This document shows, in pieces, positions 1 through 64,000 of a stretch of 64,000 nucleotides of DNA (the first letter of the stretch is position 1; each line of letters begins with the position of its first letter). The notes below the pieces were generated by a model. It did not search any database and was not told the DNA's origin. It saw only the letters and a list, made by a program, of their open reading frames with translations. The position numbers and the translations under genes are program-made. This stretch comes from Ignavibacterium sp. (GTDB lineage: Bacteria > Bacteroidota > Ignavibacteria > Ignavibacteriales > Ignavibacteriaceae): the NCBI GenBank assembly GCA_018335755.1, contig JAGXRK010000012.1, positions 1 through 64,000 on the forward strand. The letters run 5' to 3'.

Positions 1-2891
1 GAGTTATTCGTCTCTGTGGCTGTTGTCCAGTTTACAACTACATTATTCTTATCTGCTGCTGCCCTTAATGATGAAAGCTCAACAGGTATTTCCTGCAGAT
101 TCATTGTAACAGGTACTGTTACTGTTGAGTTTACAGGATCATTGCTGCTGATAACTACATCCATTGAATAATCACCAAGCGGATAATCCTCTGAATTAAA
201 AGTCAGAACCAGGTCTACTGCGTTGCCATTATATATGGTTCCGCCGGTAATATCTCCTGCAAGCCATTCAGGGTCTGCTGATATCTTTACTGCCAGTCCG
301 TTTGTTACATAGGTTGCATTGTATGCTACCTGAAGTCCTACTGTTCCGGCTGCATCTTCAATTCCAACTGTGGCTGAGTTCAGTGTCGCATTCATATTGT
401 TGTAGTAGAACATTATCCTTCCGTTTGAATAAAGCACTATCTGGAAGGTTAATGATCCAGTAGCTGAATATTTCTGCCAGTTTGTAAACTGTACAATGAA
501 TTTGTTGCCATCCTGTTTGTAATGCACTGTTCCCTGGGTTCTGCCGTCAAGATCATCCCAGAATGGCGCTATATACTCATTGGGTACATTTGTGTTTGGT
601 ATTGCTGCATTTGTAAAGATGTTGCTACTTATTGTGTTAAATAGCAGCAATCCGTTACTGCTTACATATACCTGGGTCTTTGGATTTCCGTAAAAGTTAA
701 AGTTGAATCCCAGCGGGAACGGACCTGCATAGCCTTCATCTTTAGGATCGAAGGTGCCGGTTGCTACCCAGTTTGTTGCTAATGTTCCTGTTGAAACAAT
801 ATCATCCCATACATACTGTGGACCGTTTGGTTCATTGCTGTCTATCCAACTATAGCCGAACGGATCAGGTCCGCCCTGTCCTTCTAAGCTTACTCCATAT
901 ACTTCCGGTTGATTATTCTTATCAATTCCGCCTATTGCTTCTTCAGGTGTACTGCTTTGAGGAACAAATTTGGCTTCAATTAAACCTTCCGGGAAAGTGT
1001 TGTTTTCTAAGGATACTGAAAAATCAAGCGTAGATGGTACTGCTGTAATGTTTGATATTGTTATAGTATCTGTATAAGTGGTTTGTGGGAACAGTATATG
1101 ACTTATACTTAATGGATCAACATCTATCTGCGGTGCTGCCCACGTTGTGCCTGATGCCGGGTTTGACAAATCTGATTTGTTCCCCCACATATCGAAAGAT
1201 TTTATTGCAAAATAATATGTTGTGGCAAAATCGAGTTCTAATATTGTTAAAGTCTCAGCTGCTCCTGTTGAGTCTGGTACATCAGGGAAATTAATTTGAT
1301 CAGCAGAATAAAATGATATCGAATCAGTAATTGGCAAGGTAGAGAAACGTATATCATAAGCTACCACACCATTTCTTGATGTATCAAGTGGAACTGTCCA
1401 GCTTAATTCTAAACTATTTGAGGTTGGTTCACTTACAGATAAGTCAATTATTGCATTTGGAGGAATGGTATCAGGACTTGTGAAAACTGAGATAAGTGCG
1501 TTATATAAATTAAGTCTTCCTCCTGTAACGGTAATTCCCTGGAGTGCAGGAATTGGATCTGTTGCATCAAGCAGCAATTGCTTAAATAGTAAAGCTCCTG
1601 TTCCAGGATTTGCTTTGTAAGATTCCATTATACTCTGTTGTGCAGCTGAAAACATTAATCCAACCGCTCCCGTAACGTGTGGTGTTGCCATTGAAGTACC
1701 AGTCAAGCTGGAATATCCACCACCGGGCACTGTATTTAATACCGATGTACCTGGAGCACCAAGATCTATAGTTGTTAATCCATATGCTGCACCACTATTC
1801 TTTAAATCAGAACTTGTTGTGTTTGTAATAGAGATTAACCAATCACTTGGACAAGCTGTAGGAATATCACCTTGAATATCAACATTAATATTAGCATTAG
1901 CAGTTGCACCCATACTAAGAATACCTTGGACGCCGAGAGAATCATACATTGCACACCAGAGCGGAAAATTGGCAGGATTTCCATAATCAACTCCAAAAGA
2001 AGCATTAGTGGCTACAACAAATGCACCCTGAGCACCATTTGTCTGGTTATAAAGTTTTCTCGCCTTAAGTACGTAATTATAAGCTACAATAACAGTTGAT
2101 TCAGTGCCGGAAGAACCTTGTATCGGCATTATCTGAGTATTCCAGTTTACACCAGAAACACCTACTGCGTTATTGCCTCTAGCAGCAGCGATTCCGGAAA
2201 CATGAGTTCCGTGTTGAGAACTTGTAATATTTCCATTGTTATTATATGCATTCCAACCATTGAAATCATCTATGTAACCATTGCCGTCATCATCAATTCC
2301 ATTGCCGGGAATTTCAGCCCAGTTTTTCCAGAAATAAAGATCTACATGGTTTAAATCAAAACCGTTATCAACAATAGCAAGAACGATAGTATCACCGGTT
2401 GCTGTAACACCACCCGTTGCAAGATCCCAGGCAGAGACAGCTTTTATATCAGCACCTGGTACACCTCCACTTTGACCGGTATTTTGTAAAGCCCACTGTT
2501 CATTGAACCTTGGATCGTTAGGCATTGCGTCGTTATTAAGTTTAAACCAGGCTTCAAGGCTCTTAATTTTTTCTTCTACGGCTTCACGAAGTTGAACATA
2601 GTGATTGAACTGAACAATTTTTACTTCCGGATGTAACCTGACAGTGAAAAGAATATCATCATCAGAAATTTTGGTTTGATCGTAACCTAGGAGCCAAATA
2701 TTCATATGTTCGGATAGTAATTGTTTGGCTTCCAATCCAATGGCAGAAAAGCTTTCTGTAACATTGGAAATTTTATCATTGGCGGAGAGTTGTACCATAA
2801 TTTGGCCAGGTACAAATCTTTCTTCCTGTGCAATTGAAAAATGCGATAAAAATAATAGAACTAATAGAAAAAGTATTGAAATGTGTTTCAT
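1..2891 (-). CDS. Secreted S8 subtilisin-like serine protease (partial, C-terminus beyond window)
   Basis: The ORF track misses this gene because it runs off the left edge; I read it from the reverse strand. The ATG at 2891 opens a signal peptide (MKHISILFLLVLLFLSHFSIAQ). The peptidase S8 triad is visible: Asp175 in IVDNGFD, His227 in QHGTHVSG and Ser400 in GTSMATPHV. A fibronectin III-like segment follows (PPNAIIDLSVSEP). Next come a long beta-rich region and, near the edge, PVELSSLRAAADKNN. The same PVELSSF-type segment precedes the T9SS tail of the protein at 60552, so a T9SS tail is expected just outside the window (inference). The likely role is an extracellular or cell-surface protease. 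About 963 codons are visible. No partner gene is adjacent. Confidence 0.93.
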   Translation of the reverse strand, partial: MKHISILFLLVLLFLSHFSIAQEERFVPGQIMVQLSANDKISNVTESFSAIGLEAKQLLSEHMNIWLLGYDQTKISDDDILFTVRLHPEVKIVQFNHYVQLREAVEEKIKSLEAWFKLNNDAMPNDPRFNEQWALQNTGQSGGVPGADIKAVSAWDLATGGVTATGDTIVLAIVDNGFDLNHVDLYFWKNWAEIPGNGIDDDGNGYIDDFNGWNAYNNNGNITSSQHGTHVSGIAAARGNNAVGVSGVNWNTQIMPIQGSSGTESTVIVAYNYVLKARKLYNQTNGAQGAFVVATNASFGVDYGNPANFPLWCAMYDSLGVQGILSMGATANANINVDIQGDIPTACPSDWLISITNTTSSDLKNSGAAYGLTTIDLGAPGTSVLNTVPGGGYSSLTGTSMATPHVTGAVGLMFSAAQQSIMESYKANPGTGALLFKQLLLDATDPIPALQGITVTGGRLNLYNALISVFTSPDTIPPNAIIDLSVSEPTSNSLELSWTVPLDTSRNGVVAYDIRFSTLPITDSISFYSADQINFPDVPDSTGAAETLTILELDFATTYYFAIKSFDMWGNKSDLSNPASGTTWAAPQIDVDPLSISHILFPQTTYTDTITISNITAVPSTLDFSVSLENNTFPEGLIEAKFVPQSSTPEEAIGGIDKNNQPEVYGVSLEGQGGPDPFGYSWIDSNEPNGPQYVWDDIVSTGTLATNWVATGTFDPKDEGYAGPFPLGFNFNFYGNPKTQVYVSSNGLLLFNTISSNIFTNAAIPNTNVPNEYIAPFWDDLDGRTQGTVHYKQDGNKFIVQFTNWQKYSATGSLTFQIVLYSNGRIMFYYNNMNATLNSATVGIEDAAGTVGLQVAYNATYVTNGLAVKISADPEWLAGDITGGTIYNGNAVDLVLTFNSEDYPLGDYSMDVVISSNDPVNSTVTVPVTMNLQEIPVELSSLRAAADKNNVVVNWTTATETNN

Positions 2892-3130
2892 TGCAGCTCA
2901 CCTGAGTTTAGTTATTAATCAGAAAGGGTTATTAGCAAGATAGATTATCTTATTTTTAAATAATTAAATATCATATTATGTCACTACAAATTAGCAAGAA
3001 ACTAATCATAGATACAACGAGTGTGAAATTATTTTTACTCTTACTGACCAGTCTATTATCAATCTCAGATCATTCTCAATTTTATGTGGTTCCGAATAAA
3101 AAGACTTAATTATGTAAACGAAGTGCTTCA
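2892..3130. other. Intergenic region between the S8 protease and the tRNA terminator
   Basis: About 240 AT-rich bases upstream of the leftward protease gene. They should hold its promoter, but I cannot pick out a clear promoter motif. The 3006-3323 ORF in the track runs through the tRNA-Val gene and is not a real gene. Confidence 0.6.
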
Positions 3131-3159
3131 TAAAAGAAAAATCCCAAAGAATTGGGATT
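3131..3159 (-). terminator. Intrinsic terminator for the tRNA transcript
   Basis: A perfect 8-bp hairpin, AATCCCAA / TTGGGATT with a 4-base loop, is followed on the minus strand by a T-rich run (TTTTTCTTTT). It lies about 105 bases downstream of tRNA-Val on the same strand, so it probably ends the tRNA-Gly/tRNA-Val transcript. Confidence 0.75.
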
Positions 3160-3168
3160 AAGTTGTGA

Positions 3169-3216
3169 GCGCTGAAGGAGTCTTCAAAAGGTATTTCAAA
3201 AGGGAAGAACCTCCGA
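3169..3216 (-). repeat. Split partial copy of the tRNA-Val 3' region
   Basis: Two short blocks match tRNA-Val. GCGCTGAAGGAGTC at 3169-3182 is identical to 3267-3280, and GAACCTCCGA at 3207-3216 is identical to 3281-3290. They are contiguous in the tRNA gene but separated by 24 bases here. The blocks cover the tRNA 3' acceptor strand and T-arm. This may be a tRNA-end duplication left by recombination or an old integration event. No integrase is nearby. Confidence 0.6.
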
Positions 3217-3263
3217 CTCTTGAGATAAAAAAACCTTGCTGGTAGGGAAAGCAAGTTTAGTGG

Positions 3264-3338
3264 TGGGCGCTGAAGGAGTCGAACCTCCGACCCTCTGCTT
3301 GTAAGGCAGATGCTCTGAACCAACTGAGCTAAGCGCCC
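3264..3338 (-). tRNA. tRNA-Val (anticodon UAC)
   Basis: Read on the minus strand, the gene folds as a normal cloverleaf. The acceptor stem is GGGCGCT/AGCGCCC, the D-arm GCTC, the anticodon stem TCTGC/GCAGA with loop CTTACAA, and the T-loop GTTCGAC. The loop centre gives anticodon UAC, valine. The discriminator is A and a CCA is encoded directly after it at 3263-3261. Confidence 0.93.
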
Positions 3339-3406
3339 AAATCAATAAAAATTGTTGGACAAATATGTTACTTTTCTTTTATAAAACCAAACTAATTTTA
3401 ACCTCG

Positions 3407-3479
3407 AGCGAGAGACGGGACTCGAACCCGCGACTCTCAGCTTGGGAAGCTAATACTCTACCAACTGAGTTACCCCCGC
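3407..3479 (-). tRNA. tRNA-Gly (anticodon CCC)
   Basis: Minus-strand cloverleaf. The acceptor stem is GCGGGGG/CTCTCGC with two G-U pairs, and the anticodon stem is TTAGC/GCTGA with loop TTCCCAA, giving anticodon CCC. The T-loop is TTCGAGT. The discriminator U is typical of bacterial tRNA-Gly. CCA is not encoded, unlike in the neighbouring tRNA-Val. It lies 68 bases upstream of tRNA-Val and is probably cotranscribed with it. Confidence 0.92.
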
Positions 3480-3640
3480 CAATAATTAACAAACTAACCA
3501 TTTCAAAACTATAAGATGAAAATAAGAATTTCAATGAGATCTGTTGTGATTTTATAAATACATCAGTAATAAACTGCAGTAGATATTAAATTATTGAAAA
3601 TGATTTAATAAAAGATGGTAGAATAGAATTACAATGCAGA

Positions 3641-3700
3641 GTGTTGAACTAAATTACTATATAGGAAAAAATATCCCTTTATTTCAATTTAGTTCAACAC
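3641..3700. repeat. Perfect 15-bp inverted repeat directly after the STAS gene
   Basis: GTGTTGAACTAAATT (3641-3655) and AATTTAGTTCAACAC (3686-3700) are perfect reverse complements around a 30-base AT-rich spacer. The right arm abuts the stop codon of the leftward STAS gene. The structure could end or stabilise that transcript. It lacks a U-run, so a simple intrinsic terminator is not certain, and a protein-binding palindrome is possible. Confidence 0.7.
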
Positions 3701-4084
3701 CTATAGAAGAGAATATATCTTTTTAAGGAAGGGATCCTGTTGTTTTCTGAAACTCTGTACTGCTTCTTCCAGTGTTTCATAAGTTTCAAATATTTCGATT
3801 GTTCCGGTATAATTCAGTAATGAATTTGCAAAAAGACCTGGTTTAATTAGTTTCATTATTCCGCCACGGCCGCGTAATTTTTTATAGGTTACTACCATAA
3901 CACCAATAAATGTTGAATCCATAAATTCACATTTACTTAAATCGATTATCAAATTATGGTGACCGTATAGGATATCCTCATCAAGAATTTGTTTAAATTC
4001 TTTTGCCTCTTTCGCAGTTGCCCTGGTGATATTGACGATCTCAACAAGATATCCGTCAAAGACTTTTCTTTCAAAATCTTGCAT
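3701..4084 (-). CDS. STAS-domain protein, anti-sigma factor antagonist-like
   Basis: A 127-residue single-domain protein with the STAS fold. The central IIDLSKCEFMDST segment carries Ser57, at the position phosphorylated in SpoIIAA/RsbV-type antagonists. In that family the unphosphorylated protein sequesters an anti-sigma kinase; which sigma system it serves here is unknown. No kinase or phosphatase gene is adjacent. The C-terminus (about residue 100 on) extends slightly beyond the core fold. It is the first leftward gene upstream of the tRNAs and stands alone, with 233 bases before the 2-oxoglutarate dehydrogenase gene. The 15-bp inverted repeat starts immediately after its stop. Confidence 0.85.
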   Translation of the reverse strand: MQDFERKVFDGYLVEIVNITRATAKEAKEFKQILDEDILYGHHNLIIDLSKCEFMDSTFIGVMVVTYKKLRGRGGIMKLIKPGLFANSLLNYTGTIEIFETYETLEEAVQSFRKQQDPFLKKIYSLL

Positions 4085-4317
4085 AGTTGTGCCCTCAAAA
4101 ATGAAATAGTTTACTTATAGTACCCAATAAATATGCCATCAAAATTATTAGTTTTTGTCATTATTTATATTCTTAATTGTTTCAAAATACGACAAAAACC
4201 TAGTTTTTCTCAAAACCTGAAAGTGATGCCAGCTATAAGCTCCTGAATAAAGTAAAAATATTTAATCTCAGCAGTACTCTTTCTTTACAGTCAGCTCACA
4301 ACTAGTAATGGAATTAA

Positions 4318-7300
4318 TCAAATCTTAAATGCGCTGCTAACTAATTCTTTCTGTTGTTGATCTGAAATTCTTGCTGATCCAACTGCAGGACTGGCACTTT
4401 CAGGTCTGCCACTATAACTCAATTTTTTCCCTTCAAGAATTTCCACTAATCTTAATAGAATGAAGTTCCAAGCTCCCATATTTTTTGGTTCCTCCTGAAC
4501 CCAAACAGTTTTTTCAAATTTGCTGTAAGAAGAAATAATATTTTTTAGAGTATCTGATTTAAACGGATAAAATTGTTCGATCCGAATGATTGCAGTATCA
4601 TCAATATTATTCTTTTCCCGGAATTTTTTCAGATCATAATAGACTTTGCCGCTGGTGAAAATAATTTTTTTTATTTTCGACTTATTTTTAATTGAAGTAT
4701 CGTCTAATATTTCATTGAATGAGCCAGACAAGAATTCATCTTTTGAAGACTTTGCATCCGGAGAACGCAGAAGACTTTTAGGAGACATGATAACCAGAGG
4801 TTTATGTATTCCATTTTTTATTTGCCTCCTCAGCAAATGAAAGTACTGTGCAGGAGTTGTAACATTTGTAACATACATATTGTCCTCAGCACACAGAATT
4901 AAAAACCTTTCTAATCTTGCACTTGAATGTTCAGGTCCCTGTCCCTCAAAGCCATGTGGAAGTAAAAGCACAATACCATTAGGCACTTTCCACTTTTCAT
5001 ACGAGGCAACTATAAAATTATCAATAATTATCTGAGCACCATTTGCAAAATCACCGAACTGAGCTTCCCATATTACAAGGGCTAATGGATCAGCAGTACT
5101 GTAGCCATATTCAAATCCTAATACTGCTGCTTCTGATAATGAGCTATCCAGGGCTTCTAATTGTGCCTGCTCATCGGCAAGATGATTTAATGGAAAATAT
5201 TCTGTTCCGTTACTAGTATCAGTTAATGCTAGATGACGTTGACTGAAGGTACCTCTAACACTATCCTGACCGCTCAACCGGACAGGTGTACCTTCCATTA
5301 GCAGACTACCGAAGGCAATGGATTCTGCTAATGCCCAATCCGCACGCTCAGAGCCATCGATAAGTTTACGCCTTTTTTCTAAAAACTTTTGCAGTTTCGG
5401 ATGACCATTAAAAGATATTGGAATTGTTGTAATAGTTGTAACTATTTGATTCAATGTTTCTTTAGTAATAAATGTATCTTCTGTCTTAGATGTTCTATTT
5501 ACTTCTTTTTTAGAAACAGCTAAAGGTAGATCGGTGGGAAAAGTTGAAGCCTTTCTTTTTATGTTATCAAATGCTTTACTTAATATTTCATCATATTCAT
5601 TCTGATATTTTTCCAGTTCGTTATCAGTAATGATTTTTTCATTTATCAATCTTCCAGAATATATTTTTTTTACTGAAGGATGAGATTTTATTTTATCATA
5701 AAGGAGAGGTTGTGTAAAACCAGGCTCATCGCCTTCATTATGTCCATATTTTCTATAACCGAACAAATCAATTACAACATCTTTTTTAAAAATCTGTTTA
5801 TACTCAAAAGCTAATTTTGTTACGTATAATGCGGCTTCAGGATCATCGCCGTTTACATGAAAAATCGGCGCCTGGATCATTTTTGCAACATCGGTAGCAT
5901 ATGTAGAAGAACGAGAGTCTTCTGGTGTGGTTGTAAAACCAATTTGATTGTTTACAATAATATGTACTGTACCGCCAGTTCTATAACCTTTTAGTTGTGA
6001 AAGATTTAGAGTTTCAGCTACAACACCTTGCCCGGCAAAAGCTGAGTCACCATGAATCAATACTGGCATAACCCGCTGATAACTTCTTCTGTCACCAAGC
6101 CTTGTTTGCTTTGCACGCACTATTCCTTCAACTACAGGGTTTACCCACTCAAGATGACTGGGATTGGATACAACTGAAACTGTTATGAAATTATCATTCA
6201 TTGTTTTGTATTTTCCTGTTGCACCCAGATGATATTTAACATCGCCAGAACCTTCAATAGAATTAGGATCACGAATATCTTCGAACTCACTTAGTATAGA
6301 GTCAAGTGTTTTTTGAATTATATTAGCTAATACATTTAATCTTCCGCGGTGCGCCATACCAAGCACAACTTCACCAATCCCACTATCTTCTGCCTGATTT
6401 AGGAGCATATCCAAAACAGGAATTAAAGTTTCCGATCCTTCTAATGAAAAGCGCTTATGGCCAATAAATTTTGTGTGAATGAAATTCTCGAACTTCTCAG
6501 CGGCAATCAATTGTTTCAGAATATTTTTCTTTACTTTTTCATCAAAATCAGGTGTATTTTGAATTGGTTCCATTTTACTTTGCAGCCAAACTTTCTCAGC
6601 CGGATTTTGTATATGCATATACTCAACACCTATTTTTTCACAATAGGTCTTTTGCAGCATATTAAGTATCTCGCGCAATGTAGCCATTTTTAAAGCTCCA
6701 AAGCCGCCTGTAATAAAATACCGATCCAGATCCCAAACAGTTAAATTGAAAGATGATGGGTCTAATTCAGGATGGTAGTATACCTGTGAACCGATAGGAT
6801 CAAGATCTGCTATTAAATGACCGCGCACTCTATATAAATTTATAAGCTGAAGCACTTTTGCCTGTTTAACAACTTCATCGGTGCTAGTGGATTTATCAAA
6901 TCCGCCTGGTTGATAATCAGACTCCCATTGTAATGGACGCTGAGGTATTCTTAAAGCTTTAAAGATATCCTCATAAAATTCATCTTTACCAAGCATCAGC
7001 TCATTGATCTCCTTAAGAAATAAACCGGATTCGGCTCCTTGGATTATTCTATGATCATAAGTGCTTGTTATGTTCATAACTTTACTAATTCCAAGTGCTG
7101 ATATGGTTGACGAAGCCATTGCCTGATATTCAGCATTATATTGAATAGCTCCGGTGGCTATTATAGCACCCTGACCAATCATCAGTCGGGGAACAGATGA
7201 TACTGTCCCGATAGTTCCAGGATTAGTAAGTGTGACTGTGGTTCCCACAAATTCTGAAGGATCAATTGTACCTTTTCGAGTCCGTGCAACAATATCTTCA

Positions 7301-7938
7301 TATTTTTCCCAAAACTCATTAAATGAAAGTTCATTTGCATTCTTAATATTCGGAACAATAAGTGTTCTGGAACCGTCCTTTTTTTCAATATCTATTGCAA
7401 GTCCAAGGTTTACATCTTTACGGATTATCAAGTGTGGTTTACCATTAATAATAGTAAATCCGTTATTCATAGCAGGAATTTTTGAAATGGCTTTTAGAAT
7501 TGCCCAGCTAATAAGATGAGTATATGAAATCTTACCAAGATTTTTTTTCTGAAGATACTGATTGATAATGATCCTGTTTTCTTCCAGTAGTTTTACTGCT
7601 ATAGTCCTTTGAGAAGTGGCTACCGGAACAGTTAAACTAGCGGACATATTGTCAAGAATTTTTTGGGTGCTGCCTGCTATTACCTTTATTTCGTCTTCAG
7701 GACCTGGCTGGGGCATTTCAATTCCTGCAGGCAGTGTTAAAAATGATAACTGTTCTTTATTTTCAGAGCCGTTTGTCTTATTTCTACCTTCAATATTACT
7801 AAAGAAATTTTTCCACTGTTCAGGAACCTCCTCTGGTTTGTCTTTGTACTGTTTTTGGAGATATTCAACAAACCAGGTATTTGCGCCAAATTTTTCCAGA
7901 TCTTCTTTTTGTTTTTTTGTGAGTTTTTCTTGTTTCAT
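4318..7938 (-). CDS. kgd: Multifunctional 2-oxoglutarate dehydrogenase E1 / succinyltransferase E2 (Kgd-type fusion)
   Basis: A 1206-residue protein fusing two parts of the 2-oxoglutarate dehydrogenase complex. Residues 1-50 are the E1 N-terminal helix (FGANTWFVEYLQKQY). Residues about 90-320 are an E2 acyltransferase catalytic domain with the active-site DHR at 295-297. The rest is a thiamine-diphosphate E1 with GMAHRGR (527-533), HGDSAFAGQG (629-638) and VNNQIGFTT (662-670). No lipoyl-bearing domain is visible, as in mycobacterial Kgd, so lipoylation must be supplied by another E2. The expected reaction is oxidative decarboxylation of 2-oxoglutarate to succinyl-CoA in the TCA cycle; Kgd-like enzymes also have carboligase activity. 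It is monocistronic and divergent from pdxH. Confidence 0.95.
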   Translation of the reverse strand: MKQEKLTKKQKEDLEKFGANTWFVEYLQKQYKDKPEEVPEQWKNFFSNIEGRNKTNGSENKEQLSFLTLPAGIEMPQPGPEDEIKVIAGSTQKILDNMSASLTVPVATSQRTIAVKLLEENRIIINQYLQKKNLGKISYTHLISWAILKAISKIPAMNNGFTIINGKPHLIIRKDVNLGLAIDIEKKDGSRTLIVPNIKNANELSFNEFWEKYEDIVARTRKGTIDPSEFVGTTVTLTNPGTIGTVSSVPRLMIGQGAIIATGAIQYNAEYQAMASSTISALGISKVMNITSTYDHRIIQGAESGLFLKEINELMLGKDEFYEDIFKALRIPQRPLQWESDYQPGGFDKSTSTDEVVKQAKVLQLINLYRVRGHLIADLDPIGSQVYYHPELDPSSFNLTVWDLDRYFITGGFGALKMATLREILNMLQKTYCEKIGVEYMHIQNPAEKVWLQSKMEPIQNTPDFDEKVKKNILKQLIAAEKFENFIHTKFIGHKRFSLEGSETLIPVLDMLLNQAEDSGIGEVVLGMAHRGRLNVLANIIQKTLDSILSEFEDIRDPNSIEGSGDVKYHLGATGKYKTMNDNFITVSVVSNPSHLEWVNPVVEGIVRAKQTRLGDRRSYQRVMPVLIHGDSAFAGQGVVAETLNLSQLKGYRTGGTVHIIVNNQIGFTTTPEDSRSSTYATDVAKMIQAPIFHVNGDDPEAALYVTKLAFEYKQIFKKDVVIDLFGYRKYGHNEGDEPGFTQPLLYDKIKSHPSVKKIYSGRLINEKIITDNELEKYQNEYDEILSKAFDNIKRKASTFPTDLPLAVSKKEVNRTSKTEDTFITKETLNQIVTTITTIPISFNGHPKLQKFLEKRRKLIDGSERADWALAESIAFGSLLMEGTPVRLSGQDSVRGTFSQRHLALTDTSNGTEYFPLNHLADEQAQLEALDSSLSEAAVLGFEYGYSTADPLALVIWEAQFGDFANGAQIIIDNFIVASYEKWKVPNGIVLLLPHGFEGQGPEHSSARLERFLILCAEDNMYVTNVTTPAQYFHLLRRQIKNGIHKPLVIMSPKSLLRSPDAKSSKDEFLSGSFNEILDDTSIKNKSKIKKIIFTSGKVYYDLKKFREKNNIDDTAIIRIEQFYPFKSDTLKNIISSYSKFEKTVWVQEEPKNMGAWNFILLRLVEILEGKKLSYSGRPESASPAVGSARISDQQQKELVSSAFKI

Positions 7939-8131
7939 CTTTAAAAATTCTCTTGAATAAAAGCTTTGTAAATATTTAATTTCAATTTAATTTGATTATA
8001 GTAGAATCATTCTTAATTTAACGAAGTATTTAGACTTATTACAGTCAAACAAAACACTTCACCTGATTAATAAATTAATCAAATAATTGGATTAGTGAAC
8101 TAAAAATAGTGTAATATTATATAAAATTCAT

Positions 8132-8779
8132 ATGAATTCTAAAAAACAACTAGCTGATATCAGAAAAGAATATCTGCAAGATAGGTTATCTGAGGATAAT
8201 ATTATCCGAAATCCATTTTTACAATTTAAGTTATGGTTTGATCAAGTATTGAAATTAAAAATTGATGAACCTAATGCTATGATTCTGGCGACTTCTGATA
8301 AAAATGGAATTCCATCGGCCCGCACTGTTCTTTTAAAGAGTTTTAATGAAATGGGATTCACTTTTTTTTCAAATTATAAAAGCCGCAAGAGCAGGGAATT
8401 AATTCAAAACCCACGCGCTTCAATAGTCTTTTTCTGGAAGGAGTTAGAACGTCAGGTGAGAATTGACGGGCTGGTTGAAAAATTGAGTAGAAAGGAATCC
8501 GAGGAGTATTTTAATCAGAGACCCTTTGAAAGCAGAATTGCCTCTATTGCCTCGCAGCAAAGCGAAGTGATTCCTGACAGACAATTTCTCGAAGATAAAT
8601 TCGAAATGATCAAACAAGAATATGCAGGTAAAAACCCTTTGATGCCTTTTGATTGGGGAGGTTTTTTAGTCATACCTTATAGATTCGAATTCTGGCAGGG
8701 AAGAGAAAACAGACTTCACGACAGGATCATATTTGAGAAAGCTGGTAACGACTGGAAGCTGAGTCGTTTGTCTCCTTAG
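8132..8779 (+). CDS. pdxH: Pyridoxamine 5'-phosphate oxidase
   Basis: A 215-residue FMN flavoprotein that oxidises pyridoxine or pyridoxamine 5'-phosphate to pyridoxal 5'-phosphate. Length and landmarks fit the family: the SARTVLLKSF segment after the N-terminal helix, FFSNYKSRKSREL, the FFWKELERQVRI FMN/substrate region, and the C-terminal WQGRENRLHDR with RLSP at the very end. The ATG at 8132 gives a full-length protein. The gene shares its upstream region with the leftward kgd and ends 16 bases from a convergent methyltransferase gene. It stands alone. Confidence 0.96.
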   Translation: MNSKKQLADIRKEYLQDRLSEDNIIRNPFLQFKLWFDQVLKLKIDEPNAMILATSDKNGIPSARTVLLKSFNEMGFTFFSNYKSRKSRELIQNPRASIVFFWKELERQVRIDGLVEKLSRKESEEYFNQRPFESRIASIASQQSEVIPDRQFLEDKFEMIKQEYAGKNPLMPFDWGGFLVIPYRFEFWQGRENRLHDRIIFEKAGNDWKLSRLSP

Positions 8780-8795
8780 TAAGTCAATAATTTTC

Positions 8796-9527
8796 TTAAT
8801 CAGGTTTTCTTGAAACGAAGTAATAGTTCTGACAAAACGGATTAAGTAATTTTGAAAACAGATAATCAAACGAATTATAAATTGTTGTTATAAAAAGATT
8901 ATTTAGTATTCCCCTGAATGAGTTTCTCGGCATTATGCCATACCTGCCATGCTCAAGGAGTTTCATATTACATTTCTTATTCATTTCTTTAATGTCTTGT
9001 GCTGTGTACTTATAATCATGATTGTATTTTGAATTAATGTGTTTTGTTAGAGCTTCTATCCATGAATACTTGTTCGGGAAATGATAACACACAAATATTC
9101 CCTGTGGTTTTAATATTCTTCTGATTTCATTCAAAGATTGTATCTCATTATTATTTGTGTCCCTAACGTGTTCAAGCACGCCAATTGAAACTACCATGTC
9201 AAATGTTTTATCATCAAAAGGCAAAGGAGCGAGTGGATCCTGATTCAAGTGTAAATTATAATTACCCGGATAAATCTTTTCAAGATGATCGGCAAGATTA
9301 CATTCTATTTCTATCGTGAACGCATCAACCTTATAACCCTGACTCAATAGAAAAAAAGAAAAATGCCCGGATCCTGTTCCCCAATCAAGAACTTTTAATC
9401 CAGGTTTTGCATATTTCCCAACAAGTCTGTACGCATAAAGATATTGTGATCCGGATGTATAACTTCCAAAATGATAAATGTTATTTTTCTTCAGCTCATC
9501 AAAAATATTTTTTACTTCAGAAAGCAC
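8796..9527 (-). CDS. Class I SAM-dependent methyltransferase
   Basis: A 243-residue protein with a Rossmann-fold methyltransferase core. Motif I is VLDWGTGSGHF at about residues 46-56, followed by a FDMVVSIGVLEHV segment and an RRILKPQGIF strand typical of the Methyltransf_11/UbiE-like group. The C-terminal 80 residues hold no recognised domain and probably bind substrate. The substrate cannot be told from sequence. The start appears to be GTG. It lies 29 bases downstream of the EamA transporter gene on the same strand, so the two are probably cotranscribed. Confidence 0.85.
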   Translation of the reverse strand: MLSEVKNIFDELKKNNIYHFGSYTSGSQYLYAYRLVGKYAKPGLKVLDWGTGSGHFSFFLLSQGYKVDAFTIEIECNLADHLEKIYPGNYNLHLNQDPLAPLPFDDKTFDMVVSIGVLEHVRDTNNNEIQSLNEIRRILKPQGIFVCYHFPNKYSWIEALTKHINSKYNHDYKYTAQDIKEMNKKCNMKLLEHGRYGIMPRNSFRGILNNLFITTIYNSFDYLFSKLLNPFCQNYYFVSRKPD

Positions 9528-9556
9528 CTAGTAATACGGAATTTGATTTACAATAA

Positions 9557-10420
9557 TTAAAATCTAAATTTTCTCTTAATTATATCCGAACCAGCTATTA
9601 CTGTTCTTAAAGAGATTGCGGAAATAATAATCAGTCCGCCGATTATGGCAAAATTTGTTGGCACTTCGCCGTAACCTAATAAAACCCAAACAGGATTCAG
9701 CACCGGTTCAAGCATAGAAATTATAGATGCCTCAACTGCGAGCATGCGTTTGATGCCGTAGGTAAATATTGCATAAGCTGCTGCAATTTGAAACACTCCA
9801 AGAAATGAAACCATCCATAAATCACTTAATGAAATTGATTCAAGTTCAATTATGAAAGGAATACAAATTACTGCTACTATAATGTTTCCATAAAAGATGG
9901 CACTTTGTTGATACTCTTTATCATTTTTTCTCATCCCTAAAAAGAATGCTGCAAAAGCAATTCCGGCAAGCAATGCAACAATATTACCTTCGAGATGACC
10001 TGGGGAGAGTTCGCCGAGAAAAAAAAGTATCATTCCAATAAAACAGACAGCTATTGTGATGATGTTGATCGGTTCCCATCTTGTTTTATTAATAATCGGT
10101 TCAAAAACTAAAACGTAAATTGGCGCTGTGGATTGAAGAAAAATAGCATTTGCGGCTGTGGTTGTTTTTGTAGCAATTACAAATAAAGTTAATACAGTTG
10201 CATAAAATACTGCATTAAGAATTGCAAGCTTATTTACTTTTAGTACTTTCTTTCTGAAAATAACTGCAAAAACTATAGCAGCAATTAAACATCGAAAGAA
10301 TGATAACTGCATTGAGTTCAAAGAAATGAGCTTTATAAGTAAACCGCCACTGCTCCAAAGCAAAGCTGTTAAAACAACTGCCAATACACCTTTAGAATGA
10401 TCAGTAAGATGGTTCATCAA
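9557..10420 (-). CDS. EamA-family (DMT) transporter
   Basis: A 287-residue, very hydrophobic protein made of two EamA repeats of about five transmembrane helices each. It starts with AVVLTALLWSSGGLLIK and has the typical repeat-end segment ASIISMLEPVLNPVW. DMT-superfamily carriers export or exchange small metabolites such as amino acids or nucleotide sugars; the substrate here is unknown. It is the first gene of a likely leftward pair with the methyltransferase and is divergent from the archease gene across 153 bases. Confidence 0.9.
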   Translation of the reverse strand: MMNHLTDHSKGVLAVVLTALLWSSGGLLIKLISLNSMQLSFFRCLIAAIVFAVIFRKKVLKVNKLAILNAVFYATVLTLFVIATKTTTAANAIFLQSTAPIYVLVFEPIINKTRWEPINIITIAVCFIGMILFFLGELSPGHLEGNIVALLAGIAFAAFFLGMRKNDKEYQQSAIFYGNIIVAVICIPFIIELESISLSDLWMVSFLGVFQIAAAYAIFTYGIKRMLAVEASIISMLEPVLNPVWVLLGYGEVPTNFAIIGGLIIISAISLRTVIAGSDIIKRKFRF

Positions 10421-10573
10421 TTTCTTTTCAATAGATTATAATAAGTTTTATTTTTGATAAATAACAAAACAAATATATGGTTAATGATAATAATTTTAAT
10501 TCAAATGTAGGGAATGGCCTCTCGTCTGTTCCGGAATATTCTAATTACTTTGAATAAATGATTCGTTAAATTA

Positions 10574-11029
10574 TTGTTGAATAAAAAATATGTTAGAAAC
10601 TTGACATCTCAGCATAAATTTATAGACCACACCGCTGATATTGCAGTTGAAATAACTGCTGATTCTTTTGAAGAACTGATACAGGAATCCTTAATTGCTT
10701 TTAATGAATCGGTTCTGGATTCGGTTGATAAGAAATCGGAGGAAGAATTGGAAATTGATTTAAAGGATTCTAGCAAAGAAGGGATACTGGTTTCCTTTCT
10801 TAATGAAATAAATTATTTACTCACAGTAAAGAGATGGATTTCAAAAAGTATTTATGAAACTGTATTAAAAAAGGAAAAAAATAATTTCGAATTGTGTTGT
10901 AAAATAAAAGGCAGCCAATTGACTGACGGTATTGATTTAAAAGAAGAAATAAAATCCGTTACTTATCATCAGATGGAAATTAAGGAAGAAAACGGAAAAT
11001 TCTTTACAAGAATTGTATTTGATATATAA
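10574..11029 (+). CDS. Archease, RtcB RNA-ligase cofactor protein
   Basis: An archease-family protein of up to 151 residues. The family signature is seen in KFIDHTADIAVEI near the N-terminus, the FEELIQESLIAF helix and the SVTYHQMEIK / VFDI C-terminal region, where family acidic residues bind metal. Archease speeds guanylylation of RtcB and widens its NTP use. The rtcB gene follows about 145 bases downstream, supporting that pairing. The start is uncertain: there is no in-frame ATG, so TTG at 10574 or TTG at 10601 (closer to the conserved HKFIDHTAD) are the candidates. Confidence 0.92.
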   Translation: MLNKKYVRNLTSQHKFIDHTADIAVEITADSFEELIQESLIAFNESVLDSVDKKSEEELEIDLKDSSKEGILVSFLNEINYLLTVKRWISKSIYETVLKKEKNNFELCCKIKGSQLTDGIDLKEEIKSVTYHQMEIKEENGKFFTRIVFDI

Positions 11030-11077
11030 AAGCTATTAAGCATTACACTTGAGAGATAGAATGAATGAGAGATTGGA

Positions 11078-11120
11078 TGATTGAATGATTGAAAATTTCA
11101 TTCATCAATCAATTTTTTTT
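11078..11120 (+). terminator. Possible weak terminator or attenuator between archease and rtcB
   Basis: TGATTGA (11078-11084) can pair with TCAATCA (11105-11111), and eight T residues follow at 11113-11120. The left arm belongs to the dispersed CAATCATTCAATCA repeat in reverse orientation. The stem is AT-rich, so strength is doubtful. It could reduce read-through into rtcB. Confidence 0.35.
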
Positions 11121-11160
11121 ACAATCAACCAATCAGTAAATCAGCCGTTTCAGCATTATC

Positions 11161-11166
11161 AGGAGA
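11161..11166 (+). promoter_or_regulatory. Ribosome binding site deciding the rtcB start
   Basis: AGGAGA lies 8 bases before the ATG at 11175. The longer ORF start at 11085 would add 30 residues that read through the intergenic repeat and look unlike RtcB. This site supports 11175 as the start. Confidence 0.7.
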
Positions 11167-11174
11167 ATGAGAAA

Positions 11175-12629
11175 ATGATCATCAATGATATTACGCTAAA
11201 TAAAATAAGAGATAACCTCTGGGAAATTCCGCAAACAGGTAATATGCGTGTGCCCGGCAGGATTTATATCTCACAGAATATGATTGAAAAATCACTTAAG
11301 GATGATGAAGCACTTAAGCAGGTTGTTAATGTTGCCCATCTTCCCGGAATCGAAAAATACAGTCTTGCAATGCCTGATATTCATTGGGGATACGGATTTC
11401 CGATTGGCGGTGTTGCTGCAACTAATCTTGATGAAGGAGTTATCTCACCTGGTGGAGTTGGATACGATATAAATTGCGGAGTAAGACTTGCTGTCACATC
11501 TCTTGAATATGAAAAAGTACAATCCCGTATTGGAAATCTTATATCAAAACTTTTTGAAAATGTCCCAACGGGAGTTGGTGCAAGCGGTGCGATTAAAAAA
11601 TTATCTAACAAAGATTTAAAGCAGGTTCTTGAAAAAGGATCGGTTTGGGCTGTTGAAAACGGTCTCGGAATTCCTTCGGATATTGAATTTACAGAAGAAA
11701 GCGGAACACTGAGGAATGCCAATTTCAGCGCTGTAAGTCAGCGTGCTCTTGAACGTGGGGCCGATCAGGCAGGCACTCTTGGTTCAGGTAATCATTTTCT
11801 TGAAATAGATGTAGTCGATGATATCTATGATGCCAAAACCGCCGAAGTTTTTGGATTGTTCTCGGGACAGCTCGTTGTTTTAATTCACACGGGATCACGC
11901 GGATTGGGGTACCAGGTTTGTGATGATTATTTAAAAGTATTACTCAATGCAAGTGCTAAATACGGATTCAAGCTGCCTGATAAACAATTAGCCTGCGCAC
12001 CTATCAATTCTCAGGAGGGACAGGATTATCTCGCTGCTATGCAAGCCGCTGCTAACTTTGCCTGGAATAACCGCCAGGTGATAATGCACCTCGCAAAAAA
12101 AAGTTTACTTGAAACTTTTAATATGACAGAATCCGAACTTGGTTTCAGATTAGTGTATGATGTCTGTCATAACATCGCCAAAATTGAAAAGCATAAAATT
12201 GCTGATAAGATGAAAGAAGTCTGTGTTCATAGAAAAGGTGCAACAAGAGCATTTCCTCCCGGCAGTGAACTGATTCCATCAAAATATAAAGGTGTTGGAC
12301 AGCCGGTTTTAATTCCCGGTGATATGGGAAGGTATTCTTATATAGCTGTAGGAACAGAAAAAGCAATGGAGGAAACATTTGGAAGTTCCTGTCACGGTGC
12401 CGGTAGAAATCTAAGCAGAACAAAGGCATTGAAGAGTGCAAAGGGAAGAGACTTAGTAAAAGAGTTAAAGGATAAGGGCATCATCATACAAGCAAAGGGA
12501 TACAAAACAATTGCTGAAGAAATGCCTGGAGCTTATAAAGATGTAGCCGATGTTGTTGATGTTATGCACAACGAGGGAATAACCAGGAAAATTGCAATGA
12601 TAAGACCTGTTGGGGTTATTAAAGGATAA
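11175..12629 (+). CDS. rtcB: RNA-splicing ligase RtcB
   Basis: A 484-residue protein using the ATG at 11175; the ORF track extends 30 residues too far upstream. RtcB joins 2',3'-cyclic phosphate or 3'-phosphate RNA ends to 5'-OH ends with GTP and Mn2+. Family landmarks are clear: AMPDIHWGYGFPIGG, GGVGYDINCGVRL with the metal-binding Cys, LGSGNHFLE, HTGSRGLG and SCHGAGRNLSR. The guanylated His is at about residue 407 in HGAGR. Pairing with archease suggests an RNA repair or processing unit. No RtcR regulator or RtcA cyclase is visible nearby. Confidence 0.96.
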   Translation: MIINDITLNKIRDNLWEIPQTGNMRVPGRIYISQNMIEKSLKDDEALKQVVNVAHLPGIEKYSLAMPDIHWGYGFPIGGVAATNLDEGVISPGGVGYDINCGVRLAVTSLEYEKVQSRIGNLISKLFENVPTGVGASGAIKKLSNKDLKQVLEKGSVWAVENGLGIPSDIEFTEESGTLRNANFSAVSQRALERGADQAGTLGSGNHFLEIDVVDDIYDAKTAEVFGLFSGQLVVLIHTGSRGLGYQVCDDYLKVLLNASAKYGFKLPDKQLACAPINSQEGQDYLAAMQAAANFAWNNRQVIMHLAKKSLLETFNMTESELGFRLVYDVCHNIAKIEKHKIADKMKEVCVHRKGATRAFPPGSELIPSKYKGVGQPVLIPGDMGRYSYIAVGTEKAMEETFGSSCHGAGRNLSRTKALKSAKGRDLVKELKDKGIIIQAKGYKTIAEEMPGAYKDVADVVDVMHNEGITRKIAMIRPVGVIKG

Positions 12630-12643
12630 AACTTCATTTAAGA

Positions 12644-12669
12644 GCAAAGTGCACAGCGCAAAGAGCACA
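12644..12669. repeat. Short tandem direct repeat after rtcB
   Basis: GCAAAGTGCACA (12644-12655) and GCAAAGAGCACA (12658-12669) differ by one base and are spaced 14 bases apart. They sit just after the rtcB stop. No function can be assigned. Confidence 0.5.
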
Positions 12670-12703
12670 TAGAGTGTTATAATCAGTCATTTATAGTCAA
12701 ATA

Positions 12704-13447
12704 GTGGTCATTTATTTTTATTTTATTGCACTATTTTTACAAATTAATATTTGTCCTTTTTGTCATTGCTGTCCTTATAATTATAGATTTTTAACAAGTA
12801 ATAGAAAAGCATTGAATTTCATTTACAAGCCACCAATACTGATAAGAAAATTTTTCAGTGATTATTACTGGACAACATCAAACAATAAAATTCTTTTAAC
12901 TTTTGATGATGGACCAACCATTGAAGCAACAGAGCTTATTCTTAGAACTCTTAATGAATTTGGTATAAAGGCATTGTTCTTTTGCGTTGGACAAAATATT
13001 GAACGAAATTCAGTATTAGCTAAAGAGATTTTATCACAAGGTCATTCAATAGGTAATCATAATTACAGTCATAAAAACCTGCTAAAGCTGTCAAATGATG
13101 AACAGTTAATTGAAATTAAAATGTGTAATGAAATTATGCGTGAAAAACTCGGCATCGACCCGGTCTATTATCGTCCGCCTTATGGTAAATACAGATTATC
13201 AACAAAAAAAATGTTAAATCGGTTGAAACTGAAAAATATTATGTGGTCACTTCTGCCATATGATTTTAAGAATGATTTTGAACTGGTTAAATCAGCAGTA
13301 GATAAGAACTTAAAGTCAGATTCAATTATTGTATTGCACGATAACATAAAGTCAAGAGAGATAATTGTTGATTCAATCAGATATATTTCAGAGCAGGTAA
13401 TTAAAAAAGGATATTCATTTGGAGAACCGGCCGAATGTTTGAAATAA
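12704..13447 (+). CDS. Polysaccharide deacetylase (NodB homology domain)
   Basis: A protein of about 247 residues with a carbohydrate esterase 4 domain. TFDDGP at 66-71 supplies the catalytic base, HNYSH at 119-123 the zinc-binding histidines, and RPPYG and IVLHDN complete the site. Family members remove N-acetyl groups from peptidoglycan or GlcNAc polymers. The first 25 residues are hydrophobic and may be a membrane anchor, but the GTG start at 12704 is not firm. The end overlaps the GT2 gene by 13 bases, so the two are translationally coupled and probably act on the same glycan. Confidence 0.9.
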   Translation: MVIYFYFIALFLQINICPFCHCCPYNYRFLTSNRKALNFIYKPPILIRKFFSDYYWTTSNNKILLTFDDGPTIEATELILRTLNEFGIKALFFCVGQNIERNSVLAKEILSQGHSIGNHNYSHKNLLKLSNDEQLIEIKMCNEIMREKLGIDPVYYRPPYGKYRLSTKKMLNRLKLKNIMWSLLPYDFKNDFELVKSAVDKNLKSDSIIVLHDNIKSREIIVDSIRYISEQVIKKGYSFGEPAECLK

Positions 13448-14529
13448 TTTTCATTATATCCATTACAGGATATTTTATTCTTTCGGTTCTGTTCACAATC
13501 GGTGTGAAGAAAAAATTTCCGCAGATTAAGGATGAATCAAAGTTGCCTTCTGCGACAGTAATCGTTGCTGCACGTAATGAAGAAGATAAGATTCTAAGGA
13601 CGCTTGAATCATTGGAAAAACTGGAATATCCCGAAGGAAAACTTGAAATACTGTTAGTTGATGATCAGTCAGAAGATTCAACTGGAAAAATTATAGATGA
13701 TTTTATCAGAGATAAACCACGTTTTAAAAAAATAACAACCGAAAAATTTCATTCAAAGCTTATCGGCAAGATGCGCGCCCTTACTTATGCATTGGATCAG
13801 GCTAAGGGTGAGATTATACTTACAACTGATGCTGATTGTGAAGTTAAACCTGAATGGGTAAAGACAGTTTGCTCATATTATACTGAAGATGTAGGCCTGG
13901 TATGCGGCTTCACAACACAGGAAGCAAAAAACGGATTCAGCGGTATGCAGGCAATTGATTTTATTTATCTACTTACTGCCGGTTCAGGAACAGTAAATAT
14001 GGGAATTCCAATCAGCTGTATCGGAAATAATATGAGTTATCGAAAAAAAGTTTATGATGAAACAGGCGGATATGAAAAACTTCCCTTTAGTGTAACGGAA
14101 GATTTCATATTACTTAATGCAGTAAAGAATCTTAAAAAGTATAAGATACTTTTTCCTCTTAATGAAAAGTCTCTTGTTACCTCAATTGCATGCAAAACCT
14201 GGAAGAGTTTGATAAGACAAAAGAAGAGGTGGGGAGTGGGAGGACTTGGCGTACCATTTATCGGATTTATAATCATGGTTTTCGGATTTTTATGCAATCT
14301 AGCAGTTCTTATGACTCCTTTATTTTTCTCGCCTATCTGGTTATATTTGGTTGTATTTAAATTAGCGATTGATTTCTTTGTTCTGCTTCCAGTTCACAGA
14401 CAATTGAAAATAGCTGAGAATCTTAAATACTTCTTTCATTATCAACTTTATTATTTGATATACGTAATTGCATTGCCATTTATTGTATTGCCTAATAAAA
14501 AAGTGATCTGGAAGGGAAGAACTTACTGA
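13435..14529 (+). CDS. Membrane-bound glycosyltransferase family 2
   Basis: A 364-residue protein. An N-terminal helix precedes a GT2 domain with VIVAARNEED, LLVDDQSEDST, the metal-binding TTDADCE and the acceptor-side TEDF and RQKKRW segments. Three or so C-terminal transmembrane helices follow, starting at about residue 280. This is the layout of processive or lipid-linked GT2 enzymes. Donor and acceptor are unknown. Overlap with the deacetylase gene suggests a poly-N-acetylhexosamine-like or peptidoglycan-like product (inference). Confidence 0.88.
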   Translation: MFEIIFIISITGYFILSVLFTIGVKKKFPQIKDESKLPSATVIVAARNEEDKILRTLESLEKLEYPEGKLEILLVDDQSEDSTGKIIDDFIRDKPRFKKITTEKFHSKLIGKMRALTYALDQAKGEIILTTDADCEVKPEWVKTVCSYYTEDVGLVCGFTTQEAKNGFSGMQAIDFIYLLTAGSGTVNMGIPISCIGNNMSYRKKVYDETGGYEKLPFSVTEDFILLNAVKNLKKYKILFPLNEKSLVTSIACKTWKSLIRQKKRWGVGGLGVPFIGFIIMVFGFLCNLAVLMTPLFFSPIWLYLVVFKLAIDFFVLLPVHRQLKIAENLKYFFHYQLYYLIYVIALPFIVLPNKKVIWKGRTY

Positions 14530-14553
14530 AAAACATATTATTAAGATTCAATC

Positions 14554-14588
14554 AAACAATCATTCAATCAAGAGTGTTTTGATTGTTT
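14554..14588 (+). terminator. Hairpin-forming intergenic repeat after the GT2 gene
   Basis: AAACAATCA (14554-14562) pairs with TGATTGTTT (14580-14588). An alternative 7-bp stem, CAATCAA/TTGATTG, has a 7-base loop. A short T-rich stretch follows. It contains the dispersed repeat CAATCATTCAATCA (14557-14570), and an inverted partner lies at 14621-14631. It may partly end the deacetylase-GT2 transcript. Confidence 0.4.
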
Positions 14589-14700
14589 AGTATTAATGAT
14601 TGGATTTACTAATTGGCTGTTTGAATGATTGAACTGCCTTCCGGAAGGTACTTTAGAAGAACAGAGAGTTGGTACAATACATAAGGGTTTTCGTTTTTTT

Positions 14701-15696
14701 ATGCTTTTACTTTGTAATTATTATCTAACATATCGATGCAATGCATTCTGTGAGTTTTGTCATTTCGGTGATCATACTGAATTTAAGGATACGCCATTTG
14801 CTAAACTGGAAGACTTCAAATCAAACGTTAAGCAATTAGCAGAACTTGGTGTTAAGTTTATTGATCTTACCGGCGGCGAACCTCTGCTTCATAAAGAAAT
14901 TCATTTAATGGCAGAGTATGCAAAAAGTTTAAATATGCAGACCAGCATAACTTCTAACGGTTTGCTGTATCATAAGTTTGCGGAAAAACTGGCCGGAAAA
15001 ATTAATCTTTTACATTTCTCACTTGATTCTCCTGATGAAGAGGAGCACAACAGAATCCGCAAAGTTGATTGTTATAAAAGTGTATTTAGAAGTATTGATA
15101 TAGCAAAATCTTTAGGTGAATATCCTGATATCCTGTTCACCGTTACAAACGAAACCTATAAGAAACTGCCGCGAATGCATGAGATTGCAGCTGAACATGA
15201 GCTGGTATTATTAGTAAACCCGGTTTTCTCATATTTTGGCAATCCCGGTCTATCTCCCGAAGCAGTTGATTATGTTGATGAATATTGTGATGGTAAACTG
15301 GATGTTTATCTTAATAAAGGATTTATGAAACTCAGGAGAAATGGCGGAAATGATATAAATAACCCATCCTGTAAAGCAGTATCAAGAGTTGTAGTAATAT
15401 CACCGTATAATGAAATAATTCTTCCTTGTTATCATTTTAGAAATGAAACAATACTTATTGACAGACCAATTAAAGAAATACGGCAATCAGAAAAAGTTGA
15501 ACAGTTTCAAAAGATGGAAGGCAGATTTGATTTCTGTCAGGGCTGCACAGTAAACTGTTACTTTGAGCCTTCGTTTGCTTTCCCGACAAATCTGTATGCA
15601 ATATCGAGCTTAACTTCCAAGTTTAAGTACAGTTATAATAAGCTTATCAAACAAAAACTCCGTAAGATTAAATTCTCTAACTCAACAGAAAAATAA
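14701..15696 (+). CDS. Radical SAM protein with C-terminal cysteine cluster (SPASM/twitch-like)
   Basis: A 331-residue protein from the ATG at 14701; the listed TTG start at 14629 lies inside an intergenic repeat. The radical SAM cluster motif CNAFCEFC is Cys13/17/20. DLTGGEPLL binds SAM and SITSNG follows. The C-terminal third holds further cysteines (NPSCKAV, LPCYHF, FCQGCTVNC), consistent with an auxiliary iron-sulfur cluster. The reaction is not identifiable. No precursor peptide gene is seen upstream. Its stop overlaps the outer-membrane protein start by one base, and the deacetylase-GT2 pair lies upstream, so a role in modifying an envelope glycan or lipid is possible (inference). Confidence 0.88.
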   Translation: MLLLCNYYLTYRCNAFCEFCHFGDHTEFKDTPFAKLEDFKSNVKQLAELGVKFIDLTGGEPLLHKEIHLMAEYAKSLNMQTSITSNGLLYHKFAEKLAGKINLLHFSLDSPDEEEHNRIRKVDCYKSVFRSIDIAKSLGEYPDILFTVTNETYKKLPRMHEIAAEHELVLLVNPVFSYFGNPGLSPEAVDYVDEYCDGKLDVYLNKGFMKLRRNGGNDINNPSCKAVSRVVVISPYNEIILPCYHFRNETILIDRPIKEIRQSEKVEQFQKMEGRFDFCQGCTVNCYFEPSFAFPTNLYAISSLTSKFKYSYNKLIKQKLRKIKFSNSTEK

Positions 15697-16517
15697 TGCG
15701 ACTTATCATTTCAGCAATCTTACTTTATTCCTTACAAATATTTTCTCAGCAAAGCACAGAATGGTTTCCTTCCGGTTTGAATATACAGCCATTCACAGCC
15801 AATTTCCTTGAGCCTAAAGCCGGAGCTGTGTTTGCTTTAGATGAAAATAAAATAAGACTTGATATAGGAACTTCTCAGGATATAGTTCATCTTAACTATT
15901 CAGATTATACCATTTCTTTTGGTGCAGATCTTTTTACTTATACAAGGTTAAGAAGTGCGGAGAACTTTAAGTTTCCGGTTGAAACCATCGATTATTTATT
16001 TGGAATTAACGCCGGATACAATAGAAAAATCGGTAATAATGAAATAGGTTTACGGTTCAGATTTAGTCATATTAGCGCACATCTTGTTGATGGCCAGTAT
16101 GATCAGCAGAATGATCAGTGGAGGGATGGAAGAAATCCCTTTGTATTTAGTAAAGAATTTATTGAACTCTTTCCGTATTACAGAATAAATTCATTCAGAA
16201 TTTATGCAGGCTTTACTTACATCATGCACGTAATCCCATCAAATATAAAAAGGGGAATTTATCAAATTGGATTTGATTATTACATTCTGCCGTTATCGTC
16301 TGAATTATTTACTCCTTTTATTGCTTATGATTTTAAGCTTAATGGAATAGATACCTATTTTGGAAATAATATTATAACTGCTGGATTAAAATTCGGTAAA
16401 TGGAATCAGAAAGGGTTAAGTATTCATTTTACTTATATCTCAGGTAAAAGTGTTCATGGCGAGTATTATGATTTAACTGAAGATTATGCAAACATTGGTT
16501 TCAATTTGGATCTTTAA
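15696..16517 (+). CDS. Outer-membrane beta-barrel protein, DUF1207-like
   Basis: A 273-residue protein with a signal peptide ending near SLQIFSQ. The mature N-terminus (WFPSGLNIQPFTANFLEPKAG) resembles the start of DUF1207 proteins. The rest alternates aromatic-rich beta strands and ends in Leu after a final strand (ANIGFNLDL), as outer-membrane barrels do. The function of that family is not established. The start codon overlaps the radical SAM stop (TAATG), so the two are coupled. The DUF1207 match is from memory of the motif and is tentative. Confidence 0.65.
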   Translation: MRLIISAILLYSLQIFSQQSTEWFPSGLNIQPFTANFLEPKAGAVFALDENKIRLDIGTSQDIVHLNYSDYTISFGADLFTYTRLRSAENFKFPVETIDYLFGINAGYNRKIGNNEIGLRFRFSHISAHLVDGQYDQQNDQWRDGRNPFVFSKEFIELFPYYRINSFRIYAGFTYIMHVIPSNIKRGIYQIGFDYYILPLSSELFTPFIAYDFKLNGIDTYFGNNIITAGLKFGKWNQKGLSIHFTYISGKSVHGEYYDLTEDYANIGFNLDL

Positions 16518-16609
16518 TTAAAACTATAGAGGGATTTTTTGTTTTTGTGCTTTTGCGGCAGAATTTTGTTTGCTGCTGGCTCATTAATGTTCTAAAATCC
16601 AAAAATTAT

Positions 16610-17626
16610 ATGAGTGATTTTTCACAAACAAATAGAGTTTACGTTACGACTGCAGCTAAAGAAAAACAAAAGGAAATAAAAAGCTATTTAATTCATAGCG
16701 GACTATTTATTATAACCTTCATTACTACAACCTTAGCTGGTGTAGCCTGGACCACAGGTCAGCCGGGTCCATATGAATTATCAACAATTATATACAGCGG
16801 ACTGCCATATTCAATAAGCATAATGCTTATAATAACCTTTCACGAGTTTGGTCATTATTTTGCCGCTGTTTATCATCGTGTAAGATCAACACTGCCATTT
16901 TATATTCCATTTCCACCAATCCCAATATTCATAAACTTTGGAACACTTGGTGCAGTAATAAAAACCAAATCGCCTATCTTTACAAAAAAAGCTATGTTTG
17001 ATATTGGTGTTGCCGGACCGATAGCTGGATTTATTGTCAGTGTTTCAATACTTATTTACGGATTTTTGAATGTACCTGGAATCGATTATTTATTGAATAT
17101 TCATCCGGATTATTTATCAGAAGAATACGGTAAATCAGGATTGATATTGGTATTTGGGGAATCAGCTTTATTTCTATTTTTTAAAGAAATTTTTGTCTCA
17201 GGAGATATGTTTTTCCCTCCGATGAGCGAAATTTATCATTACCCATATTTAACCGCCGGATGGTTCGGATTATTCGTTACTTCAATGAATATGATACCAG
17301 TTGGGCAGTTGGATGGAGGGCACATTTCTTATACTATGTTTGGAGAGAAGAAACATTATAATATTTCAGTAATTAGCTTCATTGCATTATTTGTCTTAGG
17401 AATTACCGGAATGATTGAGGCAACTTTGGAGATGAATTTGGGTTTTGGCTGGTCGGGCTGGCTATTCTGGGCTCTGATCTTGTATTTTATTATTAAACTA
17501 AAGCATCCTCCGGTGATGGATCCAAAGCCTCTTGACAGTAAACGAATGATGCTCGGTTATATAAGTTTTATAATTTTCATTCTCTGTTTTTCTCCTGCTC
17601 CTATTGTTCTTATTATTGCAGGGTAA
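16610..17626 (+). CDS. Site-2 protease-like M50 zinc metallopeptidase
   Basis: A 338-residue polytopic membrane protein from the ATG at 16610; the track start at 16547 adds an unconvincing leader. The zinc motif HEFGH (78-82) and the second motif NMIPVGQLDGGH (227-238) define an intramembrane M50 protease. There is no PDZ domain, and the long loop between the motifs resembles the compact EGY-like branch. Substrates are unknown. It follows the outer-membrane protein by about 90 bases. It might act in regulated proteolysis of a membrane-bound factor. Confidence 0.9.
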   Translation: MSDFSQTNRVYVTTAAKEKQKEIKSYLIHSGLFIITFITTTLAGVAWTTGQPGPYELSTIIYSGLPYSISIMLIITFHEFGHYFAAVYHRVRSTLPFYIPFPPIPIFINFGTLGAVIKTKSPIFTKKAMFDIGVAGPIAGFIVSVSILIYGFLNVPGIDYLLNIHPDYLSEEYGKSGLILVFGESALFLFFKEIFVSGDMFFPPMSEIYHYPYLTAGWFGLFVTSMNMIPVGQLDGGHISYTMFGEKKHYNISVISFIALFVLGITGMIEATLEMNLGFGWSGWLFWALILYFIIKLKHPPVMDPKPLDSKRMMLGYISFIIFILCFSPAPIVLIIAG

Positions 17627-17648
17627 AAAAATAAACCTTTATTTTTAC
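17622..17648 (+). terminator. AT-rich hairpin after the M50 gene
   Basis: GGTAAAAA-ATAAA and TTTATTTTTACC form an imperfect stem with a two-base bulge that overlaps the stop codon. It is weak and lacks GC pairs. It could be a terminator before the lipoprotein gene. Confidence 0.35.
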
Positions 17649-17683
17649 CTTGTTGAAATTATAATGTAATCAAATATTCAATT

Positions 17684-18520
17684 ATGAAATTTTCACTCTT
17701 TCTTATTCTTTTACTATCTGTGATTTTCGTTTCCTGCGAGAAGGATTTTTCAGGAATTGTTGATTATAATATCAACCAATTTCAGGTAACCTCTGTTTCA
17801 CCTTCCGGTGATGTAGTATATAATGCCGTTGATTCACTTATTACAGTAGGGATAGAATTTACATCTACCAGCGAAGTTGGAAATGTTGGTTTTGATATAT
17901 TCTCCTCCGAAAATATAAAGATGAATACACAAAGGTTGATTCTGTACGATAATGGATTATCCGAGTTTGGTGATGAACTGGCCGACGATAATAAATTCTC
18001 AAATAAATTTCCTTTAAGCAGATTCGATCCAATTGGTACATACTCTATACGGTACTATACTTCTGATCTAACAGCAGGTGAAAGAATTATTGCACAGAGC
18101 AATTTTGAATATGATAACGGACAGAGTAATCTGCCCCCGGTAATTTCTAATCTTGTTATGGTTGATTCTGCTACATCAAACCCTATAGACTCAATAAATG
18201 TTGACCGAACCTTCATTTTTTCCGTTCAAGCTGATGATCCTAATGGATATAGTGATATTTCTATTGTTTACTTTGAATTATCCAGACCTGACGGTTCTGT
18301 TGTAAGCGATGGATCTGGCAATTCTAAATTCAGAATGTTTGATAATGGAAATTTACAGGTTTACGGGGATGCAATTGCAGGTGACGCTATATTTTCATTT
18401 AAAAATAAGTTTTTAGATGATCCTTCAACGCAAAGAGGTAACTGGACGTTTGAATTTCAAACTCAGGATAGAGGAGGTTTATTGAGTAATAAACTAACAA
18501 AGGTTTTAAAGGTCATATGA
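17684..18520 (+). CDS. Secreted lipoprotein of unknown function
   Basis: A 278-residue protein with a type II signal peptide. The lipobox ends in VSC at Cys18 and is followed by acidic and polar residues (EKDFSG). The mature part has two Ig-like beta domains; DDPNGYSDISIVYFEL and GDAIAGDAIF recall Ig-like repeats of Bacteroidota surface proteins. No catalytic motif is seen. The ATGA overlap with the next gene couples it to the sorted BNR protein. It probably sits at the outer membrane as part of the same secreted assembly. Confidence 0.8.
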   Translation: MKFSLFLILLLSVIFVSCEKDFSGIVDYNINQFQVTSVSPSGDVVYNAVDSLITVGIEFTSTSEVGNVGFDIFSSENIKMNTQRLILYDNGLSEFGDELADDNKFSNKFPLSRFDPIGTYSIRYYTSDLTAGERIIAQSNFEYDNGQSNLPPVISNLVMVDSATSNPIDSINVDRTFIFSVQADDPNGYSDISIVYFELSRPDGSVVSDGSGNSKFRMFDNGNLQVYGDAIAGDAIFSFKNKFLDDPSTQRGNWTFEFQTQDRGGLLSNKLTKVLKVI

Positions 18521-20067
18521 AATTACAGGTAATACTCTTATTGATCTTACTGTCTGGAATATTTTCTCAGATTCAGAGTCAGGTGGATAATTATAAATTA
18601 AATACTGAAGCTGATAAATTTTATAAGACCAACTCACAAAATCCAACTAGCAATACAATTACAGATATGATAGCACTTGGAGATACAGTATGGCTTGGTA
18701 CCAGCAGAGGAGTCAGTTTATCGACTGACCGCGGTGAAACATGGACAAACTTTTTTGGCAATCCCCAATTCGGCACAGACAATGTTTCATCTATTGGATA
18801 TTACAATGGAGTTTTGTGGGCTGCTACTGCCCGCACGGTTGAACAAAATAACCAGCGATTACCTCAAGGCACAGGTTTGAAATATACTTCAGATCTTGGC
18901 AGAACCTGGAACTCAATTCCTCAGCCACTTGATGACCCATCTGACTCAACCGTTCAATATGGAATTAACACCTTAAGGGCTTTACCTGTTACTGTGGCTG
19001 TTCAAAATCTTGCTTACGACATTGCTTTTACACCTGGTACTATCTGGATCGCTACATTTGCTGGTGGATTAAGAAAAAGTATTGATATGGGTCAATCCTG
19101 GAAGCGTGTAGTGCTTCCTCCCGATAGCCGTAATTCGATTATGCCTACCGATGAACTTAATTTTTGTTTATCACCTGTGCCAGGTAATTTTTGTTCCGTT
19201 GGAAATTTGAATCATCGTGTCTTTTCTGTAATTGCAACAGATGATAATACACTATATGCTGGTACAGCAAACGGAGTTAATAAATCCACAGACAATGGGA
19301 TTAGCTGGGTTAAATTCAATCATCAGAATCAGGATGAACCTATTAGCGGAAATTTTATAACTGCATTGGGCTTTAATAATACTAACAATACTCTTTGGGC
19401 TTCCACCTGGAAGGCAGAAGATCCTGATGAATTTTATGGCGTCAGTTATTCCACTAACGGAGGAGAAAGCTGGAAAACAACTTTACGGGAAGAGAGACCA
19501 CACAATTTTGGATTTAAACAAAGCCAAACTATTGTTGCAACAGGAAATGGAGCATTCAGAACTCGTGATGGAGGTAAAACCTGGATAACTCCCGGTAGTA
19601 TTTTCGATCCTGTATCTGATGTTACTCTGAATACAAACGTGTTTTTCAGTGCTGCATCACAAGGTGCTGATGTCTGGCTTGGATCGGATGATGGTTTGGC
19701 AAAAATCAGGGAAACAGGTTTTTGGCAAGGCACCTGGAAAGTATTCATTGCATCTGCTCCGCTTTCAGCTGAAGATGATACTTATTGTTATCCCAATCCT
19801 TTTTCTCCGAGACAGGATCAGTTAAAGATAAAATACAGTACTGGAAATAAAGATGCTGATGTTACTATTCGGGTATATGATTTTGCTATGAATTATGTTT
19901 CAACTGTAATTCAGAATGCTCAACGAAATAAGAATATTGAAAGTGCACCCGATTACTGGGATGGCCGGGATGCAAACGGAAATTTTGTCCCAAATGGAGT
20001 TTATATTTATCGCGTTGAAGTTGAAGGCAAAGAACCGGTTTTTGACAAAGTAATAGTTCTTCAATAA
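18517..20067 (+). CDS. Secreted BNR/sialidase-like propeller protein with FlgD-like C-terminal sorting domain
   Basis: A 516-residue protein with a signal peptide (IFSQIQSQ). The body contains repeated BNR/Asp-box-like turns (STDRGETWTN, TSDLGRTWNS, STDNGISW, STNGGESW, TRDGGKTW) that fit a beta-propeller. The last 95 residues (CYPNPFSPRQDQ, YDFAMNYVST, DGRDANGNFVPNGVYIYRVEV) form a FlgD-like Ig domain that acts like a T9SS tail. It overlaps the lipoprotein gene by 4 bases and sits upstream of two PorV/PorQ-like genes. That context supports secretion and anchoring through the T9SS. The ligand is unknown. Confidence 0.85.
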   Translation: MKLQVILLLILLSGIFSQIQSQVDNYKLNTEADKFYKTNSQNPTSNTITDMIALGDTVWLGTSRGVSLSTDRGETWTNFFGNPQFGTDNVSSIGYYNGVLWAATARTVEQNNQRLPQGTGLKYTSDLGRTWNSIPQPLDDPSDSTVQYGINTLRALPVTVAVQNLAYDIAFTPGTIWIATFAGGLRKSIDMGQSWKRVVLPPDSRNSIMPTDELNFCLSPVPGNFCSVGNLNHRVFSVIATDDNTLYAGTANGVNKSTDNGISWVKFNHQNQDEPISGNFITALGFNNTNNTLWASTWKAEDPDEFYGVSYSTNGGESWKTTLREERPHNFGFKQSQTIVATGNGAFRTRDGGKTWITPGSIFDPVSDVTLNTNVFFSAASQGADVWLGSDDGLAKIRETGFWQGTWKVFIASAPLSAEDDTYCYPNPFSPRQDQLKIKYSTGNKDADVTIRVYDFAMNYVSTVIQNAQRNKNIESAPDYWDGRDANGNFVPNGVYIYRVEVEGKEPVFDKVIVLQ

Positions 20068-20073
20068 TTCAAT

Positions 20074-20121
20074 TTCAATCATTCAATTAATAAATCATCC
20101 AAACAGAGTTAAATGATTGAA
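20074..20121. repeat. Inverted repeat carrying the dispersed intergenic motif
   Basis: TTCAATCATT (20074-20083) pairs perfectly with AATGATTGAA (20112-20121). It follows the stop of the BNR protein by a few bases. It contains CAATCATTCAA at 20076-20086, the core also found near archease, GT2 and tgt. Confidence 0.6.
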
Positions 20122-20210
20122 TTTTGCATTCAGCTAAACCTAATTTATGCATGTTAGAACTCGAATTAAAAATAGCTTCGACCGGCAGTCTTGAACTTGA
20201 ACTTAGTATG

Positions 20211-20214
20211 AGGA
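20211..20214 (+). promoter_or_regulatory. Ribosome binding site for the TTG-started PorV-like gene
   Basis: AGGA a few bases before TTG at 20219. No ATG gives a full signal peptide, so this site supports the TTG start. Confidence 0.55.
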
Positions 20215-20218
20215 ATTT

Positions 20219-21220
20219 TTGAAAAAATATTTAATTACTTTTTTATTATTACTGGTTAACGTCGCTGCAGCTCAACCATCCTTCAGTGATTTAGCAGTTA
20301 AACCCGGTTCATTCAGCAGGATGGGCTTCGGTGCGCGAGGCATTGGTATGGGTAATGCTATGAGTGCGATTACCGATGGAAATCTTGTTTCGTATTATAA
20401 CCCTGCCATTACAGTCTATCAGCAAAATAATTCGTTCCAGACATCATATACATTTTTATCATTCGATAGATCATTAAATTTCTTAAACTTTACCAGAAAA
20501 TTTGACTTCTATTCAAAAAAAGACTCATTATTAGTTGACCCCAAACCTTCTTCTACCGCAGGAGTTAGTGTTGGAATTATTAATTCCGGTATCACAAAAA
20601 TTGATGGAAGAGATAACAACGGACTTAAAACCAAAGAGCTTTCAACTTCTGAAAATCAGTTCTTTTTAAGTGTTGCAAACAGATTTTCTGATAAAATATC
20701 CATTGGTATATCAGCCAAAATGTATTACTATAAATTATATGAAGAAATAACTACAACAGGAATAGGTCTGGATATTGGAGCGCTTTATAAGGTAAATGAT
20801 GAAATTAACATTGCTCTGATGATTTCTGATTTGAACAGTAAATATAGTTGGGATACCGCTCCGGTTTACGATAGAGATGGCATTACCACAACAGATATTT
20901 TTCCTGTTCTGAAAAAAATTGGTGTTAGTTATAATAAAAAAGATATTGGACTGATTACAGGGATTGAATTTGAAAATAGTAACGCAGGTACAAATACTGT
21001 CAGGTTCGGTTTTGAATATAATGTTTTTGACGAGTTCTATCTGCGTGCCGGACTTGATCAATGGAATCTTAGTAACCAGGATTGGCCAGTAAAACCATCA
21101 GCAGGTTTTTCATTCTTTAAGCAATTTGATGGTATTATCATTGGTGTTGATTATGCTTTTCAAATTGAACAATATTCCTCATCAGACAGGCATATTGTTG
21201 GAGCGAGTGTTAATTTTTAA
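20219..21220 (+). CDS. PorV/PorQ-family outer-membrane protein (copy 1)
   Basis: A 333-residue protein with a signal peptide ending VAAAQ. The N-terminal signature FSRMGFGARGIGMGNAMSA and YYNPA is that of the PorV/PorQ (UPF0164) family of FadL-like 14-strand barrels. The protein ends in a terminal Phe strand (HIVGASVNF). PorV shuttles T9SS cargo from the translocon to the attachment complex; PorQ and other paralogues have related roles. It starts with TTG. It stands next to a second paralogue and to a T9SS-type cargo gene. Confidence 0.88.
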   Translation: MKKYLITFLLLLVNVAAAQPSFSDLAVKPGSFSRMGFGARGIGMGNAMSAITDGNLVSYYNPAITVYQQNNSFQTSYTFLSFDRSLNFLNFTRKFDFYSKKDSLLVDPKPSSTAGVSVGIINSGITKIDGRDNNGLKTKELSTSENQFFLSVANRFSDKISIGISAKMYYYKLYEEITTTGIGLDIGALYKVNDEINIALMISDLNSKYSWDTAPVYDRDGITTTDIFPVLKKIGVSYNKKDIGLITGIEFENSNAGTNTVRFGFEYNVFDEFYLRAGLDQWNLSNQDWPVKPSAGFSFFKQFDGIIIGVDYAFQIEQYSSSDRHIVGASVNF

Positions 21221-21306
21221 TTTAAAAAGTAAAAAGTCAAAAATAAAAATGTATAAACTTTTATAATCTGAAAGTTTAATAAATAGTCAACTAATAAGTA
21301 CTGAAT

Positions 21307-22203
21307 ATGTTCAAAATAATTTTTGTTTTAATTATATCCTCGTTATCAATTTACGCACAATCAGCAGGAAGTACCGGACTTAGTTTCCTAAAATTCGGAT
21401 ACGGAGCCCGCAATATTGCAATGGGCGATGCCGGAACAGCCTCTTCCAATGATATTACTGCCTTATTCTATAATCCCTCTAAACTTTCAATGCAGCAAGG
21501 TTCAGAAATATTCTTTATGCATAACGAATGGATACAGGATGTAAGGAGTGAGGTTGTCGGGATAAGGTCTAAAGTATTCGGATTACAATTTGCATTAGGT
21601 TTTAATGTTACAACAATAAGTGATATTGAAGTGAGAACTCGTCCCGGAGAACCCGATACAAAGTTCGATGCGAATTACTTTTACGGAAGTCTATCAACTG
21701 GATTTAACTTAAGCAATGATCTCTCCATTGGAGGTACATTTAAATATTTATATGAAGGAATGCTCTCTGATGAAGCTAACGGATATGGATTTGATATCGG
21801 ATTGAATTATTTATTGCCCTATGACGGTTTATCACTTGGTGCCGCAATTCGCAACATCGGATCAATGAGTGAATTAAGATTAGATAAAACAAAACTTCCT
21901 TCAGAAATAAGAATCGGACCTGCTTATTCTTTTAATTTGAGTGATACAAAGTTCAACTTTACAACTGTGGCGGAATATCATAAATATTTAGATGATGATG
22001 CAAATCATATAAATATTGGAGTTGAAGTATTTTATAATAACCTGATAGCGCTAAGAGGCGGCTATCAGACAGGATACGAATCAAGAGATTTTACTGCAGG
22101 TATCGGAGTTTCCTGGGGTAATCTTAAATTCGATTATGCATTTTTGCCATTCCAATTGGGATTGGGAAGTGCAAATCTCTTTTCATTACAATTTAAGTTC
22201 TGA
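21307..22203 (+). CDS. PorV/PorQ-family outer-membrane protein (copy 2)
   Basis: A 298-residue paralogue of the preceding protein with its own signal peptide (LSIYAQ). It carries the family N-terminus FLKFGYGARNIAMGDAG and FYNPSKL, and ends FSLQFKF like an outer-membrane barrel. Sequence identity with copy 1 looks low outside the N-terminal motif, so this is an old duplication. The 86-base gap before it holds only AT-rich sequence with a small TAAACTTT/AAAGTTTA inverted repeat. It may serve a particular set of T9SS cargo. Confidence 0.88.
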   Translation: MFKIIFVLIISSLSIYAQSAGSTGLSFLKFGYGARNIAMGDAGTASSNDITALFYNPSKLSMQQGSEIFFMHNEWIQDVRSEVVGIRSKVFGLQFALGFNVTTISDIEVRTRPGEPDTKFDANYFYGSLSTGFNLSNDLSIGGTFKYLYEGMLSDEANGYGFDIGLNYLLPYDGLSLGAAIRNIGSMSELRLDKTKLPSEIRIGPAYSFNLSDTKFNFTTVAEYHKYLDDDANHINIGVEVFYNNLIALRGGYQTGYESRDFTAGIGVSWGNLKFDYAFLPFQLGLGSANLFSLQFKF

Positions 22204-22286
22204 TATTTAATCCTTTCCGATTGAGTTTTGTAAATGTTATTTTTCAATAACTAATTACACAAACTTTTCATTAACTGTGAATTCTT

Positions 22287-23258
22287 ATGCTTGAATTTTT
22301 TCAATATGATGGTAAGAATCTATCTCCCGAAGAATGGGATAGTTTTGTCGATGCATCAGATAACGGAACAATGTTCAACAAACGTTTATTTCTAAACTAT
22401 CACAATAAAAGTAAATTCAATGATGTTTCATTCTTTGCAAGGAAGAATGGAAAATTATTTTCTGTGCTTACTGCGGCAATTATCGAAAGAGATGGAAAGA
22501 AAATTCTTGCCTCGCATCCCGGAGCATCTTACGGAAGCTTTGTTTATCCTTCTGATCTGAATTTTCGTGAGGCTCACGATCTTGTTGAATACCTCGTGGA
22601 ATATGCCAAAGAAAAAAAGGCAGACAGAATCCAATTGACATTAGCGCCTATTATTTATCAGACAAAGTACTCAAACTATATTGACTTTGCTTTAGTTCGA
22701 AATGGATTCACATATTTGAAAAGGGAAGTGTCAAGCATCGTGCAATTGGATTTTAATCCGGATGAGTTATTAAACACTTATCGCGCCGAAGCAAGAACTG
22801 CAACGAAGAAAGCATTGAAGAAAGGCGTTGAGATAGTTGAAACTGATAGGTTTGATGAATACTACGAAATACTTAAAAAAAATCTTAAGTTAAGACACGG
22901 TGTTAATCCTGCACATACACTTGATGAATTAAAAAATTTAAAGAAAATGTTTCCAACTACAATAAAATTGTGGGGAGCATTTCTTAAAGACGAATTAATT
23001 GCCGGTGTATGTAATTTCTCTGTAAATAAAAATGTTGTATTGGCTTTTTATATCAGTCATGATGAAGCTTATCAGGAATACCGCCCGGTTAATCTACTAT
23101 TCTATGAAATAATGAAACGTTATCAGACAGAAGGTTATAAGTTTCTTGATTTTGGAATTTTCACAGTAATAATGGAACCGAATTGGGGTCTGGGAAGATT
23201 TAAAGAAAATTTTGGTGCACGGGGAATATTCAGAGATACTTTTGTTAAAGATATCTGA
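22287..23258 (+). CDS. FemAB/BioF2-like GNAT acyltransferase
   Basis: A 323-residue protein resembling FemAB-type, double-GNAT acyltransferases. Features are EEWDSFVDAS near the start, the long TYRAEARTATKKALKKGVEI helix, and the second GNAT half with FLKDELIAGVCNF and INLLFYEIMKRY-like sequence. Members transfer aminoacyl or acyl groups to peptidoglycan or surface sugars. Its stop overlaps the glycosyltransferase start by one base (TGATG), so it probably modifies a glycan made by this cluster. Confidence 0.82.
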   Translation: MLEFFQYDGKNLSPEEWDSFVDASDNGTMFNKRLFLNYHNKSKFNDVSFFARKNGKLFSVLTAAIIERDGKKILASHPGASYGSFVYPSDLNFREAHDLVEYLVEYAKEKKADRIQLTLAPIIYQTKYSNYIDFALVRNGFTYLKREVSSIVQLDFNPDELLNTYRAEARTATKKALKKGVEIVETDRFDEYYEILKKNLKLRHGVNPAHTLDELKNLKKMFPTTIKLWGAFLKDELIAGVCNFSVNKNVVLAFYISHDEAYQEYRPVNLLFYEIMKRYQTEGYKFLDFGIFTVIMEPNWGLGRFKENFGARGIFRDTFVKDI

Positions 23259-24334
23259 TGTTGAAAATCCTTCACATAGCTCCTGTTAATTTTGCCGGCG
23301 TTCCCTACAGTTTTTTCCAGATGCATAACTCTGTTGGAGATCATTCAAGAATAATTACACTTCACAAAAACGATAAAGATTTTCCTGAAGACATTTGTTT
23401 GAATTTACACCTGCCAAAATCTGATCTGGCAAAAATTTGGCGGAAGAAAAAAGTAGAATTAACGGAATCGCAATTTGCTGATAAACTTCATTTCTTCACT
23501 CCCAAAAACTCTTTTGAAATATTCTACTTTAAGATCAGCGATCTACTTCGTCGTAATTCTATTTATGAAGCAATTGAAAAATATGAATTGGATGATTTTG
23601 ATATTATTCATTATGATGGAGGTTTGGACTTTTTTAGAAATTCTAGTCAGGCAATAAAATGGAAAAAGCAGGGGAAGAAAATTGTTTGTGTTTATTACGG
23701 TAGTGATTTACGAACCCGGGGTCTGATCAATGAAATGAATGACATATCTCACTTGAATATAACTTCAGAGTATGATCATCTTAAATTAAAACCTGATCTG
23801 GAATATATATATTATCCTTACGATCCATTAGAACTACCAGGACGAAAAGCTATTGATGATGGAACAATCAGGATTGTTCATTCACCCACTAACAGAAAAT
23901 TTAAAGGAACAGATTTAATTATTTCTGTTATTGAAAAAATAAAAAAAGAAAAGAAAATAAAATTTTTGTTACTGGAAAATCAGCCGAGGCATAACGTGTT
24001 GGAAATAAAAGCGGCATCAGATATTTGTATTGACCAGGTTGGCGGCACTATGGGTGGTACCGGTTATGGTAAAGCCGGTCTTGAAACCTTGGCAATGGGG
24101 ATTCCAACAATTACTAATATGACTGATGATTATGAAAATTGGCTGCCTGAGAATCCTTTTGTAGTTGCTAATGATGCTGAGCAGTTATATAAAAGTCTTA
24201 ATGAATTAATTGAGAGTAAGCAGCTAAGAGATGAAAAAGGTGAAAGAGGGGAAAAATGGGTTAGTCAGTTTCACGGTTTTCATTCAGTTGATAAAAAATT
24301 AAAAGAGCTTTATAAAAAATATGGGATTATTTGA
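23258..24334 (+). CDS. Glycosyltransferase, GT-B fold
   Basis: A 358-residue protein. The N-terminal half has a Rossmann-like start (LKILHIAPVNFAG) and DIIHYDGG. The C-terminal half has RIVHSPTNRKFKGTDLI and GYGKAGLETLAMGIPTI, which match the nucleotide-sugar binding region of GT4-type enzymes. Donor and acceptor are unknown. It is coupled to the FemAB-like gene upstream and overlaps the convergent GT4 gene by 8 bases at its 3' end. Confidence 0.83.
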   Translation: MLKILHIAPVNFAGVPYSFFQMHNSVGDHSRIITLHKNDKDFPEDICLNLHLPKSDLAKIWRKKKVELTESQFADKLHFFTPKNSFEIFYFKISDLLRRNSIYEAIEKYELDDFDIIHYDGGLDFFRNSSQAIKWKKQGKKIVCVYYGSDLRTRGLINEMNDISHLNITSEYDHLKLKPDLEYIYYPYDPLELPGRKAIDDGTIRIVHSPTNRKFKGTDLIISVIEKIKKEKKIKFLLLENQPRHNVLEIKAASDICIDQVGGTMGGTGYGKAGLETLAMGIPTITNMTDDYENWLPENPFVVANDAEQLYKSLNELIESKQLRDEKGERGEKWVSQFHGFHSVDKKLKELYKKYGII

Positions 24335-25472
24335 GCAGAGTATCGACTAGTGATAGCAGCTTATTCGATTCAGTTTCCCAGTTTTTACCATTTTCAATAA
24401 TCTTTCTTCCCTCTAATGAATGACTTTTCAGCATCGATTTATTATCAATATAATCTGTTATCCTATCAACAATTTCATCAACATTATCAGGATTAACCAG
24501 GAATCCACAACTAATATCACCAATTTCATTTCGTATTGCTGAAATATCAGAGTAAATAAATGGTTTCCCACATGCCATATATTCAAACAATTTGATGGGC
24601 AAAGAGTTCTTATAAATAAAATTTAACTTTCTTAAATCAAAACAGATATCAGCATCTTTAATCAGAAAATACACTTTATCGTAATCAGTCCAGTGTTTGA
24701 AAGTAATATTTACGTTGTCCTGATGAGCAATGAGTCTCTTGAATTTAATTTCTTCTTCTTCATAAGTGAATTTACCGGCGATAATTATACTTACAAACAA
24801 ACCAGGTCTTTTAACTGCAAGTGCTTTTGCCACCTCAAAAAGCTGAATTATACCTCTTTCAATTGTAATTACTCCAGCATAACAAAGAACTATTTTATCA
24901 TTAGCAATAAGAGGTGGTGTGTAATTAAAGAATTTTAGTACCGGGTAATATCCGATTATGGTGCTATGCTTGAGAGGTGCAATTATCTTATATCTCCGCT
25001 TCTTAACCGATTCTCCTACTACTATCCAATCGCACAAGTTTGATGTCAAAATATTCAACAAAAACAGAATAATGTAATTGAAAATTCTTCTTAATCCAAT
25101 TAATTTGGTTGTGATGTTTTCCGGGTACCATTCTGTTACGTCATATACAATTTTAACCTTTTTATTTTTTTTCTTGAATTGTATTGCGGCTAAAATAGTC
25201 AACGGTTGCGCACAAAAAACTAATTCGGGATTAAAATCTGAAAGGTGAATCAGAAATTGCTCTATTTTAGCCTTCGGTTTATTTAAATCAATAAAACCTA
25301 TTATTTGAATATTATCATTGACAGTATTGATATTCTCTTTAGAAGATATGATACAGACATCAAATTTTTCGGAAAGAGTTTTACCAAATTTCCAAAATAT
25401 TCTCTCATCATAAGGTAAGTGGCCTGATGTGATTATTGCTATCCTTTTACGCTTATCCAATTCTTTAATCAA
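24327..25472 (-). CDS. Glycosyltransferase family 4
   Basis: A 381-residue GT-B enzyme on the opposite strand. It begins RKRIAIITSGHLPYDERIF. The C-terminal donor site is clear: LPIKLFEYMACGKPFIYSD and the GFLVNPDNVDEIVDRI helix. A hydrophobic helix around residues 130-150 may bind membrane. It faces the upstream glycosyltransferase tail-to-tail, with an 8-base overlap. It is divergent from the GT2 gene at 25516 across 43 bases, so promoters for both must be packed there. Confidence 0.88.
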   Translation of the reverse strand: MIKELDKRKRIAIITSGHLPYDERIFWKFGKTLSEKFDVCIISSKENINTVNDNIQIIGFIDLNKPKAKIEQFLIHLSDFNPELVFCAQPLTILAAIQFKKKNKKVKIVYDVTEWYPENITTKLIGLRRIFNYIILFLLNILTSNLCDWIVVGESVKKRRYKIIAPLKHSTIIGYYPVLKFFNYTPPLIANDKIVLCYAGVITIERGIIQLFEVAKALAVKRPGLFVSIIIAGKFTYEEEEIKFKRLIAHQDNVNITFKHWTDYDKVYFLIKDADICFDLRKLNFIYKNSLPIKLFEYMACGKPFIYSDISAIRNEIGDISCGFLVNPDNVDEIVDRITDYIDNKSMLKSHSLEGRKIIENGKNWETESNKLLSLVDTLLK

Positions 25473-25515
25473 TATTTTGTAAATTTATTCAGTTAATAAT
25501 TTCAATATTACTCTT

Positions 25516-26274
25516 ATGAAAAATAAAAATAAAATCTCTGTAACAATAATTACAGGTAATGAAGAAGGCAATATTCGTGAATGCCTGGAAAGCGCTAAAT
25601 GGGCTGATGAAATTATTGTAGTTGATTCCGAAAGTACTGATAAAACAGTTGAAATAGCTAAATCGTTTACTGAAAAGGTTTTTATCCGTAAATGGGAGGG
25701 TTATGCCTCTCAAAAGAGTTTCGCTATGAACCAGGCTTCGAATGAATGGGTTCTGAGTCTTGATGCTGATGAACGAGCTACACAGGAATTAGCTGAAGAA
25801 ATTCTATCTTCCGATATTGATAATTTTGATGGATATAAAATTCGACGTAATAATTATTTCATTGGTAAACAGATTACAGGATGCGGGTGGGGGAATGATT
25901 ATCAGTTGAGGCTATTTAAAAAATCTAAAACCAAACTTACAGATAGACTCGTTCACGAAGGTTTTATTGTTGATGGGAATATATCTGAACTAAAAGCGGC
26001 AATGAAACATTTTTCTTACAGAAATCTTAAGGATGGATTCAGTAAAATCAATGAATATTCGACTCTTGAAGCAAATGAAAAAGCGAAACGTAAAAGAATA
26101 ACCGGACTTAGATTAGTATTTTTTCCGATTTGGGCTTTTATTCAGCATTATTTTATACGCAAAGGGTTTAAGGATGGAAAACACGGTTTAATAGTATCAC
26201 TGATGCACGCAATCACAAAACTTCAGGTTTATATGAAAATATGGGAAATAAAATTAACCAATCATAATAGATGA
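25516..26274 (+). CDS. Glycosyltransferase family 2, WaaE/KdtX-like
   Basis: A 252-residue GT2 enzyme with ISVTIITGNEEGNIRECLES at the start, IIVVDSESTDKTVEIA and the SLDADER metal motif. The C-terminal FPIWAFIQHYFIRKGFKDG is typical of the LPS-core WaaE/KdtX group. The likely role is adding a hexose to the inner core or a lipid-linked sugar at the inner membrane. It overlaps the GT9 gene by 4 bases (ATGA), pointing to coupled LPS-core synthesis. Confidence 0.9.
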   Translation: MKNKNKISVTIITGNEEGNIRECLESAKWADEIIVVDSESTDKTVEIAKSFTEKVFIRKWEGYASQKSFAMNQASNEWVLSLDADERATQELAEEILSSDIDNFDGYKIRRNNYFIGKQITGCGWGNDYQLRLFKKSKTKLTDRLVHEGFIVDGNISELKAAMKHFSYRNLKDGFSKINEYSTLEANEKAKRKRITGLRLVFFPIWAFIQHYFIRKGFKDGKHGLIVSLMHAITKLQVYMKIWEIKLTNHNR

Positions 26275-27275
26275 AGCAGTTAAGATTACTCATTACCCGC
26301 ATAGATAGGATTGGTGATGTTGTTTTATCTACCCCAATTCCGCGTGAAGTTAAAAAAAAGTATCCCAATAGTTTTATTGCTTTACTAGTTCGAAAACAAA
26401 CAAAAGATATTTATACCAATAATCCTTATGTTGATGAAATAATTATTCTGAATGAAAAAAATAGCTGGAGAGGATTCTGGCAGAATATAAAAGCAATAAG
26501 GAAATTCAAATTCACCCATGCATTTATGCTTCTTCCGCAAGAAAGGTTAAACTGGATTTTATTTGCCAGTCTGATTCCTACTCGAATTGGTGTTGGTCAT
26601 AAGTTGTATCAGTTTCTAACTTTTACAAGATATGTTGATAGAAAAAAATACAGGGAAGAAAGACACGAAGCAGATTATTCACTCGATATGGTTAGAAAGA
26701 TTGGTATTACTCCTGAATCTAATCATCCTGAGATCTTTTTATCTGATATTGAAAAAAACGAAGTAGCCGAACTTAGAAATAAATATAAAGGAAAAACGCT
26801 TGTCGGAATTAATTCAACCTATGGAAACTCTGCGCCGAATATCACACCTACTCAATATCATAAGCTTATTTATAAGCTTACGCACTATACAAATATTAAA
26901 ATCATCCTGACTGATTATATGGTTCCGAAAGAACTTAAAAATATTCCTGGAGTTGACTATTCCGGACAGAACACTTCTGTTCGTGATCTTATCAATATAC
27001 TTGCCGCCCTGGATGTTTTGATATCCTGCAGTACAGGACCAATGCATATTGCTGCAGCATTAAAAGTCCCGACAATTTCTTTGTTCTGTCCTCTGCCAGC
27101 CTGTTCGCCTAAACTTTGGGGACCACTAGGAAACAATTCGAGAGTATTACTTCCCGAAGATGGTTATTGTGGCAGGATTTGTTCAGGCGATCCAAAGACC
27201 TGCAGTTTTGAAGGAGAGGGCGGAATCGACTCAGAAAAAATAATTCTAACAGTTAAACAATTTCTCAAAATCTGA
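26271..27275 (+). CDS. Glycosyltransferase family 9, heptosyltransferase-like
   Basis: A 334-residue GT9 protein. The N-terminus has ITRIDRIGDVVLSTPIPREVKKKYP, the family signature. The C-terminal ISCSTGPMHIAAALKVPTI donor-site motif and SLFCPLP follow. GT9 enzymes add heptose to the LPS inner core from ADP-heptose; the exact sugar is not proven here. It is coupled to the upstream WaaE-like gene and overlaps the glycerate kinase start by one base. Confidence 0.92.
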   Translation: MKQLRLLITRIDRIGDVVLSTPIPREVKKKYPNSFIALLVRKQTKDIYTNNPYVDEIIILNEKNSWRGFWQNIKAIRKFKFTHAFMLLPQERLNWILFASLIPTRIGVGHKLYQFLTFTRYVDRKKYREERHEADYSLDMVRKIGITPESNHPEIFLSDIEKNEVAELRNKYKGKTLVGINSTYGNSAPNITPTQYHKLIYKLTHYTNIKIILTDYMVPKELKNIPGVDYSGQNTSVRDLINILAALDVLISCSTGPMHIAAALKVPTISLFCPLPACSPKLWGPLGNNSRVLLPEDGYCGRICSGDPKTCSFEGEGGIDSEKIILTVKQFLKI

Positions 27276-28408
27276 TGAAGAAAATTCTGCTTGCTCCCAA
27301 CGCATTTAAAGAATGTGCAGATTCTGTAGAAATTACAAGAATACTCTCATCGGAGCTTAGGAAATGTATAAACTGGGAAATAATTGAAAAACCTCTCTCT
27401 GATGGGGGAGATGGTTTTTTACAAGTATGTGAAATATTATTTCAAGGAAGTCGTTTAACTTATTTAATTAAAAATATTTATGATGAACAACTAATTCCTA
27501 TTGATGTAGTTTATTCGAAGAAGAATAAATCTGTATATATAGAATCAGCAGAAGTATTAGGGTTGAAAAGAACCCCCGGTGAATTTAGGAACCCTATATT
27601 ATTAAATAGCAAAGGCTTAGGCGATTTAATTCATTTAATTAAGAGTGACATATCCTCCGGAAAAATTGATGTTGAAAAAGTAATAATTGGTGTTGGAGGA
27701 ACTGCCACGGTTGATTTTGCACTTGGTGCTGCTTCTGTTTTTGGTTTGAAACTATTGGACAATGATAACAATAAACTGGAGGTAATTCCTGCTAATTACA
27801 TAAAAGTAAAAGAGATAGAATACTACAAACCTACTTTTCCCTTTGAATTGGAAATCGTTGCCGATGTAAAAACACCTCTGTTTGGAAAAAACAATGCAAT
27901 TGAAATGTATTCTAGGCAGAAAGGTGCAGATTCTGATCAAATTAAAAAATTAATAACAGCTTTTACTAATATTTATAACATATTGTTAAATAATAAATTA
28001 ATTAAATCAGATAAACGGTTAAATGGAGCTGGTGGAGGACTTTCGGCTGGTTTACAGATTTTATTTGATGCTAATATTATATCTTCAAAAGATTTTATTG
28101 ATAAAACATTACTTTCTGGTATTGAAAAAAATAATATTGATGTAGTGATAACGGGAGAGGGAGCATTCGATGAGCAAAGTCTTCAGGATAAGGGAGCAAA
28201 TATAATTATCAAGAAATTTAACGAATATGACAAACCGATTTTTCTCATTTGCGGTACCATTGAAAAGTCAGTAGCCGACAAATTACCCCCAGTGGTAAAA
28301 GTTATTGAGATAGTTGACTTTTTTAATTCTAAGGAAGATTCTATAAAGTATTATGTAACCGGGCTGCAGAAAGCAGTTAAAGAGATAATCATTCACCTGA
28401 ATTTCTAA
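27275..28408 (+). CDS. Glycerate kinase (GckA/GlxK type)
   Basis: A 377-residue protein of the glycerate 2-kinase family I. It begins KILLAPNAFKECADS and has the LSDGGDGFL, GVGGTATVD, NGAGGGLSAGL and ITGEGAFDEQS motifs. It phosphorylates D-glycerate to 2-phosphoglycerate. It overlaps the heptosyltransferase gene by one base, which may reflect shared transcription more than a shared pathway. A 76-base gap follows before thyA. Confidence 0.94.
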   Translation: MKKILLAPNAFKECADSVEITRILSSELRKCINWEIIEKPLSDGGDGFLQVCEILFQGSRLTYLIKNIYDEQLIPIDVVYSKKNKSVYIESAEVLGLKRTPGEFRNPILLNSKGLGDLIHLIKSDISSGKIDVEKVIIGVGGTATVDFALGAASVFGLKLLDNDNNKLEVIPANYIKVKEIEYYKPTFPFELEIVADVKTPLFGKNNAIEMYSRQKGADSDQIKKLITAFTNIYNILLNNKLIKSDKRLNGAGGGLSAGLQILFDANIISSKDFIDKTLLSGIEKNNIDVVITGEGAFDEQSLQDKGANIIIKKFNEYDKPIFLICGTIEKSVADKLPPVVKVIEIVDFFNSKEDSIKYYVTGLQKAVKEIIIHLNF

Positions 28409-28484
28409 CTTTTATACCTTCGCCAATTTTTATTAAATTGCACCAAAATTATAAGCTCGTTTATTCAGAAATTAAGGTTTGTAA

Positions 28485-29372
28485 ATGAAAGAATATCTTG
28501 ACCTAGTTAAAACGGTCTTGAATGAAGGAAACAGAAAAGCTTCGCGCACAGGAGTTGATACAATTTCTTATTTCGGCGCATTTTATAGAGTTGATCTATC
28601 CAAAGGCTTTCCGCTGCTTACCACAAAAAAAATGGAGTGGAAATCTCTTCTTAATGAAGTACTTTGGTATTTATCAGGAGAGCATCACATAAGAAATTTA
28701 AGAGAGCACACTAAAATATGGGATGCCTGGGCTGATGAAGATGGACGTTTACAGACAGCATACGGCAGATTCTGGAGAAGGTATCCTGTACCTGAAAGTA
28801 ATGCAATTCTTGATGGTGAGATATATGTAGATGAAAATCATAGGTTTGTTAAAAAGGAAGAAAATGGTGCGCTGGTTTTTGATCAGGTCGGATGGGTCAT
28901 TAATGAGATTAAAAATAATCCGAATTCAAGAAGATTGGTTATTTCAGCCTGGCATCCGGCAAATGCTGTTATCAGTAAATTGCCTCCTTGCCACTATACT
29001 TTTACATTCAATGTTAATGATGGAAAATTAAATTGCCATCTAACTCAACGTTCTGGCGATATTGCACTCGGCATACCATTTAATTTAGCAGCGTATTCTA
29101 TGCTGACTCAGATCATTGCACAGGAGACAAATCTTGAATTAGGATATTTTGCTCACACAATTGTAGATGCTCATATTTATGTAGCTGAAAAGGGAAGTGT
29201 AAATGAAAAACTTGATCATCTTGAAGGATTAAAGCTTCAATTAACAAGGGAACCGTTACCTTTGCCAAAATTGCTAATTGAAAAAAAATCAATTGACAAA
29301 TTAAAATTTGATGATTTTGAACTGATTGGATACCAGCATCATGAGAAAATAAAATTTGGAGTAGCTGTTTGA
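28485..29372 (+). CDS. thyA: Thymidylate synthase
   Basis: A 295-residue ThyA that converts dUMP to dTMP using methylene-tetrahydrofolate. The catalytic Cys169 lies in LPPCHY. SRTGVDTISYFG binds phosphate, QRSGDIALGIPFN binds substrate, and the C-terminus ends KFGVAV. It is longer than the E. coli enzyme because of an insert around residues 101-135, as in some Gram-positive ThyA. Its TGA overlaps the folA TTG by 4 bases, coupling the two steps of the folate/thymidylate cycle. Confidence 0.97.
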   Translation: MKEYLDLVKTVLNEGNRKASRTGVDTISYFGAFYRVDLSKGFPLLTTKKMEWKSLLNEVLWYLSGEHHIRNLREHTKIWDAWADEDGRLQTAYGRFWRRYPVPESNAILDGEIYVDENHRFVKKEENGALVFDQVGWVINEIKNNPNSRRLVISAWHPANAVISKLPPCHYTFTFNVNDGKLNCHLTQRSGDIALGIPFNLAAYSMLTQIIAQETNLELGYFAHTIVDAHIYVAEKGSVNEKLDHLEGLKLQLTREPLPLPKLLIEKKSIDKLKFDDFELIGYQHHEKIKFGVAV

Positions 29373-29851
29373 AAATTTCAATAATTGTTGCCATAGCAAA
29401 AAATGGAGTTATCGGTAAGACAAATGGAGAAATGCCCTGGCATGTTAAGGAAGAATTTCAACACTTCAGAAAAACTACTTTTGGTTATCCTGTATTGATG
29501 GGAAGAAAAACTTTTGAAACTTTGGGTAAACCGTTAAAGGGAAGACAAAATATTATCGTAACCCGAAATCAATCATATAGTGTTATTTTTACAGAGGTTC
29601 TGATTTTACACAGTCTTGATGAAGCTGTTGATTATTGCCGGATGAAAAATGAAAAACAAATCTTTATTATTGGCGGAGGAGAAATTTATCGTCAGGCAAT
29701 TTCATTGGCTGATGAAATGATAATATCAGTGATGAAGTTTGAAGCTGAAGGAGAAGTTAAATTTCCTCATTTCAGTAAAAACTTGTGGAAAGTTGTTTCC
29801 ACCGAAGATCACGAACAATTTGAAATATTCAGATACCAAAGAATCAAATAA
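29369..29851 (+). CDS. folA: Dihydrofolate reductase
   Basis: A 160-residue DHFR that regenerates tetrahydrofolate with NADPH. Landmarks are IVAIAKNGVIGKTNGEMPWH at the start, the VLMGRKTFE helix and FIIGGGEIYRQA, which binds NADPH. The start is TTG at 29369, overlapping the thyA stop as TTGA. The stop overlaps the mutL ATG by one base. The gene is thus the middle of a tight thyA-folA-mutL operon. Confidence 0.96.
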   Translation: MKISIIVAIAKNGVIGKTNGEMPWHVKEEFQHFRKTTFGYPVLMGRKTFETLGKPLKGRQNIIVTRNQSYSVIFTEVLILHSLDEAVDYCRMKNEKQIFIIGGGEIYRQAISLADEMIISVMKFEAEGEVKFPHFSKNLWKVVSTEDHEQFEIFRYQRIK

Positions 29852-31698
29852 TGTCAGTTAATCGTATTAAAATATTACCTGAAAATCTTGCCAATAAAAT
29901 TGCTGCCGGAGAAGTAGTTCAACGTCCGGAATCAGTAGTAAAAGAATTGCTTGAAAATGCTATTGATGCAAATGCAAAAAACATTGAAGTGATAATTAAA
30001 CAGTCAGGAAAATCCCTTATACAGGTGTGTGATGATGGTTTAGGAATGACGGAAGATGACGTTAAACTTTGCATTCAGAAGCATGCAACAAGTAAAATAT
30101 ATGATTATAAAGATCTCGAAGCGATTAAAACTCTTGGATTCCGCGGTGAAGCTCTCAGCTCAATCGGCTCAGTAAGTCAATTTGAAATAAAAACTGAAAC
30201 AAGAGATGAAGAGATTGGTACTTTACTGAAAATTGAAAATGACAATCAGATAACAATTGAAAAAACCTCTGCTGCAAAAGGAACGTGTGTTTCAGTTAAA
30301 AATCTTTTTTATAATACTCCAGCCAGAAGAAAATTTCTGAAAACTGATGGTACTGAGTTAAAGCACATAATCGATACATTTAATAAACTTGCATTAAGCA
30401 ATCCTGAAATTTCTTTCAAGTTTTACAACAATGATAATCTGGTATTTGAATATGCTGCTTGCTCAACAGAGGATAGATTAAAGCAGGTTTTTGCTGATAA
30501 TATTCTTGATGGTGTAGTTCCTGTTTATGAAAAAACGGAATATATAACAATTAAAGGTTTTATTGGAAAACCCACCTTGCTTACAAAAAGCAAAGGCGAT
30601 CAGTATTTATTTCTGAACAAACGATTTGTAATCAGTAAACAGATCAATCACGCAGTATTTAATGCTTATGAGAATATCCTCGAAAAAGGAGATTATCCCT
30701 TTTTTGTATTGTTCCTTTCGATTGATCCATCGAGAGTTGATGTAAATATTCATCCCTCAAAACTTGAAGTTAAATTTGACGATGACAGGGATGTTTATCA
30801 TTTTGTTATGGCTGTAATCAAAAAAAGCTTAGGTATGTATGACCTTGTTCCCTCAATGACGTTTGATGAAAAAGAAAATGATGAAAAACTAAGATTTGAA
30901 CCTTTTAATAAAACTGCAGCTGGAGACTTTTCAGATCGTCCGTCATTTATTGAACGAAAGGAAAGAATTCCAGTTACGAATAAGGAAATTGATCTGGTTT
31001 TTGGTTCGTTAACGACAGATATAAAAAGAAAAGAAAGCACTCTGAATGCTCATTCGTTTCTTGATGAAGACGAAAAAGATATTTTTGCTGATAATAAAAC
31101 AGTTGAGAGTCAGGTTAAGAGTCCCGAAGAAACCACGTTCATCACTCAGCTTCATAACAAATATATTATATCTCAAATTAAATCCGGCTTAATGATAATT
31201 GACCAGCATGTTGCTCATGAAAGAATATTGTATGAAAAAATATTAAATCGTCTTGAAGCAAATATGCCGTTTTCTCAACATTTACTTTTTCCTTTAACAA
31301 TCCAGTTTGATCCGGGCAGCTTTGAAATCTTACAAGCGCTAAATCCTTTGCTTAATCAAATAGGATTCCAATTAAAGTTCTTTAGCAAAAACACTATAGT
31401 TATTGAAGGAGTTCCTGAAGACATTAAAAGCGGATCAGAGGAGAGAATTCTGAGGGAGTTCATTAAAGAGTATTCTGTAAATGATAGAGAGAAGAAACTT
31501 GAGCAAAAAGATAATATTGCAAAATCTTATTCCTGCAAAGCTGCAATAAAAGCGGGGGATAAACTTTCAGAAAAAGAAATGCATCTTCTTATTGATCAAC
31601 TGTTTGCTACAAGTATGCCTTATGTTTGTCCGCACGGCAGACCAATAATTATAAAAATTTCATTAGAAGAATTTGACAGAAGATTTGGAAGAACTTAA
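29851..31698 (+). CDS. mutL: DNA mismatch repair protein MutL
   Basis: A 615-residue GHKL ATPase. N-terminal motifs are ENAIDANA, DDGLGM and GFRGEALSSI. A poorly conserved linker (about 330-420) follows. The C-terminal dimerisation domain carries DQHVAHERILYE at about residue 451, plus SCKAAIKAGD and CPHGRP. These are hallmarks of MutL proteins with latent endonuclease activity, unlike E. coli MutL. Such organisms usually lack MutH. It is the last gene of the thyA-folA-mutL unit. Confidence 0.96.
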   Translation: MSVNRIKILPENLANKIAAGEVVQRPESVVKELLENAIDANAKNIEVIIKQSGKSLIQVCDDGLGMTEDDVKLCIQKHATSKIYDYKDLEAIKTLGFRGEALSSIGSVSQFEIKTETRDEEIGTLLKIENDNQITIEKTSAAKGTCVSVKNLFYNTPARRKFLKTDGTELKHIIDTFNKLALSNPEISFKFYNNDNLVFEYAACSTEDRLKQVFADNILDGVVPVYEKTEYITIKGFIGKPTLLTKSKGDQYLFLNKRFVISKQINHAVFNAYENILEKGDYPFFVLFLSIDPSRVDVNIHPSKLEVKFDDDRDVYHFVMAVIKKSLGMYDLVPSMTFDEKENDEKLRFEPFNKTAAGDFSDRPSFIERKERIPVTNKEIDLVFGSLTTDIKRKESTLNAHSFLDEDEKDIFADNKTVESQVKSPEETTFITQLHNKYIISQIKSGLMIIDQHVAHERILYEKILNRLEANMPFSQHLLFPLTIQFDPGSFEILQALNPLLNQIGFQLKFFSKNTIVIEGVPEDIKSGSEERILREFIKEYSVNDREKKLEQKDNIAKSYSCKAAIKAGDKLSEKEMHLLIDQLFATSMPYVCPHGRPIIIKISLEEFDRRFGRT

Positions 31699-31752
31699 CT
31701 TAATCTATTAAATATAATCAAGTGACACACTTCAATTAAAAAAGGAAGATTT

Positions 31753-33408
31753 ATGATCAATCAGGATTATAAGAACAAAAGAAAATCGTATGATGAAAAA
31801 TTGAAAGCCGCAAAAACAACGGGTATGAAATTCACATCTGTAAGCGGTGAAACGATAAATCCTTTTTACGGTCCTGATGATATTGAAAATATTAATTATC
31901 TGAGTGATTTAGGTTTTCCGGGTGAATATCCTTACACACGCGGAATTCACGTTAATGGTTATCGCGGAAAAATCTGGACGATGCGACAGTTTGCGGGATT
32001 TGGTACGCCTGAAGATACGAATGAAAGGTTTCATTATTTGTTAAACCACGGACAAACAGGTCTTTCGGTTGCTTTCGACCTTCCTACATTAATGGGATGG
32101 GATGCTGATGCTCCGATTAGTGACGGTGAAGTAGGCATCTGTGGTGTAGCCATCTCATCATTAAAAGATATGGAAATTCTTTTTAATAAAATTCCTCTTG
32201 ATAAAGTTTCTACTTCCATGACAATCAATTCTCCGGCAGCTATGATATTTGCTTTTTATCTTGCTGTTGCTCAAAAACAGGGAGTCGAATTTAAGAATCT
32301 ACGCGGAACTCTGCAGAATGATATACTAAAGGAATACATAGCTCAGAAAGAATATATATATCCGCCTCATCCTTCAATGCGGATAATAGTTGATATGATT
32401 GAATATTGTAAGAATGAAGTCCCGCAATGGAATCCGGTTTCAGTTAGTGGTTATCATATCAGAGAGGCTGGTTCAACTTCTGTTCAGGAGTTAGCTTATA
32501 CTCTTGCAGATGGATTTGCCTACATCGAAGCATGCATTGAGAGAGGAATGGATGTGGATGATTTTGCACCAAGAATTTCATTTTTCTTCAATTCCCATTT
32601 AGATTTTTTTGAAGAGATTGCCAAGTTTAGAGCCGCCAGAAAAATCTACGCCAAACGCATGAAAGAAAAATACGGAGCAAAAAATCCGAGAAGCTGGTGG
32701 TTAAGATTTCATACACAAACTGCGGGATGTACACTAACTGCACAGCAGCCGGAAAATAATATTGTTAGAACAGCCTTTCAGGCACTTGCAGGTGTGCTTG
32801 GTGGCACGCAATCACTGCATACAAACTCAATGGATGAAACTCTTGCTCTGCCAAGTGAAAAAGCGGTTAAAATTGCTCTTAGAACTCAACAACTTATTGC
32901 GTATGAAACCGGCGTCATAAATACAGTTGATCCTCTCGGCGGTAGTTATTTTGTTGAAGCATTGACTGATAAGATGGAAAAAGAAGCCAATGAAATATTT
33001 GAACAGATTGATGCACTTGGTGGCGTGGTAGCAGCAATAGAAACCGGTTATTTTCAGAAAGAGATTGCAGATGCCGCGTATAGATATCAAAAAGAGGTGG
33101 AGCGAAAGGAAAAGTTTATTGTTGGTGTAAATGAGTTTGTTGAAGAGAAGGAAAAAATTGATATTCCAATACTTACTGTTTCACCTGAAGTTCAAAAACA
33201 GCAGGTAAAAAGATTAAGTGAAATCAAGCAAACCCGAAACCATGAAGCCGTAAAAGAATCCTTAAATGAAATTCATAATTCTGCTTTGAACGGTAATAAC
33301 TTAATGCCTGTTTTTATAAGAGCTGCAAATAATTATGTAACACTGGGCGAAATGGTAGGTGAATTAAAAGAGGTCTTCGGTACATACGAAGAAATTGCTG
33401 TATTCTGA
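31753..33408 (+). CDS. Acyl-CoA mutase large subunit (methylmalonyl-CoA mutase family), no B12 domain
   Basis: A 551-residue TIM-barrel subunit of an adenosylcobalamin-dependent acyl-CoA mutase. It shows [48 protein letters not shown] and [14 protein letters not shown]. The C-terminal cobalamin-binding domain is absent, so a small subunit must be encoded elsewhere. The substrate loop reads [13 protein letters not shown] (His66-Tyr70), whereas many MCM large subunits have YPTMY there. Methylmalonyl-CoA is therefore likely but not certain. The start follows AAAGGAAG. The stop overlaps the UbiA gene by one base. Confidence 0.92.
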
Positions 33409-34283
33409 TGAAAACATATTTGAAACTTTTTCGTGTTTCGCAATGGATTAAAAACTTTTTTGTTTTTGTGCCGCTTCTTTTTTCGCTTCATCTATTCGAA
33501 GAAGACTTTTTTACAACTGCATTCAGAGCATTTATTACTTTTTGTTTAGCATCAAGTTTTGTTTATATAATTAACGATATAGTGGACCGCGATGCAGACC
33601 GTGCTCATCCTGAAAAGAAGAACAGACCTATTGCATCAGGAAAAGTTACTGTTAATACTGCATTATTTTTAGCAGCACTTCTGCTTGTATTCATCATCAT
33701 ATTGATGTTTACATTCAATTTAATTTTTAATATTGCTGTAATTGGATTCCTTTTATTAAATACTCTTTACTCATTCTGGTTTAAGCATATTGTAATACTT
33801 GATGTTTTCAGCATTGCAGCCGGATTTGCCTTAAGAGTATTAGGTGGAGCCTTTGCAATAAATGTTGAAATTTCAAGCTGGCTGATATTGACAACAATGT
33901 TTATATCATTATTCCTCGGTGTGATGAAACGCCACTCCGAATTATCAGTTGCTACGTATGAGGGAAATTCCTCAACACGCAGAGTACTTGAGCATTACTC
34001 CATAGATTTTGCAAATCAGATGGCCACAGTTGCAGCAGCAGGTGTAATAATTTGTTATGCGCTGTATACAGTTGCAACGCGAACTATTACAGTATTTGGA
34101 ACTGAAAATTTAATCTACACAACACCTTTTGTTGTCTTTGGAATATTCAGATATATGTACCTTGTTTACAAGTTTGATAAGGGAGAAAATACAACAAGGA
34201 TTATGGTAACTGATATTCCGATGATAGTTACTATTATCTCATATGTAATTGTTACAGTATTAATAATTTATAAAGTTTTTTAA
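33408..34283 (+). CDS. UbiA-family prenyltransferase, decaprenyl-phosphate phosphoribosyltransferase-like
   Basis: A 291-residue membrane protein with about eight helices. Motif 1 is NDIVDRDADRAHPEKKNRPIASG. The N-terminus FRVSQWIKNFFVFVPLLFS and the VMKRHSEL segment match the DPPR synthase branch (mycobacterial Rv3806c) better than the menaquinone or haem branches. That enzyme joins phosphoribosyl pyrophosphate to a polyprenyl phosphate to feed arabinose-donor synthesis. No DprE1/DprE2 genes are nearby. It is translationally coupled to the mutase gene, though the link is not obvious. Confidence 0.85.
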   Translation: MKTYLKLFRVSQWIKNFFVFVPLLFSLHLFEEDFFTTAFRAFITFCLASSFVYIINDIVDRDADRAHPEKKNRPIASGKVTVNTALFLAALLLVFIIILMFTFNLIFNIAVIGFLLLNTLYSFWFKHIVILDVFSIAAGFALRVLGGAFAINVEISSWLILTTMFISLFLGVMKRHSELSVATYEGNSSTRRVLEHYSIDFANQMATVAAAGVIICYALYTVATRTITVFGTENLIYTTPFVVFGIFRYMYLVYKFDKGENTTRIMVTDIPMIVTIISYVIVTVLIIYKVF

Positions 34284-34288
34284 GTTAT

Positions 34289-34756
34289 ATGATAATTAGA
34301 TTTTTATTTTTTTTACTTTTGTTTTTCTCATCAACTAATTGCTCAGGTTTAAAAGAAGTGAACAAATCTGATTTTAAAATAAATATTACAGAAATAAACT
34401 CCTGGTTGAATTTGATGCCCGGTGGCCCGGGATCATTTCATTTAAGTGGTGAATTGGAAATTCATTCAGATCCTGAGAGTATGATAAATGATATCAGTAT
34501 TAAAGAAATTGTAGTTTACACAGGTAAACAACTTCTCTACGGATTTAAACCAGTTTTTCAGTATTCACGAACTGAACCTGATTTTTCGTTAAACAATAAA
34601 AAAATTGAGGTCTATCAATTCTTCACTGAAAAAGGGCTTGAAATTCGCGAAGTTCTTATGGGAAATAATCTGATAAATGTTGAACTGACACTGGTTATCG
34701 ATGATAAGGAGCTGGTTGAAAAGTTAAAAGATATTGAAGTTACACGGGCTTACTGA
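34289..34756 (+). CDS. Small lipoprotein, unknown function
   Basis: A 155-residue protein with a lipoprotein signal peptide ending SSTNC at Cys18. The mature part is a predicted single beta-sandwich (FHLSGELEIHSD, EIVVYTGKQLLYGFKP). I recognise no family. It starts 6 bases after the UbiA stop, and its stop overlaps the CNNM/CorC start by one base, so it is part of the same operon. Confidence 0.75.
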   Translation: MIIRFLFFLLLFFSSTNCSGLKEVNKSDFKINITEINSWLNLMPGGPGSFHLSGELEIHSDPESMINDISIKEIVVYTGKQLLYGFKPVFQYSRTEPDFSLNNKKIEVYQFFTEKGLEIREVLMGNNLINVELTLVIDDKELVEKLKDIEVTRAY

Positions 34757-35982
34757 TGCTTGAACATCTGCTTATTTTAATTATCCTTATTTTATTGAGT
34801 GCATTTTTTTCTTCAACTGAACTTGCATTTGTTGTTGCTAATAGATTAAAAATTGAAATTAAAGTAAGATCAAAAAACCTGGCTGCGATTAATGCTGACT
34901 ATTTTATTAAAAACACACAGGATTTCTTTTCAACAATTTTGATCAGCAACAACATAATTAATATTGCTTTTGCCTCATTAAGCGCCATTTATCTATCACT
35001 TCATTTCGGATTAAGTGAGTATGAAATATTAATCGTATCCACGCTGGTATTGTTGTTATTTGGTGAACTCATTCCAAAATATTTTGCAAGAGAACTAGCT
35101 GATCGTTTCGTTTTAGTTGTAGCTATTCCTTTAAGATTATTCTCATTTATTCTTTATCCTTTCGTTAAACCGCTTTCCCAGCTGTCAAATTTTACAATGA
35201 AAAGTCAGAAGCTGCAGGCTGACAATATATTTAACTTATTTGATAAAGAAGATTTTAAATCATTGGTTGACGAGAGTCATAAAGCCGGTAATGTTAAAAA
35301 ACAGGAGGGAAGTTTTATCAGTAAAGTTTTTGAACTTGGTGATCAAAAAGTTTATGAAGCCCTTACTCCAAGAACCGGAATAGTAGGATTGGAAATTAAC
35401 CAAACTATTGATGAAGCGATATCAGCTTTTATTGAGTCAGGTTTTTCAAAGCTTCCGGTTTATGAAGATAATCTTGATAATATAAAGGGAGTGATTCTTG
35501 CAAAGGATTTGTTCACGAATCCAATTTCAATAAAGGATATTTTAAGAGACGTTCAATTTTATCCTGAAACTAAAAAGAGTTTGGAAATCCTCAATGAATT
35601 TCTTACTCAGAATATGTCAATTGCAATTGTAGTTGACGAATTTGGAGGAACGGCAGGAGTTGTTACTGTTGAGGATATAATTGAAGAACTGTTTGGTGAA
35701 ATTAAAGATGAATATGATGTGGATGAAAACATATGTAGAAATATTTCAAAGGGTTCATATATCATTAGCGGTAAAGTTGAGGTAGATCTGATAAATGAAA
35801 AATATCATCTTAACATTCCTATTGGAAACTATGAAACTATCGGAGGTTATGTAATTGAAAAGATTGGCAAAATTCCGAAACAAGGAGAAACTTTTTTAAT
35901 AGATAACTTTCAGATACTCATTATACGTGCCGACAAAGTACGAATAGACCTTATCAAGCTTATTCATAAACCGAATGAATGA
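34756..35982 (+). CDS. CNNM/CorC-family transporter (DUF21-CBS-CorC_HlyC)
   Basis: A 408-residue protein. The N-terminal DUF21 membrane domain (residues 1-170, start LILLSAFFSSTELAFV) is followed by a CBS pair (TPRTGIVGLEINQTIDEAI to VVDEFGGTAGVVTVEDIIEE) and a C-terminal CorC_HlyC domain. CNNM/CorC proteins are linked to Mg2+ export. Some Bacteroidota members act in gliding-protein assembly (GldE), so the annotation stays at family level. It overlaps the DCC gene by 8 bases. Confidence 0.92.
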   Translation: MLEHLLILIILILLSAFFSSTELAFVVANRLKIEIKVRSKNLAAINADYFIKNTQDFFSTILISNNIINIAFASLSAIYLSLHFGLSEYEILIVSTLVLLLFGELIPKYFARELADRFVLVVAIPLRLFSFILYPFVKPLSQLSNFTMKSQKLQADNIFNLFDKEDFKSLVDESHKAGNVKKQEGSFISKVFELGDQKVYEALTPRTGIVGLEINQTIDEAISAFIESGFSKLPVYEDNLDNIKGVILAKDLFTNPISIKDILRDVQFYPETKKSLEILNEFLTQNMSIAIVVDEFGGTAGVVTVEDIIEELFGEIKDEYDVDENICRNISKGSYIISGKVEVDLINEKYHLNIPIGNYETIGGYVIEKIGKIPKQGETFLIDNFQILIIRADKVRIDLIKLIHKPNE

Positions 35983-36400
35983 TTTATTTGATAATCTGCC
36001 AGTTGATAAAAAAATTATACTTTTTGATGGTGTTTGTAATTTCTGCAACTTTTGGGTGAATTATGTAATCGATCATGATGAAAAAGATTTTTTCCGATTT
36101 GCATCACTTCAATCTGAATTCGGACAATCTACTCTTAGTAAATTAAATCTCGCAGAGAATGATTTCGATACATTCGTTCTTATTGAAAGCAAAAAATTTT
36201 ATATCAGATCAACAGCTGCTCTTAAAGTTGTAAAAGATATATCAGGATGGTTAAAGATTTTATATCCATTTATCATCCTACCTGTATTTATAAGAGATTC
36301 AGTTTACAATTTAATCGCGAAAAACCGTTATAAAATTTTTGGTAAATCGGAGTTCTGCCGAATTCCTTCCGAAACTGAAAAATCAAAATTCATAGAATAA
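35975..36400 (+). CDS. DCC-family thiol-disulfide oxidoreductase (DUF393/YuxK)
   Basis: A 141-residue protein named for its N-terminal motif: FDGVCNFCN contains the Cys21-x-x-Cys24 redox pair. A RFASLQSE segment and the hydrophobic ILYPFIILPVFIRD region follow, both usual for DUF393. Physiological substrates of the family are not established. It ends the operon that begins with the mutase gene; 211 bases without a gene follow. Confidence 0.88.
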   Translation: MNDLFDNLPVDKKIILFDGVCNFCNFWVNYVIDHDEKDFFRFASLQSEFGQSTLSKLNLAENDFDTFVLIESKKFYIRSTAALKVVKDISGWLKILYPFIILPVFIRDSVYNLIAKNRYKIFGKSEFCRIPSETEKSKFIE

Positions 36401-37745
<1,345 letters not shown>

Positions 37746-37751
37746 TCTTTT

Positions 37752-37758
37752 AAGGAGG
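37752..37758 (+). promoter_or_regulatory. Strong ribosome binding site for yajC
   Basis: AAGGAGG lies 5 bases before TTG at 37764. It fixes the TTG as the start; the next ATG would remove the N-terminal segment. Confidence 0.75.
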
Positions 37759-37763
37759 ATAAA

Positions 37764-38078
37764 TTGGAACTTTTATTTGCTATGGCACCACAAGGCGGAG
37801 AAGGCGGCGGACAGCTAATGAGTACTCTCATCATGTTCGGAGCAATTTTTGCAATTTTTTATTTTATGATTATCAGACCTCAGCAGAAGCGTGCTAAGGA
37901 AAGGGAAAAACTTTTATCAAATCTTGAAAAAGGTGATAAAGTTGTTACCAGCGGCGGTATTCATGGCGTTATTGCCGGAATTGATGAAAAAACCGTCCTG
38001 CTTCAAATAAGTGAAAACACTAAAGTTAAAATTGATCGAAGCGGTATTGGATCAGTATTGTCAAAGGATTCTAAATAA
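37764..38078 (+). CDS. yajC: Preprotein translocase accessory subunit YajC
   Basis: A 104-residue protein with one transmembrane helix ([16 protein letters not shown]). The signature [31 protein letters not shown] follows. YajC associates with SecDF-YidC at the inner membrane and supports Sec-dependent export. The start is TTG with an AAGGAGG site. It sits between tgt and ribBA. The secDF genes, often next to yajC, are not in this window. Confidence 0.96.
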
Positions 38079-38091
38079 AGAGAGTTTGTCT

Positions 38092-39288
38092 ATGTTTTGC
38101 ACCGTTGAAGAGGCCGTTGAAGAAATAAAAAATGGAAAAGTGATAATTATTGTTGACGATGAAGATCGTGAGAACGAAGGGGACTTCATTTGTGCAGCTG
38201 AATATGTAACTCCGGATATTGTGAATTTTATGGTAACACACGGCAGAGGTATGCTGTGTGTTGCCTTATCAGGTAAAAGACTTGATGAATTAAATCTTCC
38301 TTTAATGGTTGACACAAATTCTGCACTTCACGGCACTCAATTTACTGTTACAGTTGATGCAATTGAAGGAACAACCACAGGAATTTCTGCTGCTGATCGT
38401 TCACTAACTATTAAGAAACTTATAGATGAAAATTCAAAAGCGAATGATTTTGCAAGACCAGGTCATATATTTCCATTGAGAGCATTCGATGAAGGTGTAT
38501 TAAGAAGGGCCGGACACACTGAAGCTGCTGTTGATATTTGCAGGATCGCTAAACTTAAGCCGGCAGGTGTACTTTGTGAAATTCTTAAGGAAAATGGTGA
38601 GATGGCAAGACAACCTGAACTCTTTGAGATAGCTAAAAATTTTAATATAAAAATTTTAACCGTCCAAAATCTTATTAGGCATAGACTAAAAAATGAAAAC
38701 CTGATTGAAAAAATTTCTGATATTGATTTTCCAACAAAGCATGGTCATTTAAGGCTTCATCTTTACAGAAGTCTTCTGGATAGGAAAAAACAGGTTGCAT
38801 TAATTAAAGGTACTCCGGGTCCCGATCAACCATTTTTAGTAAGAATGCATTCTGAATGTTTGACAGGTGATGTCTTTCACTCATTAAGATGTGATTGCCA
38901 TGATCAATTAAATTCTGCTTTGGACATTATTGAACAGAATGGATCTGGTGCTCTGGTTTATATGCGTCAGGAAGGAAGGGGAATTGGTTTAGAGAATAAA
39001 ATTCGTGCATATAAATTACAGGATCAGGGTAGAGACACAGTAGAAGCAAATGAGGAACTTGGCTTTAAAGCAGATATCCGTGACTACGGAATTGGTGCAC
39101 AAATACTTTTGGATCTTGGAATAAAAAAAATTCGACTTCTTACTAACAATCCTAAAAAAGTGATAGGACTGAACGGTTACGGACTCGAAATAGTTGAACG
39201 CGTTCCGATTGAAATCCAGCCAAATCTGAGCAACGAAAAATATCTTAAAACCAAGCGCGATAAACTCGGACATATCATTTTACAGTAA
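38092..39288 (+). CDS. ribBA: Bifunctional 3,4-dihydroxy-2-butanone 4-phosphate synthase / GTP cyclohydrolase II
   Basis: A 398-residue riboflavin enzyme from the ATG at 38092; the track start at 38011 lies inside yajC and adds unrelated sequence. The N-terminal RibB half has [12 protein letters not shown] and [11 protein letters not shown] and makes the four-carbon unit from ribulose 5-phosphate. The C-terminal RibA half has [18 protein letters not shown] with the zinc cysteines, RQEGRGIGL and LTNNPKK, and opens GTP. It starts 13 bases after the yajC stop. Confidence 0.97.
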
Positions 39289-39498
39289 TCCACTTTTTTC
39301 GCTGTAAAATTATTAAAATTTAGGGAATGGACTCCTGTTTATTCAGATGTTACTAAATTGATTCGATACAACAATTTATAATGCTGGCTTTTATTATTTC
39401 AAATTTGGCCTTTATTAAATAATTGCATAATTCCATTCGTTTCATATCTCATTCATTAGTGTTATTTTTGAACAACCATTTGTCAGAGAGTTATTAAG

Positions 39499-40818
39499 AT
39501 GAAAAAAATGAAAATATTATTAGCCGTTTTTCTGTTTTTCACTGCTTTTATTTATCCACAAAAGAAAGTATACATTGCTTATATTGAAGATGAAATTGAT
39601 CTTGGATTGGCACCTTATATAACCAGGTCGATATCAGATGCAGATAAAGCTGGTGCTGATGCAATAATATTTAAAATAAATACTTTTGGCGGCAGAGTTG
39701 ATGCAGCTACTCAAATTAAAGATGCCATTCTTGCTTCTAATATTCCGACTGTTGCCTTTGTAAATAACAGAGCGATATCTGCGGGCGCATTAATAACAAT
39801 ATCCTGTCAGCGAATAGTTATGGTTCCGGGCAGTTCAATCGGCGCTGCAACAGTTGTTGATCAAACAGGTGAAAAGGTAAGCGAAAAATATCAATCTTAT
39901 ATGCGCTCTGAAATGAGATCAACTGCTGAAAGAAATGGGCGTCGAACCGATGTTGCCGAAGCAATGGTAGATGAGAGAGTAGTAATTAAGGGCTTAGTTG
40001 ACTCAACACAATTAGCAACATTAACTGCTGATGAGGCACTTGAGTACGGAATAGCTGATACATTACTTACAAAAATTGAAGACGTTTTAGAATTTCTCGA
40101 TTTGAAAGGTGCAACAATTGTCCGGGTAGAATCAAACTGGGCTGAGGATGTTGTAAGGTTCTTAAATCATCCTTTGATTGCTTCATTGTTAATAATGATT
40201 GGATTTTTCGGATTGTTTACCGAAGTTAAAACTCCCGGATGGGGTGTTCCCGGAACAGCTGGAATTGCTGCATTAGCATTATTTTTTGGCGCATCTTATA
40301 TTTTGCAGCTTGCCACCATTGTCGAAATATTAATGTTTATTGCCGGACTGCTATTAATAGCTACAGAAATTTTTGTTATACCAGGATTTGGTATTGCCGG
40401 AATAAGCGGAATATTATTAATTGTTGCATCCCTATTCATGTCTCTGGTAGGCGGTAGACCATTTCTGGATTTTGATATGATTTCAATGGCAATTATTCAA
40501 ATTGCGGGTGCGATAACCGGTGCTTTTATTATGGTTCTTCTATTGGCAAAGTTCCTTCCCAAATCAACTGTTTTTAATAAACTTGTTTTGTCAACAGCAA
40601 CATCCACCAATAGAGGTTATGTTTCAAGTCCTGATTTTAAGTCATTGGTAGGAAAGGAAGGAATTGCACTAACCACTTTGCGTCCTGCTGGTACAGCTGA
40701 AATAGACGGAGAAAAAGTTGATGTTGTAGCGGATTCAGAATACATTAAAAATGGTACGAAAATAAGAGTAATCAAAACCGAAGGTATGCGCGTTGTTGTA
40801 GTACCGGTTAAACAGTAG
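39499..40818 (+). CDS. NfeD-family membrane serine protease
   Basis: A 439-residue protein with a signal peptide and an N-terminal ClpP-like domain. The catalytic Ser94 is in RAISAGAL, and Lys133 lies about 40 residues on, as in Pyrococcus 1510-N. Four or five central helices (about 235-345) and a C-terminal OB-fold NfeD domain (GKEGIALTTLRPAGTAEIDG) follow. The full-length form (NfeD1b) usually pairs with a stomatin/SPFH protein, but no stomatin gene follows here. Upstream, TATTTTTG at 39463-39470 loosely resembles a Bacteroidota -7 element. Confidence 0.9.
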   Translation: MKKMKILLAVFLFFTAFIYPQKKVYIAYIEDEIDLGLAPYITRSISDADKAGADAIIFKINTFGGRVDAATQIKDAILASNIPTVAFVNNRAISAGALITISCQRIVMVPGSSIGAATVVDQTGEKVSEKYQSYMRSEMRSTAERNGRRTDVAEAMVDERVVIKGLVDSTQLATLTADEALEYGIADTLLTKIEDVLEFLDLKGATIVRVESNWAEDVVRFLNHPLIASLLIMIGFFGLFTEVKTPGWGVPGTAGIAALALFFGASYILQLATIVEILMFIAGLLLIATEIFVIPGFGIAGISGILLIVASLFMSLVGGRPFLDFDMISMAIIQIAGAITGAFIMVLLLAKFLPKSTVFNKLVLSTATSTNRGYVSSPDFKSLVGKEGIALTTLRPAGTAEIDGEKVDVVADSEYIKNGTKIRVIKTEGMRVVVVPVKQ

Positions 40819-40827
40819 ATTTTAATT

Positions 40828-40873
40828 AAGATGTCATCCTTTAAGTTTCTTTGATATAATGAGATGACATCTT
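40828..40873. terminator. Bidirectional terminator between nfeD and the MFS gene
   Basis: AAGATGTCATC (40828-40838) and GATGACATCTT (40863-40873) form a perfect 11-bp stem with a 24-base loop, followed by TTTTT on the plus strand. The flanking genes converge on it. Confidence 0.75.
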
Positions 40874-40882
40874 TTTACAACA

Positions 40883-42394
40883 TTATTTCACTTCATCTAC
40901 ATCATCAACAAACAAAGTTAGAAAACCAGCAAGAATCAATGAAGCACCGCCCAGCACTAAAGCATAAATTGCTTCACCTCCAACTACATTTTTAACAAAA
41001 AATCCTAAAATAGCTGCAGCTGTAATTTGAGGTATTACAATAAAGAAATTAAAAATGCCCATATAAACTCCCATTTTTTCTGCTGGAAGTGAACCGGCAA
41101 GAATTGCATAAGGCATAGAAAGTATTGAAGCCCAGGCAAGACCAATTCCAAGTTCTGAAACTAAAAGAAGATTTGGATCTTTAATAAAATAGAAGGATGC
41201 AAATCCTAATCCGCCGCAAAATAGTGAGATCATATGAACCGTTTTGCGATTTGTTTTTTTTGCAAGCCAAACAAGTACGAATGCCATTACCGCAGCAAAT
41301 CCGTTGTAGACAGACATCAGGACTCCAACCCAATCAGCACCCTGATTATATAATACAGAGGTTGTATCACTGGTTCCATAAATATGCCTCGTTACAGCAG
41401 GTGTAGTGTAAATCCACATAGCAAACAACGCAAACCATGAAAAGAACTGAACTAGGGCAAGCTGTTTCATAGTTTTGGGCATTTTATAAAGATCATTTAA
41501 CACAGTAACAAAACCACCGGTTGTTTTACCACTGTTAGAGAGCAGACCAGCCAGCAATTGAAGAATTCCAAAAATGAATGAACCCACAAACAATACATAC
41601 AATCCAAAATCATCTTCCTTCAATACGTAATGCAAAATCAAAGAACCTATTAATCCAATTATAGTCCAGACAATTCCAAGTCTTATAAAAAATAATCCAT
41701 GAATAGGATCAGGTGAATACTTTAAAGCTTTAATTTTTTCTTTTTCTGCTTCTTCAAACTTTCTTAATTCTTCGGGTGAATACTCTTTAGATGAAATAAT
41801 TGTCCATAGAACTGCCAGGAAAAAAACAACTCCGCCAATATAGAAGGAATACTTAACAGATGGCGGTATCAAACCCTCTGGAGCTGTGTTTGCAATACCA
41901 AACCAGTTTGTCATCATATAAGGAAGAGCAGAAGCAATTACAGCCCCGGTTCCAATAAAAAAACTTTGCATTGCAAATCCTGTGGTTCGCTGTTCTGATG
42001 GCAGCATATCTCCAACAAACGCTCTGAACGGCTCCATTGATATATTTATAGAAGCATCCATTATCCATAACATTCCGGCGGCAATCCATAAAGCAGGTGA
42101 GTTAGGCATAAATATAATTGCGACTGATGCTAAAATTGCACCAACTAGAAAAAATGGTCTGCGTCTCCCCAATCTATTCCAGGTTTTGTCACTCATATGT
42201 CCAACTATCGGTTGAACAATCAGTCCTGTTACAGGAGCAGCTATCCAAAGAAGAGGAATAGTGTCAATGTTTGCGCCAAGAGTTTCAAATATTCTACTTA
42301 CATTGGCATTTTGAAGTGCAAAGCCGAATTGTATACCAAGAAAGCCGAAACTCATATTCCAGATTTGCCAGAATGATAGACGTGGTTTACTCAT
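40883..42394 (-). CDS. MFS sugar transporter, SLC45/GPH-like
   Basis: A 503-residue, 12-helix carrier. The N-terminal FWQIWNMSFGFLGIQFGFALQN and the loop HMSDKTWNRLGRRRPFFL match the SLC45/sucrose-transporter-like branch found in Bacteroidota. Members take up disaccharides such as maltose or sucrose by H+ symport; the substrate is not known here. A charged cytoplasmic loop lies around residues 205-235. It stands alone on the minus strand, divergent from pabBC and convergent with nfeD. Confidence 0.88.
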   Translation of the reverse strand: MSKPRLSFWQIWNMSFGFLGIQFGFALQNANVSRIFETLGANIDTIPLLWIAAPVTGLIVQPIVGHMSDKTWNRLGRRRPFFLVGAILASVAIIFMPNSPALWIAAGMLWIMDASINISMEPFRAFVGDMLPSEQRTTGFAMQSFFIGTGAVIASALPYMMTNWFGIANTAPEGLIPPSVKYSFYIGGVVFFLAVLWTIISSKEYSPEELRKFEEAEKEKIKALKYSPDPIHGLFFIRLGIVWTIIGLIGSLILHYVLKEDDFGLYVLFVGSFIFGILQLLAGLLSNSGKTTGGFVTVLNDLYKMPKTMKQLALVQFFSWFALFAMWIYTTPAVTRHIYGTSDTTSVLYNQGADWVGVLMSVYNGFAAVMAFVLVWLAKKTNRKTVHMISLFCGGLGFASFYFIKDPNLLLVSELGIGLAWASILSMPYAILAGSLPAEKMGVYMGIFNFFIVIPQITAAAILGFFVKNVVGGEAIYALVLGGASLILAGFLTLFVDDVDEVK

Positions 42395-42499
42395 AATTTG
42401 TATTTAACTTTATGTTAGAAAATATTTTCGTAATGCTTTACCAAAATAAAGAACTGTTTCAATAAATTACATTATCAAGCAAAATATTTTTATTGCCGG

Positions 42500-44332
42500 A
42501 TGGAATTAAAACAAATACTTCAGACAGTCAATTCCACTGATTACTCAGCTTTTTTCTACACACCGCATCTCTATGATAATTCTTTTTCATATTTATTCAT
42601 TGATCCGGTTGAAAGCGTAACTATAAAAACCGCTCGTTCACTTGAGAAGAAATTAGAACAAATAGATTTGCTTATTAAGGATGGCTACTCGGCTTATTCA
42701 ATAATAAATTATGAGACAGGTTATTTATTTGAGAAAAAACTACATCCCTTATTAGATGGGAAAGAGAAGCTGATTCAGTTCTTTTTCTGCGATCCCAAAA
42801 ATGTTTTAAAGATCAGGTCATCGTCCTTATCTGTAAATAATACTAATCAATCTTTTGAAATAAAAAATTTCACAATTAATAATACAAGACAAGAATTCCG
42901 ACATAATATTAACGCCATAAAAAAATACATTAAACAAGGAGATACGTACCAGGTTAATTATACCGTTAAAGGAAAATTTAATTTCCACGGTGATTTATCA
43001 GATCTGTTCATTAAACTTTCTTATAGTCAGTCAGCTTTATATTCTGCATTTATTAATAATAAAGACAAAACCATTCTGTCCCTCTCACCGGAATTATTTT
43101 TTGAAATTGATGGAAAGAGTATTACAGCAAAACCTATGAAAGGCACTGTAAGGCGCGGTTATGATCTACAAACAGATAAAATGAATAAATACAATTTACT
43201 CAATAGTGAAAAAAACCGTGCTGAAAATGTTATGATTGTCGATCTTTTAAGAAATGACCTTGGCAGAATTAGTAAATCAGGATCGGTTCAGGTACCCAAA
43301 TTATTTGATATTGAGAAATACGAGACATTGTATCAGATGGTAAGTGTAATTTCGTCGAAATTAAAGAAGGATATAACGCTATCAAAAGTAATAAAAAATA
43401 TTTTTCCCTGCGGTTCCATCACAGGTGCACCCAAAATCAGTACAATGGGTATCATAAACAAAATTGAGAAAGAGCCGCGCGGTATTTATACAGGTTCAAT
43501 TGGGTTTATTCATAAACAGAAAAAGATATTTAATGTTGCCATAAGAACAATTGTTATATGTAAAAAAACTTTCAGAGGTGAGCTTGGTTTGGGCAGCGGA
43601 ATAGTTTGGGATAGTAATATTGAGCAGGAATTCCAGGAAACAATTTTGAAAAGCAGATTTCTAACTAAACCGGAATCCGAATTTGAATTATTTGAAACTA
43701 TGCTTCTTGAAAACGGAAAAATTCATTTATTGGAAGACCATCTTAACAGATTAAAATTATCAGCGTCGTTTTTCCTGTTTAGATACGATGATAATAAAAT
43801 CCAAAAGGTAATTCAGAAAACGATTTTAAATTCTAACTCACATACAAACCAAAAGTTAAAACTGTTAATTGATAAATGGGGTGAGGTAAAAACAATTGTT
43901 AGTCAAGTCTTAGCAACTCCTGAAAAAATTAAAGTGATAATCAGTAAAAACAGAATAAAGACCGGAAATAAATATCAATACTTTAAAACAACTAACAGGA
44001 TTATTTACGATAAGGAAAATAAGTTTTTCAGAAGGCGAGGTTTTTTTGACGTTATATTTTTCAATGAAAGAAGTGAATTGGCTGAAGGTGCAATTACAAA
44101 TATTTTTTTGAAAATTGGAGATACATATTTTACTCCCCCTGTAACTAGTGGAATTTTACCAGGAGTTTACAGGAAATTTATGCTTAGAAGCAATTCGAGT
44201 GTTAAGGAAAAATTATTATACTTCGAGGATCTAATGTCTGCCGAAGAAATTATTTTAACCAACGCATTAAAGGGAGAAATTAAAGTAAATTACCTTTACC
44301 TGAACGAAACTGAGTTTAGGGCGATGCAGTAA
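42500..44332 (+). CDS. pabBC: Fused aminodeoxychorismate synthase component I / aminodeoxychorismate lyase
   Basis: A 610-residue fusion for p-aminobenzoate synthesis. Residues about 1-390 are a chorismate-binding PabB domain: KPMKGTVRRG, MIVDLLRNDLGRI, FPCGSITGAPK and GIYTGSIG. The C-terminal part is a fold-type IV PLP lyase (PabC-like) with FETMLLENG, KTTNRIIYDK bearing the likely PLP lysine, and SELAEGAITNIFL. The glutaminase PabA is not adjacent. The product feeds folate, matching thyA and folA elsewhere in the window. A 59-base gap separates it from idi2. Confidence 0.94.
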   Translation: MELKQILQTVNSTDYSAFFYTPHLYDNSFSYLFIDPVESVTIKTARSLEKKLEQIDLLIKDGYSAYSIINYETGYLFEKKLHPLLDGKEKLIQFFFCDPKNVLKIRSSSLSVNNTNQSFEIKNFTINNTRQEFRHNINAIKKYIKQGDTYQVNYTVKGKFNFHGDLSDLFIKLSYSQSALYSAFINNKDKTILSLSPELFFEIDGKSITAKPMKGTVRRGYDLQTDKMNKYNLLNSEKNRAENVMIVDLLRNDLGRISKSGSVQVPKLFDIEKYETLYQMVSVISSKLKKDITLSKVIKNIFPCGSITGAPKISTMGIINKIEKEPRGIYTGSIGFIHKQKKIFNVAIRTIVICKKTFRGELGLGSGIVWDSNIEQEFQETILKSRFLTKPESEFELFETMLLENGKIHLLEDHLNRLKLSASFFLFRYDDNKIQKVIQKTILNSNSHTNQKLKLLIDKWGEVKTIVSQVLATPEKIKVIISKNRIKTGNKYQYFKTTNRIIYDKENKFFRRRGFFDVIFFNERSELAEGAITNIFLKIGDTYFTPPVTSGILPGVYRKFMLRSNSSVKEKLLYFEDLMSAEEIILTNALKGEIKVNYLYLNETEFRAMQ

Positions 44333-44391
44333 ACCATTTAAGCATCTTTTACCGATTTTTAATATCTTTACCCAACAAAATCAATCTCTAT

Positions 44392-45438
44392 ATGCCGCAG
44401 CAAAATGATATAACCAATAAACGAAAAAAAGAACACATTGAGTTGTGTTTAACTAAAAAAGTTGAGTTCAAAGAAAAGACGAACGGTTTTGATAATTATG
44501 AGTTTAAGCATTTTGCACTTACGGAGATTGACATTAAGAAAATTACCTTTTTTACAAGATTTTTTAATAAAAAAATAAATTATCCTTTCCTCATTTCCTG
44601 TATGACTGGCGGAACTTCTGAAGCGGAGAATATTAATTCGCGGCTTGCCGATGTTGCTTCCGGACTGAATATCATACTTGGGGTCGGGAGTCAAAGACAG
44701 GCTCTTGAGGATAAAAAATATCACAATTCCTACAAGGTAATAAGAAGAAAAGCACCTGGTATTCCAATTCTTGGAAATATTGGTGCAGCACAACTAACTA
44801 AAAACACCTCTATTGATCAGATAAAAAGTTTAGCTGATATGATTGAAGCTGATGCTATGGTTGTACATCTTAACCCGGTTCAGGAACTTCTTCAGCCTGA
44901 GGGTGAAATTGAATTTTCAGGACTTAGAAAAAAAATAACTAAATTAGTTAAGGAACTTAGGCTGCCGGTTATTGTTAAAGAAGTGGGTTCCGGTATTTCA
45001 AAAGAGGCAGCCATAATTCTTCTTGATTCCGGAGTGAAGGGTATTGATGTTGCTGGTGCCGGAGGAACAAGTTGGGCTGGTGTTGAATTACTAAGAAGCA
45101 AGAACATTAATGATTCAATATTATGGGATTGGGGTTTGCCCACTTCTTTTTGTATACGGGAAGTTGCATCATTAAAGAAAAAATTTAATTTCACTCTAAT
45201 TGGTTCAGGGGGAATAAACTCAGCTATGGAAATGACTAAAGCATTTGCACTTGGTTCAGATATTACTGCATCTGCAAGAGTAATTTTACAAACATTGATC
45301 AATCAGGGTGAAGAAGATGTTATAAAAATGATAAAAGATTGGTTCAATGTTTTAAGCAAAGTAATGTTTTTAACGGGATCAAAAAATCTTAAAGAATTAA
45401 AGACTAACAAAATATTCAAAAGGGAATCTCTAACTTGA
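44392..45438 (+). CDS. fni: Isopentenyl-diphosphate delta-isomerase type 2
   Basis: A 348-residue FMN- and NADPH-dependent IDI-2 that interconverts IPP and DMAPP. Seen: the N-terminal NKRKKEHIELCL, FLISCMTGGT, LGVGSQRQAL, VHLNPVQELLQPEGE, VKEVGSGISKEAA and the FMN phosphate site IGSGGINSAMEMTKA. It is unrelated in fold to Nudix-type Idi1. Its TGA overlaps the TTG start of the polyprenyl synthase as TTGA, giving direct coupling of isomer supply and chain elongation. Confidence 0.95.
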   Translation: MPQQNDITNKRKKEHIELCLTKKVEFKEKTNGFDNYEFKHFALTEIDIKKITFFTRFFNKKINYPFLISCMTGGTSEAENINSRLADVASGLNIILGVGSQRQALEDKKYHNSYKVIRRKAPGIPILGNIGAAQLTKNTSIDQIKSLADMIEADAMVVHLNPVQELLQPEGEIEFSGLRKKITKLVKELRLPVIVKEVGSGISKEAAIILLDSGVKGIDVAGAGGTSWAGVELLRSKNINDSILWDWGLPTSFCIREVASLKKKFNFTLIGSGGINSAMEMTKAFALGSDITASARVILQTLINQGEEDVIKMIKDWFNVLSKVMFLTGSKNLKELKTNKIFKRESLT

Positions 45439-46430
45439 ATTTAACAGAAATAAAAAATTTCAGCAGGATTTACGAAACTGAAAGAAAAAAAATAGACATA
45501 AAACTTCAGAATCTACTGAAGGGAAGAGAACCACTAATGCTCTATAATCCTGCTTCTTATATTCTGGAAAGCAGCGGTAAAAGATTAAGACCATTATTGG
45601 TTTTGTTTTCAGCTAAAGCTTCAGGAGGTAAATTTAACCAGGTTTATAATGCTGCACTGGCCGTTGAAATGCTTCATAACTTTACCCTCGTTCACGATGA
45701 TATTATGGATAAAGCGGATTTAAGACGAGGACGGGAAACACTTCATAAAAAATATGATATTAATACCGCTATTTTAGCCGGTGATAGTCTTCTTGCTGTG
45801 GCTTATGAATGTCTGTTAAAAGATTGCGATGTTAATGCAAAAAAGGCACTTGCTTCGTTTACTAATGGTTTGATTGAAGTATGCGAGGGTCAAAGTCTTG
45901 ATACAGATTTTGAAACACGAAAAAATGTTTCAATTGATGAGTACATTACGATGATAACAAAGAAAACTGCAATGCTTCTGAAAATGTGCTGTGAGATCGG
46001 TTCATTGCTTGTTGATGCAAATCCCCGTGATATTAAAATACTTTCGGATTATGGACTTAACCTTGGAATTGCATTTCAGATACAGGATGATTTGCTTGAC
46101 ATTATCGGTGATCAGAAAAAATTCGGCAAGAAGGTAGGCGGCGATCTTATTGAAGGGAAAAAGACTTTTTTGTTTTTACGAGCTCTGAATAAATCCAAAG
46201 GAGATAATAAACAAGCTTTACTTCGTGTTATTAGAAACAAAGGTATAAAATCATCTGAGGTAAATAAATATAAAAGAATTTATGAAGAACTGGATGTAAT
46301 TCAGGATGCAAAAAGGGAGATTGAGCTGTATACTAATTCAGCATTAAAAGCAATTAATAAGTTAACTGAAAAGAAAAATATCGGACTATTTTACTGGCTT
46401 GCAGACTCACTAATTAAACGTGATCAATAA
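45435..46430 (+). CDS. Polyprenyl diphosphate synthase
   Basis: A 331-residue trans-prenyltransferase. The first aspartate-rich motif is in LVHDDIMDKADLRRGRETLH, and the second is FQIQDDLLDIIGD followed by GKKVGGDLIEGKKTF. GKRLRPLLV binds the allylic diphosphate. It builds geranyl- to longer polyprenyl diphosphates for quinones, carotenoids or undecaprenyl carriers; chain length cannot be read reliably. The start is TTG overlapping idi2, and the stop overlaps ptsH by one base. Confidence 0.93.
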   Translation: MNLTEIKNFSRIYETERKKIDIKLQNLLKGREPLMLYNPASYILESSGKRLRPLLVLFSAKASGGKFNQVYNAALAVEMLHNFTLVHDDIMDKADLRRGRETLHKKYDINTAILAGDSLLAVAYECLLKDCDVNAKKALASFTNGLIEVCEGQSLDTDFETRKNVSIDEYITMITKKTAMLLKMCCEIGSLLVDANPRDIKILSDYGLNLGIAFQIQDDLLDIIGDQKKFGKKVGGDLIEGKKTFLFLRALNKSKGDNKQALLRVIRNKGIKSSEVNKYKRIYEELDVIQDAKREIELYTNSALKAINKLTEKKNIGLFYWLADSLIKRDQ

Positions 46431-46696
46431 TGATTGAAAAAACAGTTAAAATTATAAATAAAGCAGGTCTGCACACCCGGCCTGCTGCTACAGTTGTTAA
46501 ACTGGCTGCGAAGTATAAATGTGACTTTTTTATTTCGCGTGATGGAATGCATATTAATGGAAAAAGTATTATAGGTGTTATGACATTGGCTGCAGAAATT
46601 GGTTCAGAGTTAACCTTAACTTTTAATGGTGTTGATGAAGGAAAGGCTTCTGAAGAAATAGTTTCTTATTTTGAAAGGGGGTTCGATGAAATATGA
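46430..46696 (+). CDS. ptsH: HPr phosphocarrier protein
   Basis: An 88-residue HPr. His15 in AGLHTRPAA is the residue phosphorylated by EI. Ser46 in NGKSIIGVM lies in a motif like that recognised by HPr kinase, which suggests both metabolic and regulatory phosphorylation. It overlaps the next gene, EI, by 4 bases. No sugar-specific EII component is in the window, so the pair may serve mainly regulatory or EIIA-Man-type partners (inference). Confidence 0.95.
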   Translation: MIEKTVKIINKAGLHTRPAATVVKLAAKYKCDFFISRDGMHINGKSIIGVMTLAAEIGSELTLTFNGVDEGKASEEIVSYFERGFDEI

Positions 46697-48459
46697 AATC
46701 ATTTAAAGAAATTTACCGCGAAGCTGAAAATAAAATTGCCGGATTAGCTGCTGCCCCGGGAATTGTTATTGGCAGAGCACATCTTTTTACTAAAGAAAAA
46801 GTTGAAATAAATAAATCGGAAATAACGGATATTGATCAAGCCATAAATAACCTTGATGAAGCTGTAGAAAAATCTAAAAAGGAATTAAATAAGATTTTTT
46901 CAATAGCCCGTGAAAAGATGGATGAAAAAAGAGCTGGTATTTTTGAAGCGCAGCTTATGATACTTGATGATCCTATACTTTTTGGAAATATTAAAGACAG
47001 GATTAAAACTGAAAAAATTCAGCCTGAGTATATTGTTTCGGATGAAATTTCAAAGTACCAGGAACTGATGATAATATCAAGCGAATCTTATCTTAAAGAA
47101 AGAGCTCTTGACATTGAAGATATTAAATTCCGGATTATCAGAAATCTTCAGAAAAAAAGATGGCAGTCGAGGATAGAAAAAGAAATGATTGTTATAAGTG
47201 AGTCGCTTACTCCTGCTGATACACTTCTATTTTCAAGAGTTGATACGCTTGCTTTTGTTACAGATCACGGAGGATTAACATCTCACGCAGCAATTATTTC
47301 AAGATCTTTGAACATTCCGGCTGTTGTTGGTACCCATAATGCTTCCAAAATGATTGAAGACGGGCAATCAATCATTGTTGATGGATTTCACGGTTATATA
47401 ATAACATCTCCTTCAGAAGAGCAAATCGAATTTTTCAAGTACAAACAGGAGCGTCTGAAACAACTTCAGGTTGATCTCAAAGAATTCAAAGAAAAGCCCG
47501 CCATAACTACTGATGGTAGAACTATTAATCTTGAAGCAAATGTTGATGTTACCGGTGAAATTGATGTTGTTATTACCAGCGGTGCAAAAGGTATTGGACT
47601 CTACAGGTCAGAACAAATACTTGATGAACTTGGTGAATATCCTAACGAAGAAGAACAGACTAACATTTACTCAAAACTTGCATCAAGGATGTATCCGGAT
47701 TTTTGTACAATACGTGCTTTTGATATTGGGGGCGACAAGTTCAGACTCTTTGATTACAGAGAGCCGAATCCCTTTTTAGGTTTACGCGGGGTCAGGTTTC
47801 TTCTTGAAAATAAAAGTCTTTTTAAGACTCAGATTAGAGCTGTACTCAAAGCCAGTGCTACTAAAAATATTAAATTTATGATTCCTATGATCTCTACAAT
47901 TGAGGAAATATGGGAAACAAAAAAGTTAATAACTGAATGCAAGGCTGAACTCAGAAAAGAAAAATTAGAATTTGATGATAAAATCAAATTAGGTATAATG
48001 ATCGAAGTTCCTTCAGCAGCAATTATGACAAGAGAACTGGCTGCAGAAGTAGATTTTATAAGTATTGGAACCAATGATTTAATTCAATATATGATGGCTG
48101 TTGACAGAGGTAACGACCTTGTATCTAATTTGTACCAGGAATTCAGTCCAGTAAATATCAGAACCATTTATCATATTGTGCAGGAGGCAAAGCTTCAAAA
48201 AGTGCCTGTGAGTTTGTGTGGAGAAATGGCCGCTGATACATTAGCCATTCCATTGCTTGTTGGATTGGGGTTGGAAACATTAAGTATTTCTGCTGCAACA
48301 ATTCTTTATGCTAAAAAAATAATTAACAGTTTCAGTTACGAACTTGCAAAAAAATTAGCTGATGATTGCGTGGCTAGTAAAACAGAAAAAGAAATTCAGG
48401 ATAAAGTTGTTAAATTCTTTGAAGAAAATAATATCACAAGAACAAGGAACATTATTTAA
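46693..48459 (+). CDS. ptsI: Phosphoenolpyruvate-protein phosphotransferase (PTS enzyme I)
   Basis: A 588-residue EI. The N-terminal HPr-binding helical domain precedes the phosphohistidine domain, where GGLTSHAAIISRS contains His198, and a PEP-binding TIM barrel with GIGLYRSEQ, IRAFDIGGDK, MIPMIS and FISIGTNDLIQY. It transfers phosphate from PEP to HPr. It is coupled to ptsH by ATGA and followed 2 bases later by the PGI/PMI gene, placing PTS phosphotransfer next to central sugar metabolism. Confidence 0.97.
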   Translation: MKSFKEIYREAENKIAGLAAAPGIVIGRAHLFTKEKVEINKSEITDIDQAINNLDEAVEKSKKELNKIFSIAREKMDEKRAGIFEAQLMILDDPILFGNIKDRIKTEKIQPEYIVSDEISKYQELMIISSESYLKERALDIEDIKFRIIRNLQKKRWQSRIEKEMIVISESLTPADTLLFSRVDTLAFVTDHGGLTSHAAIISRSLNIPAVVGTHNASKMIEDGQSIIVDGFHGYIITSPSEEQIEFFKYKQERLKQLQVDLKEFKEKPAITTDGRTINLEANVDVTGEIDVVITSGAKGIGLYRSEQILDELGEYPNEEEQTNIYSKLASRMYPDFCTIRAFDIGGDKFRLFDYREPNPFLGLRGVRFLLENKSLFKTQIRAVLKASATKNIKFMIPMISTIEEIWETKKLITECKAELRKEKLEFDDKIKLGIMIEVPSAAIMTRELAAEVDFISIGTNDLIQYMMAVDRGNDLVSNLYQEFSPVNIRTIYHIVQEAKLQKVPVSLCGEMAADTLAIPLLVGLGLETLSISAATILYAKKIINSFSYELAKKLADDCVASKTEKEIQDKVVKFFEENNITRTRNII

Positions 48460-48461
48460 GA

Positions 48462-49493
48462 ATGAAAATACAGGAATATGTTAAAAAGTACGATCCTCAA
48501 AATCAATTTGATGTTCTGATAAATATCTGGAAACAGATTGAGTTTGCACTTAACAATAAATATGATGTTGATGAGCTTAATCAAAAAAAGTTTACTAATC
48601 TAGTTTTAACTGGTCTTGGCGGATCTGCAATAAGCGGTGATCTCTTAAGAAACTACCTTCATAATGAAATTAAAGTACCATTTATTGTAAACAGAAATTA
48701 TTCGCTTCCGTCATTTGCAGATGAAAATACATTATTAATTGTCTCTTCTTATTCCGGTAATACAGAAGAAACAATATCTGTATTAAATCAGGCAATCAAA
48801 GCTAAATGTTCCATACTTGTTTTAACTACCGGTGGAGAAGCAGAAAAGATTGCGTTCTCTCATAAACTTCCAGTGATAAAACTTCAAAAAGGGTTTCAGC
48901 CAAGATATGCACTGGGTTTAAGTTTCTTTTCGCTACTTATTGCACTCGATAAAATTGGTGTTATTTCTAATCAGAAAAGTGAAATTGAAGAAGTCTTAAC
49001 AATTTGGAAAAAGAAGGCATCTGAGTATTCAAGTGAAAATAATATGGCTTTTTCTCTTGCAGAACGCATGATTGGTTTTATTCCGGTTATATATTCTATT
49101 TCAGAATTAACTTCTGCTGCAGGATACAGGTTCAAATGCCAGCTAAATGAAAATTCAAAGCTTCATGCATTCCATCACGAAATTCCTGAAATGAATCACA
49201 ATGAAATTATAGGCTGGGAAACATATCAGGAGAAATCGTTTCCGGTAAAAGTTATTTATCTTCTTGATGAGAATTGTCACCCTCAAATTAAAAAACGATT
49301 TCAATTTATGAGCGAAATTCTATGTGAAAATAAAATTGATGTTATTGCATTGAACAGCAGTGAAAAAAGTTTTAAGGCAAGATTAATGGATTTAATTTAT
49401 TTGTGTGATTGGATAACTTTTTATATAGCGGTACAAAGAGGTTATGATCCCAGTGAAATCGATAATATCAATAAACTTAAAGAGCGACTTTAA
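48462..49493 (+). CDS. Bifunctional phosphoglucose/phosphomannose isomerase
   Basis: A 343-residue member of the archaeal-type PGI/PMI family with two SIS domains. LTGLGGSAISGDLLRN and IVSSYSGNTEETIS bind the sugar phosphate. HAFHHEIPEMNHNEIIGWE carries the catalytic His and Glu region. It links glucose 6-, fructose 6- and mannose 6-phosphate and so supplies both glycolysis and mannose-derived surface sugars. It sits in the run after ptsHI. Confidence 0.93.
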   Translation: MKIQEYVKKYDPQNQFDVLINIWKQIEFALNNKYDVDELNQKKFTNLVLTGLGGSAISGDLLRNYLHNEIKVPFIVNRNYSLPSFADENTLLIVSSYSGNTEETISVLNQAIKAKCSILVLTTGGEAEKIAFSHKLPVIKLQKGFQPRYALGLSFFSLLIALDKIGVISNQKSEIEEVLTIWKKKASEYSSENNMAFSLAERMIGFIPVIYSISELTSAAGYRFKCQLNENSKLHAFHHEIPEMNHNEIIGWETYQEKSFPVKVIYLLDENCHPQIKKRFQFMSEILCENKIDVIALNSSEKSFKARLMDLIYLCDWITFYIAVQRGYDPSEIDNINKLKERL

Positions 49494-52341
49494 TAAGCCC
49501 TTTTTTCATTCTATCTATTTGAAATTGATAAAGCATTCCATATCTGCTTTGATCATTTTATTCTTATTTGCTGAATTGACTTCGGCACAATTTTATTACT
49601 TTGGCAGAAATAAAGTTCAATATGAGGATTTTGATTGGAAAGTTCTTCGCACCAAGCATTTTAATATTTATTATTATGGTGAAATGGAAAAGATTGCTGA
49701 GATTGGTGCATTTTACGCCGAAGAAATTTATGACGAACTTAAAGTAAAACTTAACCACGTTGTAACAAGAAAAATTCCTCTGATTTTTTATAATACTTCC
49801 TTACATTTTCAACAGACAAATGTTACTCCGGGATTAATACCTGAGGGTGTCGGAGGTTTTTTCGAATTTTTAAAGGGCAGAGTTGTCCTTCCATCAACAG
49901 GTTCCTTGAAAGATTTCAGACATGTTATTCGTCACGAACTTGTTCACGTATTTATGACTAACAAAATTTACCGTACCCTATCAGATCATAGGATTCCACC
50001 TGATATGCTTCCGCCTTTGTGGTTTGTTGAAGGGTTGGCAGAATATCTTTCTACTGAAGTTGATGCACAAGCTGAGATGGTTATGCGAGATGCAGTGATC
50101 AATAATTATTTTGTCGGTTTGAAAGATATATTTGCTATATATGGTTCATTTTTAATGTATAAAGAAGGTCAGAGTTTCCTGGAATTTGTTGCTGAAAATT
50201 ACGGCGAAGAAAAAGTTCTTTTAATGGTTGAAAATTTCTGGATGTATAAAAATTTCAATGATCTTCTTGAATATCTTCTTGGAAAGAAGATAGAAGAAAT
50301 TGATAATGAATGGATCTATTGGTTAAGAAAAAAATATTATCCTCTGTTCAGTAAAAAACTACCTCATAATATAGGAGCAAAAAAAATAACAGAAAAAGGT
50401 TTTTACTTCAGTCCGGTGCATCATAGGATAGATGGTAAAGATTATATTTATACATCAGCAAACAGCGATGGTTATTCATCTATTTACAGAATAGAACTTG
50501 ATGAAAAACTTAACCCGAAAGGGAGTCCTGAACTTGTATTAAGAGGAGAAAAGTCTGATGAACTTGAATCATTCCATTTATTTCAATCAGCAATTGATAT
50601 ATCCAACTCCGGTTTACTTGCTTTAGTTACAAAAAGCGGTCCGACAGATGTAATACATTTTCTGAATACGTCAACCCAAGAATTAACTAAAACTTTTCAA
50701 CGCGATTATCTCATTTCTATCAGTTCACCTAAATTTTATTCAAATGGTGCGCTCATTACATTTCACGCGGTTGATCAGAAAGGATTCAGTGATATTTATG
50801 TTTACGATTTGATTAATGATTCATTAGAGAGACTTACTAACGATTATTATGATGATAAAGATCCTTCATTCAGCAATGACGATGAAATTATATTTGTGTC
50901 TGACAGGACTGCCGGTAAAATTGAAAGAAAGTATAATTTATTTTCAATTAATGTATCTTCAAAAAAAATATCTTATCTCACTTACCTTGATGCAAATTTA
51001 TCATCACCAATTTTATCTCCCGAAAAAAATGAAATCTATTTTACTGCAGATATTGATGGCGTAAGAAATATCTGGAAAATGGATTATTCACCTAATTCGG
51101 AAAGAACAGATACGGTTAGACGGGTTTCAAGGTTTTTTACGAGTTCCTTTGACCAAAGATTTCTTGGGAAAGATAAACTTATTTTTACCGGCTTTGAGAA
51201 TTTTTCATTCCAGATTTACTTAAAGGACCTTAATAAACTCTCACAAGATTCTACATTAACCATTGCAATGGATTTTGATGGTGCCGGCGGAAAATGGTAT
51301 CATAAGTTATTAACAGCAGATCACGAGAGAGAAAAACTGGTTTATGAAAAAGAATACACACTGGATTACGCTGCAGGTGTAGTTTCAACCGACCCGGTAT
51401 TTGGAACTCAGGGGGGTGCAATATTTTCATTAAGCGATCTGCTTGGCGATGATAAGTATTTTTTCCTTCTATATAATACTGCAAATGTACAGAGTGATTT
51501 TCTAAAAAGTTTTAACGTAGCAATTGAACGGCTCGATCTCAGTCAACGCGTAAATTATGGTTACGGTGTATTTCATTTTAGCGGAAGAAGATATGATATT
51601 CGTGATTCGGATGAATATTACTTTGAAAGGATTTTCGGAGGATTTTTCCGCTTCAATTACCCAATTTCAAAATTTCAAAGAATTGAAGCACTTACATCTT
51701 TAGCTAACTCTGATAAAGAAGTTTTTGCTGGTATCAAACAAAGAAAAGCTGTGTTACTAACTAACTCAATCTCGTACGTTCACGATAATTCACTTTGGGG
51801 TCCTTCCGGACCGCTCGATGGCAGCAGATTGCTCTTTCTGCTGGGTTACACCAGCGATATTAAATTCAGCAATGTTAATTATTTCAGTTTAATTGCTGAT
51901 ATAAGATATTATTACAGGATTGCTTTAACAACATCTATTGCCACAAGATTAGGGTTTTTCTACAATGAAGGAAAGGAAGCAAGAAGATATTTTATGGGCG
52001 GAAGCTGGGACCTTAGAGGCTGGCCTCGATGGGCAATAAGAGGGGAAAAAATGTGGCTTTCTTCACTTGAATTCAGGTTCCCTTTAATTGATGCCCTGTA
52101 CGTGAAATTTCCATTTTTTGGGCTTGGATTTTTTGGAATTCGCGGCGCTGCTTTTTTTGATGCTGGTAGTGCATGGGATACTGAATATAAAAGAACTTAC
52201 GGCAGTGTTGGCGGGGGAATTAGATTTAACCTTTTTGGTGTTTTGGTACTGCGTTATGATATTGGTAAAAAAATAGAAAATAATTTTTCAAGTTTTCAAC
52301 CGGGATTATTTTATCAATTCTTTTTTGGATGGGATTTCTGA
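49444..52341 (+). CDS. Gluzincin peptidase / TolB-like propeller / Omp85-like barrel fusion protein
   Basis: A protein of up to 965 residues with three parts. After a signal peptide ending ELTSAQ, residues 60-300 form a peptidase MA-like domain with HELVH (164-168) and downstream WFVEGLAEY supplying a glutamate ligand. Residues about 330-640 hold WD40/TolB-like blades (DPSFSNDDEIIFVSDRTAG). The last 300 residues look like an Omp85/BamA-type barrel: MGGSWDLRGW, LEFRFPL, AFFDAGSAWD, GGGIRFNL. The role is unknown; an outer-membrane-tethered protease or assembly factor is plausible. The start is uncertain: ATG 49444 overlaps PGI/PMI by 50 bases after AAAGAGG, and TTG at 49519 or 49525 would also keep the signal peptide. 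Confidence 0.82.
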   Translation: MIPVKSIISINLKSDFNKPFFHSIYLKLIKHSISALIILFLFAELTSAQFYYFGRNKVQYEDFDWKVLRTKHFNIYYYGEMEKIAEIGAFYAEEIYDELKVKLNHVVTRKIPLIFYNTSLHFQQTNVTPGLIPEGVGGFFEFLKGRVVLPSTGSLKDFRHVIRHELVHVFMTNKIYRTLSDHRIPPDMLPPLWFVEGLAEYLSTEVDAQAEMVMRDAVINNYFVGLKDIFAIYGSFLMYKEGQSFLEFVAENYGEEKVLLMVENFWMYKNFNDLLEYLLGKKIEEIDNEWIYWLRKKYYPLFSKKLPHNIGAKKITEKGFYFSPVHHRIDGKDYIYTSANSDGYSSIYRIELDEKLNPKGSPELVLRGEKSDELESFHLFQSAIDISNSGLLALVTKSGPTDVIHFLNTSTQELTKTFQRDYLISISSPKFYSNGALITFHAVDQKGFSDIYVYDLINDSLERLTNDYYDDKDPSFSNDDEIIFVSDRTAGKIERKYNLFSINVSSKKISYLTYLDANLSSPILSPEKNEIYFTADIDGVRNIWKMDYSPNSERTDTVRRVSRFFTSSFDQRFLGKDKLIFTGFENFSFQIYLKDLNKLSQDSTLTIAMDFDGAGGKWYHKLLTADHEREKLVYEKEYTLDYAAGVVSTDPVFGTQGGAIFSLSDLLGDDKYFFLLYNTANVQSDFLKSFNVAIERLDLSQRVNYGYGVFHFSGRRYDIRDSDEYYFERIFGGFFRFNYPISKFQRIEALTSLANSDKEVFAGIKQRKAVLLTNSISYVHDNSLWGPSGPLDGSRLLFLLGYTSDIKFSNVNYFSLIADIRYYYRIALTTSIATRLGFFYNEGKEARRYFMGGSWDLRGWPRWAIRGEKMWLSSLEFRFPLIDALYVKFPFFGLGFFGIRGAAFFDAGSAWDTEYKRTYGSVGGGIRFNLFGVLVLRYDIGKKIENNFSSFQPGLFYQFFFGWDF

Positions 52342-53486
52342 AAAAACACTTAAACATATTATTGATTTTTTGCTCCTTGTCTTTTTTCAGTGGATGTGCG
52401 AAATCGATCATCAAAATAGTTTATCAAAAGGATGATAACCCTGTTACCATGTTTGCTGAAACAGGCGAGAGGAATTTCTATGTTCCTATTACTATTAGCG
52501 ATTCATTATCCTTAATATGGGAAAGGGATACACATGGAAGTTTTAATAACTCATCTTTTCTTTTTTTCGATTCAACTATAATAGTGCATGATTTGGGCGG
52601 AAGAGTTCACACTTTTAATATTCATACCGGTAAACAGACAGGTGTACTTAAAAATAAAGGATCTGTTTTATCAACTCCCGTTTTAATCAATTATAGTATA
52701 GTCATTCCGCTTGTTCTAACCAATAAAAATAAAACAGAATTGATCTTCTATGATTATTTCAATGGTAAAGAATTAGATTTAGTTGAAATTGATGGAAGGG
52801 TAATTAACCAGTTATTAAAAATTGATGATGATGTCGTTCTGATTACTGAAGAAGGTACTATAAAAAGAATTAACTTAAGAGGTAATGAAAAATGGAACAT
52901 CAGTTTTGATTCCTTTGTCAGATCAAATCCGGCTTATTCAAACGGAAGAATTTATTTTGCTTCAATTGATGGTGAATTCTTTTGTCTTGATGCTGAATCT
53001 TCAAGACTGATTTACCGGAAAAAATTATCTTCTTCATTTAATGGCGGAGTAACAATTAAATCCAACAATGCCTATTTAGCTGATACGGATGGAATTATTT
53101 ATTCGATAAAATTATCAGATGGCGGGATTAACTGGGTATATAATGCAGGTTCAAGAATTCAGATGAACCCTGCATTAGATAATGAAAATCTTTTTATTGG
53201 AAATCTATCCGGAGAAATTTTCTCAATAACTCAAAATACAGGTGCTCTGAACTGGAAAGAAAAATTTAATGGTGCCGTTTTTAACAGCACTCCTTTAATT
53301 ACTGATAATAGAATAATAATTTCAAATCTTTTTAAGTCAGTATTTCTAATAAACAAAACCGATGGTAAGGTAAGCAAAGAAATCAGCCTGAATGAAAGAG
53401 TTAAAATGACTCCTGCAATAAAATGCAATATACTTTTTCTTGGTTACGACAGAGGAACAGTAAGAGCTTATGAAATCGTTAATTAA
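52329..53486 (+). CDS. PQQ-repeat beta-propeller lipoprotein (BamB-like)
   Basis: A 385-residue lipoprotein with a lipobox ending SGC at Cys23. The mature part is a series of PQQ-like blades (WERDTHGSFNN, VRSNPAYSNGRIYFASIDGE, DGGINWVYNAG, TGALNWKEKFNG), the fold of BamB. BamB binds periplasmic domains of the Omp85 protein BamA. Here the gene overlaps an Omp85-like gene by 13 bases, so a similar partnership is plausible, though sequence cannot prove it. It also overlaps the PEGA gene by 17 bases. Confidence 0.85.
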   Translation: MGFLKKHLNILLIFCSLSFFSGCAKSIIKIVYQKDDNPVTMFAETGERNFYVPITISDSLSLIWERDTHGSFNNSSFLFFDSTIIVHDLGGRVHTFNIHTGKQTGVLKNKGSVLSTPVLINYSIVIPLVLTNKNKTELIFYDYFNGKELDLVEIDGRVINQLLKIDDDVVLITEEGTIKRINLRGNEKWNISFDSFVRSNPAYSNGRIYFASIDGEFFCLDAESSRLIYRKKLSSSFNGGVTIKSNNAYLADTDGIIYSIKLSDGGINWVYNAGSRIQMNPALDNENLFIGNLSGEIFSITQNTGALNWKEKFNGAVFNSTPLITDNRIIISNLFKSVFLINKTDGKVSKEISLNERVKMTPAIKCNILFLGYDRGTVRAYEIVN

Positions 53487-54189
53487 AATCATTTTTGTAT
53501 TTGTAACATCCATCTCTGCTTATTCTCAGGATTGTGATTCAAAACTTCTCCTGAAAACAGATATATCAAATTTCAGAGTTTTCATAAATGATTCACTTGA
53601 GTATAAAGATCAATATGAATATCAATTAGAAAAAGGATTTTACAATATTCTGGTTATGGAGGATAGTGACCGGTGGGATGCCGGATCTTTTTCTGATTCT
53701 TTTTTTATTGATTCCTGCGAAACCAAAGAGCTTATTCTGAAGCTAAGCAGTAATGTACTTATTGATTCTGAGCCGCTGGATGTTAAAGTGTTTGCAGGAG
53801 ATTCCTTATTAGGTTATACTCCGATTATTATACCTAAGTATTTTAATACGGTCACACTAAAAAAATTCGGATATTCTGAAAGAGAAATTGTAATTGATCA
53901 ACGGTTTTCAAAAATCAACGCATCATTGGATTTTATCGGAGAAGCAAAAAAAGAAAACTTTTTTGATAAATCCTTATCAAAAGTATTGATTGGTTCATTG
54001 ATAACTCTAGGTGCTGCATCTGCCTACTTTAAATTAAAGGCCGATGATTACTATGATGAATATCTAAGAACTGGAGATGTTAAATACAAAGATCGAACAA
54101 ATGATTACGATTTAGTAAGCGGAGTGACTTTAGGTCTGACCCAAATTAATTTCGGATTTCTTATTTATAAAATATTTTTTGACAATTAA
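53470..54189 (+). CDS. PEGA-domain envelope protein
   Basis: A 239-residue protein with a signal peptide ending SAYSQ. Residues about 95-150 look like a PEGA domain (EPLDVKVFAGDSLLGYTPI, LKKFGYSEREIVID). The C-terminal 70 residues hold a hydrophobic helix (VLIGSLITLGAASAYF) and a second near the end, so it may span or associate with a membrane. PEGA domains are linked to surface-protein and glycan contacts. It overlaps the BamB-like gene and precedes prmC by 3 bases. Confidence 0.72.
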   Translation: MKSLIKIIFVFVTSISAYSQDCDSKLLLKTDISNFRVFINDSLEYKDQYEYQLEKGFYNILVMEDSDRWDAGSFSDSFFIDSCETKELILKLSSNVLIDSEPLDVKVFAGDSLLGYTPIIIPKYFNTVTLKKFGYSEREIVIDQRFSKINASLDFIGEAKKENFFDKSLSKVLIGSLITLGAASAYFKLKADDYYDEYLRTGDVKYKDRTNDYDLVSGVTLGLTQINFGFLIYKIFFDN

Positions 54190-54192
54190 TGT

Positions 54193-55044
54193 ATGCTAAC
54201 AGTTCTTGAAGCTGTAAAATTATCAGAAGAATATTTAAAAAAGTTTAACATTGATTCTTCACGCCTTAATGCTGAACTCATGCTTGCTGATATCCTGAAC
54301 TGTAAACGACTTGATCTTTATCTTCTTTATGATAAACCTCTGCAAGAATCTGAAATTGCCAAATACAGGGATTACTTAAAACGCAGAAGCAGTCGTGAAC
54401 CATTACAATATATAATCGGTAATGTTGAGTTTTTCGGCTGCAAGTTTTTTGTTGATCCTTCTGTACTTATACCCCGTCCTGAAACAGAATTACTTGTTGA
54501 GTGTGCTCTTAAAAAATATTTGCCGCAAGATGAAATCAGAATACTTGATATTGGAGTTGGAAGCGGTAACATAGCAGTTTCAATTCTAAAAAATCTTCCA
54601 TCATCTACTGCAGTTGGAGTTGATATAAATGATGATACATTATCTGTAGCAAGTAAAAATGCCCGCGAAAATAATGTAATCGAAAGATTGGAATTAGTAA
54701 AGTTTAATATTTTTAGAGATGATAATAAAACTTTAGGAAATTTTGATATGGTTATTTCTAATCCGCCTTATATTTCACTGAATGATTTTCATAACCTTGA
54801 ACCTGAGTTAAAGAATTATGAACCATTGTTATCATTGACTGATAATTCCGATGGGTATTTGTTTTACGAAAAAATCATATCCGTATCATCCGATCTGCTT
54901 AATAATAATGGAAGATTATTTTTTGAACTTGGTAAGGATCAGTATACAAAAGTTAAAAAGATGATGATTGAAAATGGATTCTTAAACATAAATATTATTA
55001 AAGATTATTCTGATATTGAAAGAGTAATATTTGGAGAAAAATAA
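54193..55044 (+). CDS. prmC: Peptide chain release factor N5-glutamine methyltransferase
   Basis: A 283-residue PrmC/HemK that methylates the GGQ glutamine of RF1 and RF2. The N-terminal helical RF-binding domain contains SREPLQYIIGNVEFFG and VLIPRPETELLVE. The SAM domain has ILDIGVGSGNIA and the catalytic NPPY at 190-193. It sits directly against dtd (stop TAA, then ATG with no gap), so the two translation-quality genes are coupled. Confidence 0.96.
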   Translation: MLTVLEAVKLSEEYLKKFNIDSSRLNAELMLADILNCKRLDLYLLYDKPLQESEIAKYRDYLKRRSSREPLQYIIGNVEFFGCKFFVDPSVLIPRPETELLVECALKKYLPQDEIRILDIGVGSGNIAVSILKNLPSSTAVGVDINDDTLSVASKNARENNVIERLELVKFNIFRDDNKTLGNFDMVISNPPYISLNDFHNLEPELKNYEPLLSLTDNSDGYLFYEKIISVSSDLLNNNGRLFFELGKDQYTKVKKMMIENGFLNINIIKDYSDIERVIFGEK

Positions 55045-55494
55045 ATGAAAGCGGTTGTTCAAAGAGTAAGTGAAGCGGGTGTTTATATTCCTGAAGCAAA
55101 TTATAAATCTGAAATCGGCAAAGGTATGGCTATACTTTTGGGTATTAAATCAGGTGACACTGAATCCGATTTGAACTTTGTTGCAGACAAATGCTGTAAC
55201 CTTAGAATATTTGAAGATGCTGAAGGAAAAATGAACATAGGTATAAAAGATATTAATGGCGAAGCACTCGTCATATCGCAGTTCACAATTTATGGCGAAA
55301 CTGCCAAAGGGAACAGGCCTAGTTTTATAGAAGCAGCACGTCCTGAGGAGGCAATTCCGCTTTTTGAAAAATTTATCCAAAGAATGAAATTAAATCTGGG
55401 TGATGATAAGGTTAAGGTTGGTATTTTTGGTGCAATGATGTCTGTCAAAATAATCAACGATGGTCCAGTTACAATTATGGTTGAATCAAAATAA
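55045..55494 (+). CDS. dtd: D-aminoacyl-tRNA deacylase
   Basis: A 149-residue DTD that removes D-amino acids from charged tRNAs. It begins KAVVQRVSEAGV. The conserved SQFTIYGETAKGNRPSF carries the Ser-Gln-x-Thr active-site motif, and NDGPVTIMVES carries the Gly-cisPro element used for chiral proofreading. Length is normal for the family. It lies between prmC and the iPGM-like gene, with 10 bases before the latter. Confidence 0.96.
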   Translation: MKAVVQRVSEAGVYIPEANYKSEIGKGMAILLGIKSGDTESDLNFVADKCCNLRIFEDAEGKMNIGIKDINGEALVISQFTIYGETAKGNRPSFIEAARPEEAIPLFEKFIQRMKLNLGDDKVKVGIFGAMMSVKIINDGPVTIMVESK

Positions 55495-55504
55495 CGAGTA
55501 AAAC

Positions 55505-56410
55505 TTGAAACCAGTATTAATGATATTTATTGATGGTGTTGGAATTGGTGAAAATGATGCCGGTAAAAATCCTTTTATCAGATATGGATTTAAAGCTTTT
55601 GAAAAAATATTTAGTTCAATTCCGCACTTAAATCATTCCACTCTAATAAATGACCCATATTTTCTTTTTCCAGTTGACCCTGTTATGGGAGTTCCAAATA
55701 TTCCCCAAAGCGGAACAGGGCAGGTTTCAATTTTTTGCGGTATAAATGCTCCAAAATTTGTTGGTAAACATTTCGGACCGTTTCCTTTTTCATCCACTAT
55801 TCCGATAATCAAAGAAAAAAACATTTTACAGTACTATAAAGAAAAAGGCAGAGATGTTTTTTTTGCCAATGCTTATCCCAAGATATTTTTTGACTATCTA
55901 AAATCCGGTAAACAAAGACTAAGTGTCACATCATTAAGCTGCAGACTATCAGGAATTCCTCTTAATAATGCTTCCGATGTTAGAAGCGGCAGGGCACTTA
56001 CCGCCGAAATAACAAATTCCAGATGGAATAAAAAACTTAAGTATAACCTGAAAATTATATCTCCTAAAACTGCCGGAAGGAGACTTTTAAGAATTGCGGG
56101 CAGAAATCACTTTACACTTTATGAATTTTTTCTGACTGATCATCTTGGTCACGGAAGAATACCTGATGAATTCGATGATATTTACTATAATCTTGACGAA
56201 TTTATTACTACAATTCTTACAGAAATGGATTTAGAAAATATGACACTTATAATCTGTTCGGATCACGGAAATATTGAAGATCTTTCAGTTAAAACTCATA
56301 CTCTGAATCCGGCATTAACCATTACGGCAGGGAGGTATGCTGAGCAATTATTCAATTCTATTAAAGATCTGAGCGATATCAAACCTGCAATTATTAAATA
56401 TTGCAAATGA
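55505..56410 (+). CDS. iPGM/alkaline-phosphatase-superfamily metalloenzyme
   Basis: A 301-residue protein starting at TTG. FIDGVGIGEND supplies the first metal-binding Asp. SGTGQ lies where related phosphoglycerate mutases hold the nucleophile. DHLGHGR, CSDHGNIEDLS and a following HTLNP complete the metal sites. It is shorter than iPGM, lacking most of the insert domain, so mutase activity is doubtful; a phosphatase or phosphotransferase is as likely. It is coupled to comEC by an ATGA overlap. Confidence 0.83.
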   Translation: MKPVLMIFIDGVGIGENDAGKNPFIRYGFKAFEKIFSSIPHLNHSTLINDPYFLFPVDPVMGVPNIPQSGTGQVSIFCGINAPKFVGKHFGPFPFSSTIPIIKEKNILQYYKEKGRDVFFANAYPKIFFDYLKSGKQRLSVTSLSCRLSGIPLNNASDVRSGRALTAEITNSRWNKKLKYNLKIISPKTAGRRLLRIAGRNHFTLYEFFLTDHLGHGRIPDEFDDIYYNLDEFITTILTEMDLENMTLIICSDHGNIEDLSVKTHTLNPALTITAGRYAEQLFNSIKDLSDIKPAIIKYCK

Positions 56411-58800
56411 CTAATTATCCGGTAATTAAATTCGCAATTTTATTTGTGATTGGAATTTTGATAGCTCCAATTATAATAATTGCTGATTCAATATTCGTAC
56501 TGATTATACTTATCTCCTTAGTAATTCTCCTATTATGCCTGTTCTTCTTAAAGGATAAATTATTCATATCAAAAAATATCATTGCTTATCTCTTAGTTAT
56601 AATATCTTCAATATTTATCACACAAATAAGAAATGAACCTTTTGATTCAGCACTTCTGAAATACTATAAAGAGAAAGATGTTACTGTTTTTGGCAGAGTT
56701 GAATCTATTGAATTGAAAAGGGAATTTGAAATAGTTTTGACACTTATAACAGATTCAGTAATAATTGCAGGTAATATTTATTCCGATCCGGAAAAAATAC
56801 TATTCAAATTCAGGGGAGACACTGTTGAACGTGAAAAATTTTATGAAAATATTATGCCAGGTAATTCTATTTATGCGCATGGCATTTTTCTTAAAGGAAG
56901 AGAAAAAAGAAATCCCGGTGAATTTGATTATAACAGGTATCTTAAAAGTAAAGACATTTCCGGAATACTGATTAGCAATGAAGGCGATAGTATAAATATT
57001 ATAAGCAGTGAAAAGGATTTCATATCTTCGATAATATTTTCTGCACGAAAATCAGTTGATGAGAGATTAAACAAGTTATTTGAACCTGAGACAGCAGGGC
57101 TTTTAAGAGGATTATTGCTTGCAGACAGAAGTGAAATAGACTTTGAATTAAAAACTCAATTCATCAACTCCGGTGTTATTCACGTATTAGCTGTATCAGG
57201 TTTACACGTTGGTTATATTCTGCTGATTTTTCTTTTCGTTTTTGGAAGATTCAATCTTTACCTGAGAACATTTTTTATTGCGGCTGGTTTATTATCATTT
57301 ATGTTCATTACAGGTATGCCGCCTTCGGTATTCAGGGCAACTGTAATGGCGCTGGTTATCTTATTTGCTTTTCTTTCTAACCGAAGCACAAATCTTCTGA
57401 ATTCAATTTCACTTGCAGCAATTATTATTTTATTAGTTGATCCGAATGAAATTTATAATCCCGGTTTTCAATTATCTTTCTCAGCAGTTCTGGCAATAGG
57501 CATTATATATCCGATTATTGAAAAAGAAATTAATCGGTTAAAAATTTCAAACAAATTTATCCGTGGAATAATACTGTTTTCAGGAGTTTCGTTGAGTGCA
57601 CAAATCGGGACTTTACCTTTTACACTTGCATACTTTGGCAAGTTATCAGTTGTTGCATTATTTGCAAATCTGATCGTTATTCCTTTAATAGGTGTTGTAA
57701 TAGGTCTTGCATTTAGCTCATTATTCATAAGCGTAATTTCCTTAACCATTGCCTCTTACTTTGCTGTTGTAAATGATCTGATAGTTAAGCTATTATTTTC
57801 CTTGATCTCATTTACCGGTGATCTTCAATATTCATTTATATGGATACCGGATTATTCACTTGCTGATGCAATAATTTTTTACGCTGTAATTGCTTTATTT
57901 ATCTACATAATAAAAGATGCTATAAGATGGCAGCCGAAACTTATAATTACCATTTTAGCAATTACAAACATCATTTACTTATCATCTATTGATGATATTG
58001 AACTGCTGCCCGACAATCAATTAAGCATTATGATGGTTGATGTTGGGCAGGGAGATGCAATACTGGTCAAATTTCCGAATAACCAGACGGCATTGATAGA
58101 TGCAGGTGATCTTAATCCTTTTTTTGATAACGGTGAGAGAATTCTAATACCGTTATTACGATATCTTGGTATAAAAAAAGTAGATTATGGCTTTATCACT
58201 CATCTGGATGCCGATCATTATGGCGGATTTCTCTCTCTGCTTTATAATGGTCTTATTGACGAAATATTTAAGCCTTCACCGGATACAACGTTAAAGGATA
58301 TTCGGTTAGAAAGATTTTTAACGAATTTAAATGTAAATGTTAATTATTATACAAGGGAAATTTATGAACTTGGCGGTGCTAAGCTTTATATTTTGAATGA
58401 CGATAAAGATGATTTTTACAATGCTCTTTCAAGCAATGACAAGAGCGGAATGATGAAGCTTGTTTATGGTGATGTGAGCATATTGTTTACAGGAGATGTT
58501 GAAAGAAAAGCGGAGATTTATTATGCTGATAGATATGGTCAGTTTCTTGATGTTGATGTTCTGAAAGTTGCTCATCATGGAAGTAAAACAAGTTCTATTC
58601 CTGAGTTTCTGGAAATTGCAACTCCGGAAATCAGTTTGGTAAGTGCCGGGATAAAAAATAAATTTAAACATCCGTCAGAGGAAATTATTGAGAGACTTGA
58701 GTATTTTGGTTCAGATATCTATCGTACCGATCAATCAGGAGCCTTATTATTTTACAGTGACGGAAATAACATAAACAAAATTGATTGGAGAAATTTCTAA
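56407..58800 (+). CDS. comEC: ComEC/Rec2 DNA-uptake channel protein
   Basis: A 797-residue protein from ATG 56407, which forms ATGA with the upstream stop. N-terminal helices and an OB-like DUF4131 region come first. The Competence domain follows (GLLRGLLLADRSEID, HVLAVSGLHVGYIL, GMPPSVFRATVMALV). A metallo-beta-lactamase domain is last (VDVGQGDAILVKFP, THLDADHYGGF, VAHHGSKTSS). ComEC carries single-stranded DNA across the inner membrane, and the nuclease-like domain may degrade one strand. The full architecture suggests potential for natural transformation; other com genes are not in the window. Confidence 0.94.
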   Translation: MTNYPVIKFAILFVIGILIAPIIIIADSIFVLIILISLVILLLCLFFLKDKLFISKNIIAYLLVIISSIFITQIRNEPFDSALLKYYKEKDVTVFGRVESIELKREFEIVLTLITDSVIIAGNIYSDPEKILFKFRGDTVEREKFYENIMPGNSIYAHGIFLKGREKRNPGEFDYNRYLKSKDISGILISNEGDSINIISSEKDFISSIIFSARKSVDERLNKLFEPETAGLLRGLLLADRSEIDFELKTQFINSGVIHVLAVSGLHVGYILLIFLFVFGRFNLYLRTFFIAAGLLSFMFITGMPPSVFRATVMALVILFAFLSNRSTNLLNSISLAAIIILLVDPNEIYNPGFQLSFSAVLAIGIIYPIIEKEINRLKISNKFIRGIILFSGVSLSAQIGTLPFTLAYFGKLSVVALFANLIVIPLIGVVIGLAFSSLFISVISLTIASYFAVVNDLIVKLLFSLISFTGDLQYSFIWIPDYSLADAIIFYAVIALFIYIIKDAIRWQPKLIITILAITNIIYLSSIDDIELLPDNQLSIMMVDVGQGDAILVKFPNNQTALIDAGDLNPFFDNGERILIPLLRYLGIKKVDYGFITHLDADHYGGFLSLLYNGLIDEIFKPSPDTTLKDIRLERFLTNLNVNVNYYTREIYELGGAKLYILNDDKDDFYNALSSNDKSGMMKLVYGDVSILFTGDVERKAEIYYADRYGQFLDVDVLKVAHHGSKTSSIPEFLEIATPEISLVSAGIKNKFKHPSEEIIERLEYFGSDIYRTDQSGALLFYSDGNNINKIDWRNF

Positions 58801-58804
58801 GCAG

Positions 58805-59941
58805 ATGAGTAAACCAATTTGCATTGGCATTTTAGGAGGCGGACAGTTGGCACGTATGTCCGCTTTTGAGGCTATCAGGCTTGGCTTTAATGTTGCCATT
58901 CTTGAAAAAATTAAAAATTCACCTGCAGGACAATTAACAAAAGAAGAGTTTGTAGGATGGGTTGATAATAAAAAACTGCTGAAAAAATTCTCGGAAATTT
59001 CTGATATTATTACACTTGAAAATGAATTTATAGATCACAAGTACTTAGAGTATATTGAATCTATCGGAAAAACAGTTATACCTTCCTCACAAACAATTTC
59101 ACTTATACAGGATAAATTAATCCAAAAACAGACATTAGCCGCAGCTAAAATTCCTGTTGCAAAATTTGTTAAGGTAGATGAACAAACTGATTATAACTCG
59201 GTCAGCAGACAGTTGGGAAAAAAGTTTGTTTTAAAATCCAGAAAGATGGGTTATGATGGTTATGGTAATTCCACAATAAATAATTCAAAAGATTTCGATA
59301 GAGCAATGATTTATCTTAAAGATCGTCACTCTGATCTTTACGCTGAGGAGTTTGTTTCCTTCAGAAAAGAATTAGCAGTGATGGTTGTAAGAACTAAAAA
59401 AGAAATAAAAACATATCCGGTAGTTGAGACTATACAGAAAAATCATATCTGTCATACTGTAATTGCCCCAGGTGATATTTCTGAAAGATTAAGAAGAAAT
59501 TCAATTGAAATAAGTATTGAAGCAGTAAAATCTGTAAAAGGTTTTGGACTTTTTGGAATAGAATTATTTTTAACAGAAAACAATAAAATCTTATTAAATG
59601 AAATGGCTCCGCGTCCACATAATTCTGGTCATTATACAATAGAGGCATGTATTACTTCACAGTTTGAAAATCATATAAGATCTGCACTAAATATGAAATT
59701 AGGTTCCACTGAAATGATTAAACCTGCAGCTGTGATGATAAATCTATTAGGCAAGAAAAATGGTCCCGGTGTTGTATCTGACTTAAATAGATCATTCCTA
59801 TTCGAAGATGTACACTTACATATATATGGTAAGCGCCAATCAAGAAAAGGAAGAAAGATGGGGCATATTACTATGCTTGGTGAAAACTCAAAAAGCATAT
59901 TAAATTATCTTAAGAAAGTTGAAAAGAAAATAATTATTTAA
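58805..59941 (+). CDS. purK: N5-carboxyaminoimidazole ribonucleotide synthase
   Basis: A 378-residue ATP-grasp enzyme from ATG 58805; the track start adds 8 residues within comEC. It begins ICIGILGGGQLARMSAFEA. It has DKLIQKQTLAAAKIP, KSRKMGYDGYGN for ATP binding and EMAPRPHNSGHYTIEA. It carboxylates AIR with bicarbonate and ATP, giving the substrate of PurE encoded 19 bases downstream. The stop-to-start gap after comEC is 4 bases. Confidence 0.95.
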   Translation: MSKPICIGILGGGQLARMSAFEAIRLGFNVAILEKIKNSPAGQLTKEEFVGWVDNKKLLKKFSEISDIITLENEFIDHKYLEYIESIGKTVIPSSQTISLIQDKLIQKQTLAAAKIPVAKFVKVDEQTDYNSVSRQLGKKFVLKSRKMGYDGYGNSTINNSKDFDRAMIYLKDRHSDLYAEEFVSFRKELAVMVVRTKKEIKTYPVVETIQKNHICHTVIAPGDISERLRRNSIEISIEAVKSVKGFGLFGIELFLTENNKILLNEMAPRPHNSGHYTIEACITSQFENHIRSALNMKLGSTEMIKPAAVMINLLGKKNGPGVVSDLNRSFLFEDVHLHIYGKRQSRKGRKMGHITMLGENSKSILNYLKKVEKKIII

Positions 59942-59960
59942 AAATTGAAAAGGGATTTTT

Positions 59961-60458
59961 ATGAAAGACAATAATCCTGTAGTTGGAATCATAATGGGCA
60001 GTGACTCCGATCTGAAAGTAATGAAAGAAGCTGCTGCTGTTCTTGATGAGTTTAGCATAAATTATGAAATTAAAATTGTATCTGCTCACAGAACACCTAA
60101 TCTTATGGCTGAATACGGAATGAGTGCTCATAAAAGAGGAATTAAAGTTATTATTGCCGGTGCAGGAGGCGCTGCTCATTTGCCCGGTATGATCGCTTCA
60201 CATACACCACTGCCCGTAATTGGTGTTCCGGTAAAATCAAAATCTTTAGATGGATTGGATTCACTCTTATCAATTGTTCAAATGCCCGGTGGAGTTCCGG
60301 TTGCAACGGTAGCAATTAATGGAGCTAAGAATGCAGGAATATTAGCAGCACAGATATTAGCTAACAGTGATTCAGAAAGTCTTGAAAGGATTATTTCTTA
60401 CAAGAAAAAGCTGGAAATTGAGTCCATCAAAAAAAATGATAGTATTAAATTAACATAG
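59961..60458 (+). CDS. purE: N5-carboxyaminoimidazole ribonucleotide mutase
   Basis: A 165-residue class I PurE that moves the carboxylate of N5-CAIR to C4, giving CAIR in purine synthesis. Landmarks are [17 protein letters not shown] with the catalytic His, [13 protein letters not shown] and [17 protein letters not shown]. It completes the purK-purE pair and is the last gene of the long rightward run. The start follows AAAGGGAT. Confidence 0.97.
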
Positions 60459-60551
60459 GTCAAAAAAAAAGTACTACAGATTGCGGGAACTATTAAAGTT
60501 AGAACTCGGTTGATATAGTGTTAACAATCACTAATCATTTAAGGAGTTCTT

Positions 60552-63158
60552 ATGAAATCTTTATTTTTCTCGTTCCTTTTTCTCTTTTCTGCCTCACTTT
60601 TAGCTCAAGAGGCAGCAAACAATAGTTCCCGATCAAATCAAACCTATTCTGGTTTACCAATAAAAATAGAAAAAAATGATGGTTCATCCCTTTTTCTTGA
60701 AGACTTTAATGGTGATAATACTCAGGCTGGATTGAATGCAAGAGGTTGGATCACATTAAATGTTGATGGAGGCGGCACAACTTCCTGGTTTCAGGGAAAT
60801 TCAACCGTCTTTACTGCTTATGAAGGTCCTGATAGTGGTTATGTCGGACAAAATTTCAATGGTGCCAACGGTAACTTGATTGATCAATGGTTGATATCTC
60901 CGCAAATAGCTGTTACAGCTGGAGACACTTTGTCATTCTGGCATCGGTCACCCGATAATACTACATTTGATGATTCAATTTTTGTTCGTTACTCTACAAC
61001 TGCCGGTACTACACCAGCTGATTTTGATGTTACCTGGGGAAGATATATGGTAAGTAAAACCGGCTGGGCAAAATGGACTGGAACATTTCCAACTTCAGGA
61101 ACTATCAGATTTGCTATTCAATACTATCACACGCAAGGTGGTCCAACAGGAAGTTACTCAGATTATTTCGGATTAGATTTAGTTGAAGTTATTCCTGCTA
61201 CTGTACCACAAACTGCTCTTGTTCAGGTAATACATAACTCAGCAGATGTTCTAGCTGGCGCAGTGGATATTTATATAAATGACGCCTTAACTTTAGATAA
61301 TTTTGCTTTCAGAGCAGCCACTCCATTTTTACCTTTACCAGCCGGAGTTACACTCAATATTGGTGTAGCCCCTGGAAATAGTACTTCTGTAAGCGATACT
61401 CTTAAAAATTTTCCTGTAGTTCTTGATGCAGGTGAAACTTATGTTGTTTTTGCTAACGGTGTCTTAACAAGCGGATATGCTCCGAATCCTGATGGAAGAA
61501 ATACAGATTTCACACTTTTTGTAAATCCAATGGCAAGAACATCAGCTACAGGTCCGGATGTAGATTTATTTGTACTTCACGGATCAACCGACGCACCAAC
61601 GGTAGATGTTAAAGTTAGAGAACTTGCAAGTGCTACAATAGTTGATAATGCAGCTTACGGCGATATTACCCCTTATATAACTGCTCCTGCACAGGATATT
61701 ACTTTAGATTTATATCTTGGTAATGGCGTAAACTATGTGGCTTCATTCACAGCTCCTTTATCAGGTCTTGGTGGTGGTTCAGCCGCAGTATTTGCATCGG
61801 GATTTCTAGATCCATCTGCTAATCAAAACGGTGAAGCTTTTGGAATATTCGCGGCTTTAGCTAACGGAACAGTTGTTCAATTACCGTCAGTTGCTGGTCC
61901 TACAGCAAATGTTCAGGTCATTCACAACTCATCGGATATTTTAGCTGGACAGGTCGATGTTTATATTAACGATGCCTTAGCATTAAACGATTTTACTTTC
62001 AGAGCGGCTACTCCTTTTATTCCTCTTCCAGCAGGAGTAACTCTGAATATAGGCATAGCACCTGGTAACAGCACAACTGTTAATGATACACTGGCAAATT
62101 TCCCGGTAATTTTGTCTGCTGATGAAAATTATGTTGTATTTGCAAATGGTGTCTTAACAAGCGGTTATGCTCCAAATCCGGATGGAAGAAATATAGATTT
62201 CACTTTATTTGTAAAAACCATGGCAAGAACATCTGCTACCGGTAGTGATGTTGATTTGTTTGTTCTCCACGGTTCAACAGATGCTCCAACAGTTGATGTT
62301 AAAGCAAGAGAAGCAGGTAACTTAGTTTTAGTTGATGACGCAGCTTATGGTGATATAACTCCGTATTTTTCAGTTCCTGCAGGAAATTACACACTTGATT
62401 TATACTTAGCTGATGGAACAACTTTAGTTGAATCCTTCATTGCTCCTTTAGCAGGTTTTGGTGGAGGTGCCGCATCAGTATTTGCTTCAGGATTTCTGAA
62501 TCCTGCAAATAACCAGAATGGTGCTCCATTCGGAATATTTGTAGCATTAACTGATGGAACTGTTATTGAATTAGCAACAGGTATTGTTCCTGTTGAACTT
62601 AGCTCTTTTACCGCTTCTGTTAGTGGAAAGAATGTTACCTTAAACTGGATAACCGCTTCTGAAGTTAATAACAACGGATTTGAAATTCAGAGAAAATCAG
62701 ATAACGTATTCTCTGCTATTGGCTTTGTCGATGGTAATGGTACAACTACAAATATTCAGAATTATTCATTCACCGATGAAAATCTTTCTGCTGGTACATA
62801 TACTTATAGATTAAAGCAAGTTGACTTCAACGGTACATTTGAATATTCAAATGAAATTGAAGTAATAGTTGCTATTCCTGCTGAATTTTCACTTGAGCAG
62901 AATTATCCAAATCCTTTTAACCCAAGTACTATAATCAGTTTTAACCTGGCAGTTGATTCTGATGTTTCCTTAAAAGTATTCAATATACTTGGACAGGAAG
63001 TTGTTTCACTCTTGAATAATCGAATTAGTGCAGGTACACAGCAAATAAACTTTAATGCTGCAGGATTAAACAGCGGTGTTTACTTCTATCAGCTTGAAGC
63101 AAAAGGTATTGATGGATCAAACTTTTCATCAACCAGAAAAATGCTGCTGACTAAGTAA
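60552..63158 (+). CDS. T9SS cargo protein with choice-of-anchor and duplicated DUF4397 units
   Basis: An 868-residue secreted protein starting after AAGGAG (60541-60546). A signal peptide ends SLLAQ. Residues about 45-210 resemble a choice-of-anchor/cleaved-adhesin jelly roll (LIDQWLISPQIAV). Two 230-residue units begin at Val224 and Val454 (VQVIHNSADVLAG, VQVIHNSSDILAG). Each contains two DUF4397-like halves. Then come PVELSSFTASVSG and, from about residue 777, a T9SS type A tail (YPNPFNPSTIISF). It probably ends up on the surface or is released. The ligand is unknown. A strong terminator follows. Confidence 0.9.
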   Translation: MKSLFFSFLFLFSASLLAQEAANNSSRSNQTYSGLPIKIEKNDGSSLFLEDFNGDNTQAGLNARGWITLNVDGGGTTSWFQGNSTVFTAYEGPDSGYVGQNFNGANGNLIDQWLISPQIAVTAGDTLSFWHRSPDNTTFDDSIFVRYSTTAGTTPADFDVTWGRYMVSKTGWAKWTGTFPTSGTIRFAIQYYHTQGGPTGSYSDYFGLDLVEVIPATVPQTALVQVIHNSADVLAGAVDIYINDALTLDNFAFRAATPFLPLPAGVTLNIGVAPGNSTSVSDTLKNFPVVLDAGETYVVFANGVLTSGYAPNPDGRNTDFTLFVNPMARTSATGPDVDLFVLHGSTDAPTVDVKVRELASATIVDNAAYGDITPYITAPAQDITLDLYLGNGVNYVASFTAPLSGLGGGSAAVFASGFLDPSANQNGEAFGIFAALANGTVVQLPSVAGPTANVQVIHNSSDILAGQVDVYINDALALNDFTFRAATPFIPLPAGVTLNIGIAPGNSTTVNDTLANFPVILSADENYVVFANGVLTSGYAPNPDGRNIDFTLFVKTMARTSATGSDVDLFVLHGSTDAPTVDVKAREAGNLVLVDDAAYGDITPYFSVPAGNYTLDLYLADGTTLVESFIAPLAGFGGGAASVFASGFLNPANNQNGAPFGIFVALTDGTVIELATGIVPVELSSFTASVSGKNVTLNWITASEVNNNGFEIQRKSDNVFSAIGFVDGNGTTTNIQNYSFTDENLSAGTYTYRLKQVDFNGTFEYSNEIEVIVAIPAEFSLEQNYPNPFNPSTIISFNLAVDSDVSLKVFNILGQEVVSLLNNRISAGTQQINFNAAGLNSGVYFYQLEAKGIDGSNFSSTRKMLLTK
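61221..62580 (+). repeat. 690-bp tandem duplication inside the DUF4397 protein gene
   Basis: Two in-frame copies at 61221-61910 and 61911-62580 encode units with long near-identical stretches (GVLTSGYAPNPDGRN, VLHGSTDAPTVDVK). DNA identity is high in these blocks but third positions have diverged, so the duplication is not recent. Confidence 0.8.
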
Positions 63159-63184
63159 TTCTATTTATATCCAGTATAAATTGT

Positions 63185-63214
63185 AGCCGGTCTTTGTGAC
63201 CGGCTTTTTTTTTG
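63185..63214 (+). terminator. Strong intrinsic terminator
   Basis: A perfect 8-bp GC-rich stem, AGCCGGTC / GACCGGCT, with loop TTTGT is followed by a T-run. It lies 27 bases after the stop of the DUF4397 protein. Confidence 0.92.
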
Positions 63215-63377
63215 TAAAAAGTTGCTTTTTTAAGTTGATTTTTATTAAGTTTAGCTCGGATTAATTATGCTTATATACTACAGACCCGCATACTGCCAGA
63301 TTTCCGGTATTTCTAACAATGTTAATATGGTTCACTTAATCAATTAACCTATCATTAACTAATAAAAAAGGTAACAT

Positions 63378-64000
63378 ATGAAAAAATTCAACCTTTTTCT
63401 CGTTTCTCTCTTTGTTTCACTTCTTTTTGTAGCTTCAACTCTGGCGCAATTTTCACCTTCCGGAAGTAATGGAGTTAACAAACACAACTTTGTACCTACT
63501 GAAGCTAGCACAACAGTACGATATGACGATGGATCAAATGAAAATTCTATCGGTTTGACGGGTGGTGGAATATTTGAAGTCAGTGCAAGATTCAGACCTG
63601 CATTGATGGGTCCGCTTGCTGGTCAGGCAGTCACTCAGGTATTAGTTTACATTAATACCGGTGTTACGGCTGTTACAGTAAAAATTTATGGAGCCGGTAC
63701 TGCTACAACTCCTGGTACTTTACTCTACTCACAATCACATCCTGTTACAACTGTTAGCTGGAATACAATTACACTTAATAGCGCTGTACCAGTTGATGGT
63801 CTTGATTTATGGGTTGGATACGAAGTTAATCACGGTGCTTCAGTATTCCCGGCCGGTTTAGATGAAAACGGAGTACTCGATCCTGATGGCGATTGGATCT
63901 TTGCAGCAGCTGTCGGACCAACATGGCAGCATCTTGGTGCTCTTGGTTTGCCTGGTAATTGGAACGTTGCCGCAATTGTTGAATCAGTTAGCGGTCCAGG
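63378..64000 (+). CDS. Secreted protein of unknown function (partial, runs off the right edge)
   Basis: Not in the ORF track because it lacks a stop in the window. The ATG at 63378 follows AAAGG and opens a signal peptide (LFVASTLAQ). About 207 residues are visible: TTVRYDDGSNENSIGL and a beta-rich segment (VLVYINTGVTAVTVKIYG, LDLWVGYEV) like the carbohydrate-binding or jelly-roll modules of Bacteroidota secreted proteins. A T9SS tail is expected beyond the window (inference). It follows a strong terminator, so it has its own promoter in 63215-63377, where I see no clear motif. Confidence 0.85.
   Translation, partial: MKKFNLFLVSLFVSLLFVASTLAQFSPSGSNGVNKHNFVPTEASTTVRYDDGSNENSIGLTGGGIFEVSARFRPALMGPLAGQAVTQVLVYINTGVTAVTVKIYGAGTATTPGTLLYSQSHPVTTVSWNTITLNSAVPVDGLDLWVGYEVNHGASVFPAGLDENGVLDPDGDWIFAAAVGPTWQHLGALGLPGNWNVAAIVESVSGP

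Follow-up and report, generated by a model that had tools for sequence, protein, structure and literature searches.

A peptidase-propeller-Omp85 protein with two conserved partner genes in Bacteroidota, a candidate accessory device for outer-membrane assembly or quality control

A gene of Ignavibacterium sp. encodes an Omp85 barrel that lacks POTRA domains and is preceded by a metallopeptidase domain and a TolB-like propeller, and it is followed by genes for a PQQ-type propeller lipoprotein and a PEGA-like protein. This three-gene unit is conserved in most of the Bacteroidota genomes examined nearby and in two MAGs of neighboring phyla. From the sequences, the predicted structures, and analogies to characterized proteins, we tentatively propose, at a little below even probability, that the unit may help to assemble the outer membrane or to control its quality, as an accessory device that has a protease of its own and works beside the housekeeping BAM. 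The fuller claim is less probable: that it would be an undescribed, apparently vertically inherited machine of Bacteroidota for outer-membrane assembly and proteolytic quality control, in which an insertase-type barrel has its own zinc protease and a docked lipoprotein and PEGA protein.

In the best-studied Omp85 machines, POTRA domains receive clients and partners. The proteins described here form a widely conserved Omp85 branch in which POTRA gives way to a TolB-like propeller together with a zinc-protease domain that appears intact, accompanied by two fixed partner genes. If this branch acts in the assembly or turnover of outer-membrane proteins, insertion and proteolytic checking could be joined in one polypeptide, and a quality-control factor would be added for Bacteroidota, the phylum in which the BAM of Flavobacterium johnsoniae was structurally described in 2025.

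Gene Calls, Domains, and Conservation of the Fusion Protein

The window is the whole analyzed stretch of 64,000 nt from Ignavibacterium sp. (GCA_018335755.1, contig JAGXRK010000012.1, positions 1 to 64,000, forward strand). Its three open reading frames of interest lie exactly where an earlier note on this DNA had placed them (Table 1) and overlap by 13 and 17 bases, as stated there. The true start of the fusion protein is probably the in-frame TTG at 49519, the called ATG at 49444 probably being too early. Translation from this TTG begins with a clean SPase I signal peptide, MKLIKHSISALIILFLFAELTSA, which ends in TSA and is followed by Q. Because of this signal peptide and because the orthologs are mostly about 937 to 945 aa long, the protein is probably of 940 aa, and an overlap with the upstream gene is then not needed. 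Residue numbers nevertheless follow the 965-aa call. Upstream of the unit lies a polyprenyl synthetase-HPr-PtsI-phosphoglucose isomerase block (45435 to 49493) that is kept across distant classes.

Table 1. Coordinates of the three genes and of the fusion protein's domains in the window
Feature	Coordinates	Strand	Details
Peptidase-propeller-Omp85 fusion protein	49444..52341	+	965 aa as called; 940 aa from TTG 49519 (probable)
Peptidase MA (gluzincin-like) domain	49774..50352	+	residues ~111-303
TolB-like six-bladed beta-propeller	50377..51279	+	residues ~312-612; 24 strands in model
16-strand Omp85 barrel	51358..52338	+	residues 639-965; L6 GGSWDLRGW 852-860; C-terminal aromatic strand
PQQ-type propeller lipoprotein	52329..53486	+	385 aa
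PEGA-like protein	53470..54189	+	239 aa

All three domains that had been read from the letters, namely an HELVH gluzincin domain, TolB/WD40-like blades, and an Omp85-like barrel with an LRGW motif, were recovered by profile searches and structure prediction. The Pfam matches were Peptidase_MA_2 at residues 111-294 (35.5 bits; cutoff, 32.4), PD40 at 461-494 (21.1 bits; cutoff, 20.9), and Omp85 (PF01103) at 732-945 (41.9 bits; cutoff, 24), and NCBIfam gave a TolB-type propeller match at 426-555. Pfam detected no POTRA domain in the fusion protein, and the genome's PF07244 matches all fall on contigs other than its own (C12). An AlphaFold2 model with 45 orthologs as input reached a mean pLDDT of 80.6 and a pTM of 0.72. 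It has a helical peptidase domain, with the HExxH motif on helix 155-181 and the glutamate on helix 192-203, followed by 24 propeller strands at 320-608, read as six blades, and sixteen barrel strands between 639 and 963. Searched against the PDB with Foldseek, the model matched TolB (E value, 2.5e-11) and BamA barrels, the latter with E values between about 1e-9 and 1e-10 and target-length TM-scores of at most 0.59. By its sixteen modeled strands and its BamA matches, the barrel is thus of the Omp85 type, and the PD40 and TolB profiles, the model, and Foldseek agree in placing a TolB-like propeller directly before it.

The zinc-site motif is intact: H164, E165, and H168 of the HExxH motif and the putative downstream glutamate ligand, E196 on a later predicted helix, are all present. 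We take WFVEGLAE, which contains E196, to resemble the third-ligand region of M1 gluzincins. Across 45 orthologs with identity down to 40%, these four residues and E200 (HELVH...WFVEGLAE) are invariant, and 43 of the 45 match Peptidase_MA_2. In loop L6 of the same set, G852 to D856 (GGSWD) and R858 are invariant, and L857 and G859 are each conserved in >90%. Mean identity to the fusion protein is 0.68 in the peptidase domain, 0.67 in the barrel, 0.84 in loop L6, and 0.45 in the propeller. Since the peptidase domain is conserved like the barrel and its site is invariant, the zinc site is probably kept under selection; such a pattern would not be that of a decaying protease domain. A chance open reading frame or frame artifact was rejected, as orthologs are conserved down to the same 40% identity with reading frames mostly intact, and as the gene order recurs at 53 of 60 loci.

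The Three-Gene Unit and Its Partner Proteins

Of 60 nonredundant ortholog loci that extend at least 2.6 kb downstream, part of which also served for the partner profiles, 53 keep the order of barrel protein, propeller lipoprotein, and PEGA protein. The adjacency that the earlier note had pointed out thus extends to other genomes, including places where the upstream genes differ, and it reaches distant classes, one Calditrichota MAG, and one KSB1 MAG. Of the three outcomes that the note had named as refuting its reading, two, a barrel of another type and a lack of conserved adjacency, were thus not observed. Twenty loci were fetched after the profiles had been built, although one (L127) is the same record as a locus that served in them (L059); both partners are present at 15, the PEGA protein alone at 2, and neither at 3. 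Distant loci with the barrel protein and neither partner gene downstream are L125, L128, and L135, and further ortholog loci lack one of the two. The partners may therefore not be strictly required.

The upstream block adk-ispB-HPr-ptsI-pgi is itself old and widely kept, so adjacency on that side means little, and general synteny could account for some of the adjacency. At least four loci keep the unit intact away from ptsI and pgi, both of which are absent from the fetched stretch by which these loci were judged: L052 (the Calditrichota MAG), L053 (the KSB1 MAG), L137, and L138. General synteny as the sole explanation is thus partly rejected, since the downstream pair stays with the barrel gene away from that block. 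In the 13-base overlap, the end of the barrel protein (GWDF-stop) is read across the start of the lipoprotein (MGFL). An overlap of exactly this length recurs at many loci, including most Ignavibacteria loci, which suggests translational coupling of the two genes.

On a broader scale, of 297 genomes drawn from across the phylum, 289 matched the family profile. About 70 of these carry the window type, with scores from about 980 bits up; a paralog of about 1,050 to 1,120 aa scores about 350 to 400 bits, and many more genomes have weak matches alone. Neighborhood and distribution bear on the idea that the unit serves secretion or surface display, with the Omp85 barrel exporting particular lipoproteins or proteins and the peptidase trimming the passenger. 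Barrels such as TpsB/FhaC and the Slam-like proteins do export particular proteins or lipoproteins. The 2014 Omp85 survey credits Omp85/TpsB barrels with protein translocation (PMC4104836), and the kept peptidase site would suit a trimming role. However, a variable passenger gene is not recurrently linked to these loci, the neighbors being either the two envelope proteins again or housekeeping genes. A match to the fusion protein was found in all 59 of the related genomes searched, and the family is old, whereas typical export systems are patchy. We consider export unlikely.

The lipoprotein matches PQQ_2 with 79.9 bits (cutoff, 27.6), and its lipobox cysteine, Cys23, is invariant among 25 orthologs. 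BamB structures are among its structural matches, and designed and other PQQ propellers outscore them. On the BamB equivalog model TIGR03300 it scores 115.7 bits, below the cutoff of 285.2, by which we rejected its being a true BamB. BamB of Escherichia coli uses the POTRA surface of BamA, a surface that the adjacent barrel, without POTRA, cannot offer. What had been called a BamB-like protein is accordingly a PQQ-propeller lipoprotein at the level of the fold; the closer equivalence fails at both the equivalog cutoff and the partner barrel. The remaining PQQ_2 matches in the genome all lie in open frames of at least 615 aa, so a second stand-alone protein of BamB size is not apparent there.

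The window's own PEGA-like protein reaches 12.2 bits on the PEGA profile (cutoff, 20.8), and 19 of 24 orthologs match that profile, with a best E value of 1.1e-15. Its model shows a signal helix, what we count as two beta-sandwich domains, and, at the C terminus, a pair of helices of about 34 residues each; Foldseek returned no informative relative of this model. Both helices (168-201 and 204-238) contain hydrophobic stretches and are conserved across orthologs, and we read the predicted hairpin as a membrane anchor, probably in the inner membrane.

Such an anchor would also suit an envelope tether in the manner of Tol-Pal, where the propellers and the PEGA protein would bridge outer membrane, wall, and inner membrane, with a structural or regulatory role left to the peptidase. 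TolB is the closest relative of the fusion protein's propeller, and no TolB above the equivalog cutoff was found in the genome, though it has many TolB-like propellers. That same abundance of TolB-like sequence weakens the point, and the invariance of HExxH and E196 speaks for a catalytic site that has been retained. A tether is, in our judgment, improbable.

The Paralog and Other Omp85 Proteins of the Genome

The window's genome also encodes a deep paralog of 1052 aa with the same peptidase-propeller-Omp85 plan. In a tree of 35 sequences, the window type and the paralog type are split by a branch with 100/100 support, and among the paralog rows L109 stands on a very long branch. Neither the lipoprotein gene nor the PEGA gene was found at any of the eight paralog loci, so the partners accompany the window-type protein rather than the domain architecture in general.

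On contig C45, rnr and a 1492-aa TamB-like gene lie immediately upstream of the paralog, in a stretch (G000:C45:21372-43000; L104, L144) that also contains bamA, two skp-like genes, and lpx genes (the skp and lpx names come from a reading of the sequences). This setting points the family to outer-membrane biogenesis. With a similar layout of paralog and TamB-like gene at four other paralog loci, it also lends something to a TAM-type role in lipid transport, in which the fusion protein would stand in for TamA, a TamB/AsmA-like partner would help deliver lipids to the outer membrane, with the propellers as docking parts. The TamB assignment is weak, however, at 51.5 bits against a cutoff of 825 and with PF04357 not found, the window's own unit has no TamB-like neighbor, and the peptidase has no obvious place in the model; we think lipid transport a poor prospect.

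The genome's BamA is a separate protein with four POTRA repeats (TIGR03303, 411.8 bits; cutoff, 297.15), and a BamD-like protein and further POTRA-Omp85 proteins are encoded as well. The fusion protein was therefore rejected as the housekeeping BamA, and with a true BamA elsewhere in the genome, the three-gene unit would be an extra machine. The earlier suggestion of a self-contained assembly machine is not borne out, given that the genome keeps both this BamA and the BamD-like protein. A patatin-POTRA-Omp85 (PlpD-like) protein is encoded in the same genome (L147:1759-4470; G000:C51), which has in total three Omp85 proteins with N-terminal enzyme domains.

Proposed Mechanism and Comparison with Known Systems

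For the accessory assembly or quality-control device that we favor, we infer that the three products may form one periplasm-facing complex alongside BAM. The Omp85 barrel would sit in the outer membrane, with the TolB-like propeller and the zinc peptidase below it in the periplasm, at the place of POTRA in BamA and TamA. A second docking surface could come from the propeller of the lipoprotein, which would be anchored in the outer membrane, and the PEGA protein, inserted by its C-terminal pair of helices (most likely into the inner membrane), might connect the complex with the wall or inner membrane. An outer-membrane protein or a lipoprotein, as the client, would be received by the propellers and then offered to the barrel seam, and the peptidase would cut it if it stalled or needed trimming, as BepA does for LptD.

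BamA and BamB of E. coli resemble the proteins of the unit in their Omp85 barrel with an L6 motif of the form [V/L]RG[F/Y/W] and in their PQQ-propeller lipoprotein, respectively. They differ in that the fusion protein has no POTRA, the lipoprotein falls well short of the BamB equivalog cutoff, and the genome has its own BamA. The proposed parallel to BepA, a zinc peptidase that acts on LptD at the BAM complex in E. coli (PMC8423444), lies in the processing of outer-membrane proteins during barrel assembly; BepA, however, is a separate periplasmic peptidase of family M48 without a barrel fusion. The F. johnsoniae BAM structure of 2025, BamADGHMP, comes from the same phylum, and the L6 motif of its BamA is LRGY, compared with LRGW in the fusion protein (PMC12611786). 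Its partners are BamG, BamH, BamM, and BamP, the words propeller and peptidase are absent from the paper's text, and no such subunit is mentioned there; we counted these other partners against the accessory-assembly reading. PlpD, a patatin-Omp85 protein, shares with the fusion protein an N-terminal enzyme domain on an Omp85 barrel, and that enzymatic domain stays periplasmic (PMC11116518). It differs in combining a lipase with POTRA, where the fusion protein combines a metallopeptidase with a propeller.

The closest described relative, and the sole direct match in a literature search for the peptidase-propeller-Omp85 combination, is the WD40-Omp85 subfamily of the 2014 survey (Heinz and Lithgow 2014, PMC4104836). 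The survey's "Metallo" Omp85 class was rejected as a counterpart because it is defined by PF00149, a different domain (PMC4104836). WD40-Omp85 proteins belong to a group without POTRA and, like the fusion protein, carry a TolB-like propeller ahead of the Omp85 barrel, which the authors found reminiscent of a fusion of BamA and BamB (PMC4104836). A peptidase domain, a propeller lipoprotein encoded separately, and a PEGA partner do not appear in the text consulted (PMC4104836), and as far as could be searched, neither the peptidase domain nor the fixed three-gene unit has been described. The earlier note's statement that no system with this layout had been described was thus too strong: the combination of TolB propeller and Omp85 barrel is already a named subfamily, of which the present protein is probably a variant.
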